From Pseudomonadota bacterium (GTDB taxonomy: Bacteria > Pseudomonadota > Alphaproteobacteria > Puniceispirillales > Puniceispirillaceae): a DNA stretch of 64,000 nucleotides. Positions within the stretch are counted from its first letter, which is position 1. The number at the start of each line of letters is the position of its first letter. A model generated the notes under the pieces. That model was not told the DNA's origin. It saw only the letters and a list, made by a program, of their open reading frames with translations, and searched no databases. Positions 1 to 64,000 of the stretch are shown piece by piece. The translations under genes were made by a program, and so were the position numbers. Where the stretch lies: the NCBI GenBank assembly GCA_027620495.1, contig JAQCEA010000002.1, forward strand, positions 1 through 64,000, read 5' to 3'.

Positions 1-197
1 AGGCGCGGTCGATCCCGGCTGATATGTTGTTGCAAGTGCATGATGAATTGATTTTTGAAGTACCAGCAGACCGCGCTAATGACGCCATGGCGGTGATTAC
101 TGATGTGATGGAACGCGCCGCTGATCCGGTTGTGTCACTGACCGTGCCACTTGTTGCCGAGGCGGGTATGGCGGATAGCTGGGCCGAGGCGCATTAA
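1..197 (+). CDS. polA: DNA polymerase I, C-terminal end (partial)
   Basis: The last 64 residues of DNA polymerase I, read in frame 3 and cut off by the window edge. The segment contains the family A polymerase motif C (LQVHDELIFEV), whose His-Asp-Glu lies in the polymerase active site, followed by the usual short C-terminal helix region ending in AGMADSWAEAH. The enzyme fills gaps and removes primers in replication and repair. Only the end is visible, so nothing can be said about its 5'-3' or 3'-5' exonuclease domains. A short hairpin follows the stop codon, then chvI. Confidence 0.93.
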   Translation, partial: ARSIPADMLLQVHDELIFEVPADRANDAMAVITDVMERAADPVVSLTVPLVAEAGMADSWAEAH

Positions 198-231
198 GGC
201 AGAATTTTGTCTTTTTCGGCGTTATTCTGCC
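198..231 (+). terminator. Hairpin after polA, possible terminator
   Basis: An 8-bp perfect inverted repeat, GGCAGAAT at 198-205 and ATTCTGCC at 224-231, starts directly after the polA stop codon. No run of T follows, so it is not a textbook intrinsic terminator. It could protect the 3' end or act with Rho. Confidence 0.35.
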
Positions 232-359
232 CTATATTGGCCTAGATTGGTGTTCATGAAGAAACTGGTAATTTGCCAATGCGAATAGGCTAACAGGCAC
301 CTAGATTTTGGCTGCACTATTCGTCTGGCGGTATTTGTTTTGCAAGTGGGAGATCAAAC

Positions 360-1052
360 ATGGCAGATCGTATCGCGCTGGTTGATGATGACCAGAATAT
401 TTTGACTTCTGTGGCATTGGCCCTGGAATCTGAAGGGTACGACGTCGACAGCTATAGTGATAGTGAGGCCGCGCTTGCCGGGATTACCCGCCGCAAGGTG
501 GATCTGGCGGTGTTAGATATTAAAATGCCGCGTATGGATGGCATCGAGCTGTTGCAAAAGCTGCGCAAACAATCACAGTTGCCGGTGATTTTTTTAACCA
601 GTAAGGATGATGAGCTTGATGAGGCGCTTGGCCTTGGCATGGGCGCGGATGACTATATCACCAAGCCATTTTCGCAACGATTATTGCTGGCGCGGATTCG
701 TGCTGTGTTGCGGCGTGCCAGTGACAATGTCATGGCAACAACCGGGCCAAATATTATCAGACAAGGCCATTTGCTGATGGACCCTGACCGCCATTTATGC
801 AGTTGGAAAGAGACCGAGGTGAAACTGACGGTCACTGAATTTCTGATTTTGCAGGCATTGGCCGCGCGGCCCGGCATGGTCAAAAACCGTGATCAATTAA
901 TGGATGCCGCTTATGGCGAGAGCATTTTTCTTGATGACCGAACCATTGATAGCCACATCAAACGCCTGCGGCGGAAAATGCGTGCGCATGACACGGAATT
1001 TGACCAGATAGAAACGCTCTATGGCATTGGCTATAAATATAAAGCAAACTGA
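360..1052 (+). CDS. chvI: Two-component response regulator ChvI
   Basis: An OmpR-class response regulator of 230 residues. The receiver domain (about 1-120) has the acidic pocket D9-D10-D11, the phospho-acceptor D53 (VLDIKMP), T80 and K102 (ITKPF). A winged-helix DNA-binding domain follows (about 135-228, with [16 protein letters not shown]). The start ATG has GGGAG nine bases upstream. The gene lies 43 bases before the sensor kinase chvG. In alphaproteobacteria this pair controls envelope stress, exopolysaccharide and acid responses. The assignment to ChvI rather than another OmpR regulator rests on the chvG and rapZ context. Confidence 0.88.
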
Positions 1053-1095
1053 TCACTAGCAGTAACGTGATACGGGGGCCAAGGTCATCGCCAGA

Positions 1096-2721
1096 GTGTT
1101 TGTCGAATCCATCAAAAGGGCGTTCAACCGGGCCGCCGCGATGCTGTTGGCACCATTGCGCATGAGCCGGCTTACCGCCCGTATCATGGCGATTATGGTG
1201 TTCCCGCTGTCGATCTTTTTGGTGGGGTTGCTGTCGATAGACCAATATCGCACAACATTAATCCAGTCGGAATTTATCGCGCTTGAACGTCAGGGATTTA
1301 CCCTTGCGCGTTCACTGGCTTTGGCCGAAGCGGACCGTGACCAGCAATTTGCCCGGCGCCGATTATCAGCGGAAACGATGACGCATTTATTGCCGCTGGT
1401 TGGGCTGGGCAGTTCATTGCGGGCGCGGGTGTTTCAACCAAATGGATTATTGCTTGCCGACACCGCGCGGCCAGGCCGGTTGCGTATACCGGTTGAGGTG
1501 AAGCGGCGCGAGGATCGATCGTGGCTTGGTCACACCCGTGATCATCTCAATGATGCAATGAACAAGGCATCATCATTTTTCAGTTTTGCTGATGATCTGC
1601 CAATTTATGTTGAACGGCGTCGCCAACGGGCCGATCACTTCCCCGAAGTTTTGGCGGCTTTGTCTGGCGAACCGCGCCGGGCGCTCCGTCAAGATGCAGG
1701 CGGTGAGCTTGTCTTGTCAGTCGCCGTTCCCATACAAGATTTACGGCTTGTGCGTGGGGCGTTGCTGGTGTCAATCAGCGGCGGTAAAATTGAACGCGAA
1801 TTGGCAAATGTGAATATTGCCTTTTTGCAATTATTTCTGATCGTATTAATGGTGACAATTGGACTTAGCCTATATCTGGCTCGGTCGATCACCCGGCCGA
1901 TCAGCCGCCTTGCCAGTGCCGCAGATCAGTTGCGCCGCAGTGGTGATACGTCACGCCGGTTACAACAATTGCCGCAGCGCAATGATGAAATTGGTCATTT
2001 ATCGGATGCGCTGCTTGCCATGACGGATGAATTGCAACGCCGGATTCAGGCCACCGCCGCATTTGCCGCAGATGTAGCACATGAAATCAAAAACCCTCTA
2101 TCCTCATTGCGCAGTGCGGCGGAAACAATCAGCTTGATCAAAGATCCGGCACAACAGCAAAAATTGATGAATGTGATTTTACAAGATGTCAGCCGCCTTG
2201 ACCGATTGATTACCGATATTTCGCAAGCCAGCCGCGTTGATACCGAAATCATCGGCCAAGATGGCGAACCAATTGATTTTGCCGCGTTGCTTGATAATTT
2301 TATCCAGTTGCGCCGACAAAGCTTTGCCAATCACAAGCTTGTTTTGGTCAAACCTGAACAGCCAATCATGGTGGTCGGACAGGATGGGCGGATTGTGCAG
2401 GTGCTTGATAATCTTCTCAGCAACGCGGTGTCTTTCAGCCCAAAAGGTGCTGAAATCATTTTCGACCTCAGTATCAAGGATTCGCCGGCACAGGCTGTTT
2501 TGCAAATCCTTGACGAGGGGCCGGGAATCCCTGAAAACCGATTGGAAACGGTGTTTCATCGGTTTTATTCAGAACGGCCAAAAGGCGAATCTTTCGGCGA
2601 TCATTCAGGTCTAGGGCTATCAATTGCCAAACAGATTATCGAGGGACATGGTGGCAGCCTTGTGGCAAGTAACCGTGATACAGGTGGCGCTTGTTTTACC
2701 CTGACCCTGCCGCTTGCCTAG
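1096..2721 (+). CDS. chvG: Sensor histidine kinase ChvG
   Basis: A membrane histidine kinase of 541 residues from a GTG start. Two membrane segments (about 28-50 and 240-263) bracket a periplasmic sensor region. HAMP follows (ITRPISRLA), then the H-box with phospho-acceptor His329 (DVAHEIKNPLSSLRS), the N-box (QVLDNLLSNAVSFSP) and ATP-binding G boxes (DEGPGIPE, HSGLGLSIAKQ). It would phosphorylate ChvI, encoded just upstream. The start is uncertain: no clear ribosome-binding site precedes the GTG, and an in-frame ATG at 1141 would remove 15 residues. In many alphaproteobacteria hprK comes next; here rapZ follows after 90 bases. Confidence 0.88.
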   Translation: MFVESIKRAFNRAAAMLLAPLRMSRLTARIMAIMVFPLSIFLVGLLSIDQYRTTLIQSEFIALERQGFTLARSLALAEADRDQQFARRRLSAETMTHLLPLVGLGSSLRARVFQPNGLLLADTARPGRLRIPVEVKRREDRSWLGHTRDHLNDAMNKASSFFSFADDLPIYVERRRQRADHFPEVLAALSGEPRRALRQDAGGELVLSVAVPIQDLRLVRGALLVSISGGKIERELANVNIAFLQLFLIVLMVTIGLSLYLARSITRPISRLASAADQLRRSGDTSRRLQQLPQRNDEIGHLSDALLAMTDELQRRIQATAAFAADVAHEIKNPLSSLRSAAETISLIKDPAQQQKLMNVILQDVSRLDRLITDISQASRVDTEIIGQDGEPIDFAALLDNFIQLRRQSFANHKLVLVKPEQPIMVVGQDGRIVQVLDNLLSNAVSFSPKGAEIIFDLSIKDSPAQAVLQILDEGPGIPENRLETVFHRFYSERPKGESFGDHSGLGLSIAKQIIEGHGGSLVASNRDTGGACFTLTLPLA

Positions 2722-2811
2722 ATTCTGGCCGGGCTATGCCGCACCAATTTTTGCGTGGCTGTTTCAAAAAAACTGTTCTTTTTTATCTTGGATTTCAGAT
2801 AGACTGGCCGC

Positions 2812-3705
2812 ATGCAAATTGATGATGCACCCCTAAAATTGGTTTTGGTCACCGGTGTATCGGGCGCCGGTCATTCAACCGCACTAAAAATTTTAGAAGA
2901 CCACGGTTTTGCCGCGGTTGATAATTTGCCATTAGCGTTGGTTGACCCGTTAATTGCACTCGAAGTTGAAACCGGCGGACGTCAAATTGCTATTGGACTT
3001 GATGCCCGCACCAGTGGCTTTTCCAAGACAGCGTTAGATACATTAACCCGCAATCTGCGCAAACGTCTTGGCAGTCAGTTCCGGATGGTGTTTGTGACCG
3101 CGGCGCATGGTGATTTAATGCGGCGCTATAAAGCCACCAGACGCCAGCATCCATTAGGTGCTGGCCAGTCGCTTGATGCGGCCATTTCGGCTGATATGGA
3201 ACGCATGGACGATATAGATGCGATTGCAGATGTTCATATTGATTCGACCGGCATGGCCCCGGTGGACATGCGGCGGTTGCTTCTTGAATGGCTAAATCTC
3301 GCCAGCGATACAGCGATGCCCGTTCATATTATATCGTTTTCCTATCGCTATGGATTGCCGGATACAGCTGACCAAATATTCGATATGCGGTTTGCCAAAA
3401 ATCCGCATTGGGATGATGGGTTGCGCGCTAAGACTGGTCTGGACAAGGATGTTGCCGCCTTTATCGCTGCTGATCCGGTTGCGTCTGATGTGTTGCATCA
3501 TATCAAACATATTTTGTCAGAAACATTGGTGCGTATGCGGCATGAAGGCCGACCACATATTACCATTGGATTTGGCTGTACTGGGGGGCGGCATCGGTCA
3601 GTCTGGGGTGCCCGGCAAATTGCTGACTGGGTCGCTGAACAGGGCCATCCGGTAGAGCTGACGCACCGTGAATTAAATGCAAACCAGCATAAAGGCCAGC
3701 CCTAG
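2812..3705 (+). CDS. rapZ: RapZ family nucleotide-binding protein with altered P-loop
   Basis: A RapZ/YvcJ family protein of 297 residues, the normal length. It has an N-terminal P-loop domain and the conserved C-terminal domain with the signature GCTGGRHRSV near the end. In Enterobacteria RapZ binds small RNAs and glucosamine-6-phosphate; its role in alphaproteobacteria is less clear, although the gene usually sits with chvIG and PTS genes. The P-loop reads GVSGAGHST: the Walker A lysine is replaced by His21 (codon CAT at 2872-2874). This may weaken or change nucleotide binding. The rest of the protein looks intact, so it is unlikely to be a pseudogene. Confidence 0.88.
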   Translation: MQIDDAPLKLVLVTGVSGAGHSTALKILEDHGFAAVDNLPLALVDPLIALEVETGGRQIAIGLDARTSGFSKTALDTLTRNLRKRLGSQFRMVFVTAAHGDLMRRYKATRRQHPLGAGQSLDAAISADMERMDDIDAIADVHIDSTGMAPVDMRRLLLEWLNLASDTAMPVHIISFSYRYGLPDTADQIFDMRFAKNPHWDDGLRAKTGLDKDVAAFIAADPVASDVLHHIKHILSETLVRMRHEGRPHITIGFGCTGGRHRSVWGARQIADWVAEQGHPVELTHRELNANQHKGQP

Positions 3706-3804
3706 CCGCGTTAAGGCAAAGTCGCGGTAGTGCTTTTCATAACGCATCTTATTTGCTATCAGTGCGAGAGATCGTTTGTCACGTACAAGATTGGAAACAA
3801 ATTC

Positions 3805-5199
3805 ATGTCACATGATTATATCATCGCGGATATTTCTCTGGCCGATTGGGGCCGTAAAGAATTGTCAATTGCCGAAACCGAAATGCCCGGTTTGATGGCA
3901 TTGCGCGATGAATTTGGCGCGGCAAAACCATTAAAGGGCGCGCGTGTTGCGGGCTGTCTGCATATGACCGTGCAAACCGCGGTTTTGATTGAAACGCTGG
4001 TCGCACTTGGTGCCGATGTACGTTGGTCATCTTGTAATATTTTTTCAACGCAAGATCATGCGGCGGCTGCCATTGCCGCATCAGGCGTGCCGGTGTTTGC
4101 CAAAAAAGGCGAAACACTTGGCGAATATTGGGCATATGTTGATCGTATTTTTGATTGGCCAAATGACACGACTGCCAATTTGATTCTTGATGATGGCGGC
4201 GATGCCACAATGTATATTCTGCTTGGTGCGCGCGCCGAGGCTGGCGAGGCTGTATTGGCAACGCCAAGTTCCGAAGAAGAAGAATTTCTAAAGGCGCAAA
4301 TCAATAAACGCATGGCCAGCAGCCCGCGGTGGTTCATCAAACAGCGCGATGCGCTCAAAGGTGTGTCTGAAGAAACCACCACAGGTGTGTTGCGCCTGTA
4401 TCAGCTTGCCGAAGCAGGCGGCCTGCCATTCCCGGCAATTAACGTGAATGATTCTGTGACCAAGTCAAAATTTGACAATTTATATGGGTGTCGCGAGTCA
4501 CTGGTTGATGGTATCCGCCGTGCCACAGATGTGATGCTGGCTGGCAAAGTGGCTGTTGTGGCTGGTTATGGCGACGTTGGCAAAGGGTCTGCGGCGTCAC
4601 TTCGTCAGGGCGGTGCGCGTGTAATGGTGACCGAAGTCGACCCGATTTGTGCATTGCAGGCGGCGATGGAAGGCTATGAAGTCGTCACGATGGAACAGGC
4701 CGCGCCAAAGGCTGATATTTTTGTCACTGCCACCGGCAACCGGGATGTGATTACCATTGACCATATGCGGGAAATGAAAGACCGCGCGATTGTTTGTAAC
4801 ATTGGCCATTTCGATAATGAAATTCAGGTGGCGGCGCTGAACAACTATACTTGGTCTGAAGTCAAACCGCAGGTTGATGAAATTGAATTTCCTGATGGCA
4901 AGCGCATGATCCTGCTGGCCAAGGGGCGGTTGGTTAACCTTGGATGTGCGACCGGTCACCCATCATTTGTGATGTCAGCGTCGTTCACCAATCAGGTGCT
5001 AGCGCAGATGGAATTATGGGCCGAGGGTGAAAAATACGAAAATAAGGTCTATACTTTGCCGCGTCATTTGGATGAAAAAGTGGCGGCATTGCATCTGGCC
5101 AAGGTGGGGGCCACCTTGTCAAAGCTTCGCCCAGATCAGGCTGATTATATTGGCGTTGAACAGCAAGGCCCGTTCAAAAGCGAACAATATCGCTATTAA
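3805..5199 (+). CDS. ahcY: Adenosylhomocysteinase
   Basis: S-adenosyl-L-homocysteine hydrolase of 464 residues, which splits SAH into adenosine and homocysteine and keeps the methylation cycle running. Visible signatures are the N-terminal substrate domain ([17 protein letters not shown]), the NAD-binding loop [12 protein letters not shown], and the C-terminal tail ending in YRY that completes the neighbouring subunit's cofactor site. I placed the start at ATG 3805 (MSHDYIIAD) because homology begins there and GGAAA lies upstream; the open frame runs 25 codons further but looks non-homologous. No SAH riboswitch was recognised in the 99 bases before it. tsaE follows after 5 bases. Confidence 0.96.
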
Positions 5200-5204
5200 C
5201 CAGC

Positions 5205-5729
5205 ATGCCCGTCATTCGTATAGAGTTGTCTGATCTTGCCGCCACACAGCGTTTCGGCGGGTTGTTGGCGGCCCAGTTAAAAGCTGGTGATGTGATTGCC
5301 CTAAGCGGGGCTTTGGGGGCTGGCAAATCAGCATTGGCACGGGCCATTATTCAGGCCATTGATCCGACCGAGGATGACGTGCCAAGCCCGACCTTTACCC
5401 TGGTTCAGCATTATGCGTTGGCCGATGGGACGCCATTGTGGCATCTTGATTTATACCGTATTGACGATGCACAAGACGCCATGGCACTTGGTCTTGACGA
5501 TGCTTTTGTTGATGGTGTTTGTTTGATTGAGTGGCCTGACCGGCTGAAAAAATTTCTGCCAAAAACAAATTTGTCTATTCATCTATATGCAGATGAAACC
5601 ACAGATGAGTCTGATGATGACACGGGACTGGGCTCTTCTGTTCGTTTTGCTGATGTGACCGCGCCACCGTATTGGGCAGATCGCATCACCGGTCTTGTTG
5701 CGGCCATTTCCGCTGGGGCTGACATCTAG
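5205..5729 (+). CDS. tsaE: tRNA threonylcarbamoyladenosine biosynthesis ATPase TsaE
   Basis: A 174-residue P-loop protein (GALGAGKSALARAI) with the TsaE motifs SPTFTLVQHY and HLDLYRID. TsaE works with TsaB and TsaD to make the t6A37 modification on ANN-decoding tRNAs. The C-terminal 40 residues, including an Asp-rich stretch, are less conserved. The start ATG is 5 bases after ahcY, so the two are probably co-transcribed. In many alphaproteobacteria a kinase (amgK) and a nucleotidyltransferase (murU) lie between tsaE and addB. Here only 88 bases separate them. Confidence 0.92.
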   Translation: MPVIRIELSDLAATQRFGGLLAAQLKAGDVIALSGALGAGKSALARAIIQAIDPTEDDVPSPTFTLVQHYALADGTPLWHLDLYRIDDAQDAMALGLDDAFVDGVCLIEWPDRLKKFLPKTNLSIHLYADETTDESDDDTGLGSSVRFADVTAPPYWADRITGLVAAISAGADI

Positions 5730-5817
5730 TCATTTTGCAACCATAACGGCGGCATTGCCCGGCGGATTGATGTGAAGCCCTCTCGCGTTCTTATGGCTTT
5801 GCTATTATACTGCGGTC

Positions 5818-8811
5818 ATGAAGCCCCCATCCGTTTATAGCATTGATGCTGGCTTGCCATTTGCCGAACAGGTGGCGCTGGGGTTAATGGCGCTTGCCGA
5901 CACCCCCGAACAGCTTGCGCGGGCGCTGGTTCTGGTGCCGTCACGCAGAAGTGGGCAAGCCCTGCAAGCCGCATTTTTGTCGGTCAGCGATGGGCAAGCC
6001 ATGCTGTTGCCGCGTATGGTTCCGATTGGTGATATTGGCGATGAGGTTAATCAAGGAGATCCGATTGGGTCGCTTTTGGATGACGCGGCCCCAGATTTGC
6101 CGCCAGCCATTAGCGCCATGCGACGCCAGCTTCTGTTGGCAAAATTATTACGGCATTTCCGTCTTGGCGATCATTATCCGACCCAACCACAGGCCATGTT
6201 GCTGGCCAATTCTCTGGCCCAGCTTCTTGACCAGCTGTATAATGCGGATGCGTCTGCCGCGGCATTGCGCGATTTATTGCCGGACGATTTTTCCGCGCAT
6301 TGGCAAGATATTCTGGCGTTATTAACCATCTTGATTGAACGTTGGCCAGCTATTTTGGCAGGTGAAGGCGCCATGGATGCGATAGACCGGCGCAACAGTT
6401 TTATCCGCTGGCAGGCTCAGCATTGGCAAGAAACCCAGCCTGATAATTTAATTGTTGTTGCCGGATCGACGGGCAGTATCAAGGCCACCCGCGACTTAAT
6501 TGGCATTGTGGCCGCTTTGCCAAATGGCTATGTGGTGTTGCCGGGGCTTGATCGTGGCGCAGGTGATTTGTGGGGTGATATGGCGGCGGATAGCAGCCAC
6601 CCGCAACATGCGTTGGCAGAGTTGCTGGACGCATTATCGTTAGCCCCGGACCAAGTACAGGACTGGCCGCGACTGCCGGTGGCATCGCCGACACAACAAG
6701 CCCGTAGACAGTTTATGCGAGAGGTATTTCGCCCGGCGGCGGTCACCGCGGCGTGGCAACGGTTGGGAGATAGCGCCGAATTACCGGGGCGTGCCGCACT
6801 GGATAATCTTAAAATTCTAACCGCCCGAGACCGCCGTGAAGAAGCTAGCCTGATTGCGTTATGCTTGCGTGAAGTTTTGGAAACGCCAGAAAAAACTGCC
6901 GCCCTTATCACCCCTGATCGACAATTGGCCGAACTTGTCATAGCCGAATTACAACGCTGGGATATTACCATTGAAGATTCGGCTGGACGGCCATTGGCGT
7001 CAACTCCAACTGGAAAATTTTTGCAATTGCTTGCCAATGCGGTGGCTGATGATTTGGCACCGTTATCGTTGCTGGCCTTGCTCAAACATGCCTATGCGGC
7101 TGGCGGTATAAAGCCGCATGATTTTCAAGCCAAGGTGACAGGTCTTGAACTGGCAATATTGCGGGGCGCGCGCCCGGCCATTCCCGGCATTGATGGGCTG
7201 ATTGCCGCGGTGCCGACACAGGCGCTGCAAAATTTTGTGAAACAGCATATCGCGGTACCGCTTCAACCTTTCTATGCGGCGTGGCGTGCGGCCAACCCCA
7301 CTTTGGCAAGTTTGGTGGCGGGGCTTGCTGAAACTGCGGAATTGCTGGCGGCAGATGAAACCAACGCCGCATCAGGCCAGCCTGACCGGGGGCAGGGTGC
7401 GTTGCGTTTGTGGGATGGTGTTGATGGGCAAGCCGCGGCCCGGCTATTGGCCGACATAGAAATTGACGGCGGTGATTTTGAAATCGCCGCGGATGATCTT
7501 CCGCAGATATTACAGCAAATTTTTGAGACAGAGACAGTCCACCCACATGGGTCAGCGCATCCACGATTGGCGATTTTAGGCGCGGTTGAGGCCCGAATGC
7601 AGTCAGCCGACCGAATTATTATCGCAGGCTTTAACGAAGGCAACTGGCCGCCACGCCCAACAGCCGATCCATGGATGAATAATATGATGCGGAAAGCGGT
7701 GGGATTGCCGCCGCATAATTGGCGCACAAGCCTAAGTGCGCATGATGTTTATATGGCCCTTTGCGCGCATGAGGTGGTTGTCACCCGCGCGGCAAAAGAG
7801 AACAACACAGTGACAATCAAAAGCCGCTGGCTGCAACGGATGGAGGTTGTTCTGGATGCGCTTGGTCTTGCCGGTGAAGTTGATGTTGGACAAAAAGAAC
7901 ATGCATGGATTGACCGGTTGCATCCCAAAACCAAATATATCCAAATTGGTCGGCCGCGGCCATGCCCACCCATTAGCGCGCGGCCACGCCGGTTTTCAGC
8001 TACCGAAATTGATCTATGGGTGACTGACCCTTATGCCATTTATGCGAAAAAAATCCTGAATTTAAAGCCGCTTGATCCCATTGACCGGCCACCAGATGCG
8101 GCATTGCGCGGCAATCTAGTTCATGCCGCATTAGCGCAATTTGCCAAAGCCTATCCCACAGCCGCGTTGCCGGATGATGGTTTGGCCCAGCTTTTACAAT
8201 TTGGCAAAGCTGCCTTTGGTCCGCATATGCAACAGCCGTCAGTCAAATATTTCTGGTGGCCTAGATTTGAAATCATTGCGGCATGGATGACCGAGGAAGA
8301 GGCGCGGCGCCGACAGGATGGGTTGGCCGAAATTTATGCAGAAATTAACGGGTTTATTGATCTTGCTGGGCCGTCTGGCCCGGTTAGGGTTACAGCGCGC
8401 GCCGACCGTGTGGAACGGTGCACGGATCAGCGCTTGCGCATCATTGATTACAAAACTGGCGTGGTGCCATCGGCAACAATGGTTGAAAATGGCGCGCGCA
8501 ACCAATTATCTGTCGAAGCGCTGATTGCCAGTGAAGGTGGGTTTGATCAGGTGCCAGCAGGGTCAGTGTCACAGATTGAATATTGGCAGATATCTGGCGG
8601 GCGGACCCAGCCCGGCATGATAAAACCCATGCATACAAAAGGCTTTGATTCGGCAAAAATGCGCGACAGTCTTGAACAGCTTGTTGCGGCCTATGATGAC
8701 ACGTCAACTTGTTACCTGTCCGAACCGGTGCCGTCTTTGGTGCCGCCGTTCCGCCCCTATAAACATCTGGCACGGTGCCGCGAATGGCAGATCGAGGCTG
8801 ATGATGACTGA
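5818..8811 (+). CDS. addB: Double-strand break repair protein AddB
   Basis: The AddB subunit (997 residues, typical for alphaproteobacteria) of the AddAB helicase-nuclease, which processes double-strand ends for RecA-dependent repair. The N-terminal half is an inactivated helicase-like region (LVPSRRSGQALQAAF). The C-terminal region is a RecB-type nuclease domain, beginning near FSATEIDLWVTDPYAIYAK and carrying the catalytic IDYKTG motif. The canonical Cys cluster of Bacillus AddB is not evident. The stop overlaps the start of addA by 8 bases, implying translational coupling. Confidence 0.93.
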   Translation: MKPPSVYSIDAGLPFAEQVALGLMALADTPEQLARALVLVPSRRSGQALQAAFLSVSDGQAMLLPRMVPIGDIGDEVNQGDPIGSLLDDAAPDLPPAISAMRRQLLLAKLLRHFRLGDHYPTQPQAMLLANSLAQLLDQLYNADASAAALRDLLPDDFSAHWQDILALLTILIERWPAILAGEGAMDAIDRRNSFIRWQAQHWQETQPDNLIVVAGSTGSIKATRDLIGIVAALPNGYVVLPGLDRGAGDLWGDMAADSSHPQHALAELLDALSLAPDQVQDWPRLPVASPTQQARRQFMREVFRPAAVTAAWQRLGDSAELPGRAALDNLKILTARDRREEASLIALCLREVLETPEKTAALITPDRQLAELVIAELQRWDITIEDSAGRPLASTPTGKFLQLLANAVADDLAPLSLLALLKHAYAAGGIKPHDFQAKVTGLELAILRGARPAIPGIDGLIAAVPTQALQNFVKQHIAVPLQPFYAAWRAANPTLASLVAGLAETAELLAADETNAASGQPDRGQGALRLWDGVDGQAAARLLADIEIDGGDFEIAADDLPQILQQIFETETVHPHGSAHPRLAILGAVEARMQSADRIIIAGFNEGNWPPRPTADPWMNNMMRKAVGLPPHNWRTSLSAHDVYMALCAHEVVVTRAAKENNTVTIKSRWLQRMEVVLDALGLAGEVDVGQKEHAWIDRLHPKTKYIQIGRPRPCPPISARPRRFSATEIDLWVTDPYAIYAKKILNLKPLDPIDRPPDAALRGNLVHAALAQFAKAYPTAALPDDGLAQLLQFGKAAFGPHMQQPSVKYFWWPRFEIIAAWMTEEEARRRQDGLAEIYAEINGFIDLAGPSGPVRVTARADRVERCTDQRLRIIDYKTGVVPSATMVENGARNQLSVEALIASEGGFDQVPAGSVSQIEYWQISGGRTQPGMIKPMHTKGFDSAKMRDSLEQLVAAYDDTSTCYLSEPVPSLVPPFRPYKHLARCREWQIEADDD

Positions 8812-11800
8812 TTTAATCCATCGTGCCAGTGCCGCGCAGGCCGATGCGTCTGAACCTGCCGCTTCGGTGTTTGTGTCGGCCAATGCAGGCACCGGAAAAA
8901 CCAAGCTTTTGACCGATCGGGTGTTGCGTTTGCTTTTGGCCGGGGCGCCTGCTGACAGCATTTTATGCGTGACCTATACCCGTGCGGCCGCGGCAGAAAT
9001 GCGTAATCGTATCAATAAACGGCTCGGGGACTGGACCATTATCAGCGCCAAGGCGTTGAGCGAAGACCTGAAAAAAATGGGCATCGAAACGCCGCCCCAA
9101 GACATGATGCAACGCGCCCGTAGCTTGTTTGCTCAAATCCTTGATAATGACAATGGGCCGCGGGTGGAAACCGTACATTCATTTTGCCAGACCATCTTGC
9201 ACCGGTTCCCTATTGAGGCCGGTATAACCCCCCATGCCCGACTAGCAGACGATGAAGAACAAGCCCGGCTAAAGCTGCAGGCCCGCAATAATATTATGGC
9301 CATGGCCGATAGCGCATTGATGAACGCGGTGCAATTGATTGCGGAAATGGCGAATGAAGGGCGTGCGGATCAAATTTTACAGGCGTTTTTAAGCCAAGAA
9401 ACACGGCTTGCAGACCCGCAGATCATAAACAAGGTGATCGCGCATTTTGAAAATGATTTGCAAATTCCTGATGCAAAAACCCTAGAAACCCGCAAAAGTG
9501 AGGCCATAGACCGTATCGATATAGAGGGCTTGCGCGCGGTAGCGGCGGCTTTAGACGCCTCTGGTGTTGAAACGCATAAACGCCGGGCATCAAAGATAAA
9601 AGTATGGGTGGCACAACCGCCAAAAGACCGTGTCGAAAAATTATCATTTCTTGTTGATGCGTTGTTTACGGCAAATGGGCCGCGAAGCGAACGGACGTTA
9701 TCAAATGCGGATATTCGCAACGCAATGCCAGATGTGGTTGCCATACAACAGGCGGCGATTGACGCGATTGCGCCTATTTTGTGCGGGGACAATGCTCTTA
9801 TATGCAAACAGATGACGGTCGCGCTCTATCGTTATGGTGTGGCGTTCTGGCGTGAATATGAGCGGTTAAAAGCGATGCGTGGGGTGCTTGACTATGATGA
9901 TCTGATCAATCGTACCAATAGGCTTTTGGACCAAAGCGATGCGGCGCAATGGGTGGCATGGAAGCTCGATAATGGCATTCAGCATATGCTCATTGACGAG
10001 GCACAGGATACAAGCCCGCAACAATGGCAATTATTACGGCGCCTGATCGATGATTTTTTTGCTGGTGAAGGGGCGAATCATCATTCTTCAAAAGGTCAGC
10101 AAGATCACCAACGCACAGCCTTGCCAGCGCGCAGTATGTTTGCCGTTGGTGATTTTAAACAATCGATTTATTCCTTTCAGGGGGCTGACCCACGGGTTAT
10201 GGGCGACAATCGGCAATCTTTGGCAACACGGGCAAGAGAGGCAAATAAAGAATTTCGTGACGTGGCGTTATCGGTTTCGTTTCGGTCAAGCAGGCCTATT
10301 TTACAGCTGGTAAATGCCCTGATTCCGCACCGCCCGGGGATAGAGGATTTTAGCACCCATGAGGTGGCACGTGATGATCTGCACGGCTTTGTCGAAATTT
10401 GGCCGGTTGTTAAATCTGCCGATGAGACAAAACTAGATCGCTTGTTTGGCGCGCCTGCCGCCACCAGCAGCAATGATGTTCAAACAACCGCCGCCAAGCA
10501 GCTTGCTGATACAGTGAAACAATGGATTGGTCACAAAACCCTGTCGTCTGGCAAAGTGGTCGGGCCTGGCGATATTTTGATCTTGTTGCGCAAACGCGGG
10601 GCATTTTTTGAACAAATTTTAAAAGCGCTCCAACAAAATGCCATTCCGGTTGCTGGTGCTGACCGCATGACCCTCGAAGATCAAATCGAAATTCAGGATC
10701 TTCTCGCGCTTGGCGATGTGATGATGCTGCCTGAAGATGATTTACAACTGGCGGCTGTGTTGAAATCACCATTATGTGGATTTGATGATACAGATTTATA
10801 TGATCTGGCCTATGGCCGCGGTCAGGCTAGCCTTTATGCGAGGCTGATGACGCATCGCGGCGGCAAAGGCAAATTTGGTCATGTAGCTGACCAGCTGGCA
10901 GAGTGGCGTTTGGTTGCCGATCAGGAATCAGTTTTTGGATTTTTCAGCCATGTTCTGGTGAATGGCGGACGGCAGAATTTTATTGGGCGACTTGGCCATG
11001 CGGTGAATGAATCGCTTGATCATTTTTTGGGTCTGGCGCAAAGCATGGCGCTTGGTGATGGCGTGTCATTGTTGCATTTTCTGGCTGCCATTCGTGGCAG
11101 TGGCGGCGATATTAAACGCGATATGGACAGTGCGGGAAGTGACGAGGTGCGCGTCATGACAATTCATGGGGCCAAAGGTCTTGAGGCCCCGATTGTTATG
11201 CTTCCCGATATGTTGAAGCCGCGCGCTGTCAATCAGGTGATAGGTATCGACCAAGCCGGGCGGTCCGTCTATTGGATTCCGCCGGGTACAGCGTTTCACC
11301 CGCAATTTTTAAAAGATGCCAAAGCTGTAAGCCGCGAACGCGAACAGCAGGAAGCAAACCGTTTGCTCTATGTCGCGCTGACCCGTGCCTGTGAAGGGCT
11401 GGTGATTGCCGGATGGGAAAAATCATGCGGGGTGCGCACGCTGGACGAAAGTGATTACGCGGCGGTAAAATCTGCGCTTGGCATGCTGGCTGATGTTGTT
11501 GAGACAGATGACGGCCATATGCAGCTTTACACCGCCGCCACCCGTATTGCCGAACCAGTCGAACCAACCCGAACCGCCATATTGCCGCATAAAGCAGCGG
11601 TTGCACCTGACCCATCTGATCTGGACTGGATTGACCAACCCGCCCAGCGCGATGCACCAGCTGGCAAGCCCTTGCGGCCATCACAGCCGGGCCTTGATCA
11701 TGCGCCATTTTCGATTACTAACGTTAAAGATGGACAGCGCCGCCACAGCGCGCTTGCCTATGGTCGGCTGGCGCATCGTTTGCTGGAAATTTTGCCTTCA

Positions 11801-12250
11801 GCACCGGCATCTAGGCGCGGTGACGTGGCCCGCCCCATTATGCGCCAATATGCTGATCTGACCGATGCGGCCAAAGATGATATTTTACTGCGGATAGTGG
11901 GCATCATAGAGATGCCCGAACTTGCCCCACTTTTCAGCAGGCAAGCGCTTGCCGAAGTGCCAATCAACGGGCGGGTTCACGGGGTTGGTGTGGCCGGACA
12001 AATCGACCGGCTTTATGTGGGTGAAGATCAGATCATTCTGGCAGATTTTAAAACGGGTCAGCGCCCAGATGGGCCGCCTCCACATGGCTATGTCGAACAG
12101 CTTGCACTTTATGATGCGCTGCTTGTGCAGATGTATCCAGATAGACCCATCAGCAGTTGGCTGGTTTGGACACAGACGCAATTTATCGAAGATGTGACGC
12201 TGGCCCAACGGCAGCAGGCGTTACAGAGGTTATTTGCTGAACACGCATAA
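8804..12250 (+). CDS. addA: Double-strand break repair helicase AddA
   Basis: The AddA helicase-nuclease subunit, 1148 residues. A UvrD/Rep-type helicase core has Walker A (SANAGTGKTKLL), Walker B (MLIDEAQDTSPQQW), motif IV (GDFKQSIYSFQGAD) and motif V/VI regions (MTIHGAKGLEAP, LLYVALTRA). A C-terminal nuclease domain carries ADFKTG. The frame is open from 8645, but the start must be near the end of addB. ATG 8804 is preferred to ATG 8801 because GAGG at 8794-8797 is better spaced from it. The partner addB and trxA flank it, as in other alphaproteobacteria. Confidence 0.94.
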   Translation: MTDLIHRASAAQADASEPAASVFVSANAGTGKTKLLTDRVLRLLLAGAPADSILCVTYTRAAAAEMRNRINKRLGDWTIISAKALSEDLKKMGIETPPQDMMQRARSLFAQILDNDNGPRVETVHSFCQTILHRFPIEAGITPHARLADDEEQARLKLQARNNIMAMADSALMNAVQLIAEMANEGRADQILQAFLSQETRLADPQIINKVIAHFENDLQIPDAKTLETRKSEAIDRIDIEGLRAVAAALDASGVETHKRRASKIKVWVAQPPKDRVEKLSFLVDALFTANGPRSERTLSNADIRNAMPDVVAIQQAAIDAIAPILCGDNALICKQMTVALYRYGVAFWREYERLKAMRGVLDYDDLINRTNRLLDQSDAAQWVAWKLDNGIQHMLIDEAQDTSPQQWQLLRRLIDDFFAGEGANHHSSKGQQDHQRTALPARSMFAVGDFKQSIYSFQGADPRVMGDNRQSLATRAREANKEFRDVALSVSFRSSRPILQLVNALIPHRPGIEDFSTHEVARDDLHGFVEIWPVVKSADETKLDRLFGAPAATSSNDVQTTAAKQLADTVKQWIGHKTLSSGKVVGPGDILILLRKRGAFFEQILKALQQNAIPVAGADRMTLEDQIEIQDLLALGDVMMLPEDDLQLAAVLKSPLCGFDDTDLYDLAYGRGQASLYARLMTHRGGKGKFGHVADQLAEWRLVADQESVFGFFSHVLVNGGRQNFIGRLGHAVNESLDHFLGLAQSMALGDGVSLLHFLAAIRGSGGDIKRDMDSAGSDEVRVMTIHGAKGLEAPIVMLPDMLKPRAVNQVIGIDQAGRSVYWIPPGTAFHPQFLKDAKAVSREREQQEANRLLYVALTRACEGLVIAGWEKSCGVRTLDESDYAAVKSALGMLADVVETDDGHMQLYTAATRIAEPVEPTRTAILPHKAAVAPDPSDLDWIDQPAQRDAPAGKPLRPSQPGLDHAPFSITNVKDGQRRHSALAYGRLAHRLLEILPSAPASRRGDVARPIMRQYADLTDAAKDDILLRIVGIIEMPELAPLFSRQALAEVPINGRVHGVGVAGQIDRLYVGEDQIILADFKTGQRPDGPPPHGYVEQLALYDALLVQMYPDRPISSWLVWTQTQFIEDVTLAQRQQALQRLFAEHA

Positions 12251-12376
12251 AATAAACCCGGACGGCATGCTTGACTGTCACCCGGCCAGCCCATAAATTC
12301 AATCAGCGCAAGGCGACTGCCACGATCTATCTTGGCAACAGGCAAAAATGCGCAAACAGCTATGGGGTGGGTAACA

Positions 12377-12697
12377 ATGGCGACTTCTAAAACAACTGAT
12401 TCTGATTTTTCTGCAGATGTTTTGCAATCTGACAAACCTGTTTTAGTCGATTTTTGGGCCGAATGGTGCGGCCCGTGTAAGGCGATTGGCCCGGCATTGG
12501 AAGAAATCTCAGATGATAAGGGCGACAGCATTTCAATTGTGAAATTGAATATTGATGAAAATCCGCTGACCCCGCAAAAATACAATGTGCGCGGCATACC
12601 AACATTGCTGATCTTTAAAAATGGCGAAGTTGTTGCAGAAAAAATGGGCGCGTTGCCAAAATCACAATTGGAAGACTGGATCAACCAATCCGTGTAA
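12377..12697 (+). CDS. trxA: Thioredoxin
   Basis: Thioredoxin 1 type, 106 residues, with the redox motif WAEWCGPCKAIGP and the cis-proline loop GIPTLLIF. It reduces protein disulphides and serves ribonucleotide reductase and other enzymes. The start is ATG 12377, preceded by GGGGTGGG; a longer open frame from 12332 lacks homology. The addB-addA-trxA order is common in this class. A strong terminator follows between it and the convergent folC. Confidence 0.96.
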   Translation: MATSKTTDSDFSADVLQSDKPVLVDFWAEWCGPCKAIGPALEEISDDKGDSISIVKLNIDENPLTPQKYNVRGIPTLLIFKNGEVVAEKMGALPKSQLEDWINQSV

Positions 12698-12722
12698 TGA
12701 CGGCAAGCAATCTAATATAAAG

Positions 12723-12757
12723 AAACGCTGCGCGTTAGTCGGGCAGCGTTTTATTTT
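12723..12757. terminator. Intrinsic terminator between trxA and folC
   Basis: A 9-bp perfect stem, AAACGCTGC (12723-12731) and GCAGCGTTT (12743-12751), is followed by TATTTT on the plus strand. The minus-strand side is also T-rich (TTTATATT), so it probably ends both convergent transcripts. The folC stop codon (12735-12737) lies in the loop. Confidence 0.85.
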
Positions 12758-14027
12758 GTATCAAAATATGGCCAGCCAGATAGAGCGATCCGCAAATAAT
12801 GACCGGCGCAGTTTGATCCAAAAGGTCGAAACAAGCCGCCAATGTCACGGCAGGCGAGGCGGCCAGACCAAGATGTTTGGCGGCACCACTCATTTCTCTG
12901 GCTGACAGGCTGGCATCTTGATCTGGGATCGTCAGACAGGCAACCCGGCCAGCCAATGGCCGAAGCGGTGCCAGAAATTCCGCCGGATCGCGGGTGTTTA
13001 ACGCGCCACAAATGACATTCCATTTGCCATCATGAATGGTGCGCAATGTGGCGGCAAGCGCCGTTGCGCCATGCGCGTTATGAGCACCATCAAGCCAGAT
13101 TGGCTGATATGGCCAGATCGTGGCAAGCGTTCCGCTATCAAGCTTTTGAACCCGGCCCGGCCAGATGGCGTTGGCAATGCCATCAGGCGCGCATGGTCGG
13201 GCGCAGTTAAGCGCCATCAACGCCAGCCCGGCATTATCTATCTGATGCGGGCCAGCCAAACCCGGGCGCGGAAAATATATTGTCGCCCCGGGCATAGTCA
13301 GACAGCCTCCTCCGTCCCTTTGCGGGCTGATTTCAAAATCACGACCAGCAAGATAGAACGGCGCGCCAACCTTATCAGCGCAGGCTTGCAAGGTTGTTGC
13401 TACCTCGGGGGATTGGGCCGCGCTGAAACAGGGTGTGCCCGGCCGCATGATACCAGCCTTTTGTTCGGCAATGCCGGTCAGGCTGGTACCCAAAAAATGT
13501 TCATGGTCACGGGCGATTGGTGTGATTATGGTGGCCAGTGGCGCGGTCAAGACATTGGTTGAATCCAGCGCCCCGCCAAGCCCGGTTTCAAGTAACAGTA
13601 AATCAGCCGGATGGCGCGAAAATGCCAGCATCGCGGCGGCGGTTGTAACCTCGAAAAAAGTTACCTGCTGGGGGCCGTTGACAGATTCTACTTCCTCGAG
13701 AAGATCGGCAAGTGCCGCGTCATCAATCAGGCGTCCGGTCAATCTGATACGTTCATTAAACCGGCATAAATGCGGTGAACTATAGACATGCGCGGTGCTG
13801 CCAGCGCCCTCGGCTAGGGCGCGTAAAAAGGCGATCACCGACCCTTTGCCATTGGTGCCAGCCACATGAATGGTGGGCGGCAGACGCAAATGCGGATCGC
13901 CAAGCTTTTGCAATAATGCAAAGCTGCGCTCTAGGCCAAGGTCGATGAGTTTCGGGTGAAGGGCCGCCAGCCGGGCAAGCGCCTTTTCCGCCCGTTTGGC
14001 AGAGTCTGCCATCGTGATGGTGTGCAT
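12735..14027 (-). CDS. folC: Folylpolyglutamate/dihydrofolate synthase
   Basis: FolC adds glutamate to dihydropteroate and folates using ATP (430 residues, usual length). Seen are the N-terminal Mur-ligase P-loop (VAGTNGKGSVIAFL), the family motif YSSPHLCRFNERI, the central lysine/metal region (ITPIARDHEHFLG) and the C-terminal ligase domain (WLDGAHNAHGA). The start ATG shares one base with the accD stop codon (TAATG), which supports coupled translation and fixes the start; ATG 14012 (MADSAKRAE) is the alternative. It is the last gene of the trp-accD-folC transcript. Confidence 0.94.
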   Translation of the reverse strand: MHTITMADSAKRAEKALARLAALHPKLIDLGLERSFALLQKLGDPHLRLPPTIHVAGTNGKGSVIAFLRALAEGAGSTAHVYSSPHLCRFNERIRLTGRLIDDAALADLLEEVESVNGPQQVTFFEVTTAAAMLAFSRHPADLLLLETGLGGALDSTNVLTAPLATIITPIARDHEHFLGTSLTGIAEQKAGIMRPGTPCFSAAQSPEVATTLQACADKVGAPFYLAGRDFEISPQRDGGGCLTMPGATIYFPRPGLAGPHQIDNAGLALMALNCARPCAPDGIANAIWPGRVQKLDSGTLATIWPYQPIWLDGAHNAHGATALAATLRTIHDGKWNVICGALNTRDPAEFLAPLRPLAGRVACLTIPDQDASLSAREMSGAAKHLGLAASPAVTLAACFDLLDQTAPVIICGSLYLAGHILIQNKTLPD

Positions 14028-14896
14028 TAGGCGGCCTTTACCGATCCTTTTGACCCCATCAGGAAATCGAGAATTTTGCCGAGATAAGCCGCTTGTTCTG
14101 ACCGAGCCACAACGGCGTCCACCATGCCATGATCCATCAAATATTCGGCTGTCTGGAAATCTTCCGGCAGTTTTTCGCGGACAGTTTCTTCGATGACACG
14201 GCGCCCGGCAAAGCCAATAATGGCCCCGGGTTCGGCAATCTGGATGTCGCCAAGCATCGCAAATGATGCGGTGACACCACCAGTTGTTGGATGTGCCAAA
14301 AGAACAAAATAGGGAAGTCCGGCATCACGCACTTTTTCAACAGCGACAATCGTGCGCGGTAATTGCATCAGAGATAACACCCCCTCTTGCATGCGCGCCC
14401 CGCCAGTTGACGGTACGGTGATCAAAGCGGCATTGCGGGCCACTGCCTGATTCGCGGCGGCAATAATGCCATTGCCAACCATCCGGCCCATTGACCCGCC
14501 CATAAAGCGAAAGTCAAACGCCGCCATCACACATGGAAACCCATTTATCTTGCCAGCGGCAACGGCAATGGCATCATTCAGTCCTGTTTTGCTGCGGGTG
14601 TCACGCAACCGGTCGCTATATTTCTTGCTATCACGGAATTTCAGCGGGTCATCTTCAATAGCTGGCAGGGTAATGGTCTCAAACTTGCCGTCATCAAATG
14701 TCATAGCAAAGCGCTGTTCTGGGGCCAACGGTGCGTGATGGCCGCATGTCGTACAGCAATTATTCGCAATTTCAAATTCACGATGGAAAATCATTTGATT
14801 GCAAGCGCTGCATTTCACCCACAGATTTTCCGGCACATCATCCGATTGCACCCATGCTTTGATTTTGGGCAGGACAGAGTTTGTAATCCAGTTCAT
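14027..14896 (-). CDS. accD: Acetyl-CoA carboxylase carboxyltransferase subunit beta
   Basis: The beta subunit of the carboxyltransferase that makes malonyl-CoA, the first step of fatty-acid synthesis (289 residues). The N-terminal zinc ribbon is visible as two Cys-x2-Cys pairs (CSAC and CTTC, within residues 30-55). It is followed by the crotonase-fold body with GGARMQEGVLSLMQL and TTGGVTASFAMLGD. The partner accA is not in the window. The gene lies between trpA (9 bases upstream) and folC (1-base overlap), the usual alphaproteobacterial arrangement. Confidence 0.96.
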   Translation of the reverse strand: MNWITNSVLPKIKAWVQSDDVPENLWVKCSACNQMIFHREFEIANNCCTTCGHHAPLAPEQRFAMTFDDGKFETITLPAIEDDPLKFRDSKKYSDRLRDTRSKTGLNDAIAVAAGKINGFPCVMAAFDFRFMGGSMGRMVGNGIIAAANQAVARNAALITVPSTGGARMQEGVLSLMQLPRTIVAVEKVRDAGLPYFVLLAHPTTGGVTASFAMLGDIQIAEPGAIIGFAGRRVIEETVREKLPEDFQTAEYLMDHGMVDAVVARSEQAAYLGKILDFLMGSKGSVKAA

Positions 14897-14905
14897 GGCA
14901 TACCC

Positions 14906-15730
14906 CTATTTGCGAATAGCTGTCGCAAGTTCGCCGACAAAAGTGGCAACTTTTTGAACAATATCATCTTTCATACTATTTTGCGGCGTATCTGTCAGGT
15001 TATTGGCAATAATATCGACAACGGCAGATCCCACAACCGCCCCATCTGTGAGGCGGGCGGCCTCGGCGGCCTGTGCTGGTGTGCGGATGCCAAAACCGGC
15101 AACAATTGGTAGGTCAGTTTGGGCGCGGATACGCTGATAGGCATCGGAAATGGTATTGCCTTCAGCACTTTTGGTGCCAGTGATTCCAAGCACCGATACA
15201 TAATAAACAAAACCGCTGGCCTCTGCCAAAATGGCGGGCAGGCGGGTTTCGTTACTTGTTGGCGTGACAAGGCGGATGAATTTTAGCCCAGCGTCTTTGG
15301 CTGGCAGGCATAATTCGGTGTCTTCTTCAGGCGGCAAATCGACAATGATCAGCCCATCCACCCCGGCCGCCAGCGCATCTGCGATAAAGCGGTCATTGCC
15401 ATAAATATAAATGGGGTTGTAATAGCCCATTAAAATCAATGGTGTGTCCGGATGGCGTTTTCTAAAATCAGCAGCGATCTCTAGCGTTCCAGCAAGCGTC
15501 ATGCCGCCTTTTAAGGCGCGCAATGACGCCGCCTGTATCGCCGGGCCATCAGCCATCGGATCAGAAAATGGCATACCAAGTTCAATAAAATCGACGCCAG
15601 CCCCGACCAAGGCATCAAGAAGTGCAGATGTTGTAGCGGCATCAGGATCACCAGCGGTGATAAATACACCTAAAGTGCCCCGACCTGCCTTTTTGGCGTT
15701 TGCAAATGTTGTGTCTATCCGGCCTGTCAT
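14906..15730 (-). CDS. trpA: Tryptophan synthase alpha chain
   Basis: TrpA (274 residues) cleaves indole-3-glycerol phosphate to indole and glyceraldehyde-3-phosphate and passes indole to TrpB. Its signatures are FIELGMPFSDPMADGP (with the catalytic Glu) and, further on, LMGYYNPIYIYG and the phosphate-binding glycines GFGIRTPAQA. It lies 74 bases downstream of trpB and 9 bases before accD on the same strand. Confidence 0.96.
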   Translation of the reverse strand: MTGRIDTTFANAKKAGRGTLGVFITAGDPDAATTSALLDALVGAGVDFIELGMPFSDPMADGPAIQAASLRALKGGMTLAGTLEIAADFRKRHPDTPLILMGYYNPIYIYGNDRFIADALAAGVDGLIIVDLPPEEDTELCLPAKDAGLKFIRLVTPTSNETRLPAILAEASGFVYYVSVLGITGTKSAEGNTISDAYQRIRAQTDLPIVAGFGIRTPAQAAEAARLTDGAVVGSAVVDIIANNLTDTPQNSMKDDIVQKVATFVGELATAIRK

Positions 15731-15804
15731 AGATGCCTCTAAAAATCACTGCAGATAATGCGTGCTGTGGTTGTTGATTTATCTGTAAAATTCTATCACC
15801 GCGT

Positions 15805-17028
15805 TTATAGCCGTCCAAGCTTGTCAAGCGTTGGCAATACCGCACCAAGGTCTTTGTCACCGCGCCCACACATATTCAAAATCACGATCTGATCGGCAGA
15901 CATGTCACCAATCATGGTGCTGACATACGCAAGCGCATGCGATGGTTCGAGCGCCGGGATAATGCCTTCTTGGCGGGCGCATAGCTGGAAAGCGACCAAG
16001 GCTTCATCATCGGTGGCGCTGACATAATTGACCCGGCCGATATCGTGCAACCATGAATGTTCAGGTCCAATGCCGGGGTAATCAAGCCCAGCTGAAATGG
16101 AATGTGCATCGGTAATTTGGCCATCATCATTTTGCAGCAAATAGGTACGATTGCCATGCAAAATGCCGGGCTGTCCACCGGTGAGAGAGGCAGCGTGCAA
16201 CCCGCTTGGGATGCCTTTGCCAGCCGCTTCAACACCATAAATTTCAACGTCTTTATCATCCAAAAACGGATAAAACAGCCCCATGGCATTAGACCCACCA
16301 CCAATGCAAGCAACGATTTTATCTGGCAATCGGCCTTCGGCCTCTATGATCTGTTCGCGCGCCTCGATGCCAATGACCGATTGAAAGTCGCGCACCATTT
16401 GTGGATAGGGGTGCGGGCCAGCCACCGTGCCAATGATATAAAAATGTGTTTCGGCATTGGTCACCCAATATCGCAACGCCTCGTTCATTGCGTCTTTCAA
16501 GGTGCCGGTACCAGACGTGACGGGGTGGATTTTTGCGCCAAGAAGCCGCATCCGTTCAACATTTGGACGCTGTCTTTCAACATCTTCTGCGCCCATAAAC
16601 ACTTCACATTCCATATCAAATAGCGCACAGGCGGTGGCTGTGGCCACGCCATGCTGGCCAGCCCCGGTTTCGGCAATAATTTTGGTTTTGCCCATACGTT
16701 TGGCCAAAAGTGCCTGACCAATCACATTGTTAATCTTATGCGCACCGGTATGGTTCAATTCATCACGTTTCAGATAGAGCTTGGCACCACCAAAATATGA
16801 AGTCAGACGTTCGGCAAAATAAAGTGGACTTGGCCGACCGATATAATGTTTTTGGTAATAGGCAAGTTCTGCGGCAAATGCTTTATCAGCGCGCGCCGCT
16901 TTATATGCTGTCTCAACATTGAGAATCAGCGGCATCAAGGTTTCGGCAACGAACCGGCCGCCATGGATTCCAAAACGCCCGGATTCGTCTGGCTGATTGT
17001 GATAGGTGTTTAGAGATGCTGTGCTCAT
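15805..17028 (-). CDS. trpB: Tryptophan synthase beta chain
   Basis: TrpB (407 residues) condenses indole with serine using PLP. The PLP lysine lies in [17 protein letters not shown], the phosphate loop is [10 protein letters not shown], and the family signature [13 protein letters not shown] is intact. I chose ATG 17028 ([10 protein letters not shown]), with AAGAGA upstream, over the open extension to 17067. It precedes trpA and follows trpF on the same strand. Confidence 0.96.
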
Positions 17029-17095
17029 AAAATGTCTCTTCACTATAAAATGCGCCCTGATGGCCATGTTGTACTGGTGATCCCCACTTGTTGTT

Positions 17096-17749
17096 TTAGC
17101 CTATTTGCGCAGCCCGAATAAAGTCGTGAATTTTGTTTTGATCTTTTTTTCCGCGCTGGCGTTCGACCCCGCTTGAAACATCAACGGCGCTAGCCCCGCT
17201 AATCGTCACCGCCTCTGCGACGGTATCGACGGTCAACCCGCCTGCCAGCATCCACGGCGTGCGCCCTTGATAATGCGATAAAATTGTCCAGTCGAAACGA
17301 TGGCCCGTGCCGCCGGGTTGTGTCCCTTTGGCAACTTTTGCATCAAAAATAAGCCAATCAGCAACGTCGTCCCATTGCGCACAAGCCGCCAAATCCGCGC
17401 TGGTTTCAATGGGAATCATTTTTATGATCGGTAAGCCAAATTCCGCTTTGATAGCGATGGCTGATGCAACCGTTTCTTGGCCATGAAGCTGGAGAAAATC
17501 CGGGCGGGCGGCGGTGATTAATGCGCGTAATGACGCCAATGTCTGGTCAACAGTCAATAACACCCGCTGTGGCCCGGCGCTTGGCAATGTTTCGATCTGA
17601 TCGGCAAGGCCGGTCAATGCCGCGATATCAAGGTGGCGCGGCGATCCCGGATAATGGACCATGCCAACCCAGCGCGCACCAGCGGCCCGGCAGGCTTGAT
17701 AATCTGCAGATGATGAAATGCCGCAAATTTTCACATCAACCATAATCAT
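17096..17749 (-). CDS. trpF: Phosphoribosylanthranilate isomerase
   Basis: TrpF isomerises N-(5-phosphoribosyl)anthranilate. Key motifs are VKICGI at the N-terminus with the catalytic Cys, the loop [14 protein letters not shown] and the C-terminal DVSSGVE phosphate site. The frame is open up to 17830, but homology begins at VDVKICG. ATG 17749 or ATG 17743 are the likely starts; neither has a strong ribosome-binding site, so the choice is tentative. About 217 residues, a normal length. No trpC or trpD is nearby. Confidence 0.92.
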
Positions 17750-17878
17750 GTCCAATTTGTTCAGGGTGCGCGACGCGCGCAATATAGTTGCATGGCCGTG
17801 GGGGAATGTCACTGATAGAGGTGTCATCACTTGAGGGTAAAATCGCCAGCCAGCTTTGACCCGGTGATCTATCAGCCG

Positions 17879-18205
17879 TCACATATCAGGTGTGTGCGGT
17901 AAAGCTTGGCTGGTGTCTTTTTGCGGTGCTTGTGCGGCTTGTTTGTCTAGTTTTCTGAGTTGTGATTGCGCGCGCCATAATTTTGCGCGAATCGCCAGCA
18001 TTTGCCCCCCCATTAATATCGCGCCTAAAATGCCGCCAATTACAAAGGCACCAACACCAAATAGCCATATCTGGATATCAAGCCGTTGGGTGAATGGCCA
18101 TAATGACAGGCTGAGCATGGCATCATTTGAGATGGCAAAGCTGACAGCCACCCCCACCAATGTCACCGTAATGATGATCCATAGCAGTCGGCCAAAAAAA
18201 TGCAT
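17879..18205 (-). CDS. LapA domain (DUF1049) membrane protein
   Basis: A 108-residue protein with two membrane segments (about 6-26 and 45-68) and a charged, coiled C-terminal cytoplasmic tail (AIRAKLWRAQSQLRKLDKQ). This is the architecture of LapA/YciS. In Enterobacteria LapA works with LapB to tune LpxC turnover and thus lipopolysaccharide synthesis. It sits directly after ihfB, the same position as in many proteobacteria, but no lapB follows; trpF comes next. Confidence 0.82.
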   Translation of the reverse strand: MHFFGRLLWIIITVTLVGVAVSFAISNDAMLSLSLWPFTQRLDIQIWLFGVGAFVIGGILGAILMGGQMLAIRAKLWRAQSQLRKLDKQAAQAPQKDTSQALPHTPDM

Positions 18206-18217
18206 GGCTAGGCCTGT

Positions 18218-18496
18218 CTAGCGGTTCAACCGCTCGCGCATACCTTTACCCATTTTGAAAAAAGGTACCCTTTTTTCAAACACTTGCACACTTGTTCCGG
18301 TACGTGGATTGCGACCAACTCTGGATTTACGGTGACGCACCGAAAAGGCGCCAAAGCCACGAAGCTCAACCCGGTCACCGCGTTCAAGTGCGCTGCCGAT
18401 TTCGTCAAGTATGGTGCTGACCAGCCGTTCGATGTCGCGGTGGTAAAGTGCTGGATTTTTTGCTGCCAATTTGGCGATAAGCTCTGACCGTGTCAC
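18218..18496 (-). CDS. ihfB: Integration host factor subunit beta
   Basis: A DNA-bending protein of the HU/IHF family, 92 residues. The beta-arm motif ([12 protein letters not shown]) and the conserved core [17 protein letters not shown] identify IHF-beta. The family start MT(R/K)SELI is matched by the GTG at 18496 ([12 protein letters not shown]), which has GGAG eight bases upstream. Another GTG at 18505 is in frame but lacks this support. It pairs with IhfA (not in the window). The position behind rpsA is conserved across proteobacteria. Confidence 0.93.
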
Positions 18497-18636
18497 TTCA
18501 CCCACTCCATTTCTATATCAATTCAAATAAATATAACAACAAGATGCCTATAAGCACCGCAAGGGTCAAACAAAATTCGTAAAAATAGTTTATGGGTCAA
18601 TCAATTGGTGTCAATTGCGCGTGTATTTGCGCAGAT

Positions 18637-18673
18637 AAAAAAATATCAGCCACAATAATATTGTGCCTGATAT
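18637..18673 (-). terminator. Intrinsic terminator downstream of rpsA
   Basis: On the minus strand an inverted repeat ATATCAG..CTGATAT encloses CACAAT-ATT-ATTGTG, giving 13 paired positions with one G-G mismatch and a 3-base loop. A run of seven T follows. It lies 48 bases past the rpsA stop codon and should separate rpsA from ihfB. Confidence 0.85.
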
Positions 18674-18720
18674 GCATTGGTGGATGTCCCGCCCCGGATG
18701 CGCCAGTGCGGGAAATGATT

Positions 18721-20436
18721 TTACTTGTCGTCGTCGCCGTCACGCTTGGCAAGGGCCGCGCCCAAAATGTCGCCAAGGCTGGCACCGCTGTCTGAAGAGC
18801 CAAAATCTGCCATGGCTTGTTTTTCTTCAGCAGTTTCACGTGCTTTGATTGACAAGGTCAGCTTGCGAGTCTTTTTGTCGACATTGGTTACAACAGCATC
18901 GACCTTTTCACCAACGGCAAAGCGGTCACTGCGTTGTTCTGCCCGATCGCGGCTGAGGTCAGTCCGCCGGATAAAGCCAGTCATGCTTTCGCCAACGGTG
19001 ACATCAATGCCATTGTCGCTGACGCTGGCAACGGTACAGGTGACGACTTCGCCTTTGCGATAGGCATCTGCCTGACCCGCATATGGATCATCGGTCAGCT
19101 GCTTGATGCCAAGCGAAATACGCTCTTTGCTGATATCGATATCCAGCACTTTGGCTTTGACCATATCGCCTTTGTTAAAGCCTTCAAGCGCGGCTTCGCC
19201 AGTGGTTTCCCAGCTGATGTCAGATAAATGCACCAAACCATCAATGTCTTCGGTCAAACCAACAAACAAACCAAATTCGGTGATATTGCGGACTTCGCCA
19301 TTAATTTCAGTGCCGATTGGATAGGTTTGGGTCAGATCTTCCCATGGGTTGGCTGTGCATTGCTTCAGGCCAAGTGAAATGCGGCGCTTTGACAAATCCA
19401 CGTCAAGCACCATAACTTCAACTTGCTGGCTGGTTGAAACAATCTTGCCGGGATGGACGTTTTTCTTGGTCCAGCTCATTTCTGAGACGTGAACAAGACC
19501 TTCAACCCCAGCTTCTAGCTCTACAAAGGCGCCATAGTCAGTAATGTTGGTGACCCTGCCTTCCATTTTCGCCCCAATCGGGAATTTGCCTTCGACATTT
19601 TCCCATGGGTCAGACATCAATTGCTTCATGCCAAGCGAAATACGCTGGGTTTCAGCATTAAAGCGGATCACTTGCACTTCAACGGTTTCGCCAATCTGCA
19701 AGGCTTCTGACGGATGGCTGATACGCTGCCATGCGATATCGGTAACGTGCAACAATCCGTCAACGCCACCAAGATCAACAAAGGCACCGTAATCGGTGAT
19801 GTTTTTCACAACACCCTGCAGCACCTGACCTTCTTGCAGATTTGATACAAGCTCAGATCTGGCTTCGGCGCGGGATTCTTCAAGAACAGCACGGCGCGAC
19901 ACAACGATATTACCGCGGCGCCGGTCAATTTTCAGGATTTGGAATGGTTGTGGTGTACCCATCAACGGGCCAAGGTCGCGCACAGGCCGGATATCAACCT
20001 GGCTGCCTGGTAAAAAGGCTGTCGCACCAGAAAGATCAACAGTGAAACCACCTTTGACCTTGCCAAAGATAATGCCTGTCACACGTTCCTGCTTTTCGAA
20101 CGACGTTTCCAAAACGCCCCATGCTTCTTCACGGCGGGCTTTGTCGCGGCTGAGTACGGCCTGACCATTGCGGTCTTCCATGCGCTCGACATAGACCTCG
20201 ATTTCATCACCAATGGCCACCTTTGGGGTCTGGCCTGGTGCTGCCAATTCTTTTAATGGCACGCGGCCTTCAGATTTCAGCCCCACATCAATGATCACGG
20301 CCTCGCTATCCATGCCAATGACAAAGCCGCGGACAACGCTGCCTTCGATATTTGTGCCTTCGCCAAAGCTCTCAGCAAGAAGATCGGCAAAGTTTTCAGT
20401 GGCAGCCGCAGCTGCTTTTGTAGTTGTAGATGTCAA
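18721..20436 (-). CDS. rpsA: 30S ribosomal protein S1
   Basis: Ribosomal protein S1, 571 residues with six consecutive S1 RNA-binding domains (roughly 30-97, 115-180, 200-268, 285-355, 372-441 and 459-528). Repeated signatures are VTNITDYGAFVELE, DGLVHLSDISW and KRRISLGLKQ. It brings structured or leaderless-poor mRNAs to the 30S subunit. The C-terminal tail is acidic (KRDGDDDK). GGAG lies 12 bases before the ATG. The gene follows cmk after 269 non-coding bases and ends in a strong terminator. Confidence 0.97.
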   Translation of the reverse strand: MTSTTTKAAAAATENFADLLAESFGEGTNIEGSVVRGFVIGMDSEAVIIDVGLKSEGRVPLKELAAPGQTPKVAIGDEIEVYVERMEDRNGQAVLSRDKARREEAWGVLETSFEKQERVTGIIFGKVKGGFTVDLSGATAFLPGSQVDIRPVRDLGPLMGTPQPFQILKIDRRRGNIVVSRRAVLEESRAEARSELVSNLQEGQVLQGVVKNITDYGAFVDLGGVDGLLHVTDIAWQRISHPSEALQIGETVEVQVIRFNAETQRISLGMKQLMSDPWENVEGKFPIGAKMEGRVTNITDYGAFVELEAGVEGLVHVSEMSWTKKNVHPGKIVSTSQQVEVMVLDVDLSKRRISLGLKQCTANPWEDLTQTYPIGTEINGEVRNITEFGLFVGLTEDIDGLVHLSDISWETTGEAALEGFNKGDMVKAKVLDIDISKERISLGIKQLTDDPYAGQADAYRKGEVVTCTVASVSDNGIDVTVGESMTGFIRRTDLSRDRAEQRSDRFAVGEKVDAVVTNVDKKTRKLTLSIKARETAEEKQAMADFGSSDSGASLGDILGAALAKRDGDDDK

Positions 20437-20705
20437 AAAATGTCTCCGTTATCGCCGCATTTTGAAACCATGCGCCCAGATTATAAAACTGGTCGTTATT
20501 TCTAAAATTTAGTGCCTCAGCCGACATGAGGGCCGCATTAGCCAAACTTCAACCCCTTTCTTGGCCGTCTGAACAAACCAGTTACAAGGGTCCTAAGCGG
20601 GTTTTTGTGGCGATCATTTACAGTGATTGCCGGCGCTTAAAATTATATATGTGGATAGCTGGTGTTTGGTAATCCATCTATCCGGGACATTGATGTTCAG
20701 CCAGA

Positions 20706-21335
20706 TTATGCGGTAATATGCGACAATGCCAACGCCATCACATCATCAGCATCCATTGTGGATGTGTCGATGATAATGGCATCATCAGCAGGACGTAACG
20801 GTGCCGCCGATCGGGACCTGTCCCGCGTGTCGCGTTCTTGCATATCTGTTAGAACGTCGCGGAACATAACCGATTGTCCTGCCTGAAGCAACTCTTTGGT
20901 GCGTCGTTCAGCACGGGTATGAATATCCGCATCAATGAAGAGTTTGATATCAGCATCAGGCAGAACCACTGTGCCGATATCACGGCCATCTAAAATTGCC
21001 CCATTTGGGTCTGGCGGGGCGGCGGCAAATTGGCGTTGCAAATCCAACAAGGCCGCCCGAACCGCAGGCATGGCGGCCACCACAGACGCCATCTCGGCAA
21101 CTTTTTCACTGCGGATTAAAGGGCTTGTTGTCAATGTAATGTCAAGTTCAACACATGACTTAACGCATTGATCTTCATCTATATTTTTTGAGTCTTGGCC
21201 AGCATTTAGTAATTGCAAACCAACCGCACGATATAGTGCGCCGGTGTCTAGATGTGACAGGCCAAAATGTTTGGCAAGCCGTTTGGCAAGGGTGCCTTTG
21301 CCGCTGGCGGCAGACCCGTCAATCGCGATAATCAT
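20706..21335 (-). CDS. cmk: Cytidylate kinase
   Basis: CMP/dCMP kinase, 209 residues. It has the P-loop IAIDGSAASGKGT, the NMP-binding motif HLDTGALYRAVG and the ILDGRDIGTVVLP segment typical of bacterial Cmk. The start overlaps the end of aroA by 4 bases, so the two are translationally coupled. The aroA-cmk-rpsA order is widely conserved. Confidence 0.96.
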   Translation of the reverse strand: MIIAIDGSAASGKGTLAKRLAKHFGLSHLDTGALYRAVGLQLLNAGQDSKNIDEDQCVKSCVELDITLTTSPLIRSEKVAEMASVVAAMPAVRAALLDLQRQFAAAPPDPNGAILDGRDIGTVVLPDADIKLFIDADIHTRAERRTKELLQAGQSVMFRDVLTDMQERDTRDRSRSAAPLRPADDAIIIDTSTMDADDVMALALSHITA

Positions 21336-22693
21336 ACCGCGTCACCGCTGATTGAGGCGCCGAGTGCCGACATCCGTTCGGCAAAGCCGGGGAAGCTGGT
21401 TTCGATGGTTGCGCATCCAGAAACGGTGATTGGCTGTGCGGCAACCATGCCAAGCGTTAAAAATGACATGCCGATTCGGTGATCATGCTGGGCGGCAATG
21501 GTCACGCCGCCATTAATTTTGCTCGCTTTGACCTGCCCCGAAACCTGCCCCGTCACCTGCATTGAGTCATCATCATAGGCAACGTCAACACCGCATTGGC
21601 GCAACCCATCTGCCATCACTTTAATGCGGTCTGTTTCTTTGACCCGTAATTCAGCCACACCGCGCATGTCCGTTGTGCCGCTGGCCGCCGCCGCCGCTAC
21701 CGACAGGATCGGATATTCGTCAATCATTGATGCCGCCCGGCTGGCGGGTACCTGAATGCCATGCAGCTGGCTGGATTTTACATGAAGATCGGCAATTATC
21801 TCGCCGCCTTCGGTGCGTTCATTGACACGTTCGATTGACCCGCCCATCTCGATCAGCGTGTCGAGTAAACCGGTACGCAACGGGTTCATGCCAATGCCGG
21901 GGATGATGATGTCGCTATCCGGGGTAATCAATGCCGCTACTACGGCAAAGGCGGCAGATGATGGGTCGCGCGGCACGGTGATTTGGCGGCCATGAAGCAC
22001 CGCTTCGCCCTGCAGGCTGATAATATGGCTGCCATCATCGGCGATGGTTTGTTGCACATCGGCACCAAAATAACGAAGCATTGACTCGCTATGGTCACGA
22101 GACGCATGTGGTTCGGTAATTTGTGTTGTGCCGCGAGCGTTCAAACCGGCAAGCAAAATGGCTGATTTAATTTGCGCCGAGGCCACCTTGGATTGGTGCT
22201 GGCGGGCCAGCGGTGTTGCGGTGCCGGTGATGGTGACTGGCAACTGGCCATCGCGGCTAGTGATGCTGGCACCCATGCTTGACAGCGGGTCGGTAATGCG
22301 GGCCATAGGGCGGCTGGAAAGTGACGCATCACCGGTGAATGTGGCGGTGATGTCCTGACCGGCAACCACGCCCATTAGCAATCTGACCCCAGTACCAGAA
22401 TTGCCTAGATCAAGCAGTTTTGCCGGTGACACCATGCCATTAAGCCCGACGCCTGTGACTTGCCAATCACCATGTTTGGTTTTTTCAATCTCTACACCCA
22501 GAGCGATCAGCGCATCTTTTGTTGCCAGCACATCGGCCCCTTCCAACAACCCAGAAATGCGGGTTTCGCCAATCGCCAAACCACCTAAAATAAGCGATCT
22601 ATGCGATATTGATTTATCACCGGGCACGTGAATGGTGCCGCGTAGCGCGGTAACCTGCCGCGATCGCAAAATATCAGTGTTGGATTGTGACAT
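21332..22693 (-). CDS. aroA: 3-phosphoshikimate 1-carboxyvinyltransferase (EPSP synthase)
   Basis: EPSP synthase of the shikimate pathway, 453 residues. Signatures are PGDKSISHRSLILGGLA, the PEP-site loop LGNSGTGVRLLMGV and RVKETDRI. The loop LGNSGTGVR and an alanine-containing PEP site resemble class II enzymes known from alphaproteobacteria. It heads the aroA-cmk-rpsA-ihfB block and is divergent from the FYDLN gene. Confidence 0.95.
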   Translation of the reverse strand: MSQSNTDILRSRQVTALRGTIHVPGDKSISHRSLILGGLAIGETRISGLLEGADVLATKDALIALGVEIEKTKHGDWQVTGVGLNGMVSPAKLLDLGNSGTGVRLLMGVVAGQDITATFTGDASLSSRPMARITDPLSSMGASITSRDGQLPVTITGTATPLARQHQSKVASAQIKSAILLAGLNARGTTQITEPHASRDHSESMLRYFGADVQQTIADDGSHIISLQGEAVLHGRQITVPRDPSSAAFAVVAALITPDSDIIIPGIGMNPLRTGLLDTLIEMGGSIERVNERTEGGEIIADLHVKSSQLHGIQVPASRAASMIDEYPILSVAAAAASGTTDMRGVAELRVKETDRIKVMADGLRQCGVDVAYDDDSMQVTGQVSGQVKASKINGGVTIAAQHDHRIGMSFLTLGMVAAQPITVSGCATIETSFPGFAERMSALGASISGDAV

Positions 22694-22968
22694 GGGGGCA
22701 CCCTTATCTGTGGTGGCGGTTATATGTGCTGGCGTTGATCAAATGTCGCGCTTATCTAGCATTTTTTGCTGAGTTGACGCAATCAGCATGACGGCTGATC
22801 TGGCTGGTAATCGGGAATTTGGCGCGTCAATGCCGCGTTTTTGGCCCACTGATGCAAAAAAATGGGAAAATCATGCAAAAATATTTTGACAGAGACCGGA
22901 AATTGTTTCAAATCGCTTGGCAGTCAAGCAAAGGTGGCGTTCGGTTAGCGATGCAGGGGTGATTGGAC

Positions 22969-23346
22969 ATGGCAAAAGCAGATCTGGGTACAAAACGCGC
23001 ATGTTTAGCATGTGGAATGCGGTTTTATGATTTCAGCCGGAGCCCGATTATATGTCCCGGCTGTGGCGCTGAATTCGATCCAGAAAATATTATCAAAAGC
23101 CGAAAAGGCCGTCCGGCCGCAAAAACAACGCCGCGCGATGATGTCGACGCAACGGATGATGATCACATTGACGACGATGATGCGGATCTGAATGATGCCG
23201 TTGTTGATGACAATGACGATGATGATATCGATTTTGACGATGATGATGACGTTGATGTTGACGATGACGGCCCGGGCATTATTCAAGATGATATCAGTGA
23301 TGATGATGAGTTGTTGCCAAACCTCGATGACAAAGACGAAAACTAG
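22969..23346 (+). CDS. FYDLN-acid (TIGR02300) family protein
   Basis: A 125-residue protein of the alphaproteobacterial TIGR02300 family, function unknown. The N-terminal 45 residues form a zinc-ribbon-like unit with two Cys-x2-Cys pairs (CLAC and CPGC). The eponymous FYDLN segment is FYDFSR here. The rest is a highly acidic tail with long runs of Asp, likely disordered. I used ATG 22969 (MAKADLGTKRAC) rather than the upstream TTG 22963. It is divergent from aroA; tRNA-Ala lies 173 bases downstream. Confidence 0.9.
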   Translation: MAKADLGTKRACLACGMRFYDFSRSPIICPGCGAEFDPENIIKSRKGRPAAKTTPRDDVDATDDDHIDDDDADLNDAVVDDNDDDDIDFDDDDDVDVDDDGPGIIQDDISDDDELLPNLDDKDEN

Positions 23347-23519
23347 TCGTCATTGATCGCGGCTTTTTTTTCAGCAAGTTGTGAAATAAGCCGAAAAAAC
23401 CGATACCGTGTAAAAAAAGCGCTTGCGCTGGCGGCTTAGGCTGTAATAAACAACCGGTGCTGGCGTCTGGTGCGCCATCTCTTTTGTTTGCTGATGAACA
23501 ACCAGCCGGACAAACAATT

Positions 23520-23595
<76 letters not shown>

Positions 23596-23619
23596 AACTT
23601 TTTAATAAGTTAAAAAAAT

Positions 23620-23646
23620 AAAGCGGGTTAAACCCGCTTTTATTTT
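23620..23646 (+). terminator. Intrinsic terminator after tRNA-Ala
   Basis: A perfect inverted repeat, AAAGCGGGTT (23620-23629) and AACCCGCTTT (23631-23640), followed by TATTTT. It ends the tRNA-Ala transcript 25 bases past the CCA end. Confidence 0.88.
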
Positions 23647-23825
23647 CTCGCCAAAAATATCGAATGAACAAATTTTGTTGTTACCCTCGACGATTTTTTG
23701 TCGAATAGTTTCTCAATCTATAGTCAGATAACACTCTGATGCAAAAAAACCTGCTGGCGGCATTTAACCGTGGCGCTGGGTGCGGCGTGTTTTGATCAGA
23801 TAGTCAAGTTAAGAGGGAGAGTGAC

Positions 23826-24626
23826 ATGGCGGATCTGCTGAGCGATGACCAAATCACCGAGTTTAAAGAAAAAGGCGTGACGGTACTTCGCGGCGTCTTT
23901 ACCGATTGGGTTGAGGTGTTGCGCGCTGGCGTTGATGCCAATATGGCAGACCCTGATCCAAATGCCCGCATTTACAAAGGCGAAAATGGGGGTGGTCGGT
24001 TTTTTGTCGATTATTGTAATTGGGCGCGTATCCCGGAATATAAAGATTTCATATTTAATTCCAATGCCGCCGCCCTTGGTGCCGCGTTAATGGACAGCCA
24101 GCAGGTGCAATTGTTTCATGAACATGTCTTGGTGAAAGAAGCCGCCACGGGCGTGCCAACACCGTGGCATCAGGATGCGCCATATTATTGCGTGGATAGT
24201 ACCAAGACTGTCAGCATGTGGATTCCGCTTGATGACGTGCCAAGAGACACCACGTTGGAATTTATCTCTGGCTCGCATAAATGGGATAAATTTTATCGCC
24301 CACAGCGCTTTGATGGGTCTGCGCTCAATGAAAATGATGGGTTGGAAGCCATTCCAGACATTAATGGTCATCGCGATGATTATGAAATACTTGGCTGGGC
24401 GGTGCAGCCCGGTGATGCCATTGCCTTTGACTATCGCACCATTCACGGCGCGCCTGCCAATACCAGCAAGAGCAATCAACGCCGCGCCTTTTCGCTGCGC
24501 TTGGTCGGGGATGATACGCATTTTGTCCGGCGTGAAGGCATTGTGACTTCGCCGCCATTTCCGGGCGTGACACTCAAACATGGTGACAGATTAGCCGGAG
24601 ATGAATTTCCTATTCTGCGAAGCTAG
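23826..24626 (+). CDS. Phytanoyl-CoA dioxygenase family protein
   Basis: A 266-residue Fe(II)/2-oxoglutarate-dependent oxygenase of the PhyH family. The iron ligands are His115 and Asp117 (PWHQDAPYY) and His207 (RTIHGAPAN); Arg residues in NQRRAFSLRL probably bind 2-oxoglutarate. Bacterial members hydroxylate small molecules such as ectoine or phosphonates, and the substrate cannot be read from the sequence. It is preceded by AGAGGGAGAG. It stands alone: the upstream neighbour is tRNA-Ala and ptsN converges on it. No transporter gene is beside it. Confidence 0.88.
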   Translation: MADLLSDDQITEFKEKGVTVLRGVFTDWVEVLRAGVDANMADPDPNARIYKGENGGGRFFVDYCNWARIPEYKDFIFNSNAAALGAALMDSQQVQLFHEHVLVKEAATGVPTPWHQDAPYYCVDSTKTVSMWIPLDDVPRDTTLEFISGSHKWDKFYRPQRFDGSALNENDGLEAIPDINGHRDDYEILGWAVQPGDAIAFDYRTIHGAPANTSKSNQRRAFSLRLVGDDTHFVRREGIVTSPPFPGVTLKHGDRLAGDEFPILRS

Positions 24627-24661
24627 TAAAGCCCTTGCGCCGGTCGATAGGGATACATTAT

Positions 24662-25123
24662 TTATGCTGCCGTGGCGTGATGCTGATCAAAACATTGTCT
24701 GATATCTGATGCTGTTTTGGCGTTACGCAACGCCTGACAGACGGCCACGTTGGCAAGGTGTTTTGCCGCAGCAGATACCAGTTTTAGATGGTCACAATCG
24801 GCCTGATCAGGGCCAAGGATTGTGCAGACAATATCGACCGGTTTTTTGTCATGGGCATCAAAGGCAACCGCCCTTTCAAGCATGGTAATGATCACCACGC
24901 TTTGCGTCAGCTCGGCAAATACCGCGTGCGGTATGGCCATGCCACCCCCGATCGTGGTGCTACCAAGTCGTTCGCGTTTAATCAGCGCATCAAACACCAC
25001 CCGGGCCGGAACCTTTGTCAGCGATCCGGCGTGGGCCGAGATATGTTCAAGCAGTTGTTTTTTGCTGTTGACCGATAAACCAATCATCATGCCGTCAGTA
25101 GGCAGATGGTCCAAAAGAGGCAT
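24662..25123 (-). CDS. ptsN: PTS IIA-like nitrogen regulatory protein PtsN
   Basis: EIIA-Ntr, 153 residues, with the phospho-accepting His in GMAIPHAVF. In the nitrogen PTS it receives phosphate from NPr and regulates potassium transport, stringent response and other targets. I set the start at ATG 25123 (MPLLDHLPTD) because AGGA lies at good spacing and family homology starts there; the open frame runs 13 codons further. It follows lptB on the same strand, but rpoN and hpf, which usually lie between them, are absent. Confidence 0.9.
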   Translation of the reverse strand: MPLLDHLPTDGMMIGLSVNSKKQLLEHISAHAGSLTKVPARVVFDALIKRERLGSTTIGGGMAIPHAVFAELTQSVVIITMLERAVAFDAHDKKPVDIVCTILGPDQADCDHLKLVSAAAKHLANVAVCQALRNAKTASDIRQCFDQHHATAA

Positions 25124-25257
25124 AAAAAATCCTGTAGAAATGACAGAAAGAGGCGCAGTCATAAATAGCTGTCAGGCTCCCCACCGCGCTGCTAAGCGGC
25201 GCATTGATAGGCGCGGAGTACGGTGCTGTCAAGCGATCATTATTTCGGGGGCTGGGG

Positions 25258-26037
25258 CTATATGCTAAAACGGTCACCAAGATAGACTTGGCGGACGCCA
25301 GAATGTTGTACCACCTCATTTGGCGTGCCTTGCATCAACATGGCGCCATCATGGATGATATAGGCCCGATCGACAATATCGAGTGTTTCGCGGACATTAT
25401 GGTCGGTGATCAAAACGCCTATTCCGTGGTCTTTTAAATGCCCAATCAGATCACGAATTTCACCAAGCGCGATCGGGTCAATGCCTGCCAGCGGTTCATC
25501 AAGCAACAAGAATGTCGGGCGCGCGGCAAGCGCACGCGCAATCTCTAGCCGGCGTCGTTCACCGCCTGATAAATTCACTGATGGTGTGTTGCGCAGATGG
25601 GTGATGCCAAATTCAGCCATTAATTCATCAAGTGTGGCGTCTCGTTCATCATCGTTGTCATCAAGCGTTTCCAATACGGCGCGGATATTTTGTTCGACAG
25701 TTAGGCCCCGAAAAATGCTTGATTCCTGTGGCAAATACCCCATGCCAAGGCGGGCGCGCTGGAAAATTGGTAGGGTGGTTACATCCTGCCCGTCAATAAA
25801 CACACTGCCTTCATCAGCCGGAATCAACCCAGCCAACATATAGAATGTGGTGGTTTTGCCAGCACCGTTTGGCCCCAACAGGCCCACAGCTTCACCGCGA
25901 TTTAATTTGATGGACACATTACGCACCACCCGGCGCTTGTTAAAACTCTTACCAATGCCATTGGCGCGCAAACCAGATTGGCTTTGCACCAAGGTTGGTT
26001 GCTGTCCAAGTCCCAATTGTGAGTCCAGTTTTGCCAT
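25258..26037 (-). CDS. lptB: LPS export ABC transporter ATP-binding protein LptB
   Basis: The cytoplasmic ATPase of the LptB2FG lipopolysaccharide exporter, 259 residues. It has Walker A GPNGAGKT, the Q-loop YLPQESSIFRGLTV (characteristic of LptB), the signature LSGGERRRLEIARAL, Walker B FLLLDEPLAGID and the H-loop ITDHNVRETL. It lies downstream of lptA and lptC on the same strand. lptF and lptG are not in the window. Confidence 0.95.
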   Translation of the reverse strand: MAKLDSQLGLGQQPTLVQSQSGLRANGIGKSFNKRRVVRNVSIKLNRGEAVGLLGPNGAGKTTTFYMLAGLIPADEGSVFIDGQDVTTLPIFQRARLGMGYLPQESSIFRGLTVEQNIRAVLETLDDNDDERDATLDELMAEFGITHLRNTPSVNLSGGERRRLEIARALAARPTFLLLDEPLAGIDPIALGEIRDLIGHLKDHGIGVLITDHNVRETLDIVDRAYIIHDGAMLMQGTPNEVVQHSGVRQVYLGDRFSI

Positions 26038-26111
26038 CTATGTCGCCAGGTGATTGATCAACTGCCACGGTGCGCGATGTCAAACGTCACGGTCGGTTTG
26101 TCATACACACC

Positions 26112-26924
26112 CTACGGGTTTAACACACCTGTGACGCGTTTGCCACTGTTGTCTGACAACAGCCTGCTGATTTCCTTATCAAATTCGACTTCTGCCCGCG
26201 ACCCGCGCATAATATTGTCGCGATCAATGATTTCAACATTGCCAAACAAGTCGGCACGGTCTGTCGCGGCGACATAATCTAGACGGTCGGCGGTAGCGAC
26301 AATGCCCTTTGGGGTAACAACTTTGGCGTTCCCATCGGCGTTGATGGTCTCAATCGCACCTTCTTCATCTAGAAAGGCGACAACCCGTTCACCCTCAACA
26401 ACACGTCCATTATCGTCCTTGTAAGTGGCCGCGCCAATCGCAATCACCTGTTTGTTGGTGATATCGCTGGCATTATAGGTGATAGAGCCAGTGGCGGTAA
26501 TGATGCCGCGCGGGCTGGTCACAATGGCTTTGGGGCCAGCAAGGTCATAGGTTTCGTCAACAATGCGGTAATCCAGCTTTGCGCCGCGTGCGACATTGTC
26601 ACCATCAACAAAGACCACCGACCCGGTGGCAGAGACATCGGTTAGGTCCCGGCCTTTTGATGACGGGTCGTAACGTGCGATGATTTCATCCGCTTTTAGG
26701 CGTTTATCATCCTGTTCAACAACAGCATCACCAATGGCGATATATACACCTTTGGTTTGGTCCCATTCCAGCGAGACACTGGCCTCTATGGATACAGGCG
26801 ATGATTTTGTGTTTTGCGCCAATGCTGGATGAGATAGCATGATCGCGCCTTGGAAAAGAGCGGCGACAAGAAGCGCGGCTGGTCGATGGCTGTCTGGGGC
26901 AATGTTCATTTTGGTTTTGGACAT
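26112..26924 (-). CDS. lptA: LptA/OstA family periplasmic LPS transport protein
   Basis: A periplasmic bridge protein for lipopolysaccharide transport, 270 residues. An N-terminal signal peptide (about 1-36, cleavage after HPALA) precedes a series of OstA-type beta repeats (AVVEQDDKRLKADEIIARYD, ATADRLDYVAATDRADLFG). It is 20 bases downstream of lptC and upstream of lptB, the standard order. It is longer than E. coli LptA but within the range of alphaproteobacterial members. Confidence 0.88.
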   Translation of the reverse strand: MSKTKMNIAPDSHRPAALLVAALFQGAIMLSHPALAQNTKSSPVSIEASVSLEWDQTKGVYIAIGDAVVEQDDKRLKADEIIARYDPSSKGRDLTDVSATGSVVFVDGDNVARGAKLDYRIVDETYDLAGPKAIVTSPRGIITATGSITYNASDITNKQVIAIGAATYKDDNGRVVEGERVVAFLDEEGAIETINADGNAKVVTPKGIVATADRLDYVAATDRADLFGNVEIIDRDNIMRGSRAEVEFDKEISRLLSDNSGKRVTGVLNP

Positions 26925-26944
26925 CTCACACCATCCCTCACGCG

Positions 26945-27601
26945 TTAATTTGCCGTTGCATCTGCGGTCTGCATCACCATGCGCGCGGTGCCGCCAAACA
27001 GAATCCGATCGCCATTATCAAAGACGGTCATGGTCTCTGCGTTAATACGACGGGCGTCATCTGTCACAGTGACTGGCACGAGCGAACGCATTTCACCAAG
27101 CTTTAAATCGGCAAATAGCGCATCAGATTCGAGCTTTAGATTTTTTTCTGGCTGGGTGACAACAACATCCCCGGCCATATCAACCACATCATCTGGCTGG
27201 TCAAAGACGCCATAATTTGATTGAAGGTTGATAATCTGGCCATTTTTCATGGTGATGGTGGCGCGTGGTTGTTGCATGTCGATGCGGCCAGAACCATCAT
27301 TGGCCTCAGACGCCTGATCGGCGGTGATCAGAAAAGGCTGGCCAGAAGATGTGACACCTTGATAGCGCGCCCCGGTCAGGGCGATCTCGCCACTATTGGC
27401 TATTTTTACGTCTTTGATTTCCAGTTTGCTGTCACCAGATTGATGTAAAAAGCCAAGCCAGCTTGCCACCACTAGGGTGACGGCAACGCCAATGCCAAGC
27501 AAAACAACCGACAACCGCCGCGATGGCCGCTGTTCATCCTGAACCGATCTTGTGCGCGGGGTGAATTGACGGCGTTTTGATGATGATGGCGTGCGGGCCA
27601 T
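26945..27601 (-). CDS. lptC: LPS export protein LptC
   Basis: A bitopic inner-membrane protein of 218 residues. A basic N-terminus and one membrane segment (about 30-50) are followed by a periplasmic LptC/YrbK domain with an OstA-like fold (GARYQGVTSSGQPFLITADQ). It passes lipopolysaccharide from LptB2FG to LptA. Its place directly upstream of lptA supports the call. Confidence 0.87.
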   Translation of the reverse strand: MARTPSSSKRRQFTPRTRSVQDEQRPSRRLSVVLLGIGVAVTLVVASWLGFLHQSGDSKLEIKDVKIANSGEIALTGARYQGVTSSGQPFLITADQASEANDGSGRIDMQQPRATITMKNGQIINLQSNYGVFDQPDDVVDMAGDVVVTQPEKNLKLESDALFADLKLGEMRSLVPVTVTDDARRINAETMTVFDNGDRILFGGTARMVMQTADATAN

Positions 27602-27631
27602 ATAGGGCGCTCCGATCGGGCAGAGGGGGGA

Positions 27632-28243
27632 CTAGTGGTGAAAAATATCTTGGTCGGCAAAGCCGCCTAGATCAAGCGCCGTGCGGGTGCGGATAAAGGC
27701 AAAACAGGCCGCGGCAATGTGGGCGCGCTGTTCGCGTTCTAGCATGGTGTCGAGTTGGGCGCGGATTTGATGCAGATACAACACATCACCAGCCGCATAA
27801 TCGGCCTGTTCATCGGTGAGGCTGTCCGCGCCCCAGTCAGATGATTGCTGTTGTTTTGATATGTCAATCCGCAGCAATTCACGGCACAGATCTTTCAAGC
27901 CATGACGATCGGTGTAGGTGCGGGCTAATTTTGACGCGATTTTGGTACAATAAATGTCGCCGCCGACTGGGCCTATATTATGTTCAAGAACGGCAACGTC
28001 AAATCGGGCAAAATGGAATAATTTGGCCCGCGCCGGGTCGGCCAAAAGGGCTTTTAAATGCGGCGCATCGGCACGTGGATGAGCGATTTTAACAAGATGC
28101 GCATCCCCATCGCCAGATGATAACTGCACAAGGCATAGCCGGTCACGATGTGGGTTCAGCCCCATGGTTTCGGTGTCAATCGCGATGCTTGTGCCTAGAT
28201 TCAGATTTTCGGGCAGGTCGTCATTGTGAATATGAATGGCCAT
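27632..28243 (-). CDS. RNase D-type 3'-5' exonuclease
   Basis: A 203-residue DEDDy exonuclease domain: D23 and E25 (IAIDTETMGL), the middle Asp in FHFARFDVAVL, and Tyr/Asp in DYAAGDVLYL. It lacks the HRDC domains of full-length RNase D, as do the short homologues found in many alphaproteobacteria. It probably trims RNA 3' ends such as tRNA precursors. It heads the lptC-lptA-lptB-ptsN group, 30 bases before lptC. Confidence 0.88.
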   Translation of the reverse strand: MAIHIHNDDLPENLNLGTSIAIDTETMGLNPHRDRLCLVQLSSGDGDAHLVKIAHPRADAPHLKALLADPARAKLFHFARFDVAVLEHNIGPVGGDIYCTKIASKLARTYTDRHGLKDLCRELLRIDISKQQQSSDWGADSLTDEQADYAAGDVLYLHQIRAQLDTMLEREQRAHIAAACFAFIRTRTALDLGGFADQDIFHH

Positions 28244-28487
28244 GACGTCCCTCTATTTCAGATTGTCGCCAAATCCATATCTATCGACAGCGCTGGTGCT
28301 AACCGGCTGTCACAAACCTGCCACGGCAAAAAATCTGTTGTTCCAACAAAATGTAATTCAAATAAAACCAAGTAAAGCCTGCAATTGTCTGACGGTTAAT
28401 TTTGATCGTCAAACTCTATGAGTTTCAACCTAAATGGAACCTCAGACATAGTCAAATTTTCATTATCTGCCCGGTGCTGTTAATTTG

Positions 28488-30071
28488 TCACATCTTTTGC
28501 CGTTCATGTTTCAGACCGATCCAGAGGCAGTAACACATAACCAAAATCACAAGGGTTAAGGGGATGCCGGTGGATACAGCCGCGCCCTGCAGCGCATTTA
28601 ACCCCCCGCCAAGCAACAGGGCGATGGCAACCAGCCCCTCAAGCGTGCACCAGAACACACGTTGCGTTACCGGTACATCCATTTTTCCGCCTGCGGTGAT
28701 GGTATCGATGACAAGCGACCCTGAATCAGATGACGTCACAAAGAAAATTACGATAAGGTCCAGTGATATCGGGGCGACAACGCTATAAAATGGCAGCTCT
28801 TTGAGCAGTCCAAACAGCGCCCCTTCCGGCTTGTAGTCATCACTGTTGCCGCGACACCGGGCGCGCCGCCAGCATTCAGCATATCGATCACAGCCCCGCC
28901 GAATGTGGACATCCATAAGGCACAGACAAGCGTTGGTGCCACCAACGCGCAGATAATAAATTCGCGCACCGTTCTGCCTTTTGAAATACGGGCGATAAAC
29001 ATCCCGACAAATGGTGACCACGCGATCCACCACGCCCAATAAAACGTTGTCCAGCCATGACAATAGCTGGTGTCATTTCTGCCAAACGGATTTGAAAGCG
29101 CCGGTAAGAGCAGAACATAATCCACCATGACACTGAAATATCTGGTGACGGCGGCGACAATGCCCGTGGTGATAATGACAAAGAAAAACAGCCTGACTGC
29201 GACAATCATATTAATTTCAGATAACCGTTTAACCCCAGCATCCATCCCCAGAAGTACTCGAGCCAAGCGCAATAGCGGTGATGCCGATAATCAGCCATAC
29301 GGTGACGGCCGGGGTTGGCGTGATGCCAAAAATTTCATTGAGGCCTGCCGCCACTTGACCCGCACCAAGACCAAGTGATGTTGTCAGCCCAAATAGCGTG
29401 GCGAACACCGCCGCTGTATCAATCGGATGGCCCCTCGCGCCCCTGACGCGTTCGCCCAGCAATGGCACAAACGCCGATCGTAGGGTGAGTGGAAACCCAT
29501 AATGATAGCTGAAAATCCCAAGCGATAATCCAACCGCCGCATAGACGGCCCAGCCTTCAAGCCCCCAATGATGGATTGTTCCAACGATGCCGATATATTC
29601 CTTATCAGCGATGTTGATGCCAAGCGGGCGGCCGGCACCGCTTTCAGAAAAATTATAATAGACAGGTTCAAGCACGCCAAAAAACAACAAGCCAATACCA
29701 ATGCCAGCGGCAAACATCATGGCGATCCAACCGGCATAGGAATAATCTGGTTTTGCGTCTTTGCCGCCAATTCTGACCTTGCCGACAGGGTGAAAAATCA
29801 ACACCAGACAAAATAGCGTGATGGCGTTGACCGACAACACCAAAAACTAGTCAAAAGTGCTGGTGAGCCAAGGGCGCAACCAGCCAAAAAATTCAGCTGT
29901 CGCATTTTGATTGGCCAGCGCAATCAGCACAAAGGCCGCAATCACGATGCTGGATATCAAAAATACCGGATTATGAATATCAAGGCCAAACGGCCGAATA
30001 TTGCTGTCGCCCAATTTATGTTTGGTTTCGCCCCATGACCGTGGGTCTGGATCTTGTCGTAACTGCGCCAT
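28488..30071 (-). pseudogene. BCCT family betaine/choline transporter, disrupted
   Basis: A remnant of a sodium- or proton-coupled transporter for betaine, choline or DMSP-like compounds, about 525 codons in all. The family core is plain (MMFAAGIGIGLLFFGVLEP, YWAWWIAWSPFVGMFIARI, SSDSGSLVIDT). Three lesions break it: an in-frame TAG at 29847-29849, where the family has Trp-Phe; a one-base insertion in a run of four C (plus strand 29246-29249); and a shift near 28841-28844. Most codons around the lesions still read as family sequence, so decay is recent, or some lesions are sequencing errors. Confidence 0.85.
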
Positions 30072-30199
30072 CTTGTCCCCCGCTTTTCATTTTTTCAAAA
30101 AAAGCCTGACGAGGTTAAGCTTCCGAAAATATGTTAAAAAATACCGGTAAATTTTGATGGTCTAAATAGATGCCATCAGCCCGTTGTCATAGTGGCCCG

Positions 30200-30285
30200 G
30201 CGCTATATTGGCCCCGCACTATATTCGCCCGGTGGTGCCAGTCTGGCTTTTGCTATGGCTACCAGTCTGGCTTTCGCCAGGGCGC
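30200..30285. repeat. Short degenerate tandem duplications
   Basis: Two small duplications lie side by side. CTATATT with flanking GC-rich sequence recurs with a period of 16 (30203 and 30219). CCAGTCTGGCTTT occurs at 30238-30250 and 30262-30274, a period of 24 bases or eight codons. The second gives the paired SQTG motif at the C-terminus of the hypothetical protein; the first straddles its stop codon. Confidence 0.7.
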
Positions 30286-30848
30286 GGTGCTGGCGCGGCG
30301 GGGCAGTGGGCGGCAAGGGCCTCTTTGCCCGCCCATAGCCACAAATACATATTCAATTCGCCGCGCAATCGGTCGCCAAGGCGCAAATGTTTGCTGGTCG
30401 CTTTATGGTTTGAACAGGCATGCATCGCCCCAATTTTCAATAGTTGACGGATGAAAATGGTCATCCGGCTGTTTGATTGCGGCGATGTGCTGAGCGCAAA
30501 TAAATAGGTGGCAATATGCCAGTTCTGGTCATCTTCGTGATGCAGCACAAGAAACAGGAACTCAAGCTTAACGTCATCACTAAATAGCTTTAGAAATTGC
30601 GTCTCTTTGCTTTTATAGGCCAGCGCCCGTAATGGCCAGCTTGGTGTTGTCGGTTCCATCTCGCATTCCTGTCCATCACATGCCCCATAGAGCGCAACGA
30701 AAAGAGATTGAAACCGAGCATTGTTGAGACCAGAGGGGCGGTGTGCCTGCCCGCATCCCCCATTGTCATGGCAATTAAGGCATTCATCCAAGCCATTTAT
30801 CAGCCGGGCGATGCCATCATGCCCCGCATCAAGTAACGGCAGATGCAA
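30219..30848 (-). CDS. Hypothetical protein, unrecognised
   Basis: I do not recognise this gene. The open frame runs into tRNA-Leu upstream, but that part is only tRNA read as protein. A plausible start is TTG 30848, giving 209 residues. The sequence has a Cys/His cluster near the N-terminus (DECLNCHDNGGCGQAH), a helical middle (KLEFLFLVLHHEDDQNWHIATYLFAL) and a low-complexity tail with two SQTG repeats eight residues apart. Base composition at codon positions looks like coding sequence. It lies between tRNA-Leu and the broken BCCT gene. The start is uncertain. Confidence 0.5.
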   Translation of the reverse strand: MHLPLLDAGHDGIARLINGLDECLNCHDNGGCGQAHRPSGLNNARFQSLFVALYGACDGQECEMEPTTPSWPLRALAYKSKETQFLKLFSDDVKLEFLFLVLHHEDDQNWHIATYLFALSTSPQSNSRMTIFIRQLLKIGAMHACSNHKATSKHLRLGDRLRGELNMYLWLWAGKEALAAHCPAAPAPRPGESQTGSHSKSQTGTTGRI

Positions 30849-30928
30849 ACAGAACAGGTTTTCTGCCCGGTGACATAAACGCCCGGTAACATAATATTTT
30901 TGATAAGGGGGGTGGCTGTTTAAAAAAA

Positions 30929-31015
<87 letters not shown>

Positions 31016-31327
31016 ACGGATTCATCGGGCGGTTTTTGCAACCGAGTTCCGATTGGCCGAGAGAATAGCTGTAATCACGCCGGTGTCAAACCTTTTTAAA
31101 CCCGGGCAGCCCGGGGCAAAACACGCCATTCATCACGCCTCGGCTCAATCCGCACCATAGATAAAAAAACCGGCATGATTCGAGCGTGATGGGATTGAAA
31201 TGCCGGACATGCTGATCTAATGTGGCAGGCTGTTCGGGTGATGCGTACGGCCTGCGCGATGATCAGCGCGTCAATCCATACAAACGCGTTTGGTGATAAC
31301 AAGATAAAACAAATCTGGGGTAACAAG
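31016..31327. other. Intergenic region between tRNA-Leu and the epimerase gene
   Basis: 312 bases without a convincing gene. It should hold the divergent promoters of tRNA-Leu (minus) and the epimerase (plus), but I could not assign clear -35/-10 elements. The one structure seen is the hairpin at 31163-31206. The open frames crossing it are shadows with no family features. Confidence 0.5.
31163..31206 (-). terminator. Possible minus-strand terminator
   Basis: The 7-bp inverted repeat CCGGCAT (31170-31176) and ATGCCGG (31200-31206) is followed on the minus strand by seven T. It would stop transcripts antisense to the epimerase gene before they reach tRNA-Leu. The 23-base loop makes the call weak. 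Confidence 0.35.
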
Positions 31328-32281
31328 ATGATACATACCGTTGCGGTAATTGGTGGGTCCGGGTTTGTCGGCCGGGCGACAATTGAAAAATTGGCGCAAG
31401 CTGGCAAACAGATCATTGTGTTATGCCGGAACAGTGACCGTGCGAAATTTTTAAAACCAATGGGGCGTATTGGCCAGATCACCATTGTTGCGGGTGACGC
31501 GCTGGATGATGCGGCGCTAGAAACGGTGCTGGCACCTGCCGATGCGATGGTTAATATGGTCGGTATTCTGGCCGAGTCCGGCGCGCAGAAATTTGGCGCT
31601 TTGCAAGCTGAATTGCCACAGCGCATTGCACAAATGGCGGCGCGCCATCACCATCAGGCGGTGGTGCATCTATCGGCAATTGGTGCTGATGCCAAATCAG
31701 CCAGCCGATATGCCCAGACCAAAGCGGCTGGCGAGGCTGGGCTGAAAGCGGCGTTTCCAAAGGCGGTTATTATGCGTCCATCTGTTATTTTTGGCCCACG
31801 TGACAATTTTTTCAACAGATTTGCCACGATGGCGCAAATCGCCCCAGCCTTGCCATTGCCGGGCGGCGGGCATATGCGGATGCAGCCTGTTTATGTTGAA
31901 GATGTCGCATCGGCCATTCTTGCCGGGTTAGGGATTGGCGGGGCTGATCTCAAAAAACGGCCGGACGGACAGATTTATGAACTTGGCGGGCCTGATATCT
32001 GCAGCTTTCGCCAGTTGATGGCCTTAACAATGCAATATAGCCAGCGCCGCCGGTTGTTGGTGCCGGTGCCGTTTGCGGCATTGGCTGTGGGTGCGCGCGT
32101 GGCTGGGTTATTGCCCAACCCACCGCTGACAACAGATCAATTGCGATTGCTGAAACTGGATAATGTGGTTGCCAAAGGGGCGCTTAAATTGGCTGATCTT
32201 GGGATTGTTGCCACCAGCATTGATGCGGTTGTGCCATCCTATCTGGCACGCTACCGGCCGGGCGGCTTGTTTCGCAAATAG
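31328..32281 (+). CDS. NDUFA9-like NAD(P)-binding epimerase family protein
   Basis: An atypical short-chain dehydrogenase/epimerase of 317 residues. The N-terminal Rossmann motif is VAVIGGSGFVGRATIEKL, and further signatures are VVHLSAIGAD, YAQTKAAGE and RPSVIFGPRDNFFNRF. This pattern matches the complex I NDUFA9-like group common in alphaproteobacteria, whose members may assist quinone biosynthesis or complex I assembly. The start is ATG 31328 (MIHTVAVIGG), preceded by GGGG; upstream in-frame sequence is not homologous. It converges on uppP with one base between the stop codons. Confidence 0.85.
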   Translation: MIHTVAVIGGSGFVGRATIEKLAQAGKQIIVLCRNSDRAKFLKPMGRIGQITIVAGDALDDAALETVLAPADAMVNMVGILAESGAQKFGALQAELPQRIAQMAARHHHQAVVHLSAIGADAKSASRYAQTKAAGEAGLKAAFPKAVIMRPSVIFGPRDNFFNRFATMAQIAPALPLPGGGHMRMQPVYVEDVASAILAGLGIGGADLKKRPDGQIYELGGPDICSFRQLMALTMQYSQRRRLLVPVPFAALAVGARVAGLLPNPPLTTDQLRLLKLDNVVAKGALKLADLGIVATSIDAVVPSYLARYRPGGLFRK

Positions 32282-32282
32282 G

Positions 32283-33101
32283 CTAGAGCGTGGCAATCAG
32301 GCCAAGTTGAAGTCCAAGCAACAAAACCATGCCGAGTCCCAATCGGTAAATCACAAAAATGGTGAAACTCGCTCTGGCCAGCCACGACATCATCACGCGA
32401 ATGGCCAGCCACGCAAATAGCGCCGATAACACCGCCACAATGGCCGCATCCACCCCAAGCTGGGCATCGCCTGCGTCAATGATATCAATGGTTTTGAGCA
32501 AGCCAGCCCCGGCGATTGCTGGCAAGGATAACAACAGCGAAAACCGCGCCGCAGTCACCCGGTCATAGCCGAAAAACCGTGCCGCGGTCATGGTGACACC
32601 AGACCGTGACGCCCCCGGAATCAGGGCGCAAATTTGCATAAGCCCAATGCCCATGGCGGCTGACCAGCGCATATCGGCCAGCCCGTGCAACTGCCCGCCA
32701 AATCGATCAGCGGCCCATAAAAGCCCAGCAAACGCGATATTGGCCCATGCGAGGGTTGTTACCAATGTCAGCCAATGCCAATCGGCATAATTTACCACAA
32801 ATCCAACCAGTACTAAGGGTATTGTCGCGCCAATGATCATCAAACCAAGCCGCCGGTGATCCGCTTGCTGGGCGCTGTCAGCCCGCCCAAACATAGCGGC
32901 GGTGATATTGAATATGTCGCGGCGCAAATAGACCAGCACCGCGATCAGCGTGCCAACATGCGCGGCCACGTCAATCGTCTGGCCCTGATAGGGATGGGCG
33001 GTGATGACCGGGATCAGAACAAGATGCCCGGATGATGACACCGGTAAAAATTCGGTCACGCCCTGAATAGCGGCAACCAAAAGAATAAGGCTAAACGGCA
33101 T
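32283..33101 (-). CDS. uppP: Undecaprenyl-diphosphate phosphatase
   Basis: The BacA/UppP membrane phosphatase (272 residues, about eight hydrophobic segments). It recycles undecaprenyl diphosphate for peptidoglycan and polysaccharide synthesis. The two catalytic motifs are clear: GVTEFLPVSSSGHLVL near the N-terminus and PGASRSGVTMTAARFFGYDR in the middle. The gene stands alone and converges with the epimerase gene. Confidence 0.95.
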   Translation of the reverse strand: MPFSLILLVAAIQGVTEFLPVSSSGHLVLIPVITAHPYQGQTIDVAAHVGTLIAVLVYLRRDIFNITAAMFGRADSAQQADHRRLGLMIIGATIPLVLVGFVVNYADWHWLTLVTTLAWANIAFAGLLWAADRFGGQLHGLADMRWSAAMGIGLMQICALIPGASRSGVTMTAARFFGYDRVTAARFSLLLSLPAIAGAGLLKTIDIIDAGDAQLGVDAAIVAVLSALFAWLAIRVMMSWLARASFTIFVIYRLGLGMVLLLGLQLGLIATL

Positions 33102-33424
33102 GACATGTCCTGTGCTGATATGATGCCATGGCTACAAGTAATTGGCCGGTAAAACAAGGGGGCAAATATCTGTTTGGTGAATTGTGCTTTTTTGGGTGGC
33201 CCGCTATTCTGGTAAAATTAGTTCCAAATCGGCCATAAAAATGGAATTAATCGCCGTTATTTTCCCGTGGCCTTGCAAGGTGCTTGCAAATTTCGGAAAA
33301 AAAGGGTAATAAGTGTTGACTAATTATGAAACCGGTCTGGGTACGGGGCATGCACATGGCCGCCGGCACCCGGCACCGTCATTTACCTAGTTCTATCGTC
33401 ACAACCGGTCGCCGGGAGGCAAAG

Positions 33425-34873
33425 ATGTCATCAAAAATGCTGCAGTTCGTAGCGACAAAAAAAGCCATGCCGGAAAAGCGGACGGCTGATAATCGTGTGG
33501 CTGATTTCGATGAAATTTATAATGATTTTGACGCCGCCGCCGCCGAGACGCAAGCGTCACGCTGTTCACAATGCGGGGTGCCGTTTTGTCAGGTAAATTG
33601 CCCGTTGCACAACAACATCCCGGATTGGCTGATGATGACAGCCGAAGGTCGGTTGCAAGAAGCGTATGAATTATCTTCGCAAACCAATAATTTTCCAGAA
33701 ATTTGTGGCCGCATTTGCCCGCAAGACCGATTGTGTGAAGGCAGTTGCGTGATCGAAAAAGGGTTTGAATCGGTCACCATTGGTGCGGTGGAAAAACACA
33801 TCACCGAAACGGCGTTTGCCGAAGGCTGGGTAAAACCAGCCGCACCGCGCCATGAACGCAGCGAATCGATTGGCATTATCGGGGCGGGTCCGGCTGGATT
33901 GGCGGCGGCTGAAATGTTGCGACATCAGGGCTATAAGGTGCATGTTTATGACCGTTATGACCGTATTGGTGGTCTGCTGATTTATGGTATTCCCGGCTTT
34001 AAGCTGGAAAAAGATATCGTCGAACGGCGCGGCAATTTATTGCGTGATGGCGGGGTGACCTTTCATCTTGGTGTCGACGTTGGACATGGTGCGCATAGTT
34101 TTGAAAAACTGCGCGCGGCGCATGATGCGATTTTGATTGCCACTGGTGTGTATAAGGCCCGCGATATCAGCCTGCCGGGTGTCGGGCTTGATGGCATCGT
34201 GCCCGCATTGGATTATCTAACAGCGTCAAACCGCAAAAGCCTTGGTGATTCGGTGCCTGCATTTGACAATGGCATGCTTGATGCGGCTGGCAAGGATGTG
34301 GTGGTGATCGGTGGGGGGGATACCGCGATGGATTGCGTGCGTACCGCGATCCGGCAAAAAGCCAAATCGGTCAGCTGTTTATACCGCCGCGATCGGGCGA
34401 ATATGCCGGGGTCACAGCGCGAAGTGGCGAACGCCGAAGAAGAAGGCGTGGTGTTTAATTGGTTGTCAGCCCCGCAGGCCTTTATCGGGGATGACAAGGT
34501 ACGGGCGGTACGGGCGCAACGCATTCATCTTGGCCAGCCAGATGCCACCGGGCGGCAGGTGCCAGAGGTGATCGAGGGATCATCGCATGATTTGCCAGCA
34601 AATTTGGTGATCAAAGCACTTGGGTTTGACCCCGAGGACCTGCCAAAATTATTTGGTCAGGACGAATTGGAAGTGACCCGCTGGGGCACAGTGAAAATTG
34701 ACTGGCAGACCATGATGACACCAATGGAGGGGGTTTTTGCCGCTGGCGATATCGTGCGCGGTGCCTCGCTGGTTGTCTGGGGTGTGCGTGATGGACGGGA
34801 TGCCGCTGAACAAATTGATCGCTGGATCAATGCCGCGGCTGACGCGCCGCGCGTTGCGACAGCAAGGAGCTAA
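33425..34873 (+). CDS. gltD: Glutamate synthase small subunit
   Basis: The NADPH-oxidising beta subunit of glutamate synthase, 482 residues. The N-terminal Cys-rich region binds 4Fe-4S clusters (CSQCGVPFCQVNCPLH and CGRICPQDRLCEGSC). FAD- and NADPH-binding Rossmann motifs follow (IGIIGAGPAGLAAAEM, VVVIGGGDTAMDCVR), then GVFAAGDIVRGASLVVW. ATG 33425 is fixed by GGGAGG just upstream; the open frame extends 33 codons further without homology. gltB starts 4 bases after the stop, so the subunits are co-translated. Confidence 0.96.
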   Translation: MSSKMLQFVATKKAMPEKRTADNRVADFDEIYNDFDAAAAETQASRCSQCGVPFCQVNCPLHNNIPDWLMMTAEGRLQEAYELSSQTNNFPEICGRICPQDRLCEGSCVIEKGFESVTIGAVEKHITETAFAEGWVKPAAPRHERSESIGIIGAGPAGLAAAEMLRHQGYKVHVYDRYDRIGGLLIYGIPGFKLEKDIVERRGNLLRDGGVTFHLGVDVGHGAHSFEKLRAAHDAILIATGVYKARDISLPGVGLDGIVPALDYLTASNRKSLGDSVPAFDNGMLDAAGKDVVVIGGGDTAMDCVRTAIRQKAKSVSCLYRRDRANMPGSQREVANAEEEGVVFNWLSAPQAFIGDDKVRAVRAQRIHLGQPDATGRQVPEVIEGSSHDLPANLVIKALGFDPEDLPKLFGQDELEVTRWGTVKIDWQTMMTPMEGVFAAGDIVRGASLVVWGVRDGRDAAEQIDRWINAAADAPRVATARS

Positions 34874-34877
34874 AGCC

Positions 34878-37800
34878 ATGACACAATCATTTGATGCGCA
34901 AGAATATTTGGCGCGCCGCGCGCGGAACGAAGACCGGCTGACAGCGGCTGGCGTTTATGGGCCGGAAATGGAACATGATGCGTGCGGGGTTGGATTTGTC
35001 GCGGCGCGTGATGGCCAGCCAAACCGGGCCGTTGTCGAGTCCGCCATCGAAGCCCTACAAGCCATTTGGCATCGCGGCGCGGTTGACGCAGATGGCATGA
35101 CCGGGGATGGGGCCGGTATTCATATCGAAATCCCGCGCGACTTTTTCATCGAGCATATTGCCCGTACCGGCCATGATGATGATGGCGGGCGGCTTGCCGT
35201 TGGCATGGTGTTTTTGCCGCGTACCGATTTGGCAGCCCAAGAACGGTGCCGGTGTATTGTTGAAGAAGAAATTCTGGCATTTGGACATTTTATTTATGGC
35301 TGGCGGCAGGTCCCTGTAAATATCAGCGCGTTGGGGCAAAAAGCCATTGCGACCCGTCCGGAAATTGAACAGATCATGTTCTCTATGCCAACTGATATCA
35401 GTGAAGAGGAAGCCGAAAGACAGTTATATCTTGTGCGCCGCCGTATCGAAAAAGCGGTGATTCAGGATTTGATCAGCGACTTTTACATTTGTTCATTATC
35501 AACCCGTTCGATCATTTACAAAGGCATGTTTCTTGCCGAACAGGTCACGGCCTTTTTCCCGGATTTGCTAGACCAAAGATTTGTGTCTTCATTTGCAATT
35601 TATCATCAGCGCTATTCGACAAATACCAAACCAACATGGCGTCTGGCACAGCCATTTCGGGTATTGGCCCATAATGGGGAAATAAACACCATCCGCGGCA
35701 ATCAAAACTGGATGAGCTGTCATGAAGATAGAATGGGATCGGCATTATTCGGCACCCAGATTGAAGATCTAAAGCCAGTCGTTGCCAAAGGCAGTTCTGA
35801 CTCGGCGGCACTTGATGCGGTGTTTGAACTGTTGCTGCGAAGCGGCCGTGATCTGCCAATGGTGAAAACCATGATGATCCCCGAAGCGATTGATGTCAGC
35901 GCTGATAATCCACGGGCGAATCTTTATGCCTATTGTAATTCGGTGATGGAACCATGGGATGGGCCGGCGGCGATTGCGGCCTATGCTGGTGACTGGGTGG
36001 TGGCTGGACTTGACCGTAACGGGTTGCGGCCATTGCGGTATGTTGTGACGCATGATGGGCTGGTGGTTGCCGGTTCTGAAACCGGTATGGTGGTGGTGCC
36101 AGATACCAATATTGCCGAACGCGGGCGTCTTGGCCCGGGCGAAATGATCGGCATTAATTTGGCTGAGGGCAGGCTGTATAAGGACCAAGAACTTAAAGAC
36201 AAGCTGGTTAAAAAATGCGACTGGCGCCAATGGATTGGCCGGGCCAAACAAATGGACGCGCTATTGGCGAATGCGTCTGGCAAAGCCAGCGCCCCGCTTG
36301 AACCAAAAGAGGCACGCCGCCGTCAATATATGGCTGGCTGGACAATGGAAGACGCCGAACTTGTCCTGCAGCCGATGGCCCAAACTGGCAAAGAAGCCAT
36401 TGGTTCAATGGGGGATGATACGCCGCTGGCGGTATTATCAGGCCATTATCGTGGCCTCCACCATTTCTTTAGACAGAATTTTTCGCAGGTGACAAACCCG
36501 CCAATCGATTCTTTGCGTGAACGTTATGTAATGACCTTGCGGACCCGCCTTGGCAATCTTGGCAATATTCTGGATGAAGCCCCAGAACAATGTGACCATC
36601 TGCTGTTGCATTCTCCGGTGCTGACGGTGCCAGAGTGGGATGCGCTGTGCCTCTATCTTGGCGACAAGGCAGCAACCATAGATTGTACATTTGTTGACGA
36701 TGGCAGCGACCATGCCCTTACCGCCGCGCTTGAACGTATTCAGGCCGAAGCCGAAGAGGCGGTGCGGTCTGGCTGTGAACATGTCATGTTGACAGATCGC
36801 AACGTAAATCAAGACCGTGTGCCATTACCAATGATTCTGGCGACAGGCGCGGTGCATTCGCATCTTGTCCGCCAGCAATTGCGCACATTTGCATCGGTGA
36901 ATGTGGCCAGTGGTGAATGTCTTGATGTGCATCATTTTGCGGTGTTGATTGGCGTTGGTGCCACAACTGTCAACGCCTATGTCGCCGAAGCGGCGATTGC
37001 TGATCGGCATGCGCGTGGGTTGCTTGCTGGGCTGGAAATTGGTGATGCGGTCGGCAATTACCGAAAGGCGATCGAAGACGGATTGTTGAAAATCATGTCA
37101 AAGATGGGTATTTCGGTGATTACCTCTTATCGGGGGGGCTATAATTTTGAAGCGCTTGGCCTATCGCGGTCACTTGTAGCTAATTACTTTCCATCGATGT
37201 CATCACGTATTTCTGGCCTTGGTCTGAAAGGTATCGCGGCTGGTGTGTTGAAAATGCACAAAAAGGCGTTTGCGGTTGATGATGTGCATCTGCCAGTTGG
37301 TGGATTCTTCCGTTATCGCAAATCTGGCGAACGGCATGCCTTTGACGGGCAATTGATCCACGCTATGCAACATGCCTGTGATACCGGTTCTTACGAAAGC
37401 TGGAAAAAATATTCAGCGCTGGTGGCGTCACAGGACCCAATTAATTTGCGTGATCTTCTCGATTTTAAACCTGTGCATGATCCGATTGACATTGACCGGG
37501 TTGAATCCATCACCGGTATTCGCAAACGGTTGGTATCACCGGGCATTTCGCTTGGTGCGCTCAGCCCAGAGGCGCATGAAACATTGTCAATTGCCATGAA
37601 CCGGATCGGCGCAAAGTCGGATTCGGGCGAAGGTGGGGAAGACCCGGCCCGCTTTAAATTGCGTGAGAATGGCGATAATCCGTCAAGTGCCATCAAACAG
37701 ATCGCATCTGGGCGGTTTGGGGTCACGGCCGAATATCTGAACAATTGTCAGGAAATTGAAATCAAGGTGGCACAAGGCGCCAAGCCCGGCGAGGGCGGCC

Positions 37801-39416
37801 AGTTGCCCGGCATCAAGGTAGATAGCCTGATCGCGCGGCTTCGCCATTCAACGCCCGGCGTCACATTGATTTCACCGCCACCGCATCACGATATCTATTC
37901 GATCGAAGATTTGGCCCAGTTGATCTATGATTTAAAGCAAATCAACCCAGACGCCAAAGTCTGTGTCAAGCTTGTGGCATCAACCGGTATCGGCACAATC
38001 GCCGCGGGTGTTGCCAAGGCCAAGGCCGATGCAATTTTGGTGTCTGGTCATGGCGGTGGTACCGGTGCCAGCCCGCAATCATCCATCAAACATGCGGGCA
38101 TGCCATGGGAAATGGGCCTGTCCGAAGTGCATCAGGTTTTGTCGATGAATGATTTGCGCAACAAGGTTGTGTTGCGTACCGATGGGGGACTCAAAACGGG
38201 TCGTGATATTGTCATGGCGGCGATGTTGGGGGCTGATGAATATGGTATTGGCACATCTTCGCTGATTGCCATGGGATGCATCATGGTGCGTCAATGTCAT
38301 TCCAACACATGCCCAGTTGGGGTATGTACCCAGCGCGATGATCTGCGTGCGAAATTTGAAGGCACGCCGGAAAAAGTCGTCCAGCTCTTTACCCATCTGG
38401 CCGAAGAAGTGCGCGAAATTTTGGCCGGTCTTGGCTTTACCTCGTTGCAACAGGTGATTGGTCGTACAGATCTTCTAACGCAGGTCAGCCGCGGTGATGC
38501 GGCGCTTGATGATCTTGATCTGAATCCTATTTTGGTGCGTGTTGACGGGGCTACCGATCTGGTAAGTTGCCGCAATATGCCGCGGGTTGAAGTGCCTGAT
38601 ACGCTGGACTCGCTGATGGTGGATGATGCCAAATTGGCGCTGGAAAATGGTGCCAAGATGCAGCTTTCCTACAATGTGGAAAACACCCAGCGTGCAATCG
38701 GGACAAGGCTGTCGTCTCATATTGTGCGGCGGTTTGGCATGACGGGTCTGCGCGAGAGACATATTTCGGTGCGTCTGCGCGGTTCTGCTGGGCAATCGCT
38801 AGGGGCGTTTGCGACCAAGGGGCTGTGGCTAGAGGTGATTGGTGACGCCAATGATTATGTTGGCAAGGGTTTGTCTGGCGGGGTGATTTCGGTGCGTCCA
38901 TCAGCCGCCGCCGGGTTTAATGCCAGCGACAATACCATCATCGGCAATACGGTTTTATATGGGGCGACGTCGGGCAAATTGTTTGCCGCTGGTCAGGCTG
39001 GGGAACGTATGTGTGTACGCAATTCTGGTGCCACCGCCGTTGTCGAGGGGGCCGGATCAAATGCGTGCGAATATATGACCGGTGGCAAGGTCGTTGTTCT
39101 AGGCGAAGTGGGGCAGAATTTTGGGGCTGGCATGACCGGCGGCATGGCTTTTATTTATGATCCGCAAGACAGCTTTGTTGCCCGTGCCAATGCCGAAACT
39201 TTGCATATAGCGCGCATCCAGCATCCACATTGGGAAGCCGTGTTGCGTGATTTGATCATCGAGCATGGAAAGGCCACCGAAAGTGTGATGGCGGCGCGGC
39301 TGCTCAATCAATGGGCAACGGCGGTCGGGCATTTTTGGCAAGTCGTGCCAAACGAGATTATCCCGGTATTAGACGTGCCACTCGACACAGGGGATACGGC
39401 GTCACAAACTGCCTGA
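34878..39416 (+). CDS. gltB: Glutamate synthase large subunit
   Basis: The alpha subunit of NADPH-GOGAT, 1512 residues, which makes two glutamates from glutamine and 2-oxoglutarate. The N-terminal amidotransferase nucleophile is Cys36 (HDACGVGF), exposed after propeptide removal. The FMN/2-oxoglutarate barrel has GHGGGTGASP and the 3Fe-4S cysteines lie in QCHSNTCPVGVCTQ. The C-terminal GXGXG beta-helix ends the protein (GKVVVLGEVGQNFGAGMTGG). AAGGAG precedes ATG 34878. The small subunit lies upstream, the reverse of E. coli. Confidence 0.97.
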   Translation: MTQSFDAQEYLARRARNEDRLTAAGVYGPEMEHDACGVGFVAARDGQPNRAVVESAIEALQAIWHRGAVDADGMTGDGAGIHIEIPRDFFIEHIARTGHDDDGGRLAVGMVFLPRTDLAAQERCRCIVEEEILAFGHFIYGWRQVPVNISALGQKAIATRPEIEQIMFSMPTDISEEEAERQLYLVRRRIEKAVIQDLISDFYICSLSTRSIIYKGMFLAEQVTAFFPDLLDQRFVSSFAIYHQRYSTNTKPTWRLAQPFRVLAHNGEINTIRGNQNWMSCHEDRMGSALFGTQIEDLKPVVAKGSSDSAALDAVFELLLRSGRDLPMVKTMMIPEAIDVSADNPRANLYAYCNSVMEPWDGPAAIAAYAGDWVVAGLDRNGLRPLRYVVTHDGLVVAGSETGMVVVPDTNIAERGRLGPGEMIGINLAEGRLYKDQELKDKLVKKCDWRQWIGRAKQMDALLANASGKASAPLEPKEARRRQYMAGWTMEDAELVLQPMAQTGKEAIGSMGDDTPLAVLSGHYRGLHHFFRQNFSQVTNPPIDSLRERYVMTLRTRLGNLGNILDEAPEQCDHLLLHSPVLTVPEWDALCLYLGDKAATIDCTFVDDGSDHALTAALERIQAEAEEAVRSGCEHVMLTDRNVNQDRVPLPMILATGAVHSHLVRQQLRTFASVNVASGECLDVHHFAVLIGVGATTVNAYVAEAAIADRHARGLLAGLEIGDAVGNYRKAIEDGLLKIMSKMGISVITSYRGGYNFEALGLSRSLVANYFPSMSSRISGLGLKGIAAGVLKMHKKAFAVDDVHLPVGGFFRYRKSGERHAFDGQLIHAMQHACDTGSYESWKKYSALVASQDPINLRDLLDFKPVHDPIDIDRVESITGIRKRLVSPGISLGALSPEAHETLSIAMNRIGAKSDSGEGGEDPARFKLRENGDNPSSAIKQIASGRFGVTAEYLNNCQEIEIKVAQGAKPGEGGQLPGIKVDSLIARLRHSTPGVTLISPPPHHDIYSIEDLAQLIYDLKQINPDAKVCVKLVASTGIGTIAAGVAKAKADAILVSGHGGGTGASPQSSIKHAGMPWEMGLSEVHQVLSMNDLRNKVVLRTDGGLKTGRDIVMAAMLGADEYGIGTSSLIAMGCIMVRQCHSNTCPVGVCTQRDDLRAKFEGTPEKVVQLFTHLAEEVREILAGLGFTSLQQVIGRTDLLTQVSRGDAALDDLDLNPILVRVDGATDLVSCRNMPRVEVPDTLDSLMVDDAKLALENGAKMQLSYNVENTQRAIGTRLSSHIVRRFGMTGLRERHISVRLRGSAGQSLGAFATKGLWLEVIGDANDYVGKGLSGGVISVRPSAAAGFNASDNTIIGNTVLYGATSGKLFAAGQAGERMCVRNSGATAVVEGAGSNACEYMTGGKVVVLGEVGQNFGAGMTGGMAFIYDPQDSFVARANAETLHIARIQHPHWEAVLRDLIIEHGKATESVMAARLLNQWATAVGHFWQVVPNEIIPVLDVPLDTGDTASQTA

Positions 39417-39505
39417 CGGGTCAGTATCTATACAGGGCAGATGGCCGCATTAACCAAGCAGAAAAGCTGATTGCGTCAACCGAGGCTTTGGTGTAAGTCA
39501 CCAAA

Positions 39506-40003
39506 ATGGTTGAGATTTCAAAGCAAACAGCAGCTGATGATGCGGCAATTGAAACATTGATGGGCGAGGCATTTGGCCCGGCCCGCTATAGCCGGTCGGT
39601 ATGGTTGCTGCGTTCCGGGCCACCAATTTCTGATTTATGTCTTGTGTTGCGCCAGTCCGACACCATGCTGGCATCGCTCCGTTTTTGGGAAGTGCGGCTA
39701 GAACAGCAAACTGTGTTGCTTTTGGGGCCACTTGCCGTCCAGCCAGATTTGCGTGGTCAAGGCTATGGCCAGCAGATTGTGAAAGAGGGGCTGGCACGCG
39801 CCAAGGCGATGGGTAAATGGCCATTGGTTTTGGTGTCTGGCGAACCAGATTATTATCCAAAATTTGGTTTTGTGCCGGCCGCATCTTATCAGCTAGACTG
39901 GCCCGGATTTGTCGAGCCGGAACGCCTGCAATTTTTAGAATTACAACAAGGGGCGTTGGCAGCACTGCGGCCGCCCTTGCGGGTGCGGGCCGTAAATGCA
40001 TAA
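39506..40003 (+). CDS. GNAT family N-acetyltransferase
   Basis: A 165-residue YhbS-like GNAT acetyltransferase. The acetyl-CoA pyrophosphate loop is seen in PDLRGQGYGQQIVKEGL, followed by VSGEPDYYPKFGFVPA, typical of this subgroup. The substrate is unknown. It lies 29 bases before the GST-fold gene on the same strand, so the two may be co-transcribed. The N-terminal start ATG is the first in frame after gltB. Confidence 0.85.
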   Translation: MVEISKQTAADDAAIETLMGEAFGPARYSRSVWLLRSGPPISDLCLVLRQSDTMLASLRFWEVRLEQQTVLLLGPLAVQPDLRGQGYGQQIVKEGLARAKAMGKWPLVLVSGEPDYYPKFGFVPAASYQLDWPGFVEPERLQFLELQQGALAALRPPLRVRAVNA

Positions 40004-40032
40004 GGCAAGAAAAAGGTAGGGTGTTTTAGTCA

Positions 40033-40707
40033 ATGCGTGTGCTGCATCATTATCAGCTGTCGGCCTCGGCACGATTTATCCGTTTGGTTCTGGCTGAACG
40101 TAGCCTTGTGTTTCTGCCAAAAATTGAAATCCCGTGGGAGCGTAACGACGCATTTTTGTCGCTGAACCCAGCTGGTGACGTGCCGGTATTGGTGGCGGAA
40201 GACGGGTTGGTTGTTTCGGGGGGAACGGTTATTGCCGAATATATTGAAGAAACCGAACCTGCCAGCACCGCTGATCTATTGTGGGGAGAGGCGCCGATGC
40301 GCGCCGAAATCCGACGTCTGGTGCATTGGTTTGAATTTAAATTCAACCGTGAAGTTGGCGGCCCATTGGTGGCTGAACGGGTGATCAAACGATTTTCTGG
40401 ATCGGGCGAGATATCATCTTCAGTGATCCGTGCGGCGCTCAGTAATTTGCAAATTCATATGGATTATATTGATTGGTTGTCAGAACAAGGCAATTGGCTG
40501 GCGGGAAAAAGATTGTCACTTGCCGATCTGGCCGCCGCGGCGCATCTGTCGGTGCTTGATTTTTTAGGCGATGTGGACTGGAGCCGCCACCCAGAAGCGA
40601 AAATCTGGTACGCAAAAATGAAGTCGCGCCCGTCTTTTCGTGATCTTTTGGGCGATCAGGTTGTTGGTCTGGTGCCGCCACTACATTACAGCGATATGGA
40701 TTTTTAA
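40033..40707 (+). CDS. fzlA: GST-fold protein, probable FzlA
   Basis: A glutathione S-transferase-fold protein, 224 residues. The N-terminal thioredoxin-like domain (about 1-80, with LNPAGDVPVLVAEDG) and the C-terminal helical domain (LSLADLAAAAHLSVLDFLGDV) are intact. The length, the linker FEFKFNREVGGPLVAERVIKR and the C-terminus ending HYSDMDF resemble FzlA, the FtsZ-binding division protein of Caulobacter and relatives. The FzlA identity is from memory of the family's C-terminal pattern. If wrong, it is simply an uncharacterised GST. Confidence 0.65.
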   Translation: MRVLHHYQLSASARFIRLVLAERSLVFLPKIEIPWERNDAFLSLNPAGDVPVLVAEDGLVVSGGTVIAEYIEETEPASTADLLWGEAPMRAEIRRLVHWFEFKFNREVGGPLVAERVIKRFSGSGEISSSVIRAALSNLQIHMDYIDWLSEQGNWLAGKRLSLADLAAAAHLSVLDFLGDVDWSRHPEAKIWYAKMKSRPSFRDLLGDQVVGLVPPLHYSDMDF

Positions 40708-40735
40708 ACTAATATAAACCTGCACTCTGGTAGTT

Positions 40736-40783
40736 GGCCGGAGTCAGATGGCCGGAGTCAGATAGCCGGTGTTAGATGGCCGG
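40736..40783. repeat. 14-bp tandem repeat array
   Basis: Units GGCCGGAGTCAGAT at 40736-40749 and 40750-40763 are identical. A diverged copy AGCCGGTGTTAGAT (40764-40777) and the first six bases of a fourth follow. The array runs into the 3' end of the convergent hydrolase gene; its stop codon (40772-40774) lies inside the third unit. Confidence 0.9.
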
Positions 40784-41545
40784 GCTGGTATTGGCGATCA
40801 GCGACACAAGCTCATCAAGCACGCGTTCCAGTTGGGCCAATTGGCGTGGTTCTGAATATCGGTGGGTGGCGGTCTTGTCCAACATCACCGCCACATCATC
40901 TGATTGCAGCTGATCTGCCAGTCTTGTTGCTGTTTGCCATGGTACCTCGGCATCTTGCATACCGTGCAATAACCGCACCGGCACCTGTATCAAAAGCGGG
41001 GCCTGCAACCGCAAATGCTGGCGTCCATCTTCAATCAAATGATAGGGATAAATTACCGGATCATCTGCATAGGGATTTTCAAAGGTGATTTGACCAGAGG
41101 TCTTAAAATCTGCTTTTGCCGCGTCACTTAGCGGGTTCCAGATTAATTCTTCGGTGAAATCAGGTGCCGCGGCGATGCCGACCAGCGCCGCAACACGGGC
41201 AGGGCGGGCCAGCGCCAGATTAAGCATAATCCACCCACCAAGAGATGACCCCACCACAATTTGCGGGCCATCGGTATGCGCGTCAATCATGTCGATGGTG
41301 TCGCGCGTCCAGTCTGAAATATTGGTTTGCAGAAAATCGCCATCAGATTGCCCGTGACCGCTATAGTCAAAACGCAAGAATGACTGTCCACGACGCTCTG
41401 CCCAGGCTTGTATATGCATGGCCTTGCTACCATTCATATCAGACCCATGGCCGCATAAAAATACAACGCCCGGTTGTATGCCTGATATGCGGTGATAGGC
41501 GATGGCACCAAATTGATCTATGATATGTTTAGAAACTGCTGTCAT
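40772..41545 (-). CDS. Alpha/beta hydrolase
   Basis: A 257-residue serine hydrolase of the alpha/beta fold, resembling the ABHD10-type palmitoyl thioesterase group. The nucleophile elbow is GSSLGGW, the oxyanion/His-Gly segment is FLCGHGSDMNGSKA, and FLRFDYSGHGQSDG is typical. The catalytic Asp and His probably lie in LLHGMQDAEVPW and the ATHRYSEP region. I chose ATG 41545 because AAGG lies eight bases upstream; two further in-frame starts precede it. The stop codon falls in a tandem repeat. It is divergent from the glycosyltransferase. Confidence 0.82.
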   Translation of the reverse strand: MTAVSKHIIDQFGAIAYHRISGIQPGVVFLCGHGSDMNGSKAMHIQAWAERRGQSFLRFDYSGHGQSDGDFLQTNISDWTRDTIDMIDAHTDGPQIVVGSSLGGWIMLNLALARPARVAALVGIAAAPDFTEELIWNPLSDAAKADFKTSGQITFENPYADDPVIYPYHLIEDGRQHLRLQAPLLIQVPVRLLHGMQDAEVPWQTATRLADQLQSDDVAVMLDKTATHRYSEPRQLAQLERVLDELVSLIANTSPAI

Positions 41546-41603
41546 CCCCATCACCTTGCGTTATAGTGTCGGCCTATGATTCACATCCGGCATATCTTCT
41601 ATC

Positions 41604-42797
41604 ATGGCAAAACCAACAGTTAAATTCAAACAGCCATCCGGCAGACAGCCGGTGATTGTGCAAATTCTGCCAGCTTTGGTGCGCGGCGGCGTTGAAAGAG
41701 GCACGGTTGAAATGGCGCAAGCCATTCAGGCCGCCGGTGGGCATTCTGTGGTGATATCAAATGGTGGGCCGCTGGTCCGGCATGTCGAACGGTGCGGGGG
41801 CAAACATATTGCGTTGCCGGTGCATGTGAAGAACCCGTTGCGCTGGCCGGGGTTGCGCCGCCAATTAAAAACTATTTTTCAGGCCGAGGGCGCCGATATT
41901 GTGCATGTCCGATCGCGGGTGCCAGCATGGCTCGCGCTGAATCTGGCAAAATCCATGGGCATTGCCACCATCAGCACTGTGCATAGCCGCTTTACCACTA
42001 CATCATTTTTAAAGCGGCGCTATAATGCCAAGCTTCTTGATGCCGGGCAGGTGATTGCCATTTCCAATTATGTTCATGGTCTGATTACCAGCCAATATAT
42101 TGGCGTTGAAGACCGGCTGACAGTTGTGCATCGCGGTGTTGATACTGTCACATTTGACCCGGCGGCGGTTAGTCAAGCGCGGATCATTAATTTTGCCGAG
42201 TCTGTGGCGCTTCCTGAAGATGTGCCGGTGCTTATGATGCCGGCACGGTCTTCATCATGGAAAGGGCATCATATTCTGCTTGATGCGCTTGCCAAGCTGA
42301 CTGATCTGCGCTTTGTCTGTCTTTTTGTTGGGGCTGGTGACGGCAAAGCTGGGTTTGTCAAAGACATAACAGAATATGCACAGGCACGCGGGCTAGAAGG
42401 GCGGTTTCGTCTGACCCCAGTTGTTGATGATATGCCAGCCGCATTGATGGTGGCTGATGTTGTGGTGATGCCGTCAATTACGCCGGAACCTTTTGGCCGC
42501 GTTGCACTTGAGGCCCAATCCATGGGCCGGCCCATTGTGGCGTTTGCGCATGGCGGTGCCGTTGAATCCATTGAACATGAAAAAACCGGGTGGCTGGCAA
42601 CCCCCGGCGATGCTAACAGTTTGGCCGAAAATCTGCGCGCCGCCCTGTCCTTAAAGCCCCGCGCCCGAAAGGCCTATGCGCATAATGCGCGGGCGCATAT
42701 CGAAGCGTATTTTTCAACCGATCGAATGTGTCAAGAAACGCTGAAAATATACCGCCGTATGCTGGCAAAAAACCAAAAGAATAGTGCGGCGCGATAA
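41604..42797 (+). CDS. Glycosyltransferase family 4 protein
   Basis: A 397-residue GT-B fold glycosyltransferase. The N-terminal acceptor domain starts with VQILPALVRGGVERGTVEMA. The C-terminal donor domain has ARSSSWKGHHILLDAL and the E-x7-E motif in EPFGRVALEAQSMGRPIVA. Such enzymes build lipopolysaccharide or exopolysaccharide; the sugar and acceptor are not evident. It stands between a divergent hydrolase and thrS, outside any visible polysaccharide cluster. Confidence 0.88.
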   Translation: MAKPTVKFKQPSGRQPVIVQILPALVRGGVERGTVEMAQAIQAAGGHSVVISNGGPLVRHVERCGGKHIALPVHVKNPLRWPGLRRQLKTIFQAEGADIVHVRSRVPAWLALNLAKSMGIATISTVHSRFTTTSFLKRRYNAKLLDAGQVIAISNYVHGLITSQYIGVEDRLTVVHRGVDTVTFDPAAVSQARIINFAESVALPEDVPVLMMPARSSSWKGHHILLDALAKLTDLRFVCLFVGAGDGKAGFVKDITEYAQARGLEGRFRLTPVVDDMPAALMVADVVVMPSITPEPFGRVALEAQSMGRPIVAFAHGGAVESIEHEKTGWLATPGDANSLAENLRAALSLKPRARKAYAHNARAHIEAYFSTDRMCQETLKIYRRMLAKNQKNSAAR

Positions 42798-42963
42798 TCC
42801 GGCCCGGCGCGGTGCATGGTCGCTGTGCCGCTGGGTGCGCTTTGGCTTGAGTTTTCATCAGTGAGCGACTATTTTCGGTGCGATTTGTGAAGCGGTATCG
42901 ATTTTGCAGCGCTTGATAATAGATCCGTTCACATCGCAGTTAAAATAAAGGTAAATCGATAAA

Positions 42964-44889
42964 ATGCCGAATATCACGCTTCCAGATGGGTCGGTTCGAT
43001 CATATGACGGGCCGGTCACCGCCGCCACGATTGCAAGCGATATTGGTCCCGGGTTGGCAAAGGCGGCATTGATCGCGGTCGTTGATGGTGACGAATGGGA
43101 TCTGTCGCGTCCGATCGAAACAGATGCCGCCGTTGCGCTGGTCACTGCCAAGGACGAGGCGGCATTGGCGTTGTTGCGGCATGATTGTGCGCATGTGATG
43201 GCCGAGGCAGTGCTAGAGCTATTTCCGGAAACCAAAGTGACAATTGGCCCCGCCATTGAAAACGGCTTTTATTATGATTTCCATCGCACCGTAGCTTTTT
43301 CCGAGGATGACCTCGCGGCTATTGAAAAACGCATGCATGAAATTGTCGATCGTGACGAGGCGATTGTGCGGCGCGTCTGGTCGCGCGATGAAGCCGTTGC
43401 CTTTTATCAAAAAAATGATGAGCCGTTTAAAGTAGAGCTGGTAGAAGCGATCCCTGCTGATGAAACAGTGACATTCTATCAGCAGGGCAATTTTATTGAT
43501 TTATGTCGCGGGCCGCACGCGCCATCGACCGGCAAGATTGGACATGCCTTCAAATTGATGAAAGTAGCCGGGGCCTATTGGCGCGGCGATTCAAACCGGC
43601 CAATGCTGCAGCGTATCTATGGTACAGCCTGGACCAGTGAAAAGGATCTCACTGCCTATTTGACCATGCTGGAAGAGGCGGAAAAGCGGGATCACCGGAA
43701 ACTTGGCAAACAGCTGGGATTGTTCCATCTGCAAGAAGAGGCGGCCGGGTCCGTATTCTGGCACGCGAAAGGTTGGATTCTCTACCGCGAGATTGAAGCC
43801 TATGTGCGGCGGCGGCTTGACGCGGCTGGCTATAGCGAAGTTAAGACACCGCAATTGGTGGATAGATCGCTGTGGGAGGCGTCTGGTCACTGGGAAAAAT
43901 TTGGTGAGAATATGTTTACCGCGCAGTCTGAAGATGAACGGACCTTGGCGCTAAAACCGATGAATTGCCCCTGTCATGTGCAGATTTTCCGGCAAGGCAT
44001 CAAATCTTATCGAGATTTACCGTTGCGCATGGCCGAATTTGGGTCGTGTCACCGCAACGAACCATCTGGTGCCTTGCATGGCATCATGCGGGTACGTGCC
44101 TTTACCCAAGATGACGCACATATTTTCTGTACTGAAAATCAAATTACCGAAGAATCGGTGAAATTTTGTGCGTTGTTGCAATCAATCTATGCTGATTTTG
44201 GATTTCATGATGTGCGGGTTAAATTTTCTGACCGTCCAGAGGTAAGGGCCGGTGATGATGCCACATGGGACCGCGCCGAGGCGGCCCTGACCAACGCCAC
44301 ACATGCCGCTGGCCTTGATACGGTTTTGAACCCGGGTGAGGGTGCCTTTTACGGACCAAAGCTGGAATTTGTGTTGCGTGACGCGATCGGCCGTGATTGG
44401 CAATGCGGTACGTTGCAGGTTGATTTTGTCCTGCCCGAACGTCTTGATGCCGAATATGTTGGTGAAGATGGCAACCGGCATCGCCCAGTGATGTTGCACC
44501 GGGCCATTTTGGGGTCTATGGAACGCTGGATTGGCATTTTGATTGAGCAATATGCTGGCCGTATGCCAGCATGGCTGGCACCGGTGCAGATTGTGGTGGC
44601 GTCGATTACCGATAGCGCGAATGCCTATGCGCGCGAGGTTGCCGCGGCGGCGGCGGCGGCTGGCTTGCGGGTTGAAACCGACCTGCGTAATGAAAAAATC
44701 AGCTATAAGGTGCGTGAACACAGCGTTATTAAAGTGCCGTTTATTTTGGCGGTTGGCGGGCGCGAAGCCGAAGCCGGTACGGTGGCATTGCGGCGTCTTG
44801 GGTCAAATGACCAACAGGTGCTGGACGCGCATGAAACCATTTCGATGCTTCGAGACGAAAGTCTTGCACCTGACATGCAAAGCCGCTAA
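42964..44889 (+). CDS. thrS: Threonine-tRNA ligase
   Basis: Threonyl-tRNA synthetase, 641 residues. Domains in order are TGS (1-62), editing domain ([17 protein letters not shown], and the Cys-containing FIDLCRGPH), class II catalytic core with motif 2 ([15 protein letters not shown]) and zinc/active-site residues ([10 protein letters not shown]), and the anticodon-binding domain ([19 protein letters not shown]). It heads the thrS-infC-rpmI-rplT-pheS-pheT cluster found in many bacteria. AAAGG lies 13 bases upstream of the ATG. Confidence 0.97.
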
Positions 44890-44988
44890 ATAACCGTGAA
44901 ATGCTAAAAAACTAGCAATTTTGTCGTGGTTTTGTTAGTTATGCTAGCGCTTCCGTTGCCCGGGGTCCGGCCAGCAGGAGGGGGTATC

Positions 44989-45027
44989 ATGACAGCTATA
45001 GGAGAGTTACATAGCACGTCCACCTAG
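44989..45027 (+). CDS. Putative 12-residue leader peptide overlapping infC
   Basis: A tiny open frame encoding [12 protein letters not shown], then TAG at 45025-45027. It starts 4 bases after a strong purine tract (AGGAGGGGG, 44977-44985) and runs 17 bases past the proposed AUA start of infC in another frame. Its SD is much stronger than needed for chance. Ribosomes translating it would cross the infC start site, so it could couple or compete with IF3 synthesis. No expression evidence is available; the ATG could instead reflect a decayed start. Confidence 0.45.
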
Positions 45028-45547
45028 TAATACGCCGCCAACAATGGACGGCCCGCGCATCAATGGCGCCATTCGCGCGCCAAAGGTACGCTGTATTGAC
45101 CCTGAAGGCGAACAACTCGGGGTACTTGATACGCATGACGCTATTCGCAAAGCTGAGGATTTTGGCCTCGATCTTGTTGAAGTCCAGCCCAACGCAGATC
45201 CACCAGTTTGCAAAATACTCGATTACGGTAAATTCAAATATGAAGCGCAGAAACGTGCAAACGAAGCCCGTAAAAAGCAAAAAATTATCGAAGTCAAAGA
45301 AATCAAGTTGCGTCCGAATATTGATGAACATGACTATCAGGTGAAGATGCGTAATGTGCAGAAATTCCTGAATGCTGGCGATAAGGTTAAGGTGACATTG
45401 CGGTTTCGTGGCCGTGAAATGGCGCACCAAGAACTTGGCGCGAATGTATTGACGCGGGTGCGAGAAGAAACCGATGAATTCGCCAAAGTGGAGGCCATGC
45501 CAAAACTAGAAGGCCGCCAAATGATTATGGTGCTGGCACCAAAATAG
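45011..45547 (+). CDS. infC: Translation initiation factor IF-3, with AUA start codon
   Basis: IF3, 178 residues, which keeps 30S subunits free and checks the initiator tRNA and start codon. The N-domain has [12 protein letters not shown] and [23 protein letters not shown]; the C-domain has [18 protein letters not shown] and [13 protein letters not shown]. The first ATG (45044) would truncate the N-terminus. Reading back in frame, ATA 45011 gives [18 protein letters not shown] and has GGAG six bases upstream; a TAG at 44999-45001 closes the frame. A rare start codon in infC is the known basis of IF3 autoregulation in E. coli (AUU there). Confidence 0.9.
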
Positions 45548-45562
45548 GTGCCTTGCTGGTTT

Positions 45563-45594
45563 GGTGATATCTGTGCTAACCGGCCGATATCACC
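45563..45594 (+). terminator. Hairpin after infC, terminator or attenuator
   Basis: A 9-bp perfect stem, GGTGATATC (45563-45571) and GATATCACC (45586-45594), is followed by TTATGGTTTTC. The T-run is broken, so termination may be partial. It lies between infC and rpmI, where ribosomal protein L20 controls expression in several bacteria. Confidence 0.5.
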
Positions 45595-45702
45595 TTATGG
45601 TTTTCAGGGCTTGATTCTGCATCAATATCGCCCTATAACCACAGCGCTTTGAAGATTGCCGCGACCGGGCCTGAAAAAACAGGGCATGCCCGGCCGGTAA
45701 AT

Positions 45703-45719
45703 GCCAATATTTTATTGGC
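45703..45719 (+). promoter_or_regulatory. Hairpin upstream of the rpmI ribosome-binding site
   Basis: GCCAATA and TATTGGC form a 7-bp stem with a 3-base loop, ending 15 bases before AGAAAGAGG, the rpmI ribosome-binding site. A GGGCATGCCC palindrome lies at 45682-45691. Together they may form a leader fold, for example for L20 binding, but no consensus was recognised. Confidence 0.4.
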
Positions 45720-45745
45720 CCCCTTTACAAAAGAAAGAGGTCAAA

Positions 45746-45943
45746 ATGCCCAAGATGAAGACCAAAAGCGGTGCGAAAAAACGCTTTCGCCTGACCGCTA
45801 GTGGTAAGGTTCGTGGCTCTGCCGCCTTCCTTAGCCACAATCTAAGACGCCGTTCCCAGAAAATGAAACGTCAAGCCCGTGGCACCATGATTTTGAATGA
45901 TGCTGATGCGCGGATTGTAAAACGTTTCCTTCCATACGCTTAA
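45746..45943 (+). CDS. rpmI: 50S ribosomal protein L35
   Basis: L35, 65 residues, very basic, with the standard N-terminus [14 protein letters not shown] and the [13 protein letters not shown] segment. ATG 45746 has AGAAAGAGG upstream. It is followed after 13 bases by rplT. Confidence 0.96.
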
Positions 45944-45956
45944 CGGAGGCTGGAAC

Positions 45957-46310
45957 ATGGCACGCGTTAAAAGAGGTACCACGACACATGCTCGTCACGC
46001 CAAAGTGATCAAGGCGGCAAAGGGCTATTATGGACGTCGTAAAAATACATATAGAACAGCAACCCAAGCGGTCGATAAAGCACGGCAATATGCCTATCGC
46101 GACCGCCGTGTTCGCAAGCGGGAATTCCGTGCTTTGTGGATTCAGCGGATCAATGCGGCGGCCCGGTTGCATGGTCTGACTTATTCACAGATGATGGGCG
46201 GGTTGATCAAAGCCGGTATCGAAATTGACCGGAAAATGCTTGCTGATCTGGCGGTACATGAACCGCAGGCATTTGCAGCCTTGGTCGAACGGTCAAGAGC
46301 GGCAAGCTAG
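45957..46310 (+). CDS. rplT: 50S ribosomal protein L20
   Basis: L20, 117 residues, an early assembly protein of the 50S subunit. It has the basic N-terminal extension ([30 protein letters not shown], shown in conserved form) and the globular [25 protein letters not shown] precedes the ATG. In other bacteria L20 represses its own operon by binding the leader. Confidence 0.97.
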
Positions 46311-46337
46311 GGGTATTCCCGCGATAATATCAAACGC

Positions 46338-46408
46338 CAAGCCGTTGCTTTGACCTGTAGCTGCCCGATCAAGGGGCAGCGACATGCCAGCAACGGCTTG
46401 TTTTATTT
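46338..46408 (+). terminator. Nested hairpin terminator between rplT and pheS
   Basis: A 12-bp perfect outer stem, CAAGCCGTTGCT (46338-46349) and AGCAACGGCTTG (46389-46400), encloses an inner stem GCTGCCC/GGGCAGC (46360-46366 and 46374-46380). TTTTATTT follows the outer stem. It could be a plain terminator of the rplT transcript or an attenuator for pheST; no leader peptide rich in Phe codons was found. Confidence 0.75.
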
Positions 46409-46454
46409 GATCGGTATTTTTGCCGACGCTTGAGACGATTAAGGGTGAGACATT

Positions 46455-47555
46455 ATGCAAGGCCTTGATGCCCAGAGTCTGAAATCTGTATCCGATGAAA
46501 TTGTGCAGGCTGTTGATGCGGCTGAAAATCTTGAAGCGTTAGACGCGATCAGGGTCAATGCGCTTGGCAAAAAAGGACGGATTTCTTTGCTGATGCGTGA
46601 ATTGGGGGGCATGGATGCGGATGCCCGTAAAGCTGCTGGACAGGCCCTGAATATTGTCAAGGATCAAGTGGCGGCCGCTCTTGAAGCAAAGCAGTTTGTT
46701 CTGCCACAAGCCGCATTAAATGAAAAGCTGGCGACCGAAGCGATTGATGTCAGCCTGCCATCTCGCCCTAGCCGTGAGGCCCGGTTGCACCCGCTGTCGC
46801 GCACCATTGAAGAGGTCTTGGCAATTTTTGCCGAGATGGGGTTTCAGGTGGCCGAGGGGCCGGACATTGAGTCTGACTATTATAATTTTACCGCATTGAA
46901 TATTCCGCCAGAACATCCGGCACGCCAAGAACATGATACATTTTATCTGCCGGCGAATGCTGACGGACAGCGCAAGGTGCTGCGCACCCATACCTCGCCA
47001 GTCCAGATTCGCACGATGGAGGCAAAAGAGCCACCAATTCGCATTATTGTGCCGGGGCGCACCTATCGGTCTGATCATGACGCAACCCATTCACCCATGT
47101 TTCATCAATGCGAAGGGTTGGTGATTGGTGACGGCATTCATATGGGGCATTTAAAGGGCTGTCTGATTGATTTTTGCCGGGCATTTTTTGGCGTTGATGA
47201 TTTGCCGGTGCGGTTCCGCCCAAGCTATTTTCCATTTACCGAACCATCTGCCGAAGTCGATATTGGCTGTACGCGTGATGGTGGCGGGTTGAAAATCGGC
47301 GCTGGTGATGACTGGCTGGAAATTTTAGGGTCGGGCATGGTCAATCCACGGGTGCTGGCAAATTGTGGCTATGACCCGGAAAAATATCAGGGCTTTGCCT
47401 TTGGCATGGGTATTGAACGTATTGCAATGCTGAAATATGGCATCCCTGATCTGCGGACATTTTATGACAGTGACCTGCGCTGGATGCGGCATTACGGCTT
47501 TTTGCCGTTTGACGCACCGTCGATACATGCTGGTTTGGTTGGGGGAGCAGGCTGA
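46455..47555 (+). CDS. pheS: Phenylalanine-tRNA ligase alpha subunit
   Basis: PheRS alpha, 366 residues. An N-terminal coiled coil precedes the class II catalytic core: motif 2 region [10 protein letters not shown] and [21 protein letters not shown], and motif 3 [11 protein letters not shown]. It forms an alpha2-beta2 enzyme with PheT. The stop shares one base with the pheT ATG (TGATG), so the subunits are coupled. Confidence 0.97.
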
Positions 47556-49957
47556 TGAAATTTACCCGCGACTGGCTGTTTGATCATCTGCAAACTGACC
47601 GCACATTAGATGAAATCCTCGATGCGTTGCCAATGTTGGGGCTGGAAGTCGAATCTGTTGTTGATCGCGCTGCAGCACTGGCCCCTTTCACCATTGCCGA
47701 AGTGCTGTCTGCCACGCAACATCCAAATGCGGATAAGCTGCGTGTGTGTATGGTATCGACCGGTTCTGGTGACCCGGTGCAAGTGGTGTGCGGGGCACCA
47801 AACGCACGGGCTGGCATGAAAGGCGTGTTTGCCCCCGTTGGGGCCTTTGTGCCGGGCATTGAGCTGACATTAAAAGCCGGGGAAATTCGCGGCGAAGCGT
47901 CAAATGGGATGCTGTGTTCCGAACGCGAAATGCAATTATCTGACGAGCATGATGGCATCATTGAGTTGCCAGCCGATGCGCCCGTTGGTGTGCCATTTGC
48001 ACCCTATGCCGGACTTGATGATCCCATCATTGAAATTGCGATAACACCAAACCGTGCCGATTGCCTTGGCGTGCGCGGCGTTGCGCGTGATCTGGCGGCG
48101 GCTGGCTTTGGCAGCTTAAAACCGTTGGACACAACGCCGCATCAAGGCAGTTTTGACAGCCCGGTGCGCTGGCAGTTGGATCTTGACGGGCAAGACCATT
48201 TATGCCCGTCCATCACTGGCATTGCTTTTGATCATGTTGCCAATCCCGCCAGCCCAGAATGGATGGCACGGCGTCTCACCGCCATTGGCCAGCGGCCAAT
48301 AAGCGCGCTTGTTGATATCACCAACTATGTGATGATTGATCTTGGTCGCCCTCTCCATGCCTATGATATTGATAAAATAAATGGAGATAGGCTCCATGTA
48401 CGATTGGCCAAGCCGGGTGAAAAATTCGCCGCGCTGAACGAAAAAACCTATGACCTTGCGGCTGATATGCTGGTGATTGCTGATGCCGATGGGGCGGATG
48501 ATCTTGCCGGGGTTATGGGCGGCGAACGCACCGGCGTTTGCGCCGATACCAAAAGAATGTTTCTTGAAATCGCTATTTTTGACCCGATTTCGGTTGCCAC
48601 TACCGGACGCAAACTCAATTTGCATTCAGACGCGCGCTATCGTTTTGAACGCGGCTTGGATGCCACCGCGCCGCAGATCATGGCCGGACATATTGCACGT
48701 TTGGTGACATCAATTTGTGGCGGTAAAGCTAGCCACGAGGTCGAAGCAGGTAGGGGCGTTGATTGGCATCGGCAAATCGATTTATCGCCAGAAAAGCTAA
48801 AACGGTTGACCGGCATTGATTTACCCGCAGAACGCCAAAAACAAATACTTGAATCGCTTGGCTTTATTGTCGAGGAATCAGCATCAAGCTGGCAGGTCAC
48901 GCCGCCATCATGGCGTGGTGACATTGATGGGGCCGCCGATCTTGTTGAAGAGATTGCGCGTATTCATGGGTTTGACCATCTGCCGGTTATGGCTTTGCCG
49001 CGTACGCATGTGGTATCACAGCCAGCGGTCAATGCCGAACAATTGCGCCCGTTGCAATTACGCCGCGCCCTTGCCGAATGCGGTTTAATGGAAGCGGTGA
49101 CATTTTCCTTTTTGGCACCAAAAGAAGCCGGTCTATTTGGCGGCGGGGGGGCGGCATTGACATTGGTCAATCCGATCAGTGCAGATTTGTCGGTCATGCG
49201 GCCATCTGCATTGCCAAATTTGCTGCAGGCGGCTGGCCGGAACCAGGATCGCGGCGAGGCTGATTGCGCCTTGTTTGAAATTGGCCCGGTATTTTTGGGG
49301 GATGAACCAACCGACCAGCGCACGGCCTGTGCCGGCATTCGTCATGGCCATACCGCACCGCGCGAATGGCATGGCGTGCGCCGGACTGTTGATGTATTTG
49401 ACGCCAAGTCAGATGCCGAAATGGCGCTTGGCGTATTGGGCGTGCGCACAGCCAGCTTGTCGGTGGATAAGTCTGCACCAGATTATTTTCACCCGGGACG
49501 TTCTGGTATATTGATGCAGGGCCGTACAAAATTGGCAAGCTTTGGCGAATTGCATCCGAATATTGCGTCACATTTTGGCTTGCGCGGGCCGGTTGTCGGG
49601 TTTGAGCTGTTTCTCGATGATGTGCCATTAGCAAAGGCCAAAGGGCCAGCTAGAAGCTTGTTAAAAATGTCGGCGTTCCAGCCGGTGAACCGCGATTTTG
49701 CTTTTGTTCTTGATACGGATGTTGCCGCGAGTGATTTGTTGCGGGCGATTAAATCTGCCGCTGGGCCGTTGTTGAGCGATATACAGCTTTTCGATGTCTA
49801 TCAGGGCAAGGGTATTGAAGATGGGAAAAAATCACTGGCGGTGACCATCACCCTGACGCCGCAAAAAGCCACATTGACCGAAGAAGAGATTGAAAAGATC
49901 TCTGCGGCGGTGGTGGCGCTTGCCAAGAAAAATTGTGGCGCCATCCTGCGCGGGTAA
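47555..49957 (+). CDS. pheT: Phenylalanine-tRNA ligase beta subunit
   Basis: PheRS beta, 800 residues. It has the tRNA-binding domain near the N-terminus (IAEVLSATQHPNADKLRVC), B3/B4 editing domain (ITPNRADCLGVRGVARDLAA), B5 domain, the catalytic-like core, and the C-terminal FDX-ACB anticodon-binding domain (FQPVNRDFAFVLD, DVYQGKGIEDGKKSLA). GGGGGAG lies upstream of the ATG. Confidence 0.97.
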   Translation: MKFTRDWLFDHLQTDRTLDEILDALPMLGLEVESVVDRAAALAPFTIAEVLSATQHPNADKLRVCMVSTGSGDPVQVVCGAPNARAGMKGVFAPVGAFVPGIELTLKAGEIRGEASNGMLCSEREMQLSDEHDGIIELPADAPVGVPFAPYAGLDDPIIEIAITPNRADCLGVRGVARDLAAAGFGSLKPLDTTPHQGSFDSPVRWQLDLDGQDHLCPSITGIAFDHVANPASPEWMARRLTAIGQRPISALVDITNYVMIDLGRPLHAYDIDKINGDRLHVRLAKPGEKFAALNEKTYDLAADMLVIADADGADDLAGVMGGERTGVCADTKRMFLEIAIFDPISVATTGRKLNLHSDARYRFERGLDATAPQIMAGHIARLVTSICGGKASHEVEAGRGVDWHRQIDLSPEKLKRLTGIDLPAERQKQILESLGFIVEESASSWQVTPPSWRGDIDGAADLVEEIARIHGFDHLPVMALPRTHVVSQPAVNAEQLRPLQLRRALAECGLMEAVTFSFLAPKEAGLFGGGGAALTLVNPISADLSVMRPSALPNLLQAAGRNQDRGEADCALFEIGPVFLGDEPTDQRTACAGIRHGHTAPREWHGVRRTVDVFDAKSDAEMALGVLGVRTASLSVDKSAPDYFHPGRSGILMQGRTKLASFGELHPNIASHFGLRGPVVGFELFLDDVPLAKAKGPARSLLKMSAFQPVNRDFAFVLDTDVAASDLLRAIKSAAGPLLSDIQLFDVYQGKGIEDGKKSLAVTITLTPQKATLTEEEIEKISAAVVALAKKNCGAILRG

Positions 49958-49981
49958 CTTGCGCGTTCATCAAATCAATTT

Positions 49982-50538
49982 ATGCCTGGTGGCATCGTGC
50001 ATCTAAAACGTGGGGGGCATCAGATCCGGGCAGAAACCATCATGCTGAATGATGGCATTGATCATGTGATTTATTTGCTGGCGCCCGGCTTGGCATTTGG
50101 CAGTTGGCGGCCAGATGGTGGCATCAGCTGATCAGCAATTTCGACCTTGGGGTTGATAAATTATGGTTTGTGGCGGCAAGCCCGGCTGATACGCGGAACA
50201 GCGCCACTTTAAAAACGCACCGGTTTGATGGCACAGTCATCTATGAGACATTTGATAGCGATGCCGATCAAGACCCGCTAACCACAGATCATGAAACGGT
50301 GTGGGCAGTTTCAATCAGCGCCGCCCCACATCAGTTGCTACGTCTGGTTTTGCATAAATTCACCATTGAGTTTGACCAGCTCGATGACCAACGCGCGGCA
50401 TTTCAGATCATCAGCAACCAGCCAGCAACTGGCGTGATGCCGTTTGACACTGTTGCCAACCTGTTCCGCGATAGCCTTGGTTATATTGATGACTGGCATG
50501 ATATAACCACGTCCAGTCTGTTGCCAGACGCGGCATAA
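49982..50538 (+). pseudogene. Frameshifted fragment with RTX-like C-terminal motif
   Basis: Two reading frames appear to be parts of one small protein. The first runs from ATG 49982 to TGA 50129-50131 (LNDGIDHVIYLLAPG...SWRPDGGIS). The second continues from about 50131 (ISNFDLGVDKLWFVAAS...). The junction GGIS / ISNFDLGVDKL resembles the DxITNFxxGEDKL motif at the ends of hemolysin-type calcium-binding repeat proteins, so one base seems to have been lost near 50129. If read alone, the second frame could start at TTG 50104 and give 144 residues. Function is unknown. Confidence 0.55.
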
Positions 50539-50572
50539 TTACCATCTATTGTCTAAGCTGTTCTGCTGGCGG

Positions 50573-51235
50573 TTAGTCCATATATTCGATATCGGGCAGA
50601 GGAAATAGATTGCTGGTGTCTTCGCCTCTTGCCAGCTTTGCTAGAACATCAGCCTCAAATTGCACTTTCTTTTGGGCTTCGGCCAAGACCGATTCTGCGC
50701 GGGCTAGCGGTACAACCGTGACACCATCATCATCCGCCAAAATAATATCGCCGGGGGTTACCGATACGCCGCCACAGCTGATTACATCATCGATGGATCC
50801 GCCCCATCCTTTATGGGGTCCTGCCGGGCTGGTGGCGCTGGCGAAAACTGGCAGGGGCATATTGCGTAGTTCAGCGATATCGCGCACCGCCCCATCAACA
50901 ACAACGCCATTGATTTTTTGCAACATGGCACGGCTGTTTAAAATGCCGCCCCACACGGCCCGATTATCGAAATTTTCAGCGTCGATCACCAGCACTTCAC
51001 CGGGGCGCAACATATTGATAATGGTGTGCATCGCCGCATTGTCGCCAGCAACCGACGCAATGGTGCGGGCTTGTCCGACAAAATGCGTGCCCGCGGCAAC
51101 TGGTGAAATGCGCCCGGCCATGACATTCTGGCGGTTCATGCAGTCGCCGGCGATAGCTGGCGGGATGTTTGCCCAAGCGGCCATGGTCGCGGCGGGAAGC
51201 GCATCAAATTCATTTTTAAAGACCTGTACTGGCAT
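50573..51235 (-). CDS. RraA-like / HMG aldolase family protein
   Basis: A 220-residue protein of the RraA-like fold. The metal- and substrate-binding signature is GVVVDGAVRD, and GEVLVIDAENF is also typical. Members include 4-hydroxy-4-methyl-2-oxoglutarate/4-carboxy-4-hydroxy-2-oxoadipate aldolases, which split dicarboxylic or aromatic ring-cleavage products to pyruvate, and RNase E inhibitor RraA. The conserved Arg-Asp favours an aldolase. The start is supported by GGAG that overlaps the cupin stop codon, so it is translated with the cupin. Confidence 0.82.
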   Translation of the reverse strand: MPVQVFKNEFDALPAATMAAWANIPPAIAGDCMNRQNVMAGRISPVAAGTHFVGQARTIASVAGDNAAMHTIINMLRPGEVLVIDAENFDNRAVWGGILNSRAMLQKINGVVVDGAVRDIAELRNMPLPVFASATSPAGPHKGWGGSIDDVISCGGVSVTPGDIILADDDGVTVVPLARAESVLAEAQKKVQFEADVLAKLARGEDTSNLFPLPDIEYMD

Positions 51236-51240
51236 CTGTC

Positions 51241-51615
51241 TTACTCCGTTGCAAATCCGCTACCGGGACGGGTATATTCGTCACGCGGTGGGCTAAAGAC
51301 ATCAAGAATTACAGCGCCATCAGGCCCACCAATCACGCCATGTTCGACACCGCCAGGGCTGACCCAAAAATCGCCCTTTTTGACTTCAATCTCTTCCCCA
51401 TCTTGAATGCGGACCGCACTGCCCTCAAGCATCAGACCCCATTGTTCCTGTGGGTGGCTGTGAATGGCGCCAACGGCGTTTGCTTCAATACGCACAACTG
51501 AAATCATGGCTTTTTCCCCGGGAAAAATACGGGTGGTGATGCCATCTGTTAGGGTGCGGGCAATCCCTTGGCTCATATCATCAATATTGAAAAAATTTGT
51601 GTCCTTTTGAGTCAT
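51241..51615 (-). CDS. Cupin domain protein
   Basis: A single-domain cupin of 124 residues. Motif 1 is AIHSHPQEQWGLMLEG and motif 2 PGGVEHGVIGG, supplying His/Gln/Glu metal ligands. Small cupins of this kind act as isomerases, dioxygenases or ligand sensors. It is upstream of and nearly contiguous with the RraA-like gene, which suggests a shared catabolic step. The promoter region lies opposite znuA. Confidence 0.85.
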   Translation of the reverse strand: MTQKDTNFFNIDDMSQGIARTLTDGITTRIFPGEKAMISVVRIEANAVGAIHSHPQEQWGLMLEGSAVRIQDGEEIEVKKGDFWVSPGGVEHGVIGGPDGAVILDVFSPPRDEYTRPGSGFATE

Positions 51616-51790
51616 GTCAGCGTCACCTTTGGCGGTCGTAATTGAAAATGGTTTGAATAGAGTGGAGAAACATCCACAATCTTGAGGCTATAGTCTGCCG
51701 ATGGTCGGTGGTAGAAAGCAAGATAATTTCGGTCCCAAAACCATGATGTTTGGCGCTTTTTTTCAGGCGTTGACGTCATGATTTAGTTTT

Positions 51791-51822
51791 GTTATAACAT
51801 TACATTAATGTAAAATTATAAC
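51791..51822. promoter_or_regulatory. Nested palindromic operator, probable Zur box
   Basis: GTTATAA (51791-51797) and TTATAAC (51816-51822) are symmetric around the same centre (51806.5) as the perfect 14-mer TTACATTAATGTAA (51800-51813); 28 of 32 positions obey the dyad. Such AT-rich GTTATAAC-type dyads are typical of the zinc repressor Zur. It lies 142 bases before znuA, in a 349-base intergenic region (51616-51964) that is otherwise without recognised features and also contains the cupin promoter. Confidence 0.75.
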
Positions 51823-51964
51823 ATGTTGCCACTCACAAAATGACGCGGCTGGCTATTTTTGCCTGTTGATGCGGGTTTATGAAAATTTTGCAAAAATACC
51901 TACGGCGCTGATGTGGTCTGCCAGAATTTGGCAAGGCTAGGCACAATCAAGGGAAAAGAACCGG

Positions 51965-52948
51965 ATGATACACAAACGCTTTATACCTCTATGTGCGGCA
52001 CTGCTGATGGCATTGACCGCGGCATCGGCACGGGCAAGTGATGGCAGGCTGGATGTGGTTGTCTCGATCAAGCCAATCCATGCGCTTGTCGCCGGCGTGA
52101 TGCAGGGTGTGGGTACACCGCATTTGTTGCTGAATGACCAGCAATCGCCGCATCATTTTGCATTAAAGCCATCGCAAGCACGGTTGTTGCAACAGGCAGA
52201 GCTGGTGTTTTGGGTAGACCCATCACTCGAAACACCAATGCCGGGCTTGCTGGCAAGCTTGGCACCGCACGCTATAGACATACGGTTCATGGCTGATCAA
52301 GACTTGGTGCGCTATCAAAACAAAATTTCCGATGATTCCGATGATGATCATGAGGGCCATGACGACCATGAAGGCCACGAAGACCATGATGGTCACGAAG
52401 ACCATGAGGGGCATGGCCGGGGGCATATGGTCAACCCACATATCTGGCTTGATCTTGAAAATGCGCGGCGCATGGTATGGTCTATTGCCGCGACATTATC
52501 GGCGGTTGATCCACAGCATGCGGGCGCTTATGCATCCAATGCCGCCAAGCTAGACAAGCGTCTGGTCGATTTGCATGAGGTCGCCAAGCGGCAATTTGCC
52601 AGCATCCAACGCAACAAATTTATTGTCCAGCATGATGCTTTTATCTATATCGAGCGGCAATTTAAATTGCCCCGCGGGCTGGTCATTGCCCGTGACCATG
52701 ACACCCCGCCGGGCACCGCGCATCTTCAGCATTTGCGGGATCTTGTCGCGGCCGGTGTGGTGTCTTGTATTTTTGACGAGCCGCAAGGGGCCGGTCATCA
52801 GATAGATATCGTTGCTGGTACATCTTTTGTGCGGCGTGCAACACTTGATGCCGTTGGTGTTGGCCTGCCAGCTGGGCCGGATCTATATTTTGATATGATG
52901 CGTGCCAATTATGCAGCGTTTGCTGATTGTCTCGCGGGTACGCACTAA
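51965..52948 (+). CDS. znuA: Zinc ABC transporter substrate-binding protein ZnuA
   Basis: A cluster A-I metal-binding protein, 327 residues with a signal peptide (about 1-24, cleaved after SARA). It binds zinc in the periplasm for the ZnuBC importer. A His-rich acidic loop between residues about 124 and 153 has repeated HEGH/HDDHEGHED units, typical of ZnuA. Ligand regions are SPHHFALKPSQA, MVNPHIWLD and FIVQHDAF. A dyad that looks like a Zur site lies upstream. znuB and znuC are not in the window. The GMC gene converges 12 bases downstream. Confidence 0.92.
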   Translation: MIHKRFIPLCAALLMALTAASARASDGRLDVVVSIKPIHALVAGVMQGVGTPHLLLNDQQSPHHFALKPSQARLLQQAELVFWVDPSLETPMPGLLASLAPHAIDIRFMADQDLVRYQNKISDDSDDDHEGHDDHEGHEDHDGHEDHEGHGRGHMVNPHIWLDLENARRMVWSIAATLSAVDPQHAGAYASNAAKLDKRLVDLHEVAKRQFASIQRNKFIVQHDAFIYIERQFKLPRGLVIARDHDTPPGTAHLQHLRDLVAAGVVSCIFDEPQGAGHQIDIVAGTSFVRRATLDAVGVGLPAGPDLYFDMMRANYAAFADCLAGTH

Positions 52949-52960
52949 CCAAAAAATTGC

Positions 52961-54601
52961 TTATGCACGCGCCGCCAAAATGTCCACAGCGGCTTTTTCG
53001 GCAATCATGATGGTTGGCGCGTTGGTGTTGCCTGATACCAGCGTAGGCATGATTGATGCATCAACCACGCGTAAATTCTGGCATCCATAAACCCGCAAAT
53101 GCGCATCAACAACGTCACCTGCTTCTGGGTTAGGCCCCATTCGGCATGTTGAAACTGGGTGATATAGGGTGACGCCCGTGGCACGCGCATAAGCCAGCAA
53201 TTCGTTATCGCTGGCTAGGTCTGCACCGGGCCGTAATTCTGCCGCGACAATATCCTGCAGATCTGGACTGTTCATAATTTGCCGGGCGATTTTCATGCCG
53301 GCAACATGCACACGGCAATCTTCATCAGTGCTGAGATAATTATTGATAATGGTTGGTGCCGCCAAAGCATTTGCTGAATTGATATGGACCGTACCGCGGC
53401 TTTCCGGGCGCAATTGGCAGGGACCAAATGTCATGCCGGGAACCTCATCAAAGACACGCTTGGCCGGGTTGGCAAAGCTGGCATGGGCAATGTGGAACTG
53501 AATGTCCGGGCCGGTCAAACCATCGCGTGATCGCACAAAACCAGCCAATATGCCAGCAGGCAGGCTGAGCATGCCGCGGCGCGTCACCGCATATTTGATC
53601 ACTTCGCCAAGAAAACTGATGCCCCGGGCTTTGTTATTGAGCGATATTTTGCGTTTGAGTTGCCATGACAGGCGCGAGATATAATGGTCCGCAAGATTCT
53701 CACCAACCCCGGGCAATGGCGCCTTCACGGTGATGCCGAGATCTTGCAAGCGCTTGGCATCACCAATGCCGGATAATTCAAGAATTTGTGGTGATTGGAT
53801 GGCCCCCGCCGCAATAATAACCTCGCGGCCCGCAAACGCATCTGTTGTTCTGCCATGCCGCTGATAGCGTACACCGGTGGCTTTATCGCCATCGAATAAA
53901 ATTTTGGTCACATGCGCGGATGTCACAATATGTAGATTGCGCCGGTGGCGGGCTGGGTCGAGATAGGCTTTTTTTGCCGAAAACCGAAGCCCATTTTTTT
54001 GGTTCACCTGATAATAAGAAAACCCGTCCTGCGTGCCGCTGTTATAGTCCTTATTATGGGGCCAACCTAATTTTTCTGCGGCAGTAATCACCCGGTCCAG
54101 TGCTTCATAGCGGTTTTGTACCGGGGCAACATGTAGCGGGCCGCCAACCCCATGGATGGCGCTGTCAAAATCTGTGTCACCAGCCGCCATCGCTTGACAA
54201 TGTTCAGCTTTTTTAAAATAGGGCAACACGTCATCATAAGACCACCCCGGATTACCGCGTTGCGCCCAGCCATTATAATCATCGACTTGTCCGCGTACAT
54301 ACAGCATACCGTTGATTGCGCTTGAACCGCCTAAAACTTTGCCGCGGGGGATCGCAATGCGCCGATTGGCTGTGCTGGCTTCGGCCTCTGACTCAAACAT
54401 CCAGTTGATCGAGGGGTCGACCATGGTTTTGATATAGCCAGCCGGAATATGGATCAGTGGGTTGCGGTCCTCACCACCAGCTTCAATCAGCATCACCTGA
54501 CAATTTGCATTTTCGCTCAGCCGTGCGGCCAAGACACAGCCTGCCGAACCGCCGCCAACAATAATATAATCAACTGATGCTATGTTCATTTCACCACTCA
54601 T
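52961..54601 (-). CDS. GMC family oxidoreductase (choline dehydrogenase-like)
   Basis: A 546-residue FAD-dependent alcohol oxidoreductase. The ADP-binding motif is DYIIVGGGSAGCVLAARL, followed by the GMC signatures RGKVLGGSSAINGMLYVRG and GAIQSPQILELSGIG. The active-site His pair lies in LYHPVSTCRMG and SGNTNAPTIMIAEKAA. It resembles choline dehydrogenase (BetA) and related enzymes for aliphatic alcohols; the substrate cannot be decided. No betB or betI is nearby. ATG 54601 lacks a clear ribosome-binding site; ATG 54589 (MNIASVDY) is possible. Confidence 0.9.
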   Translation of the reverse strand: MSGEMNIASVDYIIVGGGSAGCVLAARLSENANCQVMLIEAGGEDRNPLIHIPAGYIKTMVDPSINWMFESEAEASTANRRIAIPRGKVLGGSSAINGMLYVRGQVDDYNGWAQRGNPGWSYDDVLPYFKKAEHCQAMAAGDTDFDSAIHGVGGPLHVAPVQNRYEALDRVITAAEKLGWPHNKDYNSGTQDGFSYYQVNQKNGLRFSAKKAYLDPARHRRNLHIVTSAHVTKILFDGDKATGVRYQRHGRTTDAFAGREVIIAAGAIQSPQILELSGIGDAKRLQDLGITVKAPLPGVGENLADHYISRLSWQLKRKISLNNKARGISFLGEVIKYAVTRRGMLSLPAGILAGFVRSRDGLTGPDIQFHIAHASFANPAKRVFDEVPGMTFGPCQLRPESRGTVHINSANALAAPTIINNYLSTDEDCRVHVAGMKIARQIMNSPDLQDIVAAELRPGADLASDNELLAYARATGVTLYHPVSTCRMGPNPEAGDVVDAHLRVYGCQNLRVVDASIMPTLVSGNTNAPTIMIAEKAAVDILAARA

Positions 54602-54897
54602 CTAAATTAGGGCCACACGGTTTTTCGCTGCGTTATCTGCAACATAAATCCAAACCCATACCAAAACAAAGATATTGTGGTTGGCCCCGATAGTCAGCTT
54701 TGGGCGATTGCGATTGGCGATGGTGGGCTGTCACTCTTTGTATGATTGTTCTTTGGTTAAAATTGCGCCATCATGCTGGCCGTCGCCTCTGGTATGTTCA
54801 CATGCTGGCGATGTGGTCAGACCCCTCTGACACGCATTTGTTTTTACCCTATGAAGACCCGTTTCATAACGTCTCAATTTTGCGCTGAAAGATCTTG

Positions 54898-55662
54898 ATG
54901 AGTGTTGATGCCATTATATTTATCAGCATCGGCGCCGCTTTTGGCGGATTGGTGAATGGGCTGGCCGGGTTTGGCACCGGATTATTTGCACTTGGCTGGT
55001 GGCTACATGTTTTGCCCCCCACGTCAGCCGTTGCCCTTGTTGTGATCTTATCTTTGGTCAGCGGCGTCCAAGGTGTCTTTGCGGTCAGGCAGGCACTGAA
55101 TTGGCCGCGATTGGCACGCTTTGTGATCCCGGCTTTGCTGGGTCTGCCATTGGGCTTTGCCATGCTGGCGCATCTCAATGCCAGTATGCTCAAATTGTTA
55201 GTTGGGGTGATGCTCGCGCTGTTTGGCGGGTTCTTTATCGCACGGCCAAGTTTTAAGCGCTGGCAGAAAGATCATAAGCTGGCTGATAGTGCTGTTGGCT
55301 TTATCGGCGGCGTTTTGGGGGCGCTTGCCGGTCTATCCGGTGCCCTGCCAACAATTTGGAGTGCGCTTCATAACTGGCAAAAGAGCGAACAACGCGCTTT
55401 ACTTCAGCCCTTCAACGTTTTGATTCTAAGCATTGTGCTATTGGGGTTTGGCTGGCGAGGTTTGCTTGGCCATGCCGTGTGGCTGGCGGTGGCAATTGCC
55501 TTGCCATCGTCTATTATCAGTGCGCAGTTTGGCATTTTTATTTTTCAAAGGCTGTCTGAGTCGCAATTCAGACAAATCCTGATATGGTTGATTTTAACCT
55601 CTGGCATCGTGCTTGTCGGCGGTGAGGTTGGTGGTGTGCTACGCGCGGTCACCGCGCAGTAG
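54898..55662 (+). CDS. TauE/SafE family membrane permease
   Basis: A 254-residue integral membrane protein with about eight hydrophobic segments and two related halves (FGGLVNGLAGFGTGLFALGW and GFIGGVLGALAGLSGALPTI). This is the TauE/SafE (DUF81) family, whose members export sulfite, sulfoacetate or similar anions. ATG 54898 is preferred to the preceding TTG 54895. It lies 27 bases before the DUF3604 gene on the same strand, so they may form an operon. Confidence 0.87.
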   Translation: MSVDAIIFISIGAAFGGLVNGLAGFGTGLFALGWWLHVLPPTSAVALVVILSLVSGVQGVFAVRQALNWPRLARFVIPALLGLPLGFAMLAHLNASMLKLLVGVMLALFGGFFIARPSFKRWQKDHKLADSAVGFIGGVLGALAGLSGALPTIWSALHNWQKSEQRALLQPFNVLILSIVLLGFGWRGLLGHAVWLAVAIALPSSIISAQFGIFIFQRLSESQFRQILIWLILTSGIVLVGGEVGGVLRAVTAQ

Positions 55663-55689
55663 AGCAATGTTGAATAAGAGGGTAAAGCA

Positions 55690-58026
55690 GTGACTGAAAT
55701 ACCAATGGGCAGCCGCGATGATATGCATGCAGGCGGGGGTACAGGCGGAACTACCAGCAGTCCGGTGGCCTTTCCAATTGATGCAAAAGACCTAGGCGCG
55801 GTGACAATCAGCCCAACCGGATCATTTGAAGCCGGCAGCTATCAAACCTTTACCCTGACCTATACCGCCGGAAAATTTGGCATTGATGATTCTGGGTCCA
55901 TGCGGGTTTGTTTCCGCTTTGCCAGTGATCAGACGCGGCCGCAATTTGAAGACCCGGCAGGCCCCAATTACACCACCATTACCGCATCAAATAATGCGGT
56001 GCTGAATTATCATTATGACCCGAAAGGCAATGTGCGGCCATGGGACCGAACCCTCTATATCAAGGTTGTGCGGGGGTTCCTGCGCGAGGGTGATACCATC
56101 ACGATTGTCTTTGGTGATCGTTCCGGCGGGTCGCCGGGCATGCGCTTGCAAACATTTTGCGAGGAAAGTTATGAATTTCATACCTTAATCGACCCCATCG
56201 CAACATTTTGTTACCAGCCAATGCCGGACCAGCCGGTGATCAAAATTGTGCCAGGCAAGCCGGAACGTTTCTTGGCGGTGGCACCAACCATCCGGGCGGT
56301 GGGTGAGCCATTTGATGTCAAATTTAAAGGCGAGGATAAATGGGGCAATCCATCTGATCAATGTGACTGCCAGTTCTATTTGCGGGCAACGCATCAGGTG
56401 GATGGATTGCCGGAAAAAGTAACGCTAGCCCCAGGGCAGTTTGCGGGTGTTATTTCTGGTCTGCGGGTGCATGAACCAGCTGATTTTGTGATCGAATTTT
56501 TCGATGATACAGGCGCTTTTTTATGTGCAACAAACCCCATCCGTATCGAAAATGCGCCTGTATCGCGGCATTTTTGGGGGGATTTGCATGGCCAATCTGA
56601 AGAAACCATTGGCACAGGTACTGCCGAGGCTTATTTCAGATTTGCCCGCGATTACGCATTTGTCGATATCACCGGTCATCAGGGCAATGATTTTCAAATC
56701 ACAACCGCATTCTGGAAGCATCTTGATGATTTGTGCGCGGCATTTAATGAGGACGGTAAATTCATTGCAATCCCGGGGTATGAATGGTCTGGCAATACCG
56801 GGCTTGGTGGCGACCGCAATATTTATTTTCCAAATGAAGGGCGGGTGTTACGGCGGTCATCGCATGCGCTGGTCAGCGATCATTCAGATATATATACAGA
56901 CTGTAATTCGGCGGCTGAATTATTTGCCGCCTTTGCTGATAATGATGAATCTGACGTTGTTGTTTATGCGCATTGCGGCGGGCGCTATGCCGATATTGAA
57001 CTGGCGCATGACGGGCGTTTTGAAAAAGCCATGGAAGTCCATTCCAGTTGGGGGACGTTTGAATGGTTGGCTCAAGATGCGTTTCGCTTGGGGTACCGGG
57101 TGGGTATTGTCGCCAATTCAGATGGCCATAAAGGCAGGCCGGGTGCCAGCTATCCGGGGGCGGCATTGTTTGGCGCTGTTGGCGGATTGACCTGTTTTCT
57201 GGTGCCGGAACTGAGCCGTCAATCGATTCTAGATGCCATTCGCAAGCGGCATCATTATGCGACAACTGGCGGTGCGCATGGGCGGCCTCTGGTCACGCTT
57301 TCTGCCGCATTTTCCAAACCGGCAACCATTTACCATGATGATCCGCGACATAGCCAACAATCAGGCCATAGCGCCACCACAGCGATGATGGGTGATATTG
57401 TTCATTTGCCAGATGGCGATATGACCCTAGACGTCGATTTAACCTGCAGTACGCCAATCGAACGTGTGGATATTTTTAATGGATTGGACCTTGTAGAAAC
57501 CATCAGGCCCTACCGTCAAGAAGAGCTTGGCAACCGCATTCGTGTTGTCTGGGAAGGGGCAGAATATCGGGGCCGGTTCCGCCAAGTGATCTGGGATGGA
57601 TCGGCCTTTTTGTCAGATAATGAAATCATCACGGCAACACCAATCAATTTTTTTAATAAAGATAAAACGCTGGACCAAATTGGGCCAAATGAATTGCGCT
57701 GGAAGGCGCTGACCACTGGCAATATTGGCGGTTTTGATATCACGCTGGCGGACGCTTATAATGGCACGTTGAAGATTGAAACACCATTGATCAAAGCCGG
57801 GGTACCGATTGAAGATATTGGGTTTGAAGATGAAGTGTTTGATAATAGTGGGGTGTTGCCGCGCTATTTAAAGCTGTTCAGGCTGCCTAGTGAAAATCCA
57901 CATAAAGCCATGCGATTCAGCCGGACAATTGATTTGTCATCATCTGGTGACAATCCGATTTTCATTCGGGTGACACAAGAAGATGGCACATTGGTCTGGA
58001 CCAGTCCGATCTACGCCTATCGCTAG
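55690..58026 (+). CDS. DUF3604 domain protein (PHP-like metal site)
   Basis: A 778-residue protein of the DUF3604 family, function unknown, from a GTG start with GAGGG upstream. The N-terminal part (about 1-290) is beta-rich. The central region has metal-ligand motifs resembling PHP phosphoesterases: FWGDLHGQSEETIGTG, GYEWSG, VYAHCGGRYAD, EVHSSWGTFEW and NSDGHKGRPGASYPG. A C-terminal beta region follows. No signal peptide is seen, so it may be cytoplasmic. It is probably co-transcribed with the TauE/SafE permease, suggesting breakdown of an imported or exported small anion, which is inference. Confidence 0.85.
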   Translation: MTEIPMGSRDDMHAGGGTGGTTSSPVAFPIDAKDLGAVTISPTGSFEAGSYQTFTLTYTAGKFGIDDSGSMRVCFRFASDQTRPQFEDPAGPNYTTITASNNAVLNYHYDPKGNVRPWDRTLYIKVVRGFLREGDTITIVFGDRSGGSPGMRLQTFCEESYEFHTLIDPIATFCYQPMPDQPVIKIVPGKPERFLAVAPTIRAVGEPFDVKFKGEDKWGNPSDQCDCQFYLRATHQVDGLPEKVTLAPGQFAGVISGLRVHEPADFVIEFFDDTGAFLCATNPIRIENAPVSRHFWGDLHGQSEETIGTGTAEAYFRFARDYAFVDITGHQGNDFQITTAFWKHLDDLCAAFNEDGKFIAIPGYEWSGNTGLGGDRNIYFPNEGRVLRRSSHALVSDHSDIYTDCNSAAELFAAFADNDESDVVVYAHCGGRYADIELAHDGRFEKAMEVHSSWGTFEWLAQDAFRLGYRVGIVANSDGHKGRPGASYPGAALFGAVGGLTCFLVPELSRQSILDAIRKRHHYATTGGAHGRPLVTLSAAFSKPATIYHDDPRHSQQSGHSATTAMMGDIVHLPDGDMTLDVDLTCSTPIERVDIFNGLDLVETIRPYRQEELGNRIRVVWEGAEYRGRFRQVIWDGSAFLSDNEIITATPINFFNKDKTLDQIGPNELRWKALTTGNIGGFDITLADAYNGTLKIETPLIKAGVPIEDIGFEDEVFDNSGVLPRYLKLFRLPSENPHKAMRFSRTIDLSSSGDNPIFIRVTQEDGTLVWTSPIYAYR

Positions 58027-58168
58027 TCTCGGCGGCTTGAAAAAAAGCGAGATTGCCCGTCGGTTAGGGTTTCAAGACATCAATTCTTATTATCGGTTGG
58101 CACAGCGTTGGCAGGTCTGACCGATCCAGCCAATGGGTCACCTGATCCCAGCATATTGTAGTTTCAAT

Positions 58169-59275
58169 TTATGCTTGTGGGCGTTTTGTTTGGTCGCGTG
58201 TTTTTGCGATGATGAAAGGAAGCCCAAAAAACACCATCATCACCCGAACGGTGTGATGAAAGGCCACAAAGGCAATATCAAATCCAAATATGAGCGCCAG
58301 CAACGTGACCTCATATAACCCGCCCGGGATAAAGGCCAGTAACAGTTTCATGAAATCAATGCTGGTCCATGATGCAAGGACTATGGCTGTTAGGCCATAG
58401 GTCGATAAGACAATAACGGCGCTGATCATGGCGTCTCGCAAGTAACCAGCCAGCTCTAAAAACGGAACTTTAGCAAGTCGCGCCCCGACTGCCCCGCCAA
58501 TTGTAAGCTGGGCCATAATGACAAATTCGCTCATCCGCGGGATATCAATAATACCAAGGATATGTAAAGTGGAACTCAAGATAAGCGGCCCAACAAGATG
58601 CGGCATCGGCAATTTGCAAAGACGTGCAATTGGCAGGGCAATCACTGAAACTGCGACAAACAAAAATACTGTGCCTAGCGGTAAATCCAGCAAAGACGGC
58701 ATTGCCAGTAACGCGGCATTTGATGCCGCCACGGCATCTTGTCCCTGCATGATGGCAAGGATTAAGGGCGTCGAACAAAATACCAGTGCGACGCGCACCA
58801 AGTGAAATAACGCAACAACATAATCTTTGTCTACAAGGTCGCGGCTGATCGTGATGACTTCGGCCTGACCGCCCGGGATGCAGCCAAGCAATGCCAGCAT
58901 AAAATCATAGCGGCGGATGCGGATCAAAAAAAACAAACCGGCCAATGTGGCCAAAATGGTGGCCGCAATCATGGCGGTTATGGTTGCGGCCCAGTCATGC
59001 ATCTGTGCCATGGTGTCGGGGCCAAAATTAGCGCCAATCAATGTGCCAAGACCCAACACAACCGGCACATGAAACCAGCGTGGTACGCCAAGATTATTTT
59101 GCACTGGCTTGACCGTTGCCCCGACGCACCAGACGCCAAATAAACTGCCAAGAAGAAATGGTGCTGGCAAACCAAGATATTGGCAAAAAAACCCGGTGGT
59201 GACGGCAATGACAAATGTTGTGACAATCGACTTTATGTCCGACAACAACAAGTTGGTCCTAGCAGGGGTCATCAT
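58169..59275 (-). CDS. AbrB family (ammonia monooxygenase-like) transporter
   Basis: A 368-residue integral membrane protein of the AbrB/YkgB type (PF05145, not the AbrB DNA-binding regulator). The two halves are internal duplicates: CIPGGQAEVITISRDL...ALFHLVRV and FIPGGLYEVTLLALIF...AFHHTVRV. Transport of small organic acids or quaternary amines has been suggested for the family; the substrate is unknown. It lies 42 bases downstream of the GntR regulator on the same strand and divergent from tcuAB, so it may move the substrate of TcuA. Confidence 0.85.
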   Translation of the reverse strand: MMTPARTNLLLSDIKSIVTTFVIAVTTGFFCQYLGLPAPFLLGSLFGVWCVGATVKPVQNNLGVPRWFHVPVVLGLGTLIGANFGPDTMAQMHDWAATITAMIAATILATLAGLFFLIRIRRYDFMLALLGCIPGGQAEVITISRDLVDKDYVVALFHLVRVALVFCSTPLILAIMQGQDAVAASNAALLAMPSLLDLPLGTVFLFVAVSVIALPIARLCKLPMPHLVGPLILSSTLHILGIIDIPRMSEFVIMAQLTIGGAVGARLAKVPFLELAGYLRDAMISAVIVLSTYGLTAIVLASWTSIDFMKLLLAFIPGGLYEVTLLALIFGFDIAFVAFHHTVRVMMVFFGLPFIIAKTRDQTKRPQA

Positions 59276-59317
59276 GTTTTCACCTTAATCGATACGCTAG
59301 CGAGGCTGAATCCAGAC

Positions 59318-60031
59318 TTAATCCAGAGTGGCGCGTTGCTGATTGGCAATGATTTGCAGGCGGGCTTTTGCCGCGTTGCGAAGATGGCGTTTGGCGGCGG
59401 CTTCAGCGTCGTCGGCCTGTCCTGATTGAATGGCGCCATTAATCGCATCATGTTCAATGGCGATTTCGTGAATGCGGGCCGGCAGGCTATAGGCGGTCGG
59501 GCCAAGCAACACCATGATCTGGCTTAAACGCTCAAGTGCCTCGAGAAGAAAACCATTATGGCTGGCCAGGAAAATACCGTGATGAAACTTGCTGTTCATC
59601 CGCGCCAGATCAGCGGCTGGTGCCTGATTTTTGATCAGCTTTGTCTCATTGGTTCGGATTTCGTCGATGAATAATTTTTCTGCCGGGCTGGCACCAATGG
59701 CGGCAAGGCGGGCCGCCATCCCCTCTAGCGTGGCGCGCATTTCATATAAAGCGTGAATATCGTGATAGGCCAGAACACGCACCTGCAAACTGCCGCCTTC
59801 ACCAGTTTCAACAATGCCTTCTGCCTTGAGCGCGGCAACAGCCTCGCGAAGTGGGGTACGGCTAAATCCAAGCTGTTTGCCAAGTTCTGTTTCGGTATAG
59901 CGGGCGCCGGGTGCCACGTCGCCTGCGGTGATGGCGGTCAACAACATGTGACGAATATGACGCGTTGCCGACAGGCTGTCGCCATATGTCTGCCTGACTG
60001 TCAGACTATGCTGCGTCCAATCAATTGACAT
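59318..60031 (-). CDS. GntR family transcriptional regulator (FCD domain)
   Basis: A 237-residue regulator. The N-terminal winged helix (about 25-90) has YTETELGKQLGFSRTPLREAVAAL, and the C-terminal all-helical FCD ligand domain (about 95-225) contains LYEMRATLEGMAARLA and FHHGIFLASHN. FCD regulators usually sense small organic acids. It is divergent from tcuA with 75 bases between, holding two operator-like boxes, and is probably co-transcribed with the AbrB-type transporter. No strong ribosome-binding site precedes the ATG. Confidence 0.9.
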   Translation of the reverse strand: MSIDWTQHSLTVRQTYGDSLSATRHIRHMLLTAITAGDVAPGARYTETELGKQLGFSRTPLREAVAALKAEGIVETGEGGSLQVRVLAYHDIHALYEMRATLEGMAARLAAIGASPAEKLFIDEIRTNETKLIKNQAPAADLARMNSKFHHGIFLASHNGFLLEALERLSQIMVLLGPTAYSLPARIHEIAIEHDAINGAIQSGQADDAEAAAKRHLRNAAKARLQIIANQQRATLD

Positions 60032-60068
60032 GGCTGTTAGTTGACATTATCGCCTCTCCCGATTTACA

Positions 60069-60088
60069 TTGTATGCAATTGTATACAT
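60069..60088. promoter_or_regulatory. Two tandem GntR operator-like boxes
   Basis: TTGTATGCAA (60069-60078) and TTGTATACAT (60079-60088) abut each other; each is a near-perfect dyad, and the second holds the palindrome TGTATACA. Boxes of the TTGTATACAA kind are typical for FCD-type GntR regulators. They end six bases before the tcuA ribosome-binding site. Confidence 0.72.
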
Positions 60089-60106
60089 TTGATCAAGAGG
60101 GTTCAT

Positions 60107-61519
60107 TTGCCATCCGAACACGCGCATCTGTCTGACACGCTATGGGATGTCATTGTTATGGGCGGTGGCAATGCTGGCGTTTGTGCGGCGATCAGCGCGG
60201 CCGAGCGCGATTGCAACGTATTGGTTGTAGAGGCGGCCCCGGCTGATATGCGCGGCGGCAACACACGCCATACTCGCAATTTACGAGCGATGCATGATGC
60301 ACCGACAGATGTGCTTACCGACCGGTATAGTTTCGAAGAATATTGGGATGATCTGATGCGGGTGACAAAAGGGGTCACCAACAATGATTTGGCTGAAGTC
60401 GCGTTGCGCGGGTCTGCTGGGTTGACACAATGGCTTGGTGCGCGCGGGGTGCGATTTCAGGCGGCTTTGTCAGGCACGCTTAATCTAGGGCGAACCAACG
60501 CCTTTTTTCTTGGCGGGGGGAGGGCGATGCTGAACGCATTATGCCGCCATGCTGAAAGCGTTGGCGTAAAATTTATCTATGAGGCGCATGTTGATGATGT
60601 CTGCATAACAAATGGATTTTGCGAGGCTGTGACGGTGTCTTGTCAAGGGCATGATCTGACCCTGCCATGCAAACAATTGGTTGCCGCGGCTGGCGGGTTT
60701 GAGGCCAATCTTGATTGGCTCGCAGAAGGCTGGGGGGCTGCGGCCAAAAATTTTCTGGTGCGCGGCACACCTTATAACAAAGGCAAAGTGTTGCGGGCGC
60801 TTCTTGACAATGGTGCGATGCCAGTTGGCGCGCTTGATCAATGTCATGCGGTGGCGATTGATGCACGGGCGCCAAAATATGATGGCGGTATTGCCAGCCG
60901 TCTTGATGCGGTGCCATTTGCCGTTGTGCTAAATAAAAATGCCCAACGATTTTATGATGAGGGCGAGGATTTCTGGCCAAAACGTTATGCAATATGGGGG
61001 CGTTTGGTCGCTGGCCAGCCAGATCAGATTGCTTATGCGATAATCGATTCACAAGGTGTAAACCGCTTTATGCCGTCTGTATTCACACCAATTATGGACA
61101 ATACCATCAAAGGGCTGGCACAACAGCTAGGCCTGCCGCCAGACGCAACACGCAGCACCATTGACGCCTATAATGCGGCCTGTCCGGCAGGTGAAATCGA
61201 CCAATCTATTTTAGATGGCCAAGCCACCAACGGGCTGACCCCTGACAAAACAAACTGGGCCACCCCGATCAACAAACCGCCATTTTACGGCTATCCATTG
61301 CGCCCCGGCATTACCTTTACCTATATGGGCGTTGCGGTGAATGAACGCGCCCAAGTGCTGATGGCGGATGGTCGGCCGTTTGCCAATATGTTTGCAGCAG
61401 GTGAAATTATGGCGGGCAATATTTTGGGGCAGGGCTATCTTGCCGGCATTGGCATGACAATTGGTGGTGTGTTTGGACGCATCGCCGGCGAGGAGGCAGC
61501 GCGTGTCCTTAATAAATAA
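60107..61519 (+). CDS. tcuA: FAD-dependent tricarballylate dehydrogenase TcuA
   Basis: A 470-residue flavoprotein of the fumarate reductase/succinate dehydrogenase group. The FAD motif is VIVMGGGNAGVCAAISAAE; RGGNTRHTRNLRAMHD and the C-terminal AAGEIMAGNILGQGYLAGIG match TcuA, which oxidises tricarballylate to cis-aconitate. Start: TTG 60107 has GAGG at ideal spacing (60097-60100), and homology begins soon after (SDTLWDVIVMGG); the open frame from 60041 crosses the operators. It overlaps tcuB by 17 bases. Confidence 0.88.
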   Translation: MPSEHAHLSDTLWDVIVMGGGNAGVCAAISAAERDCNVLVVEAAPADMRGGNTRHTRNLRAMHDAPTDVLTDRYSFEEYWDDLMRVTKGVTNNDLAEVALRGSAGLTQWLGARGVRFQAALSGTLNLGRTNAFFLGGGRAMLNALCRHAESVGVKFIYEAHVDDVCITNGFCEAVTVSCQGHDLTLPCKQLVAAAGGFEANLDWLAEGWGAAAKNFLVRGTPYNKGKVLRALLDNGAMPVGALDQCHAVAIDARAPKYDGGIASRLDAVPFAVVLNKNAQRFYDEGEDFWPKRYAIWGRLVAGQPDQIAYAIIDSQGVNRFMPSVFTPIMDNTIKGLAQQLGLPPDATRSTIDAYNAACPAGEIDQSILDGQATNGLTPDKTNWATPINKPPFYGYPLRPGITFTYMGVAVNERAQVLMADGRPFANMFAAGEIMAGNILGQGYLAGIGMTIGGVFGRIAGEEAARVLNK

Positions 61520-62672
61520 TCTTGATCACCCTGTATCGCATGACGTTGATTTGCGGGCTATGCTGGACCCATCGGCCACCGCCGAGGTCAGCCGGATCAT
61601 GCAGATCTGCAATGCGTGTCGCTATTGCGAGGGGTTTTGCGCGGTATTTCCGGCGATGGAACGGCGGCGCTTGTTTGCTGAAGGTGATGTTAGCTATCTG
61701 GCCAATCTGTGTCACAATTGCGGGGCTTGTTATCATGCTTGCCAATATGCACCGCCGCATGAATTTGCCGTCAATGTACCGGTGGCCATGGCGGCGGCGC
61801 GGGCAAGTAGCTATGCAGCCTATGCCTGGCCGGGGCCGTTGGCTGGGCTGTTTCACCGCAATGGCATGATCGTCAGTGTGGTGATGGCCATTGGTCTGGC
61901 GGTGACTGTGGGTCTGATGCTGGCGATGATCGCACCAGAATTGTTTTGGGGCGTGCATATTGGTGCAGGTGCTTTTTACAAGGTGATGCCGCATAAAATT
62001 ATGGCGGCAATTCCAATAGGCATCACGGCATTTGCCATGGCGGCGATGGTGATGGGGTGGCGCCGCTATTGGCGGCATACCGGCGCGGTATGGGGCGGCT
62101 GGCGATCGCTGTTTGATGCGATATCTGCGGTGGTGGCGTTGCGGCATCTTGGCGGTGAAACGGCGGCAGGCTGGCGCGGTGGGGCGGGGTGTCATACATC
62201 TGATGACCGGTCGAGTAACGCACGCCGCATCTATCATCAGCTCACAATGTATGGGTTTTTGCTGTGTTTTGCTTCAACCTCGGTTGGCACACTCTATCAT
62301 TACGCCTTTGGGTGGGAAGCCCCTTATGGATTATTGTCATTGCCGGTCATTCTGGGGACGGTTGGTGGGGTGATTTTATGCGTGGGAACGGCGGGGTTAT
62401 TTATCGAAAAGCGCCGCATGCATCCAGCGGTAAGTTATAACAATGCTGGCGGTATGGATTATGCATTTATCGCGATTTTATTTCTTGTCAGCTTTACCGG
62501 TTTGGTGTTGCTGGCGCTACGAAGCACCAGCTTTATGGGGCTGACGCTGGCCATTCATCTTGGGTTTGTTTATAGCTTTTTCCTGATTATGCCCTATTCA
62601 AAATTTGTGCATGGGCTCTATCGCTTTGCCGCATTGATTGCGAGTGGAAGCGAGACTAGACGGTCCCGATAG
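61503..62672 (+). CDS. tcuB: Tricarballylate utilization 4Fe-4S/membrane protein TcuB
   Basis: TcuB, 389 residues, takes electrons from reduced TcuA and passes them to the membrane quinone pool. Two Cys clusters lie at the N-terminus (CNACRYCEGFC and CHNCGACYHACQYAPPHEF). About six membrane segments with His residues suitable for heme follow. The start GTG 61503 has GGAGG six bases upstream; the frame is open from 61461 inside tcuA, without homology. The 17-base overlap suggests coupled translation. Confidence 0.9.
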   Translation: MSLINNLDHPVSHDVDLRAMLDPSATAEVSRIMQICNACRYCEGFCAVFPAMERRRLFAEGDVSYLANLCHNCGACYHACQYAPPHEFAVNVPVAMAAARASSYAAYAWPGPLAGLFHRNGMIVSVVMAIGLAVTVGLMLAMIAPELFWGVHIGAGAFYKVMPHKIMAAIPIGITAFAMAAMVMGWRRYWRHTGAVWGGWRSLFDAISAVVALRHLGGETAAGWRGGAGCHTSDDRSSNARRIYHQLTMYGFLLCFASTSVGTLYHYAFGWEAPYGLLSLPVILGTVGGVILCVGTAGLFIEKRRMHPAVSYNNAGGMDYAFIAILFLVSFTGLVLLALRSTSFMGLTLAIHLGFVYSFFLIMPYSKFVHGLYRFAALIASGSETRRSR

Positions 62673-62711
62673 CATCATTAAAGTCACATCTGTGTTTTGA
62701 GGATGGAAGGT

Positions 62712-63356
62712 ATGCAGTTTGATTTGGCAACAATTGGCGATGTTCTGCAGATCGTTTTTGCTGACATAATTCTGTCGGGCGACAATGCCCTCGTGATTGG
62801 CATGGCGGCAGCCGGGCTGGCGGCGAACCAACGCAAAAAAGCGATTGCAATTGGTATGGCGATGGCGGCTGGCATGCGGATATTGTTTGCCATTATCGCC
62901 ACCTATTTGCTGGCGATTAAGGGCATTTTGCTGATTGGTGGGCTGTTGCTCAGCTGGGTATGCTGGCGGTTTTATCTTGATCTGAAGGCATTTAATCAAG
63001 TGTCAGTTGATACCATCCAGTCATCTGAAACCGGCGCCGAATCCGGCGGTGAAGAAAAATCGGAAAAAAGTTTTTGGCGGGCGCTGGTCACGATTTTGGT
63101 GGCTGATGTATCGATGTCGATTGATAACATTGTCGCTGTTGCCGCCATTGCGCGTGACAATACCGAATTGCTGATCTTCGGCTTGGCACTGGCCATTGCC
63201 TTTATGGCGTTTTTTGCCTCGCTGATTATGCGGGTGATGGTGCGCTATCGCTTGCTGTCATATTTTGGATTGTTGTTTCTGGTCTATCTAGCGGCGGCGA
63301 TGCTGTATGATGGCATGGTGGAAATGTCTTGGATTCCGCCTCTATTTGGTGTGTAA
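62712..63356 (+). CDS. TerC family membrane protein
   Basis: A 214-residue integral membrane protein of the TerC/YjbE type with about seven hydrophobic segments. The two acidic family motifs are IILSGDNALVIGMAA and VSMSIDNIVAVAAIA, which may bind metal. Members export manganese or calcium, for example to load secreted enzymes; tellurite resistance is not a safe inference. ATG 62712 (MQFDLATIGD) is preferred over two upstream in-frame starts. It lies 39 bases after tcuB. Confidence 0.85.
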   Translation: MQFDLATIGDVLQIVFADIILSGDNALVIGMAAAGLAANQRKKAIAIGMAMAAGMRILFAIIATYLLAIKGILLIGGLLLSWVCWRFYLDLKAFNQVSVDTIQSSETGAESGGEEKSEKSFWRALVTILVADVSMSIDNIVAVAAIARDNTELLIFGLALAIAFMAFFASLIMRVMVRYRLLSYFGLLFLVYLAAAMLYDGMVEMSWIPPLFGV

Positions 63357-63591
63357 ACAGGTACGGTCGGGATGACGTATCTAAAGATATTGATTTTGTC
63401 CTTGAGCAATCTATGTTGGTCCCGGTAGTGGGGTGAGCGCTTACGTGCTTGTACTCATTCATCGCATTGTGGCTTTCCACCAATATTTATGGTCAATAAG
63501 GGTTGAAAGTTGGCAATTACCTATCTGAAGAAGGAAGGCCATAGAACCACCGCAGATGCGCGGTTGCGAGAATATTTTCTGGGAGAAAATC

Positions 63592-64000
63592 TTGGCTAAT
63601 GTGTCGAAAGCTCTATTTTCGGTAGCTGGTAAAACCGCGCTGATCACTGGTGGTGGCAGTGGTCTTGGCGCTTTTATCGCCACGGCATTATCTGATGCTG
63701 GTGCACGGGTGTTACTTGTTGGTCGGCGCTTGGAGCGGTTGCAGGAAACGCTGGGTAATCGTGATGGGGCTTGTTTTGCCCTTGATCTAACAACAGATCA
63801 AGCAAGCGTAAATTTGTATCATCAGGTGGCTACACAAAATGATATGCCCGACATTGTTATCAACGCCGCTGGCATCAACCCGCGGATACATGCGGATGAT
63901 ATTGATGAAGCCAGCTGGGTAGGTTCTGTCCATTTGAATTTGAATGTGCCTTTTTTGGTAGCTCAAAAATTTGTTCCGCACATGAAAGCGCAATCATGGG
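63592..64000 (+). CDS. Short-chain dehydrogenase/reductase (partial)
   Basis: The first 136 codons of an SDR enzyme, cut by the window end. The cofactor motif TALITGGGSGLGAFIA, the Asp loop (CFALDLTT) and INAAGINPR (the NNAG equivalent) are seen; the catalytic Ser-Tyr-Lys lies beyond the edge. TTG 63592 has GGGAG at good spacing, and homology starts at KALFSVAGKTALITG; an in-frame ATG at 63556 lacks a ribosome-binding site. Substrate unknown. Confidence 0.85.
   Translation, partial: MANVSKALFSVAGKTALITGGGSGLGAFIATALSDAGARVLLVGRRLERLQETLGNRDGACFALDLTTDQASVNLYHQVATQNDMPDIVINAAGINPRIHADDIDEASWVGSVHLNLNVPFLVAQKFVPHMKAQSW

Follow-up and report, generated by a model that had tools for sequence, protein, structure and literature searches.

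A compact lptB-ptsN junction and a PtsN without its phosphotransfer donors in the alphaproteobacterial order Puniceispirillales, with rpoN in a flagellar cluster

Introduction

The closest described system to the one considered here is the alphaproteobacterial PTS-Ntr, the PtsP-PtsO-PtsN relay of organisms such as Brucella and Caulobacter. The two are alike in having a PtsN-like EIIA bearing the active-site histidine, encoded beside lptB, and share the chvI-chvG-rapZ-ahcY neighbourhood of HPr genes, which in other Alphaproteobacteria contains hprK, an EIIA-Man gene and HPr between chvG and ahcY, according to the relevant sections of two papers (PMC2937029; PMC13104625). In contrast to that system, the order studied here has no enzyme I (EI), HPr or HprK (bar one contaminated genome), does not carry rpoN and hpf beside ptsN, and has a PtsN that scores below the NCBIfam cut-off. 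Partial loss of the relay is shared with the incomplete PTS-Ntr sets of Legionella and Acinetobacter, although in the sets covered in the part of the review drawn on here it is PtsN, alone or together with PtsO, that is missing and the donors that remain, whereas in the present order PtsN has outlasted its donors (PMC13104625).

Several activities of PtsN depend on its phosphorylation state. That review reports that unphosphorylated E. coli PtsN binds TrkA, YcgO and KdpD, and that a ChvI/ChvG-type pair interacts directly with PtsN (PMC13104625). In Azotobacter the unphosphorylated protein is described, in the portion of the paper used here, as repressing alkylresorcinol synthesis (PMC4314083), and in the corresponding portion of a Caulobacter study only phosphorylated PtsN binds SpoT (PMC4848567). 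With regard to sigma-54, the part of a paper on Cereibacter (Rhodobacter) sphaeroides drawn on here likewise describes a sigma-54, RpoN2, for flagellar genes with its own activators; RpoN2 is one of four rpoN copies, whereas one copy was found in the genome studied here and two in most genomes of one related family (PMC11999139). Among titles and the beginnings of abstracts in the open-licence literature, no description was found of SAR116 sigma-54 or PTS, nor of a PtsN/EIIA without EI, that matches the present case.

In this study, we analysed a stretch of 64,000 nucleotides (the window; contig C38) from a Puniceispirillales genome assembled into 48 contigs (2.40 Mb; listed completeness 100%), together with other genomes of the order and of the class. 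The order is taken as the SAR116 group because the nearest named relatives of the window PtsN are from a SAR116-cluster single-cell genome (78% identity) and a Candidatus Puniceispirillum metagenome genome (69%). Families and genera of the order are designated f1 to f4 and g2, g7 and g8.

Results

The lptB-ptsN junction

The minus strand of the window carries the gene run lptC, lptA, lptB and then a PTS EIIA type 2 gene, ptsN (Table 1). A preliminary description had reported that neither rpoN nor hpf lies between the last two genes and that only 134 bases separate them, a distance which is correct when counted to the inner methionine codon of ptsN at 25123, which is preceded by AGGA, and is 95 bases when counted to the first ATG. 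The layout is not peculiar to the window. At all 81 order loci that could be judged lptB lies directly upstream of ptsN on the same strand (the sequence piece for the 82nd starts 71 bases before ptsN), with a gap between aligned ends of 46–274 bases (median 121), and tblastn searches with the E. coli and the genome's own RpoN and Hpf gave no match at any of the order's 82 ptsN loci. An assembly gap was ruled out, as the same layout occurs at 81 of 81 loci, including those of the single-contig genomes G005, G093, G124 and G135.

The gene order in E. coli K-12 is lptC-lptA-lptB-rpoN-hpf-ptsN. Of 20 comparison loci belonging to other groups of the class, 15 show the succession lptB, rpoN, ptsN, and hpf was detected in 13 of those 15; one (G504) has lptB-hpf-ptsN without rpoN, and the pieces from the remaining four yielded neither lptB nor rpoN. 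The compact layout is therefore best read, from these comparisons of gene order, as a derived trait of the whole order.

Two further observations concern the surroundings of the junction. A PhyH-family gene (23826-24626, plus strand) adjoins ptsN in the window and in genome G013, and was not found there in the other loci read. In addition, a BCCT betaine/choline transporter gene (28488-29843, minus strand) is broken into three pieces in different frames that match profile positions 43-237, 232-368 and 374-485.

Table 1. Features of the window discussed in the text, in order of position
Feature	Position	Strand	Basis or remark
Response regulator, ChvI-like	360..1052	+	Named from its place before ChvG; many response-regulator families match, none above cut-off
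Sensor kinase, ChvG-like	1096..2721	+	Best NCBIfam match ChvG, 372.9 bits, below cut-off of 740
rapZ, hprK missing before it	2812..3705	+	NCBIfam RapZ, 273.2 bits (cut-off 244)
ahcY, EIIA-Man and HPr genes missing before it	3730..5199	+	NCBIfam ahcY, 602.8 bits (cut-off 497.6)
ptsN, EIIA-Ntr-like, 166 aa (153 aa from inner Met 25123)	24662..25162	-	Pfam PTS_EIIA_2, 84.3 bits (cut-off 27)
Active-site histidine codon, residue 79 (E. coli His73)	24926..24928	-	Alignment with E. coli PtsN
Stretch from lptB to inner start of ptsN	25124..25257	.	Site of rpoN and hpf in other Alphaproteobacteria
lptB	25258..26037	-	NCBIfam LPS_export_lptB, 357.7 bits (cut-off 240)
lptA	26112..26924	-	Pfam LptD_N family (LptA/LptD N-terminal), 64.9 bits
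lptC	26945..27601	-	Pfam LptC, 57.2 bits

rpoN and hpf elsewhere in the genome

The only copy of rpoN found in the genome is on contig C40, where it was detected by a match to the RpoN activator-interacting domain. Its product has 505 aa and all three sigma-54 Pfam domains (activator, core and DNA-binding), and passes the TIGR02395 cut-off (405.8 bits, cut-off 277.35). The hpf gene stands alone on contig C3 and encodes both S30AE domains. Across the order, rpoN was matched in 95 of 136 genomes and in 36 of the 43 near-complete ones, with no match in the other seven, and hpf in 91 of 136.

The gene lies within a flagellar cluster and adjoins motA-motB. We take its neighbours to be motA and motB on one side and bactofilin-like genes and an M23-like peptidase gene on the other, beyond which are presumably flhB, fliR and fliP and, further away, fliM, fliI, fliG, fliF and a flagellin-like gene, all identified by inspection of the ORFs. 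Eleven further loci, spread over all four families, share the position beside motA-motB. The wider gene order is less constant: no bactofilin or M23 gene was detected at either f4 locus and no flhB-fliR-fliP in the pieces from f2 and f3, and one f1 piece stops after motB. A tree of 52 RpoN proteins, with E. coli as its sole outgroup and several long branches, places the rpoN of the order in one group (98/94) and the class rpoN linked to lptB in another (97/93). This topology is compatible both with relocation of the gene and with replacement of the old copy by a separate flagellar one.

The distribution of sigma-54 genes varies within the order. In most f4 genomes a second sigma-54, ~440 aa long and very divergent, is encoded outside the flagellar cluster (L116:8586-9908, L119:7409-8734 and L192:9552-10916), and in the f4 genome G135 this divergent form is the only sigma-54 found. 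In genus g7, loci L190 and L191 (genomes G104 and G101) have flagellar genes and both activators and no rpoN match, which represents either an assembly gap or activators without a sigma-54. In genus g8 rpoN was not matched in any of four genomes (G106-G109), two of them >90% complete, although activator-domain matches are present; this genus is a candidate for real loss of sigma-54.

Sigma-54 activators and promoter-like boxes

Seven Sigma54_activat matches were identified in the genome that contains the window. Two flagellar ones were read for the activator motif, which is GAFTGA in one (L114:11090-12199) and GSFTGA in the other (L114:9655-10866); the two genes are divergently oriented and lie ~20 kb from rpoN. 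Beside them is a flagellin-like ORF of 1616 aa (L114:13361-18211) with many repeat-like segments between its flagellin-like ends.

A -24/-12-like box, TGGTNY-N5-TTGCW, was found upstream of motA at every one of 12 loci, which span four families, and matches at 9–11 of 12 positions. Chance values at single loci are 0.01–0.13; in control searches before four genes a score of 9 of 12 was reached in two of 18 cases and a score of 10 in none. The box of this genome (L002:10797-10812) lies 52 bases before the ATG at 10865, and in an alignment of the upstream DNA (11 rows) the box is co-aligned in most rows, not all. All three loci of the window's genus also have a box of this kind before the neighbour of the M23 peptidase gene; at six other loci its score there is 0 in five cases and 9 in one. 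In the same comparison of loci no conserved box was found before fliR, fliP or rpoN. Scans allowing one mismatch gave an enrichment in one flagellar stretch, with six boxes against 1.5 expected, and none in the next (three against 1.9) or in the window (four against 5.6).

Together, the activators with GAFTGA-type motifs and the motA box at 12 of 12 loci suggest, at the level of sequence, a working sigma-54 system in this genome. This bears on the view in the preliminary description that the sigma-54 branch had been lost, and with it on the genome-wide search for rpoN, hpf and activators that it proposed as a check. All three were found elsewhere, rpoN on C40 and hpf on C3, and the presence of rpoN, the activators and the conserved promoter-like box rules out loss in this genome. 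These finds supply most of what that description had itself named as refuting it, namely rpoN and hpf elsewhere with intact sigma-54 targets.

Missing phosphate donors

The N-domain of enzyme I (PF05524) was not matched in any of the 136 order genomes, in a search which found it in the controls, Caulobacter and E. coli, and in 290 of 389 class genomes. HPr (PF00381) was matched in one order genome, G097, and not in the genome of the window, and HprK exceeded its cut-off in one of 136, again G097; HprK matches below the cut-off (~19–21 bits), many in ORFs of >500 aa, were left uncounted. G097 has a listed contamination of 7%, and holds a foreign-looking hpf-ptsN pair in addition to the order's only HPr and HprK (L132, L102 and L103). 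The contigs bearing these genes are probably foreign.

In the window, ChvI, ChvG, RapZ and AhcY are encoded consecutively, which substantiates the earlier remark that hprK and HPr are missing locally. The gap between chvG and rapZ is 90 bases and that between the rapZ and ahcY ORFs is 24 bases, leaving no room for an EIIA-Man gene between the latter two. Similarly, the remark that no phosphodonor for PtsN was apparent is borne out for the genome and for the order, with EI in none of 136 genomes and HPr and HprK only in G097.

A donor-less PtsN recurs in the class and is not unique to this order. In the class sample of 389 genomes, 262 have EI and an EIIA type 2, 28 EI alone, 27 the EIIA alone and 72 neither; thus, 27 of 289 EIIA-bearing genomes do not have EI, five of them from this order. 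The other 22 are closer to the present case than the Legionella and Acinetobacter sets.

Distribution of ptsN and selection on it

The closest solved structure to the window PtsN is E. coli IIA-Ntr (1a6j, E 2.1e-24). The score of the window PtsN against the NCBIfam model PtsN TIGR01419 is 107.7 bits, below the cut-off of 138.7. None of six order PtsN tested pass this cut-off, compared with seven of seven from EI-bearing relatives and two of three tested from EI-less genomes outside the order.

Relatives of the window protein were found in 83 of 136 order genomes (one of them G097) and in 26 of the 43 near-complete ones. PF00359 is absent from two near-complete g2 genomes, and ptsN is broken or truncated in G013 and G014. 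The gene is thus dispensable in places, being missing or damaged in many genomes, some of them near-complete. Where it is present, the median dN/dS of 0.09 across 33 disjoint pairs indicates purifying selection, and the one f2 pair tested gave 0.11. Values were higher, 0.18–0.38, in five pairs from the genus of the window, where some ptsN ORFs, at 215 aa, extend back into lptB and may distort dN/dS.

Residue changes around the histidine

Residues were compared in 82 order rows (G097 excluded, the broken or truncated G013 and G014 included) and in 33 distinct class genomes, 28 with EI and five without. The active-site histidine is present in 79 of the 82 order rows, including the window protein; in all three f2 rows it is replaced by serine and the gene is kept. 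All 28 EI-bearing relatives have a K/R two residues after the histidine, whereas in the order this position is R in 11 of 11 f4 rows and K/R is lost in the other 71. The L/I that follows is also loose in the order rows. Loss of the K/R is no proof of lost docking because a Salmonella K75D PtsN is still phosphorylated, according to the section of the study used here (PMC5024086).

The EI-bearing relatives have 38 columns with a uniformity of 90% or more, and 16 of these reach 95% or more in the order. Those kept include nine of the 11 in residues 57–73, the stretch up to the histidine, versus seven of 27 elsewhere (Fisher p 0.003, the stretch having been picked post hoc). No other part of PtsN is as well kept as the histidine and its pocket. 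In the five EI-less genomes outside the order the aligned PtsN looks ordinary around the histidine. Either, then, the absence of EI need not lead to the divergence seen in the order, or EI was lost more recently in those genomes.

Discussion

The reading we favour, and consider probable, is that the rpoN block has been dismantled with sigma-54 encoded in a flagellar cluster, and that PtsN, uncoupled by the loss of EI, HPr and HprK, acts unphosphorylated by binding a partner. The lptB-rpoN-hpf-ptsN block would have been taken apart in the order, with hpf now a lone gene elsewhere. Sigma-54 from the gene beside motAB probably serves mainly motility, as its location in the flagellar cluster with activators and a -24/-12-like box would imply. 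Loss of enzyme I, HPr and HprK from the order would have removed the PTS phosphate route to PtsN, and PtsN appears to have stayed behind lptB, under selection in many lineages. The dismantling of the block and the loss of the donors are two separate things seen together: the preliminary description had tied loss of rpoN to the missing PTS genes, a connection that is not supported since rpoN was not lost with them.

Without EI or HPr, PtsN is most likely unphosphorylated and, by analogy with unphosphorylated E. coli PtsN and its potassium-transport regulators, most likely acts by binding a partner. The SpoT route should be closed in the order because Caulobacter SpoT is bound only by the phosphorylated form. 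A link to Trk potassium uptake was also considered through co-occurrence, which proved uninformative: TrkH is encoded in this genome (C1:48389-49696) and in 41 of the 43 near-complete order genomes, with or without ptsN. Counting against an uncoupled PtsN is the preferential retention of the histidine pocket, as PtsN may still receive phosphate. The phosphorylation of K75D PtsN in Salmonella and the dispensability of ptsN in places also weigh against the favoured reading, as do, for its sigma-54 part, the single-locus chance values of the motA box and the lack of a conserved box before fliR, fliP and rpoN.

A first alternative is that the histidine of PtsN still accepts phosphate from a non-PTS donor, such as an unrecognised carrier, some other enzyme that uses PEP, or a small phosphodonor, and that the protein continues to act as a switch. 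This would account for the histidine in 79 of 82 rows, the preferentially kept stretch leading to it and the strong purifying selection on ptsN. We nevertheless regard it as unlikely, given that EI, HPr and HprK are all missing, that f2 keeps the gene without the histidine and that 71 of 82 rows have lost the nearby K/R. A broader and equally doubtful proposal is that the pocket of the orphan PtsN has been kept for a non-PTS task, either with an undescribed phosphodonor or in sensing phosphate or another ligand, f2 then having a histidine-free binder. If so, the order would have turned the endpoint of a relay into a stand-alone sensor.

It is also rather unlikely that PtsN is a relic in the course of being lost, retained for the time being through its position behind lptB or because decay is slow. 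The retention of ptsN in only 26 of 43 near-complete genomes, the two near-complete g2 genomes without PF00359, the damaged genes of G013 and G014 and the raised dN/dS of the five same-genus pairs speak for a relic. However, the median dN/dS of 0.09 over 33 pairs and the conserved pocket argue for selection in most lineages that have ptsN. Finally, loss of the sigma-54 branch from this genome, to which the absence of rpoN and hpf from their usual place and the seven near-complete order genomes without an rpoN match had pointed, is refuted here by the rpoN, hpf, activators and promoter-like box that the genome contains, and is left with a negligible probability.

For the SAR116 group, the reading of an uncoupled PtsN together with a flagellar sigma-54 has two consequences. 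A broken rpoN block is a warning against calling sigma-54 lost, the gene here being in the flagellar cluster. PtsN, moreover, is generally taken for the output of a relay driven by PEP; an order in which that relay is gone, PtsN is still selected and one family is without the histidine represents a natural test of PtsN function without phosphorylation.
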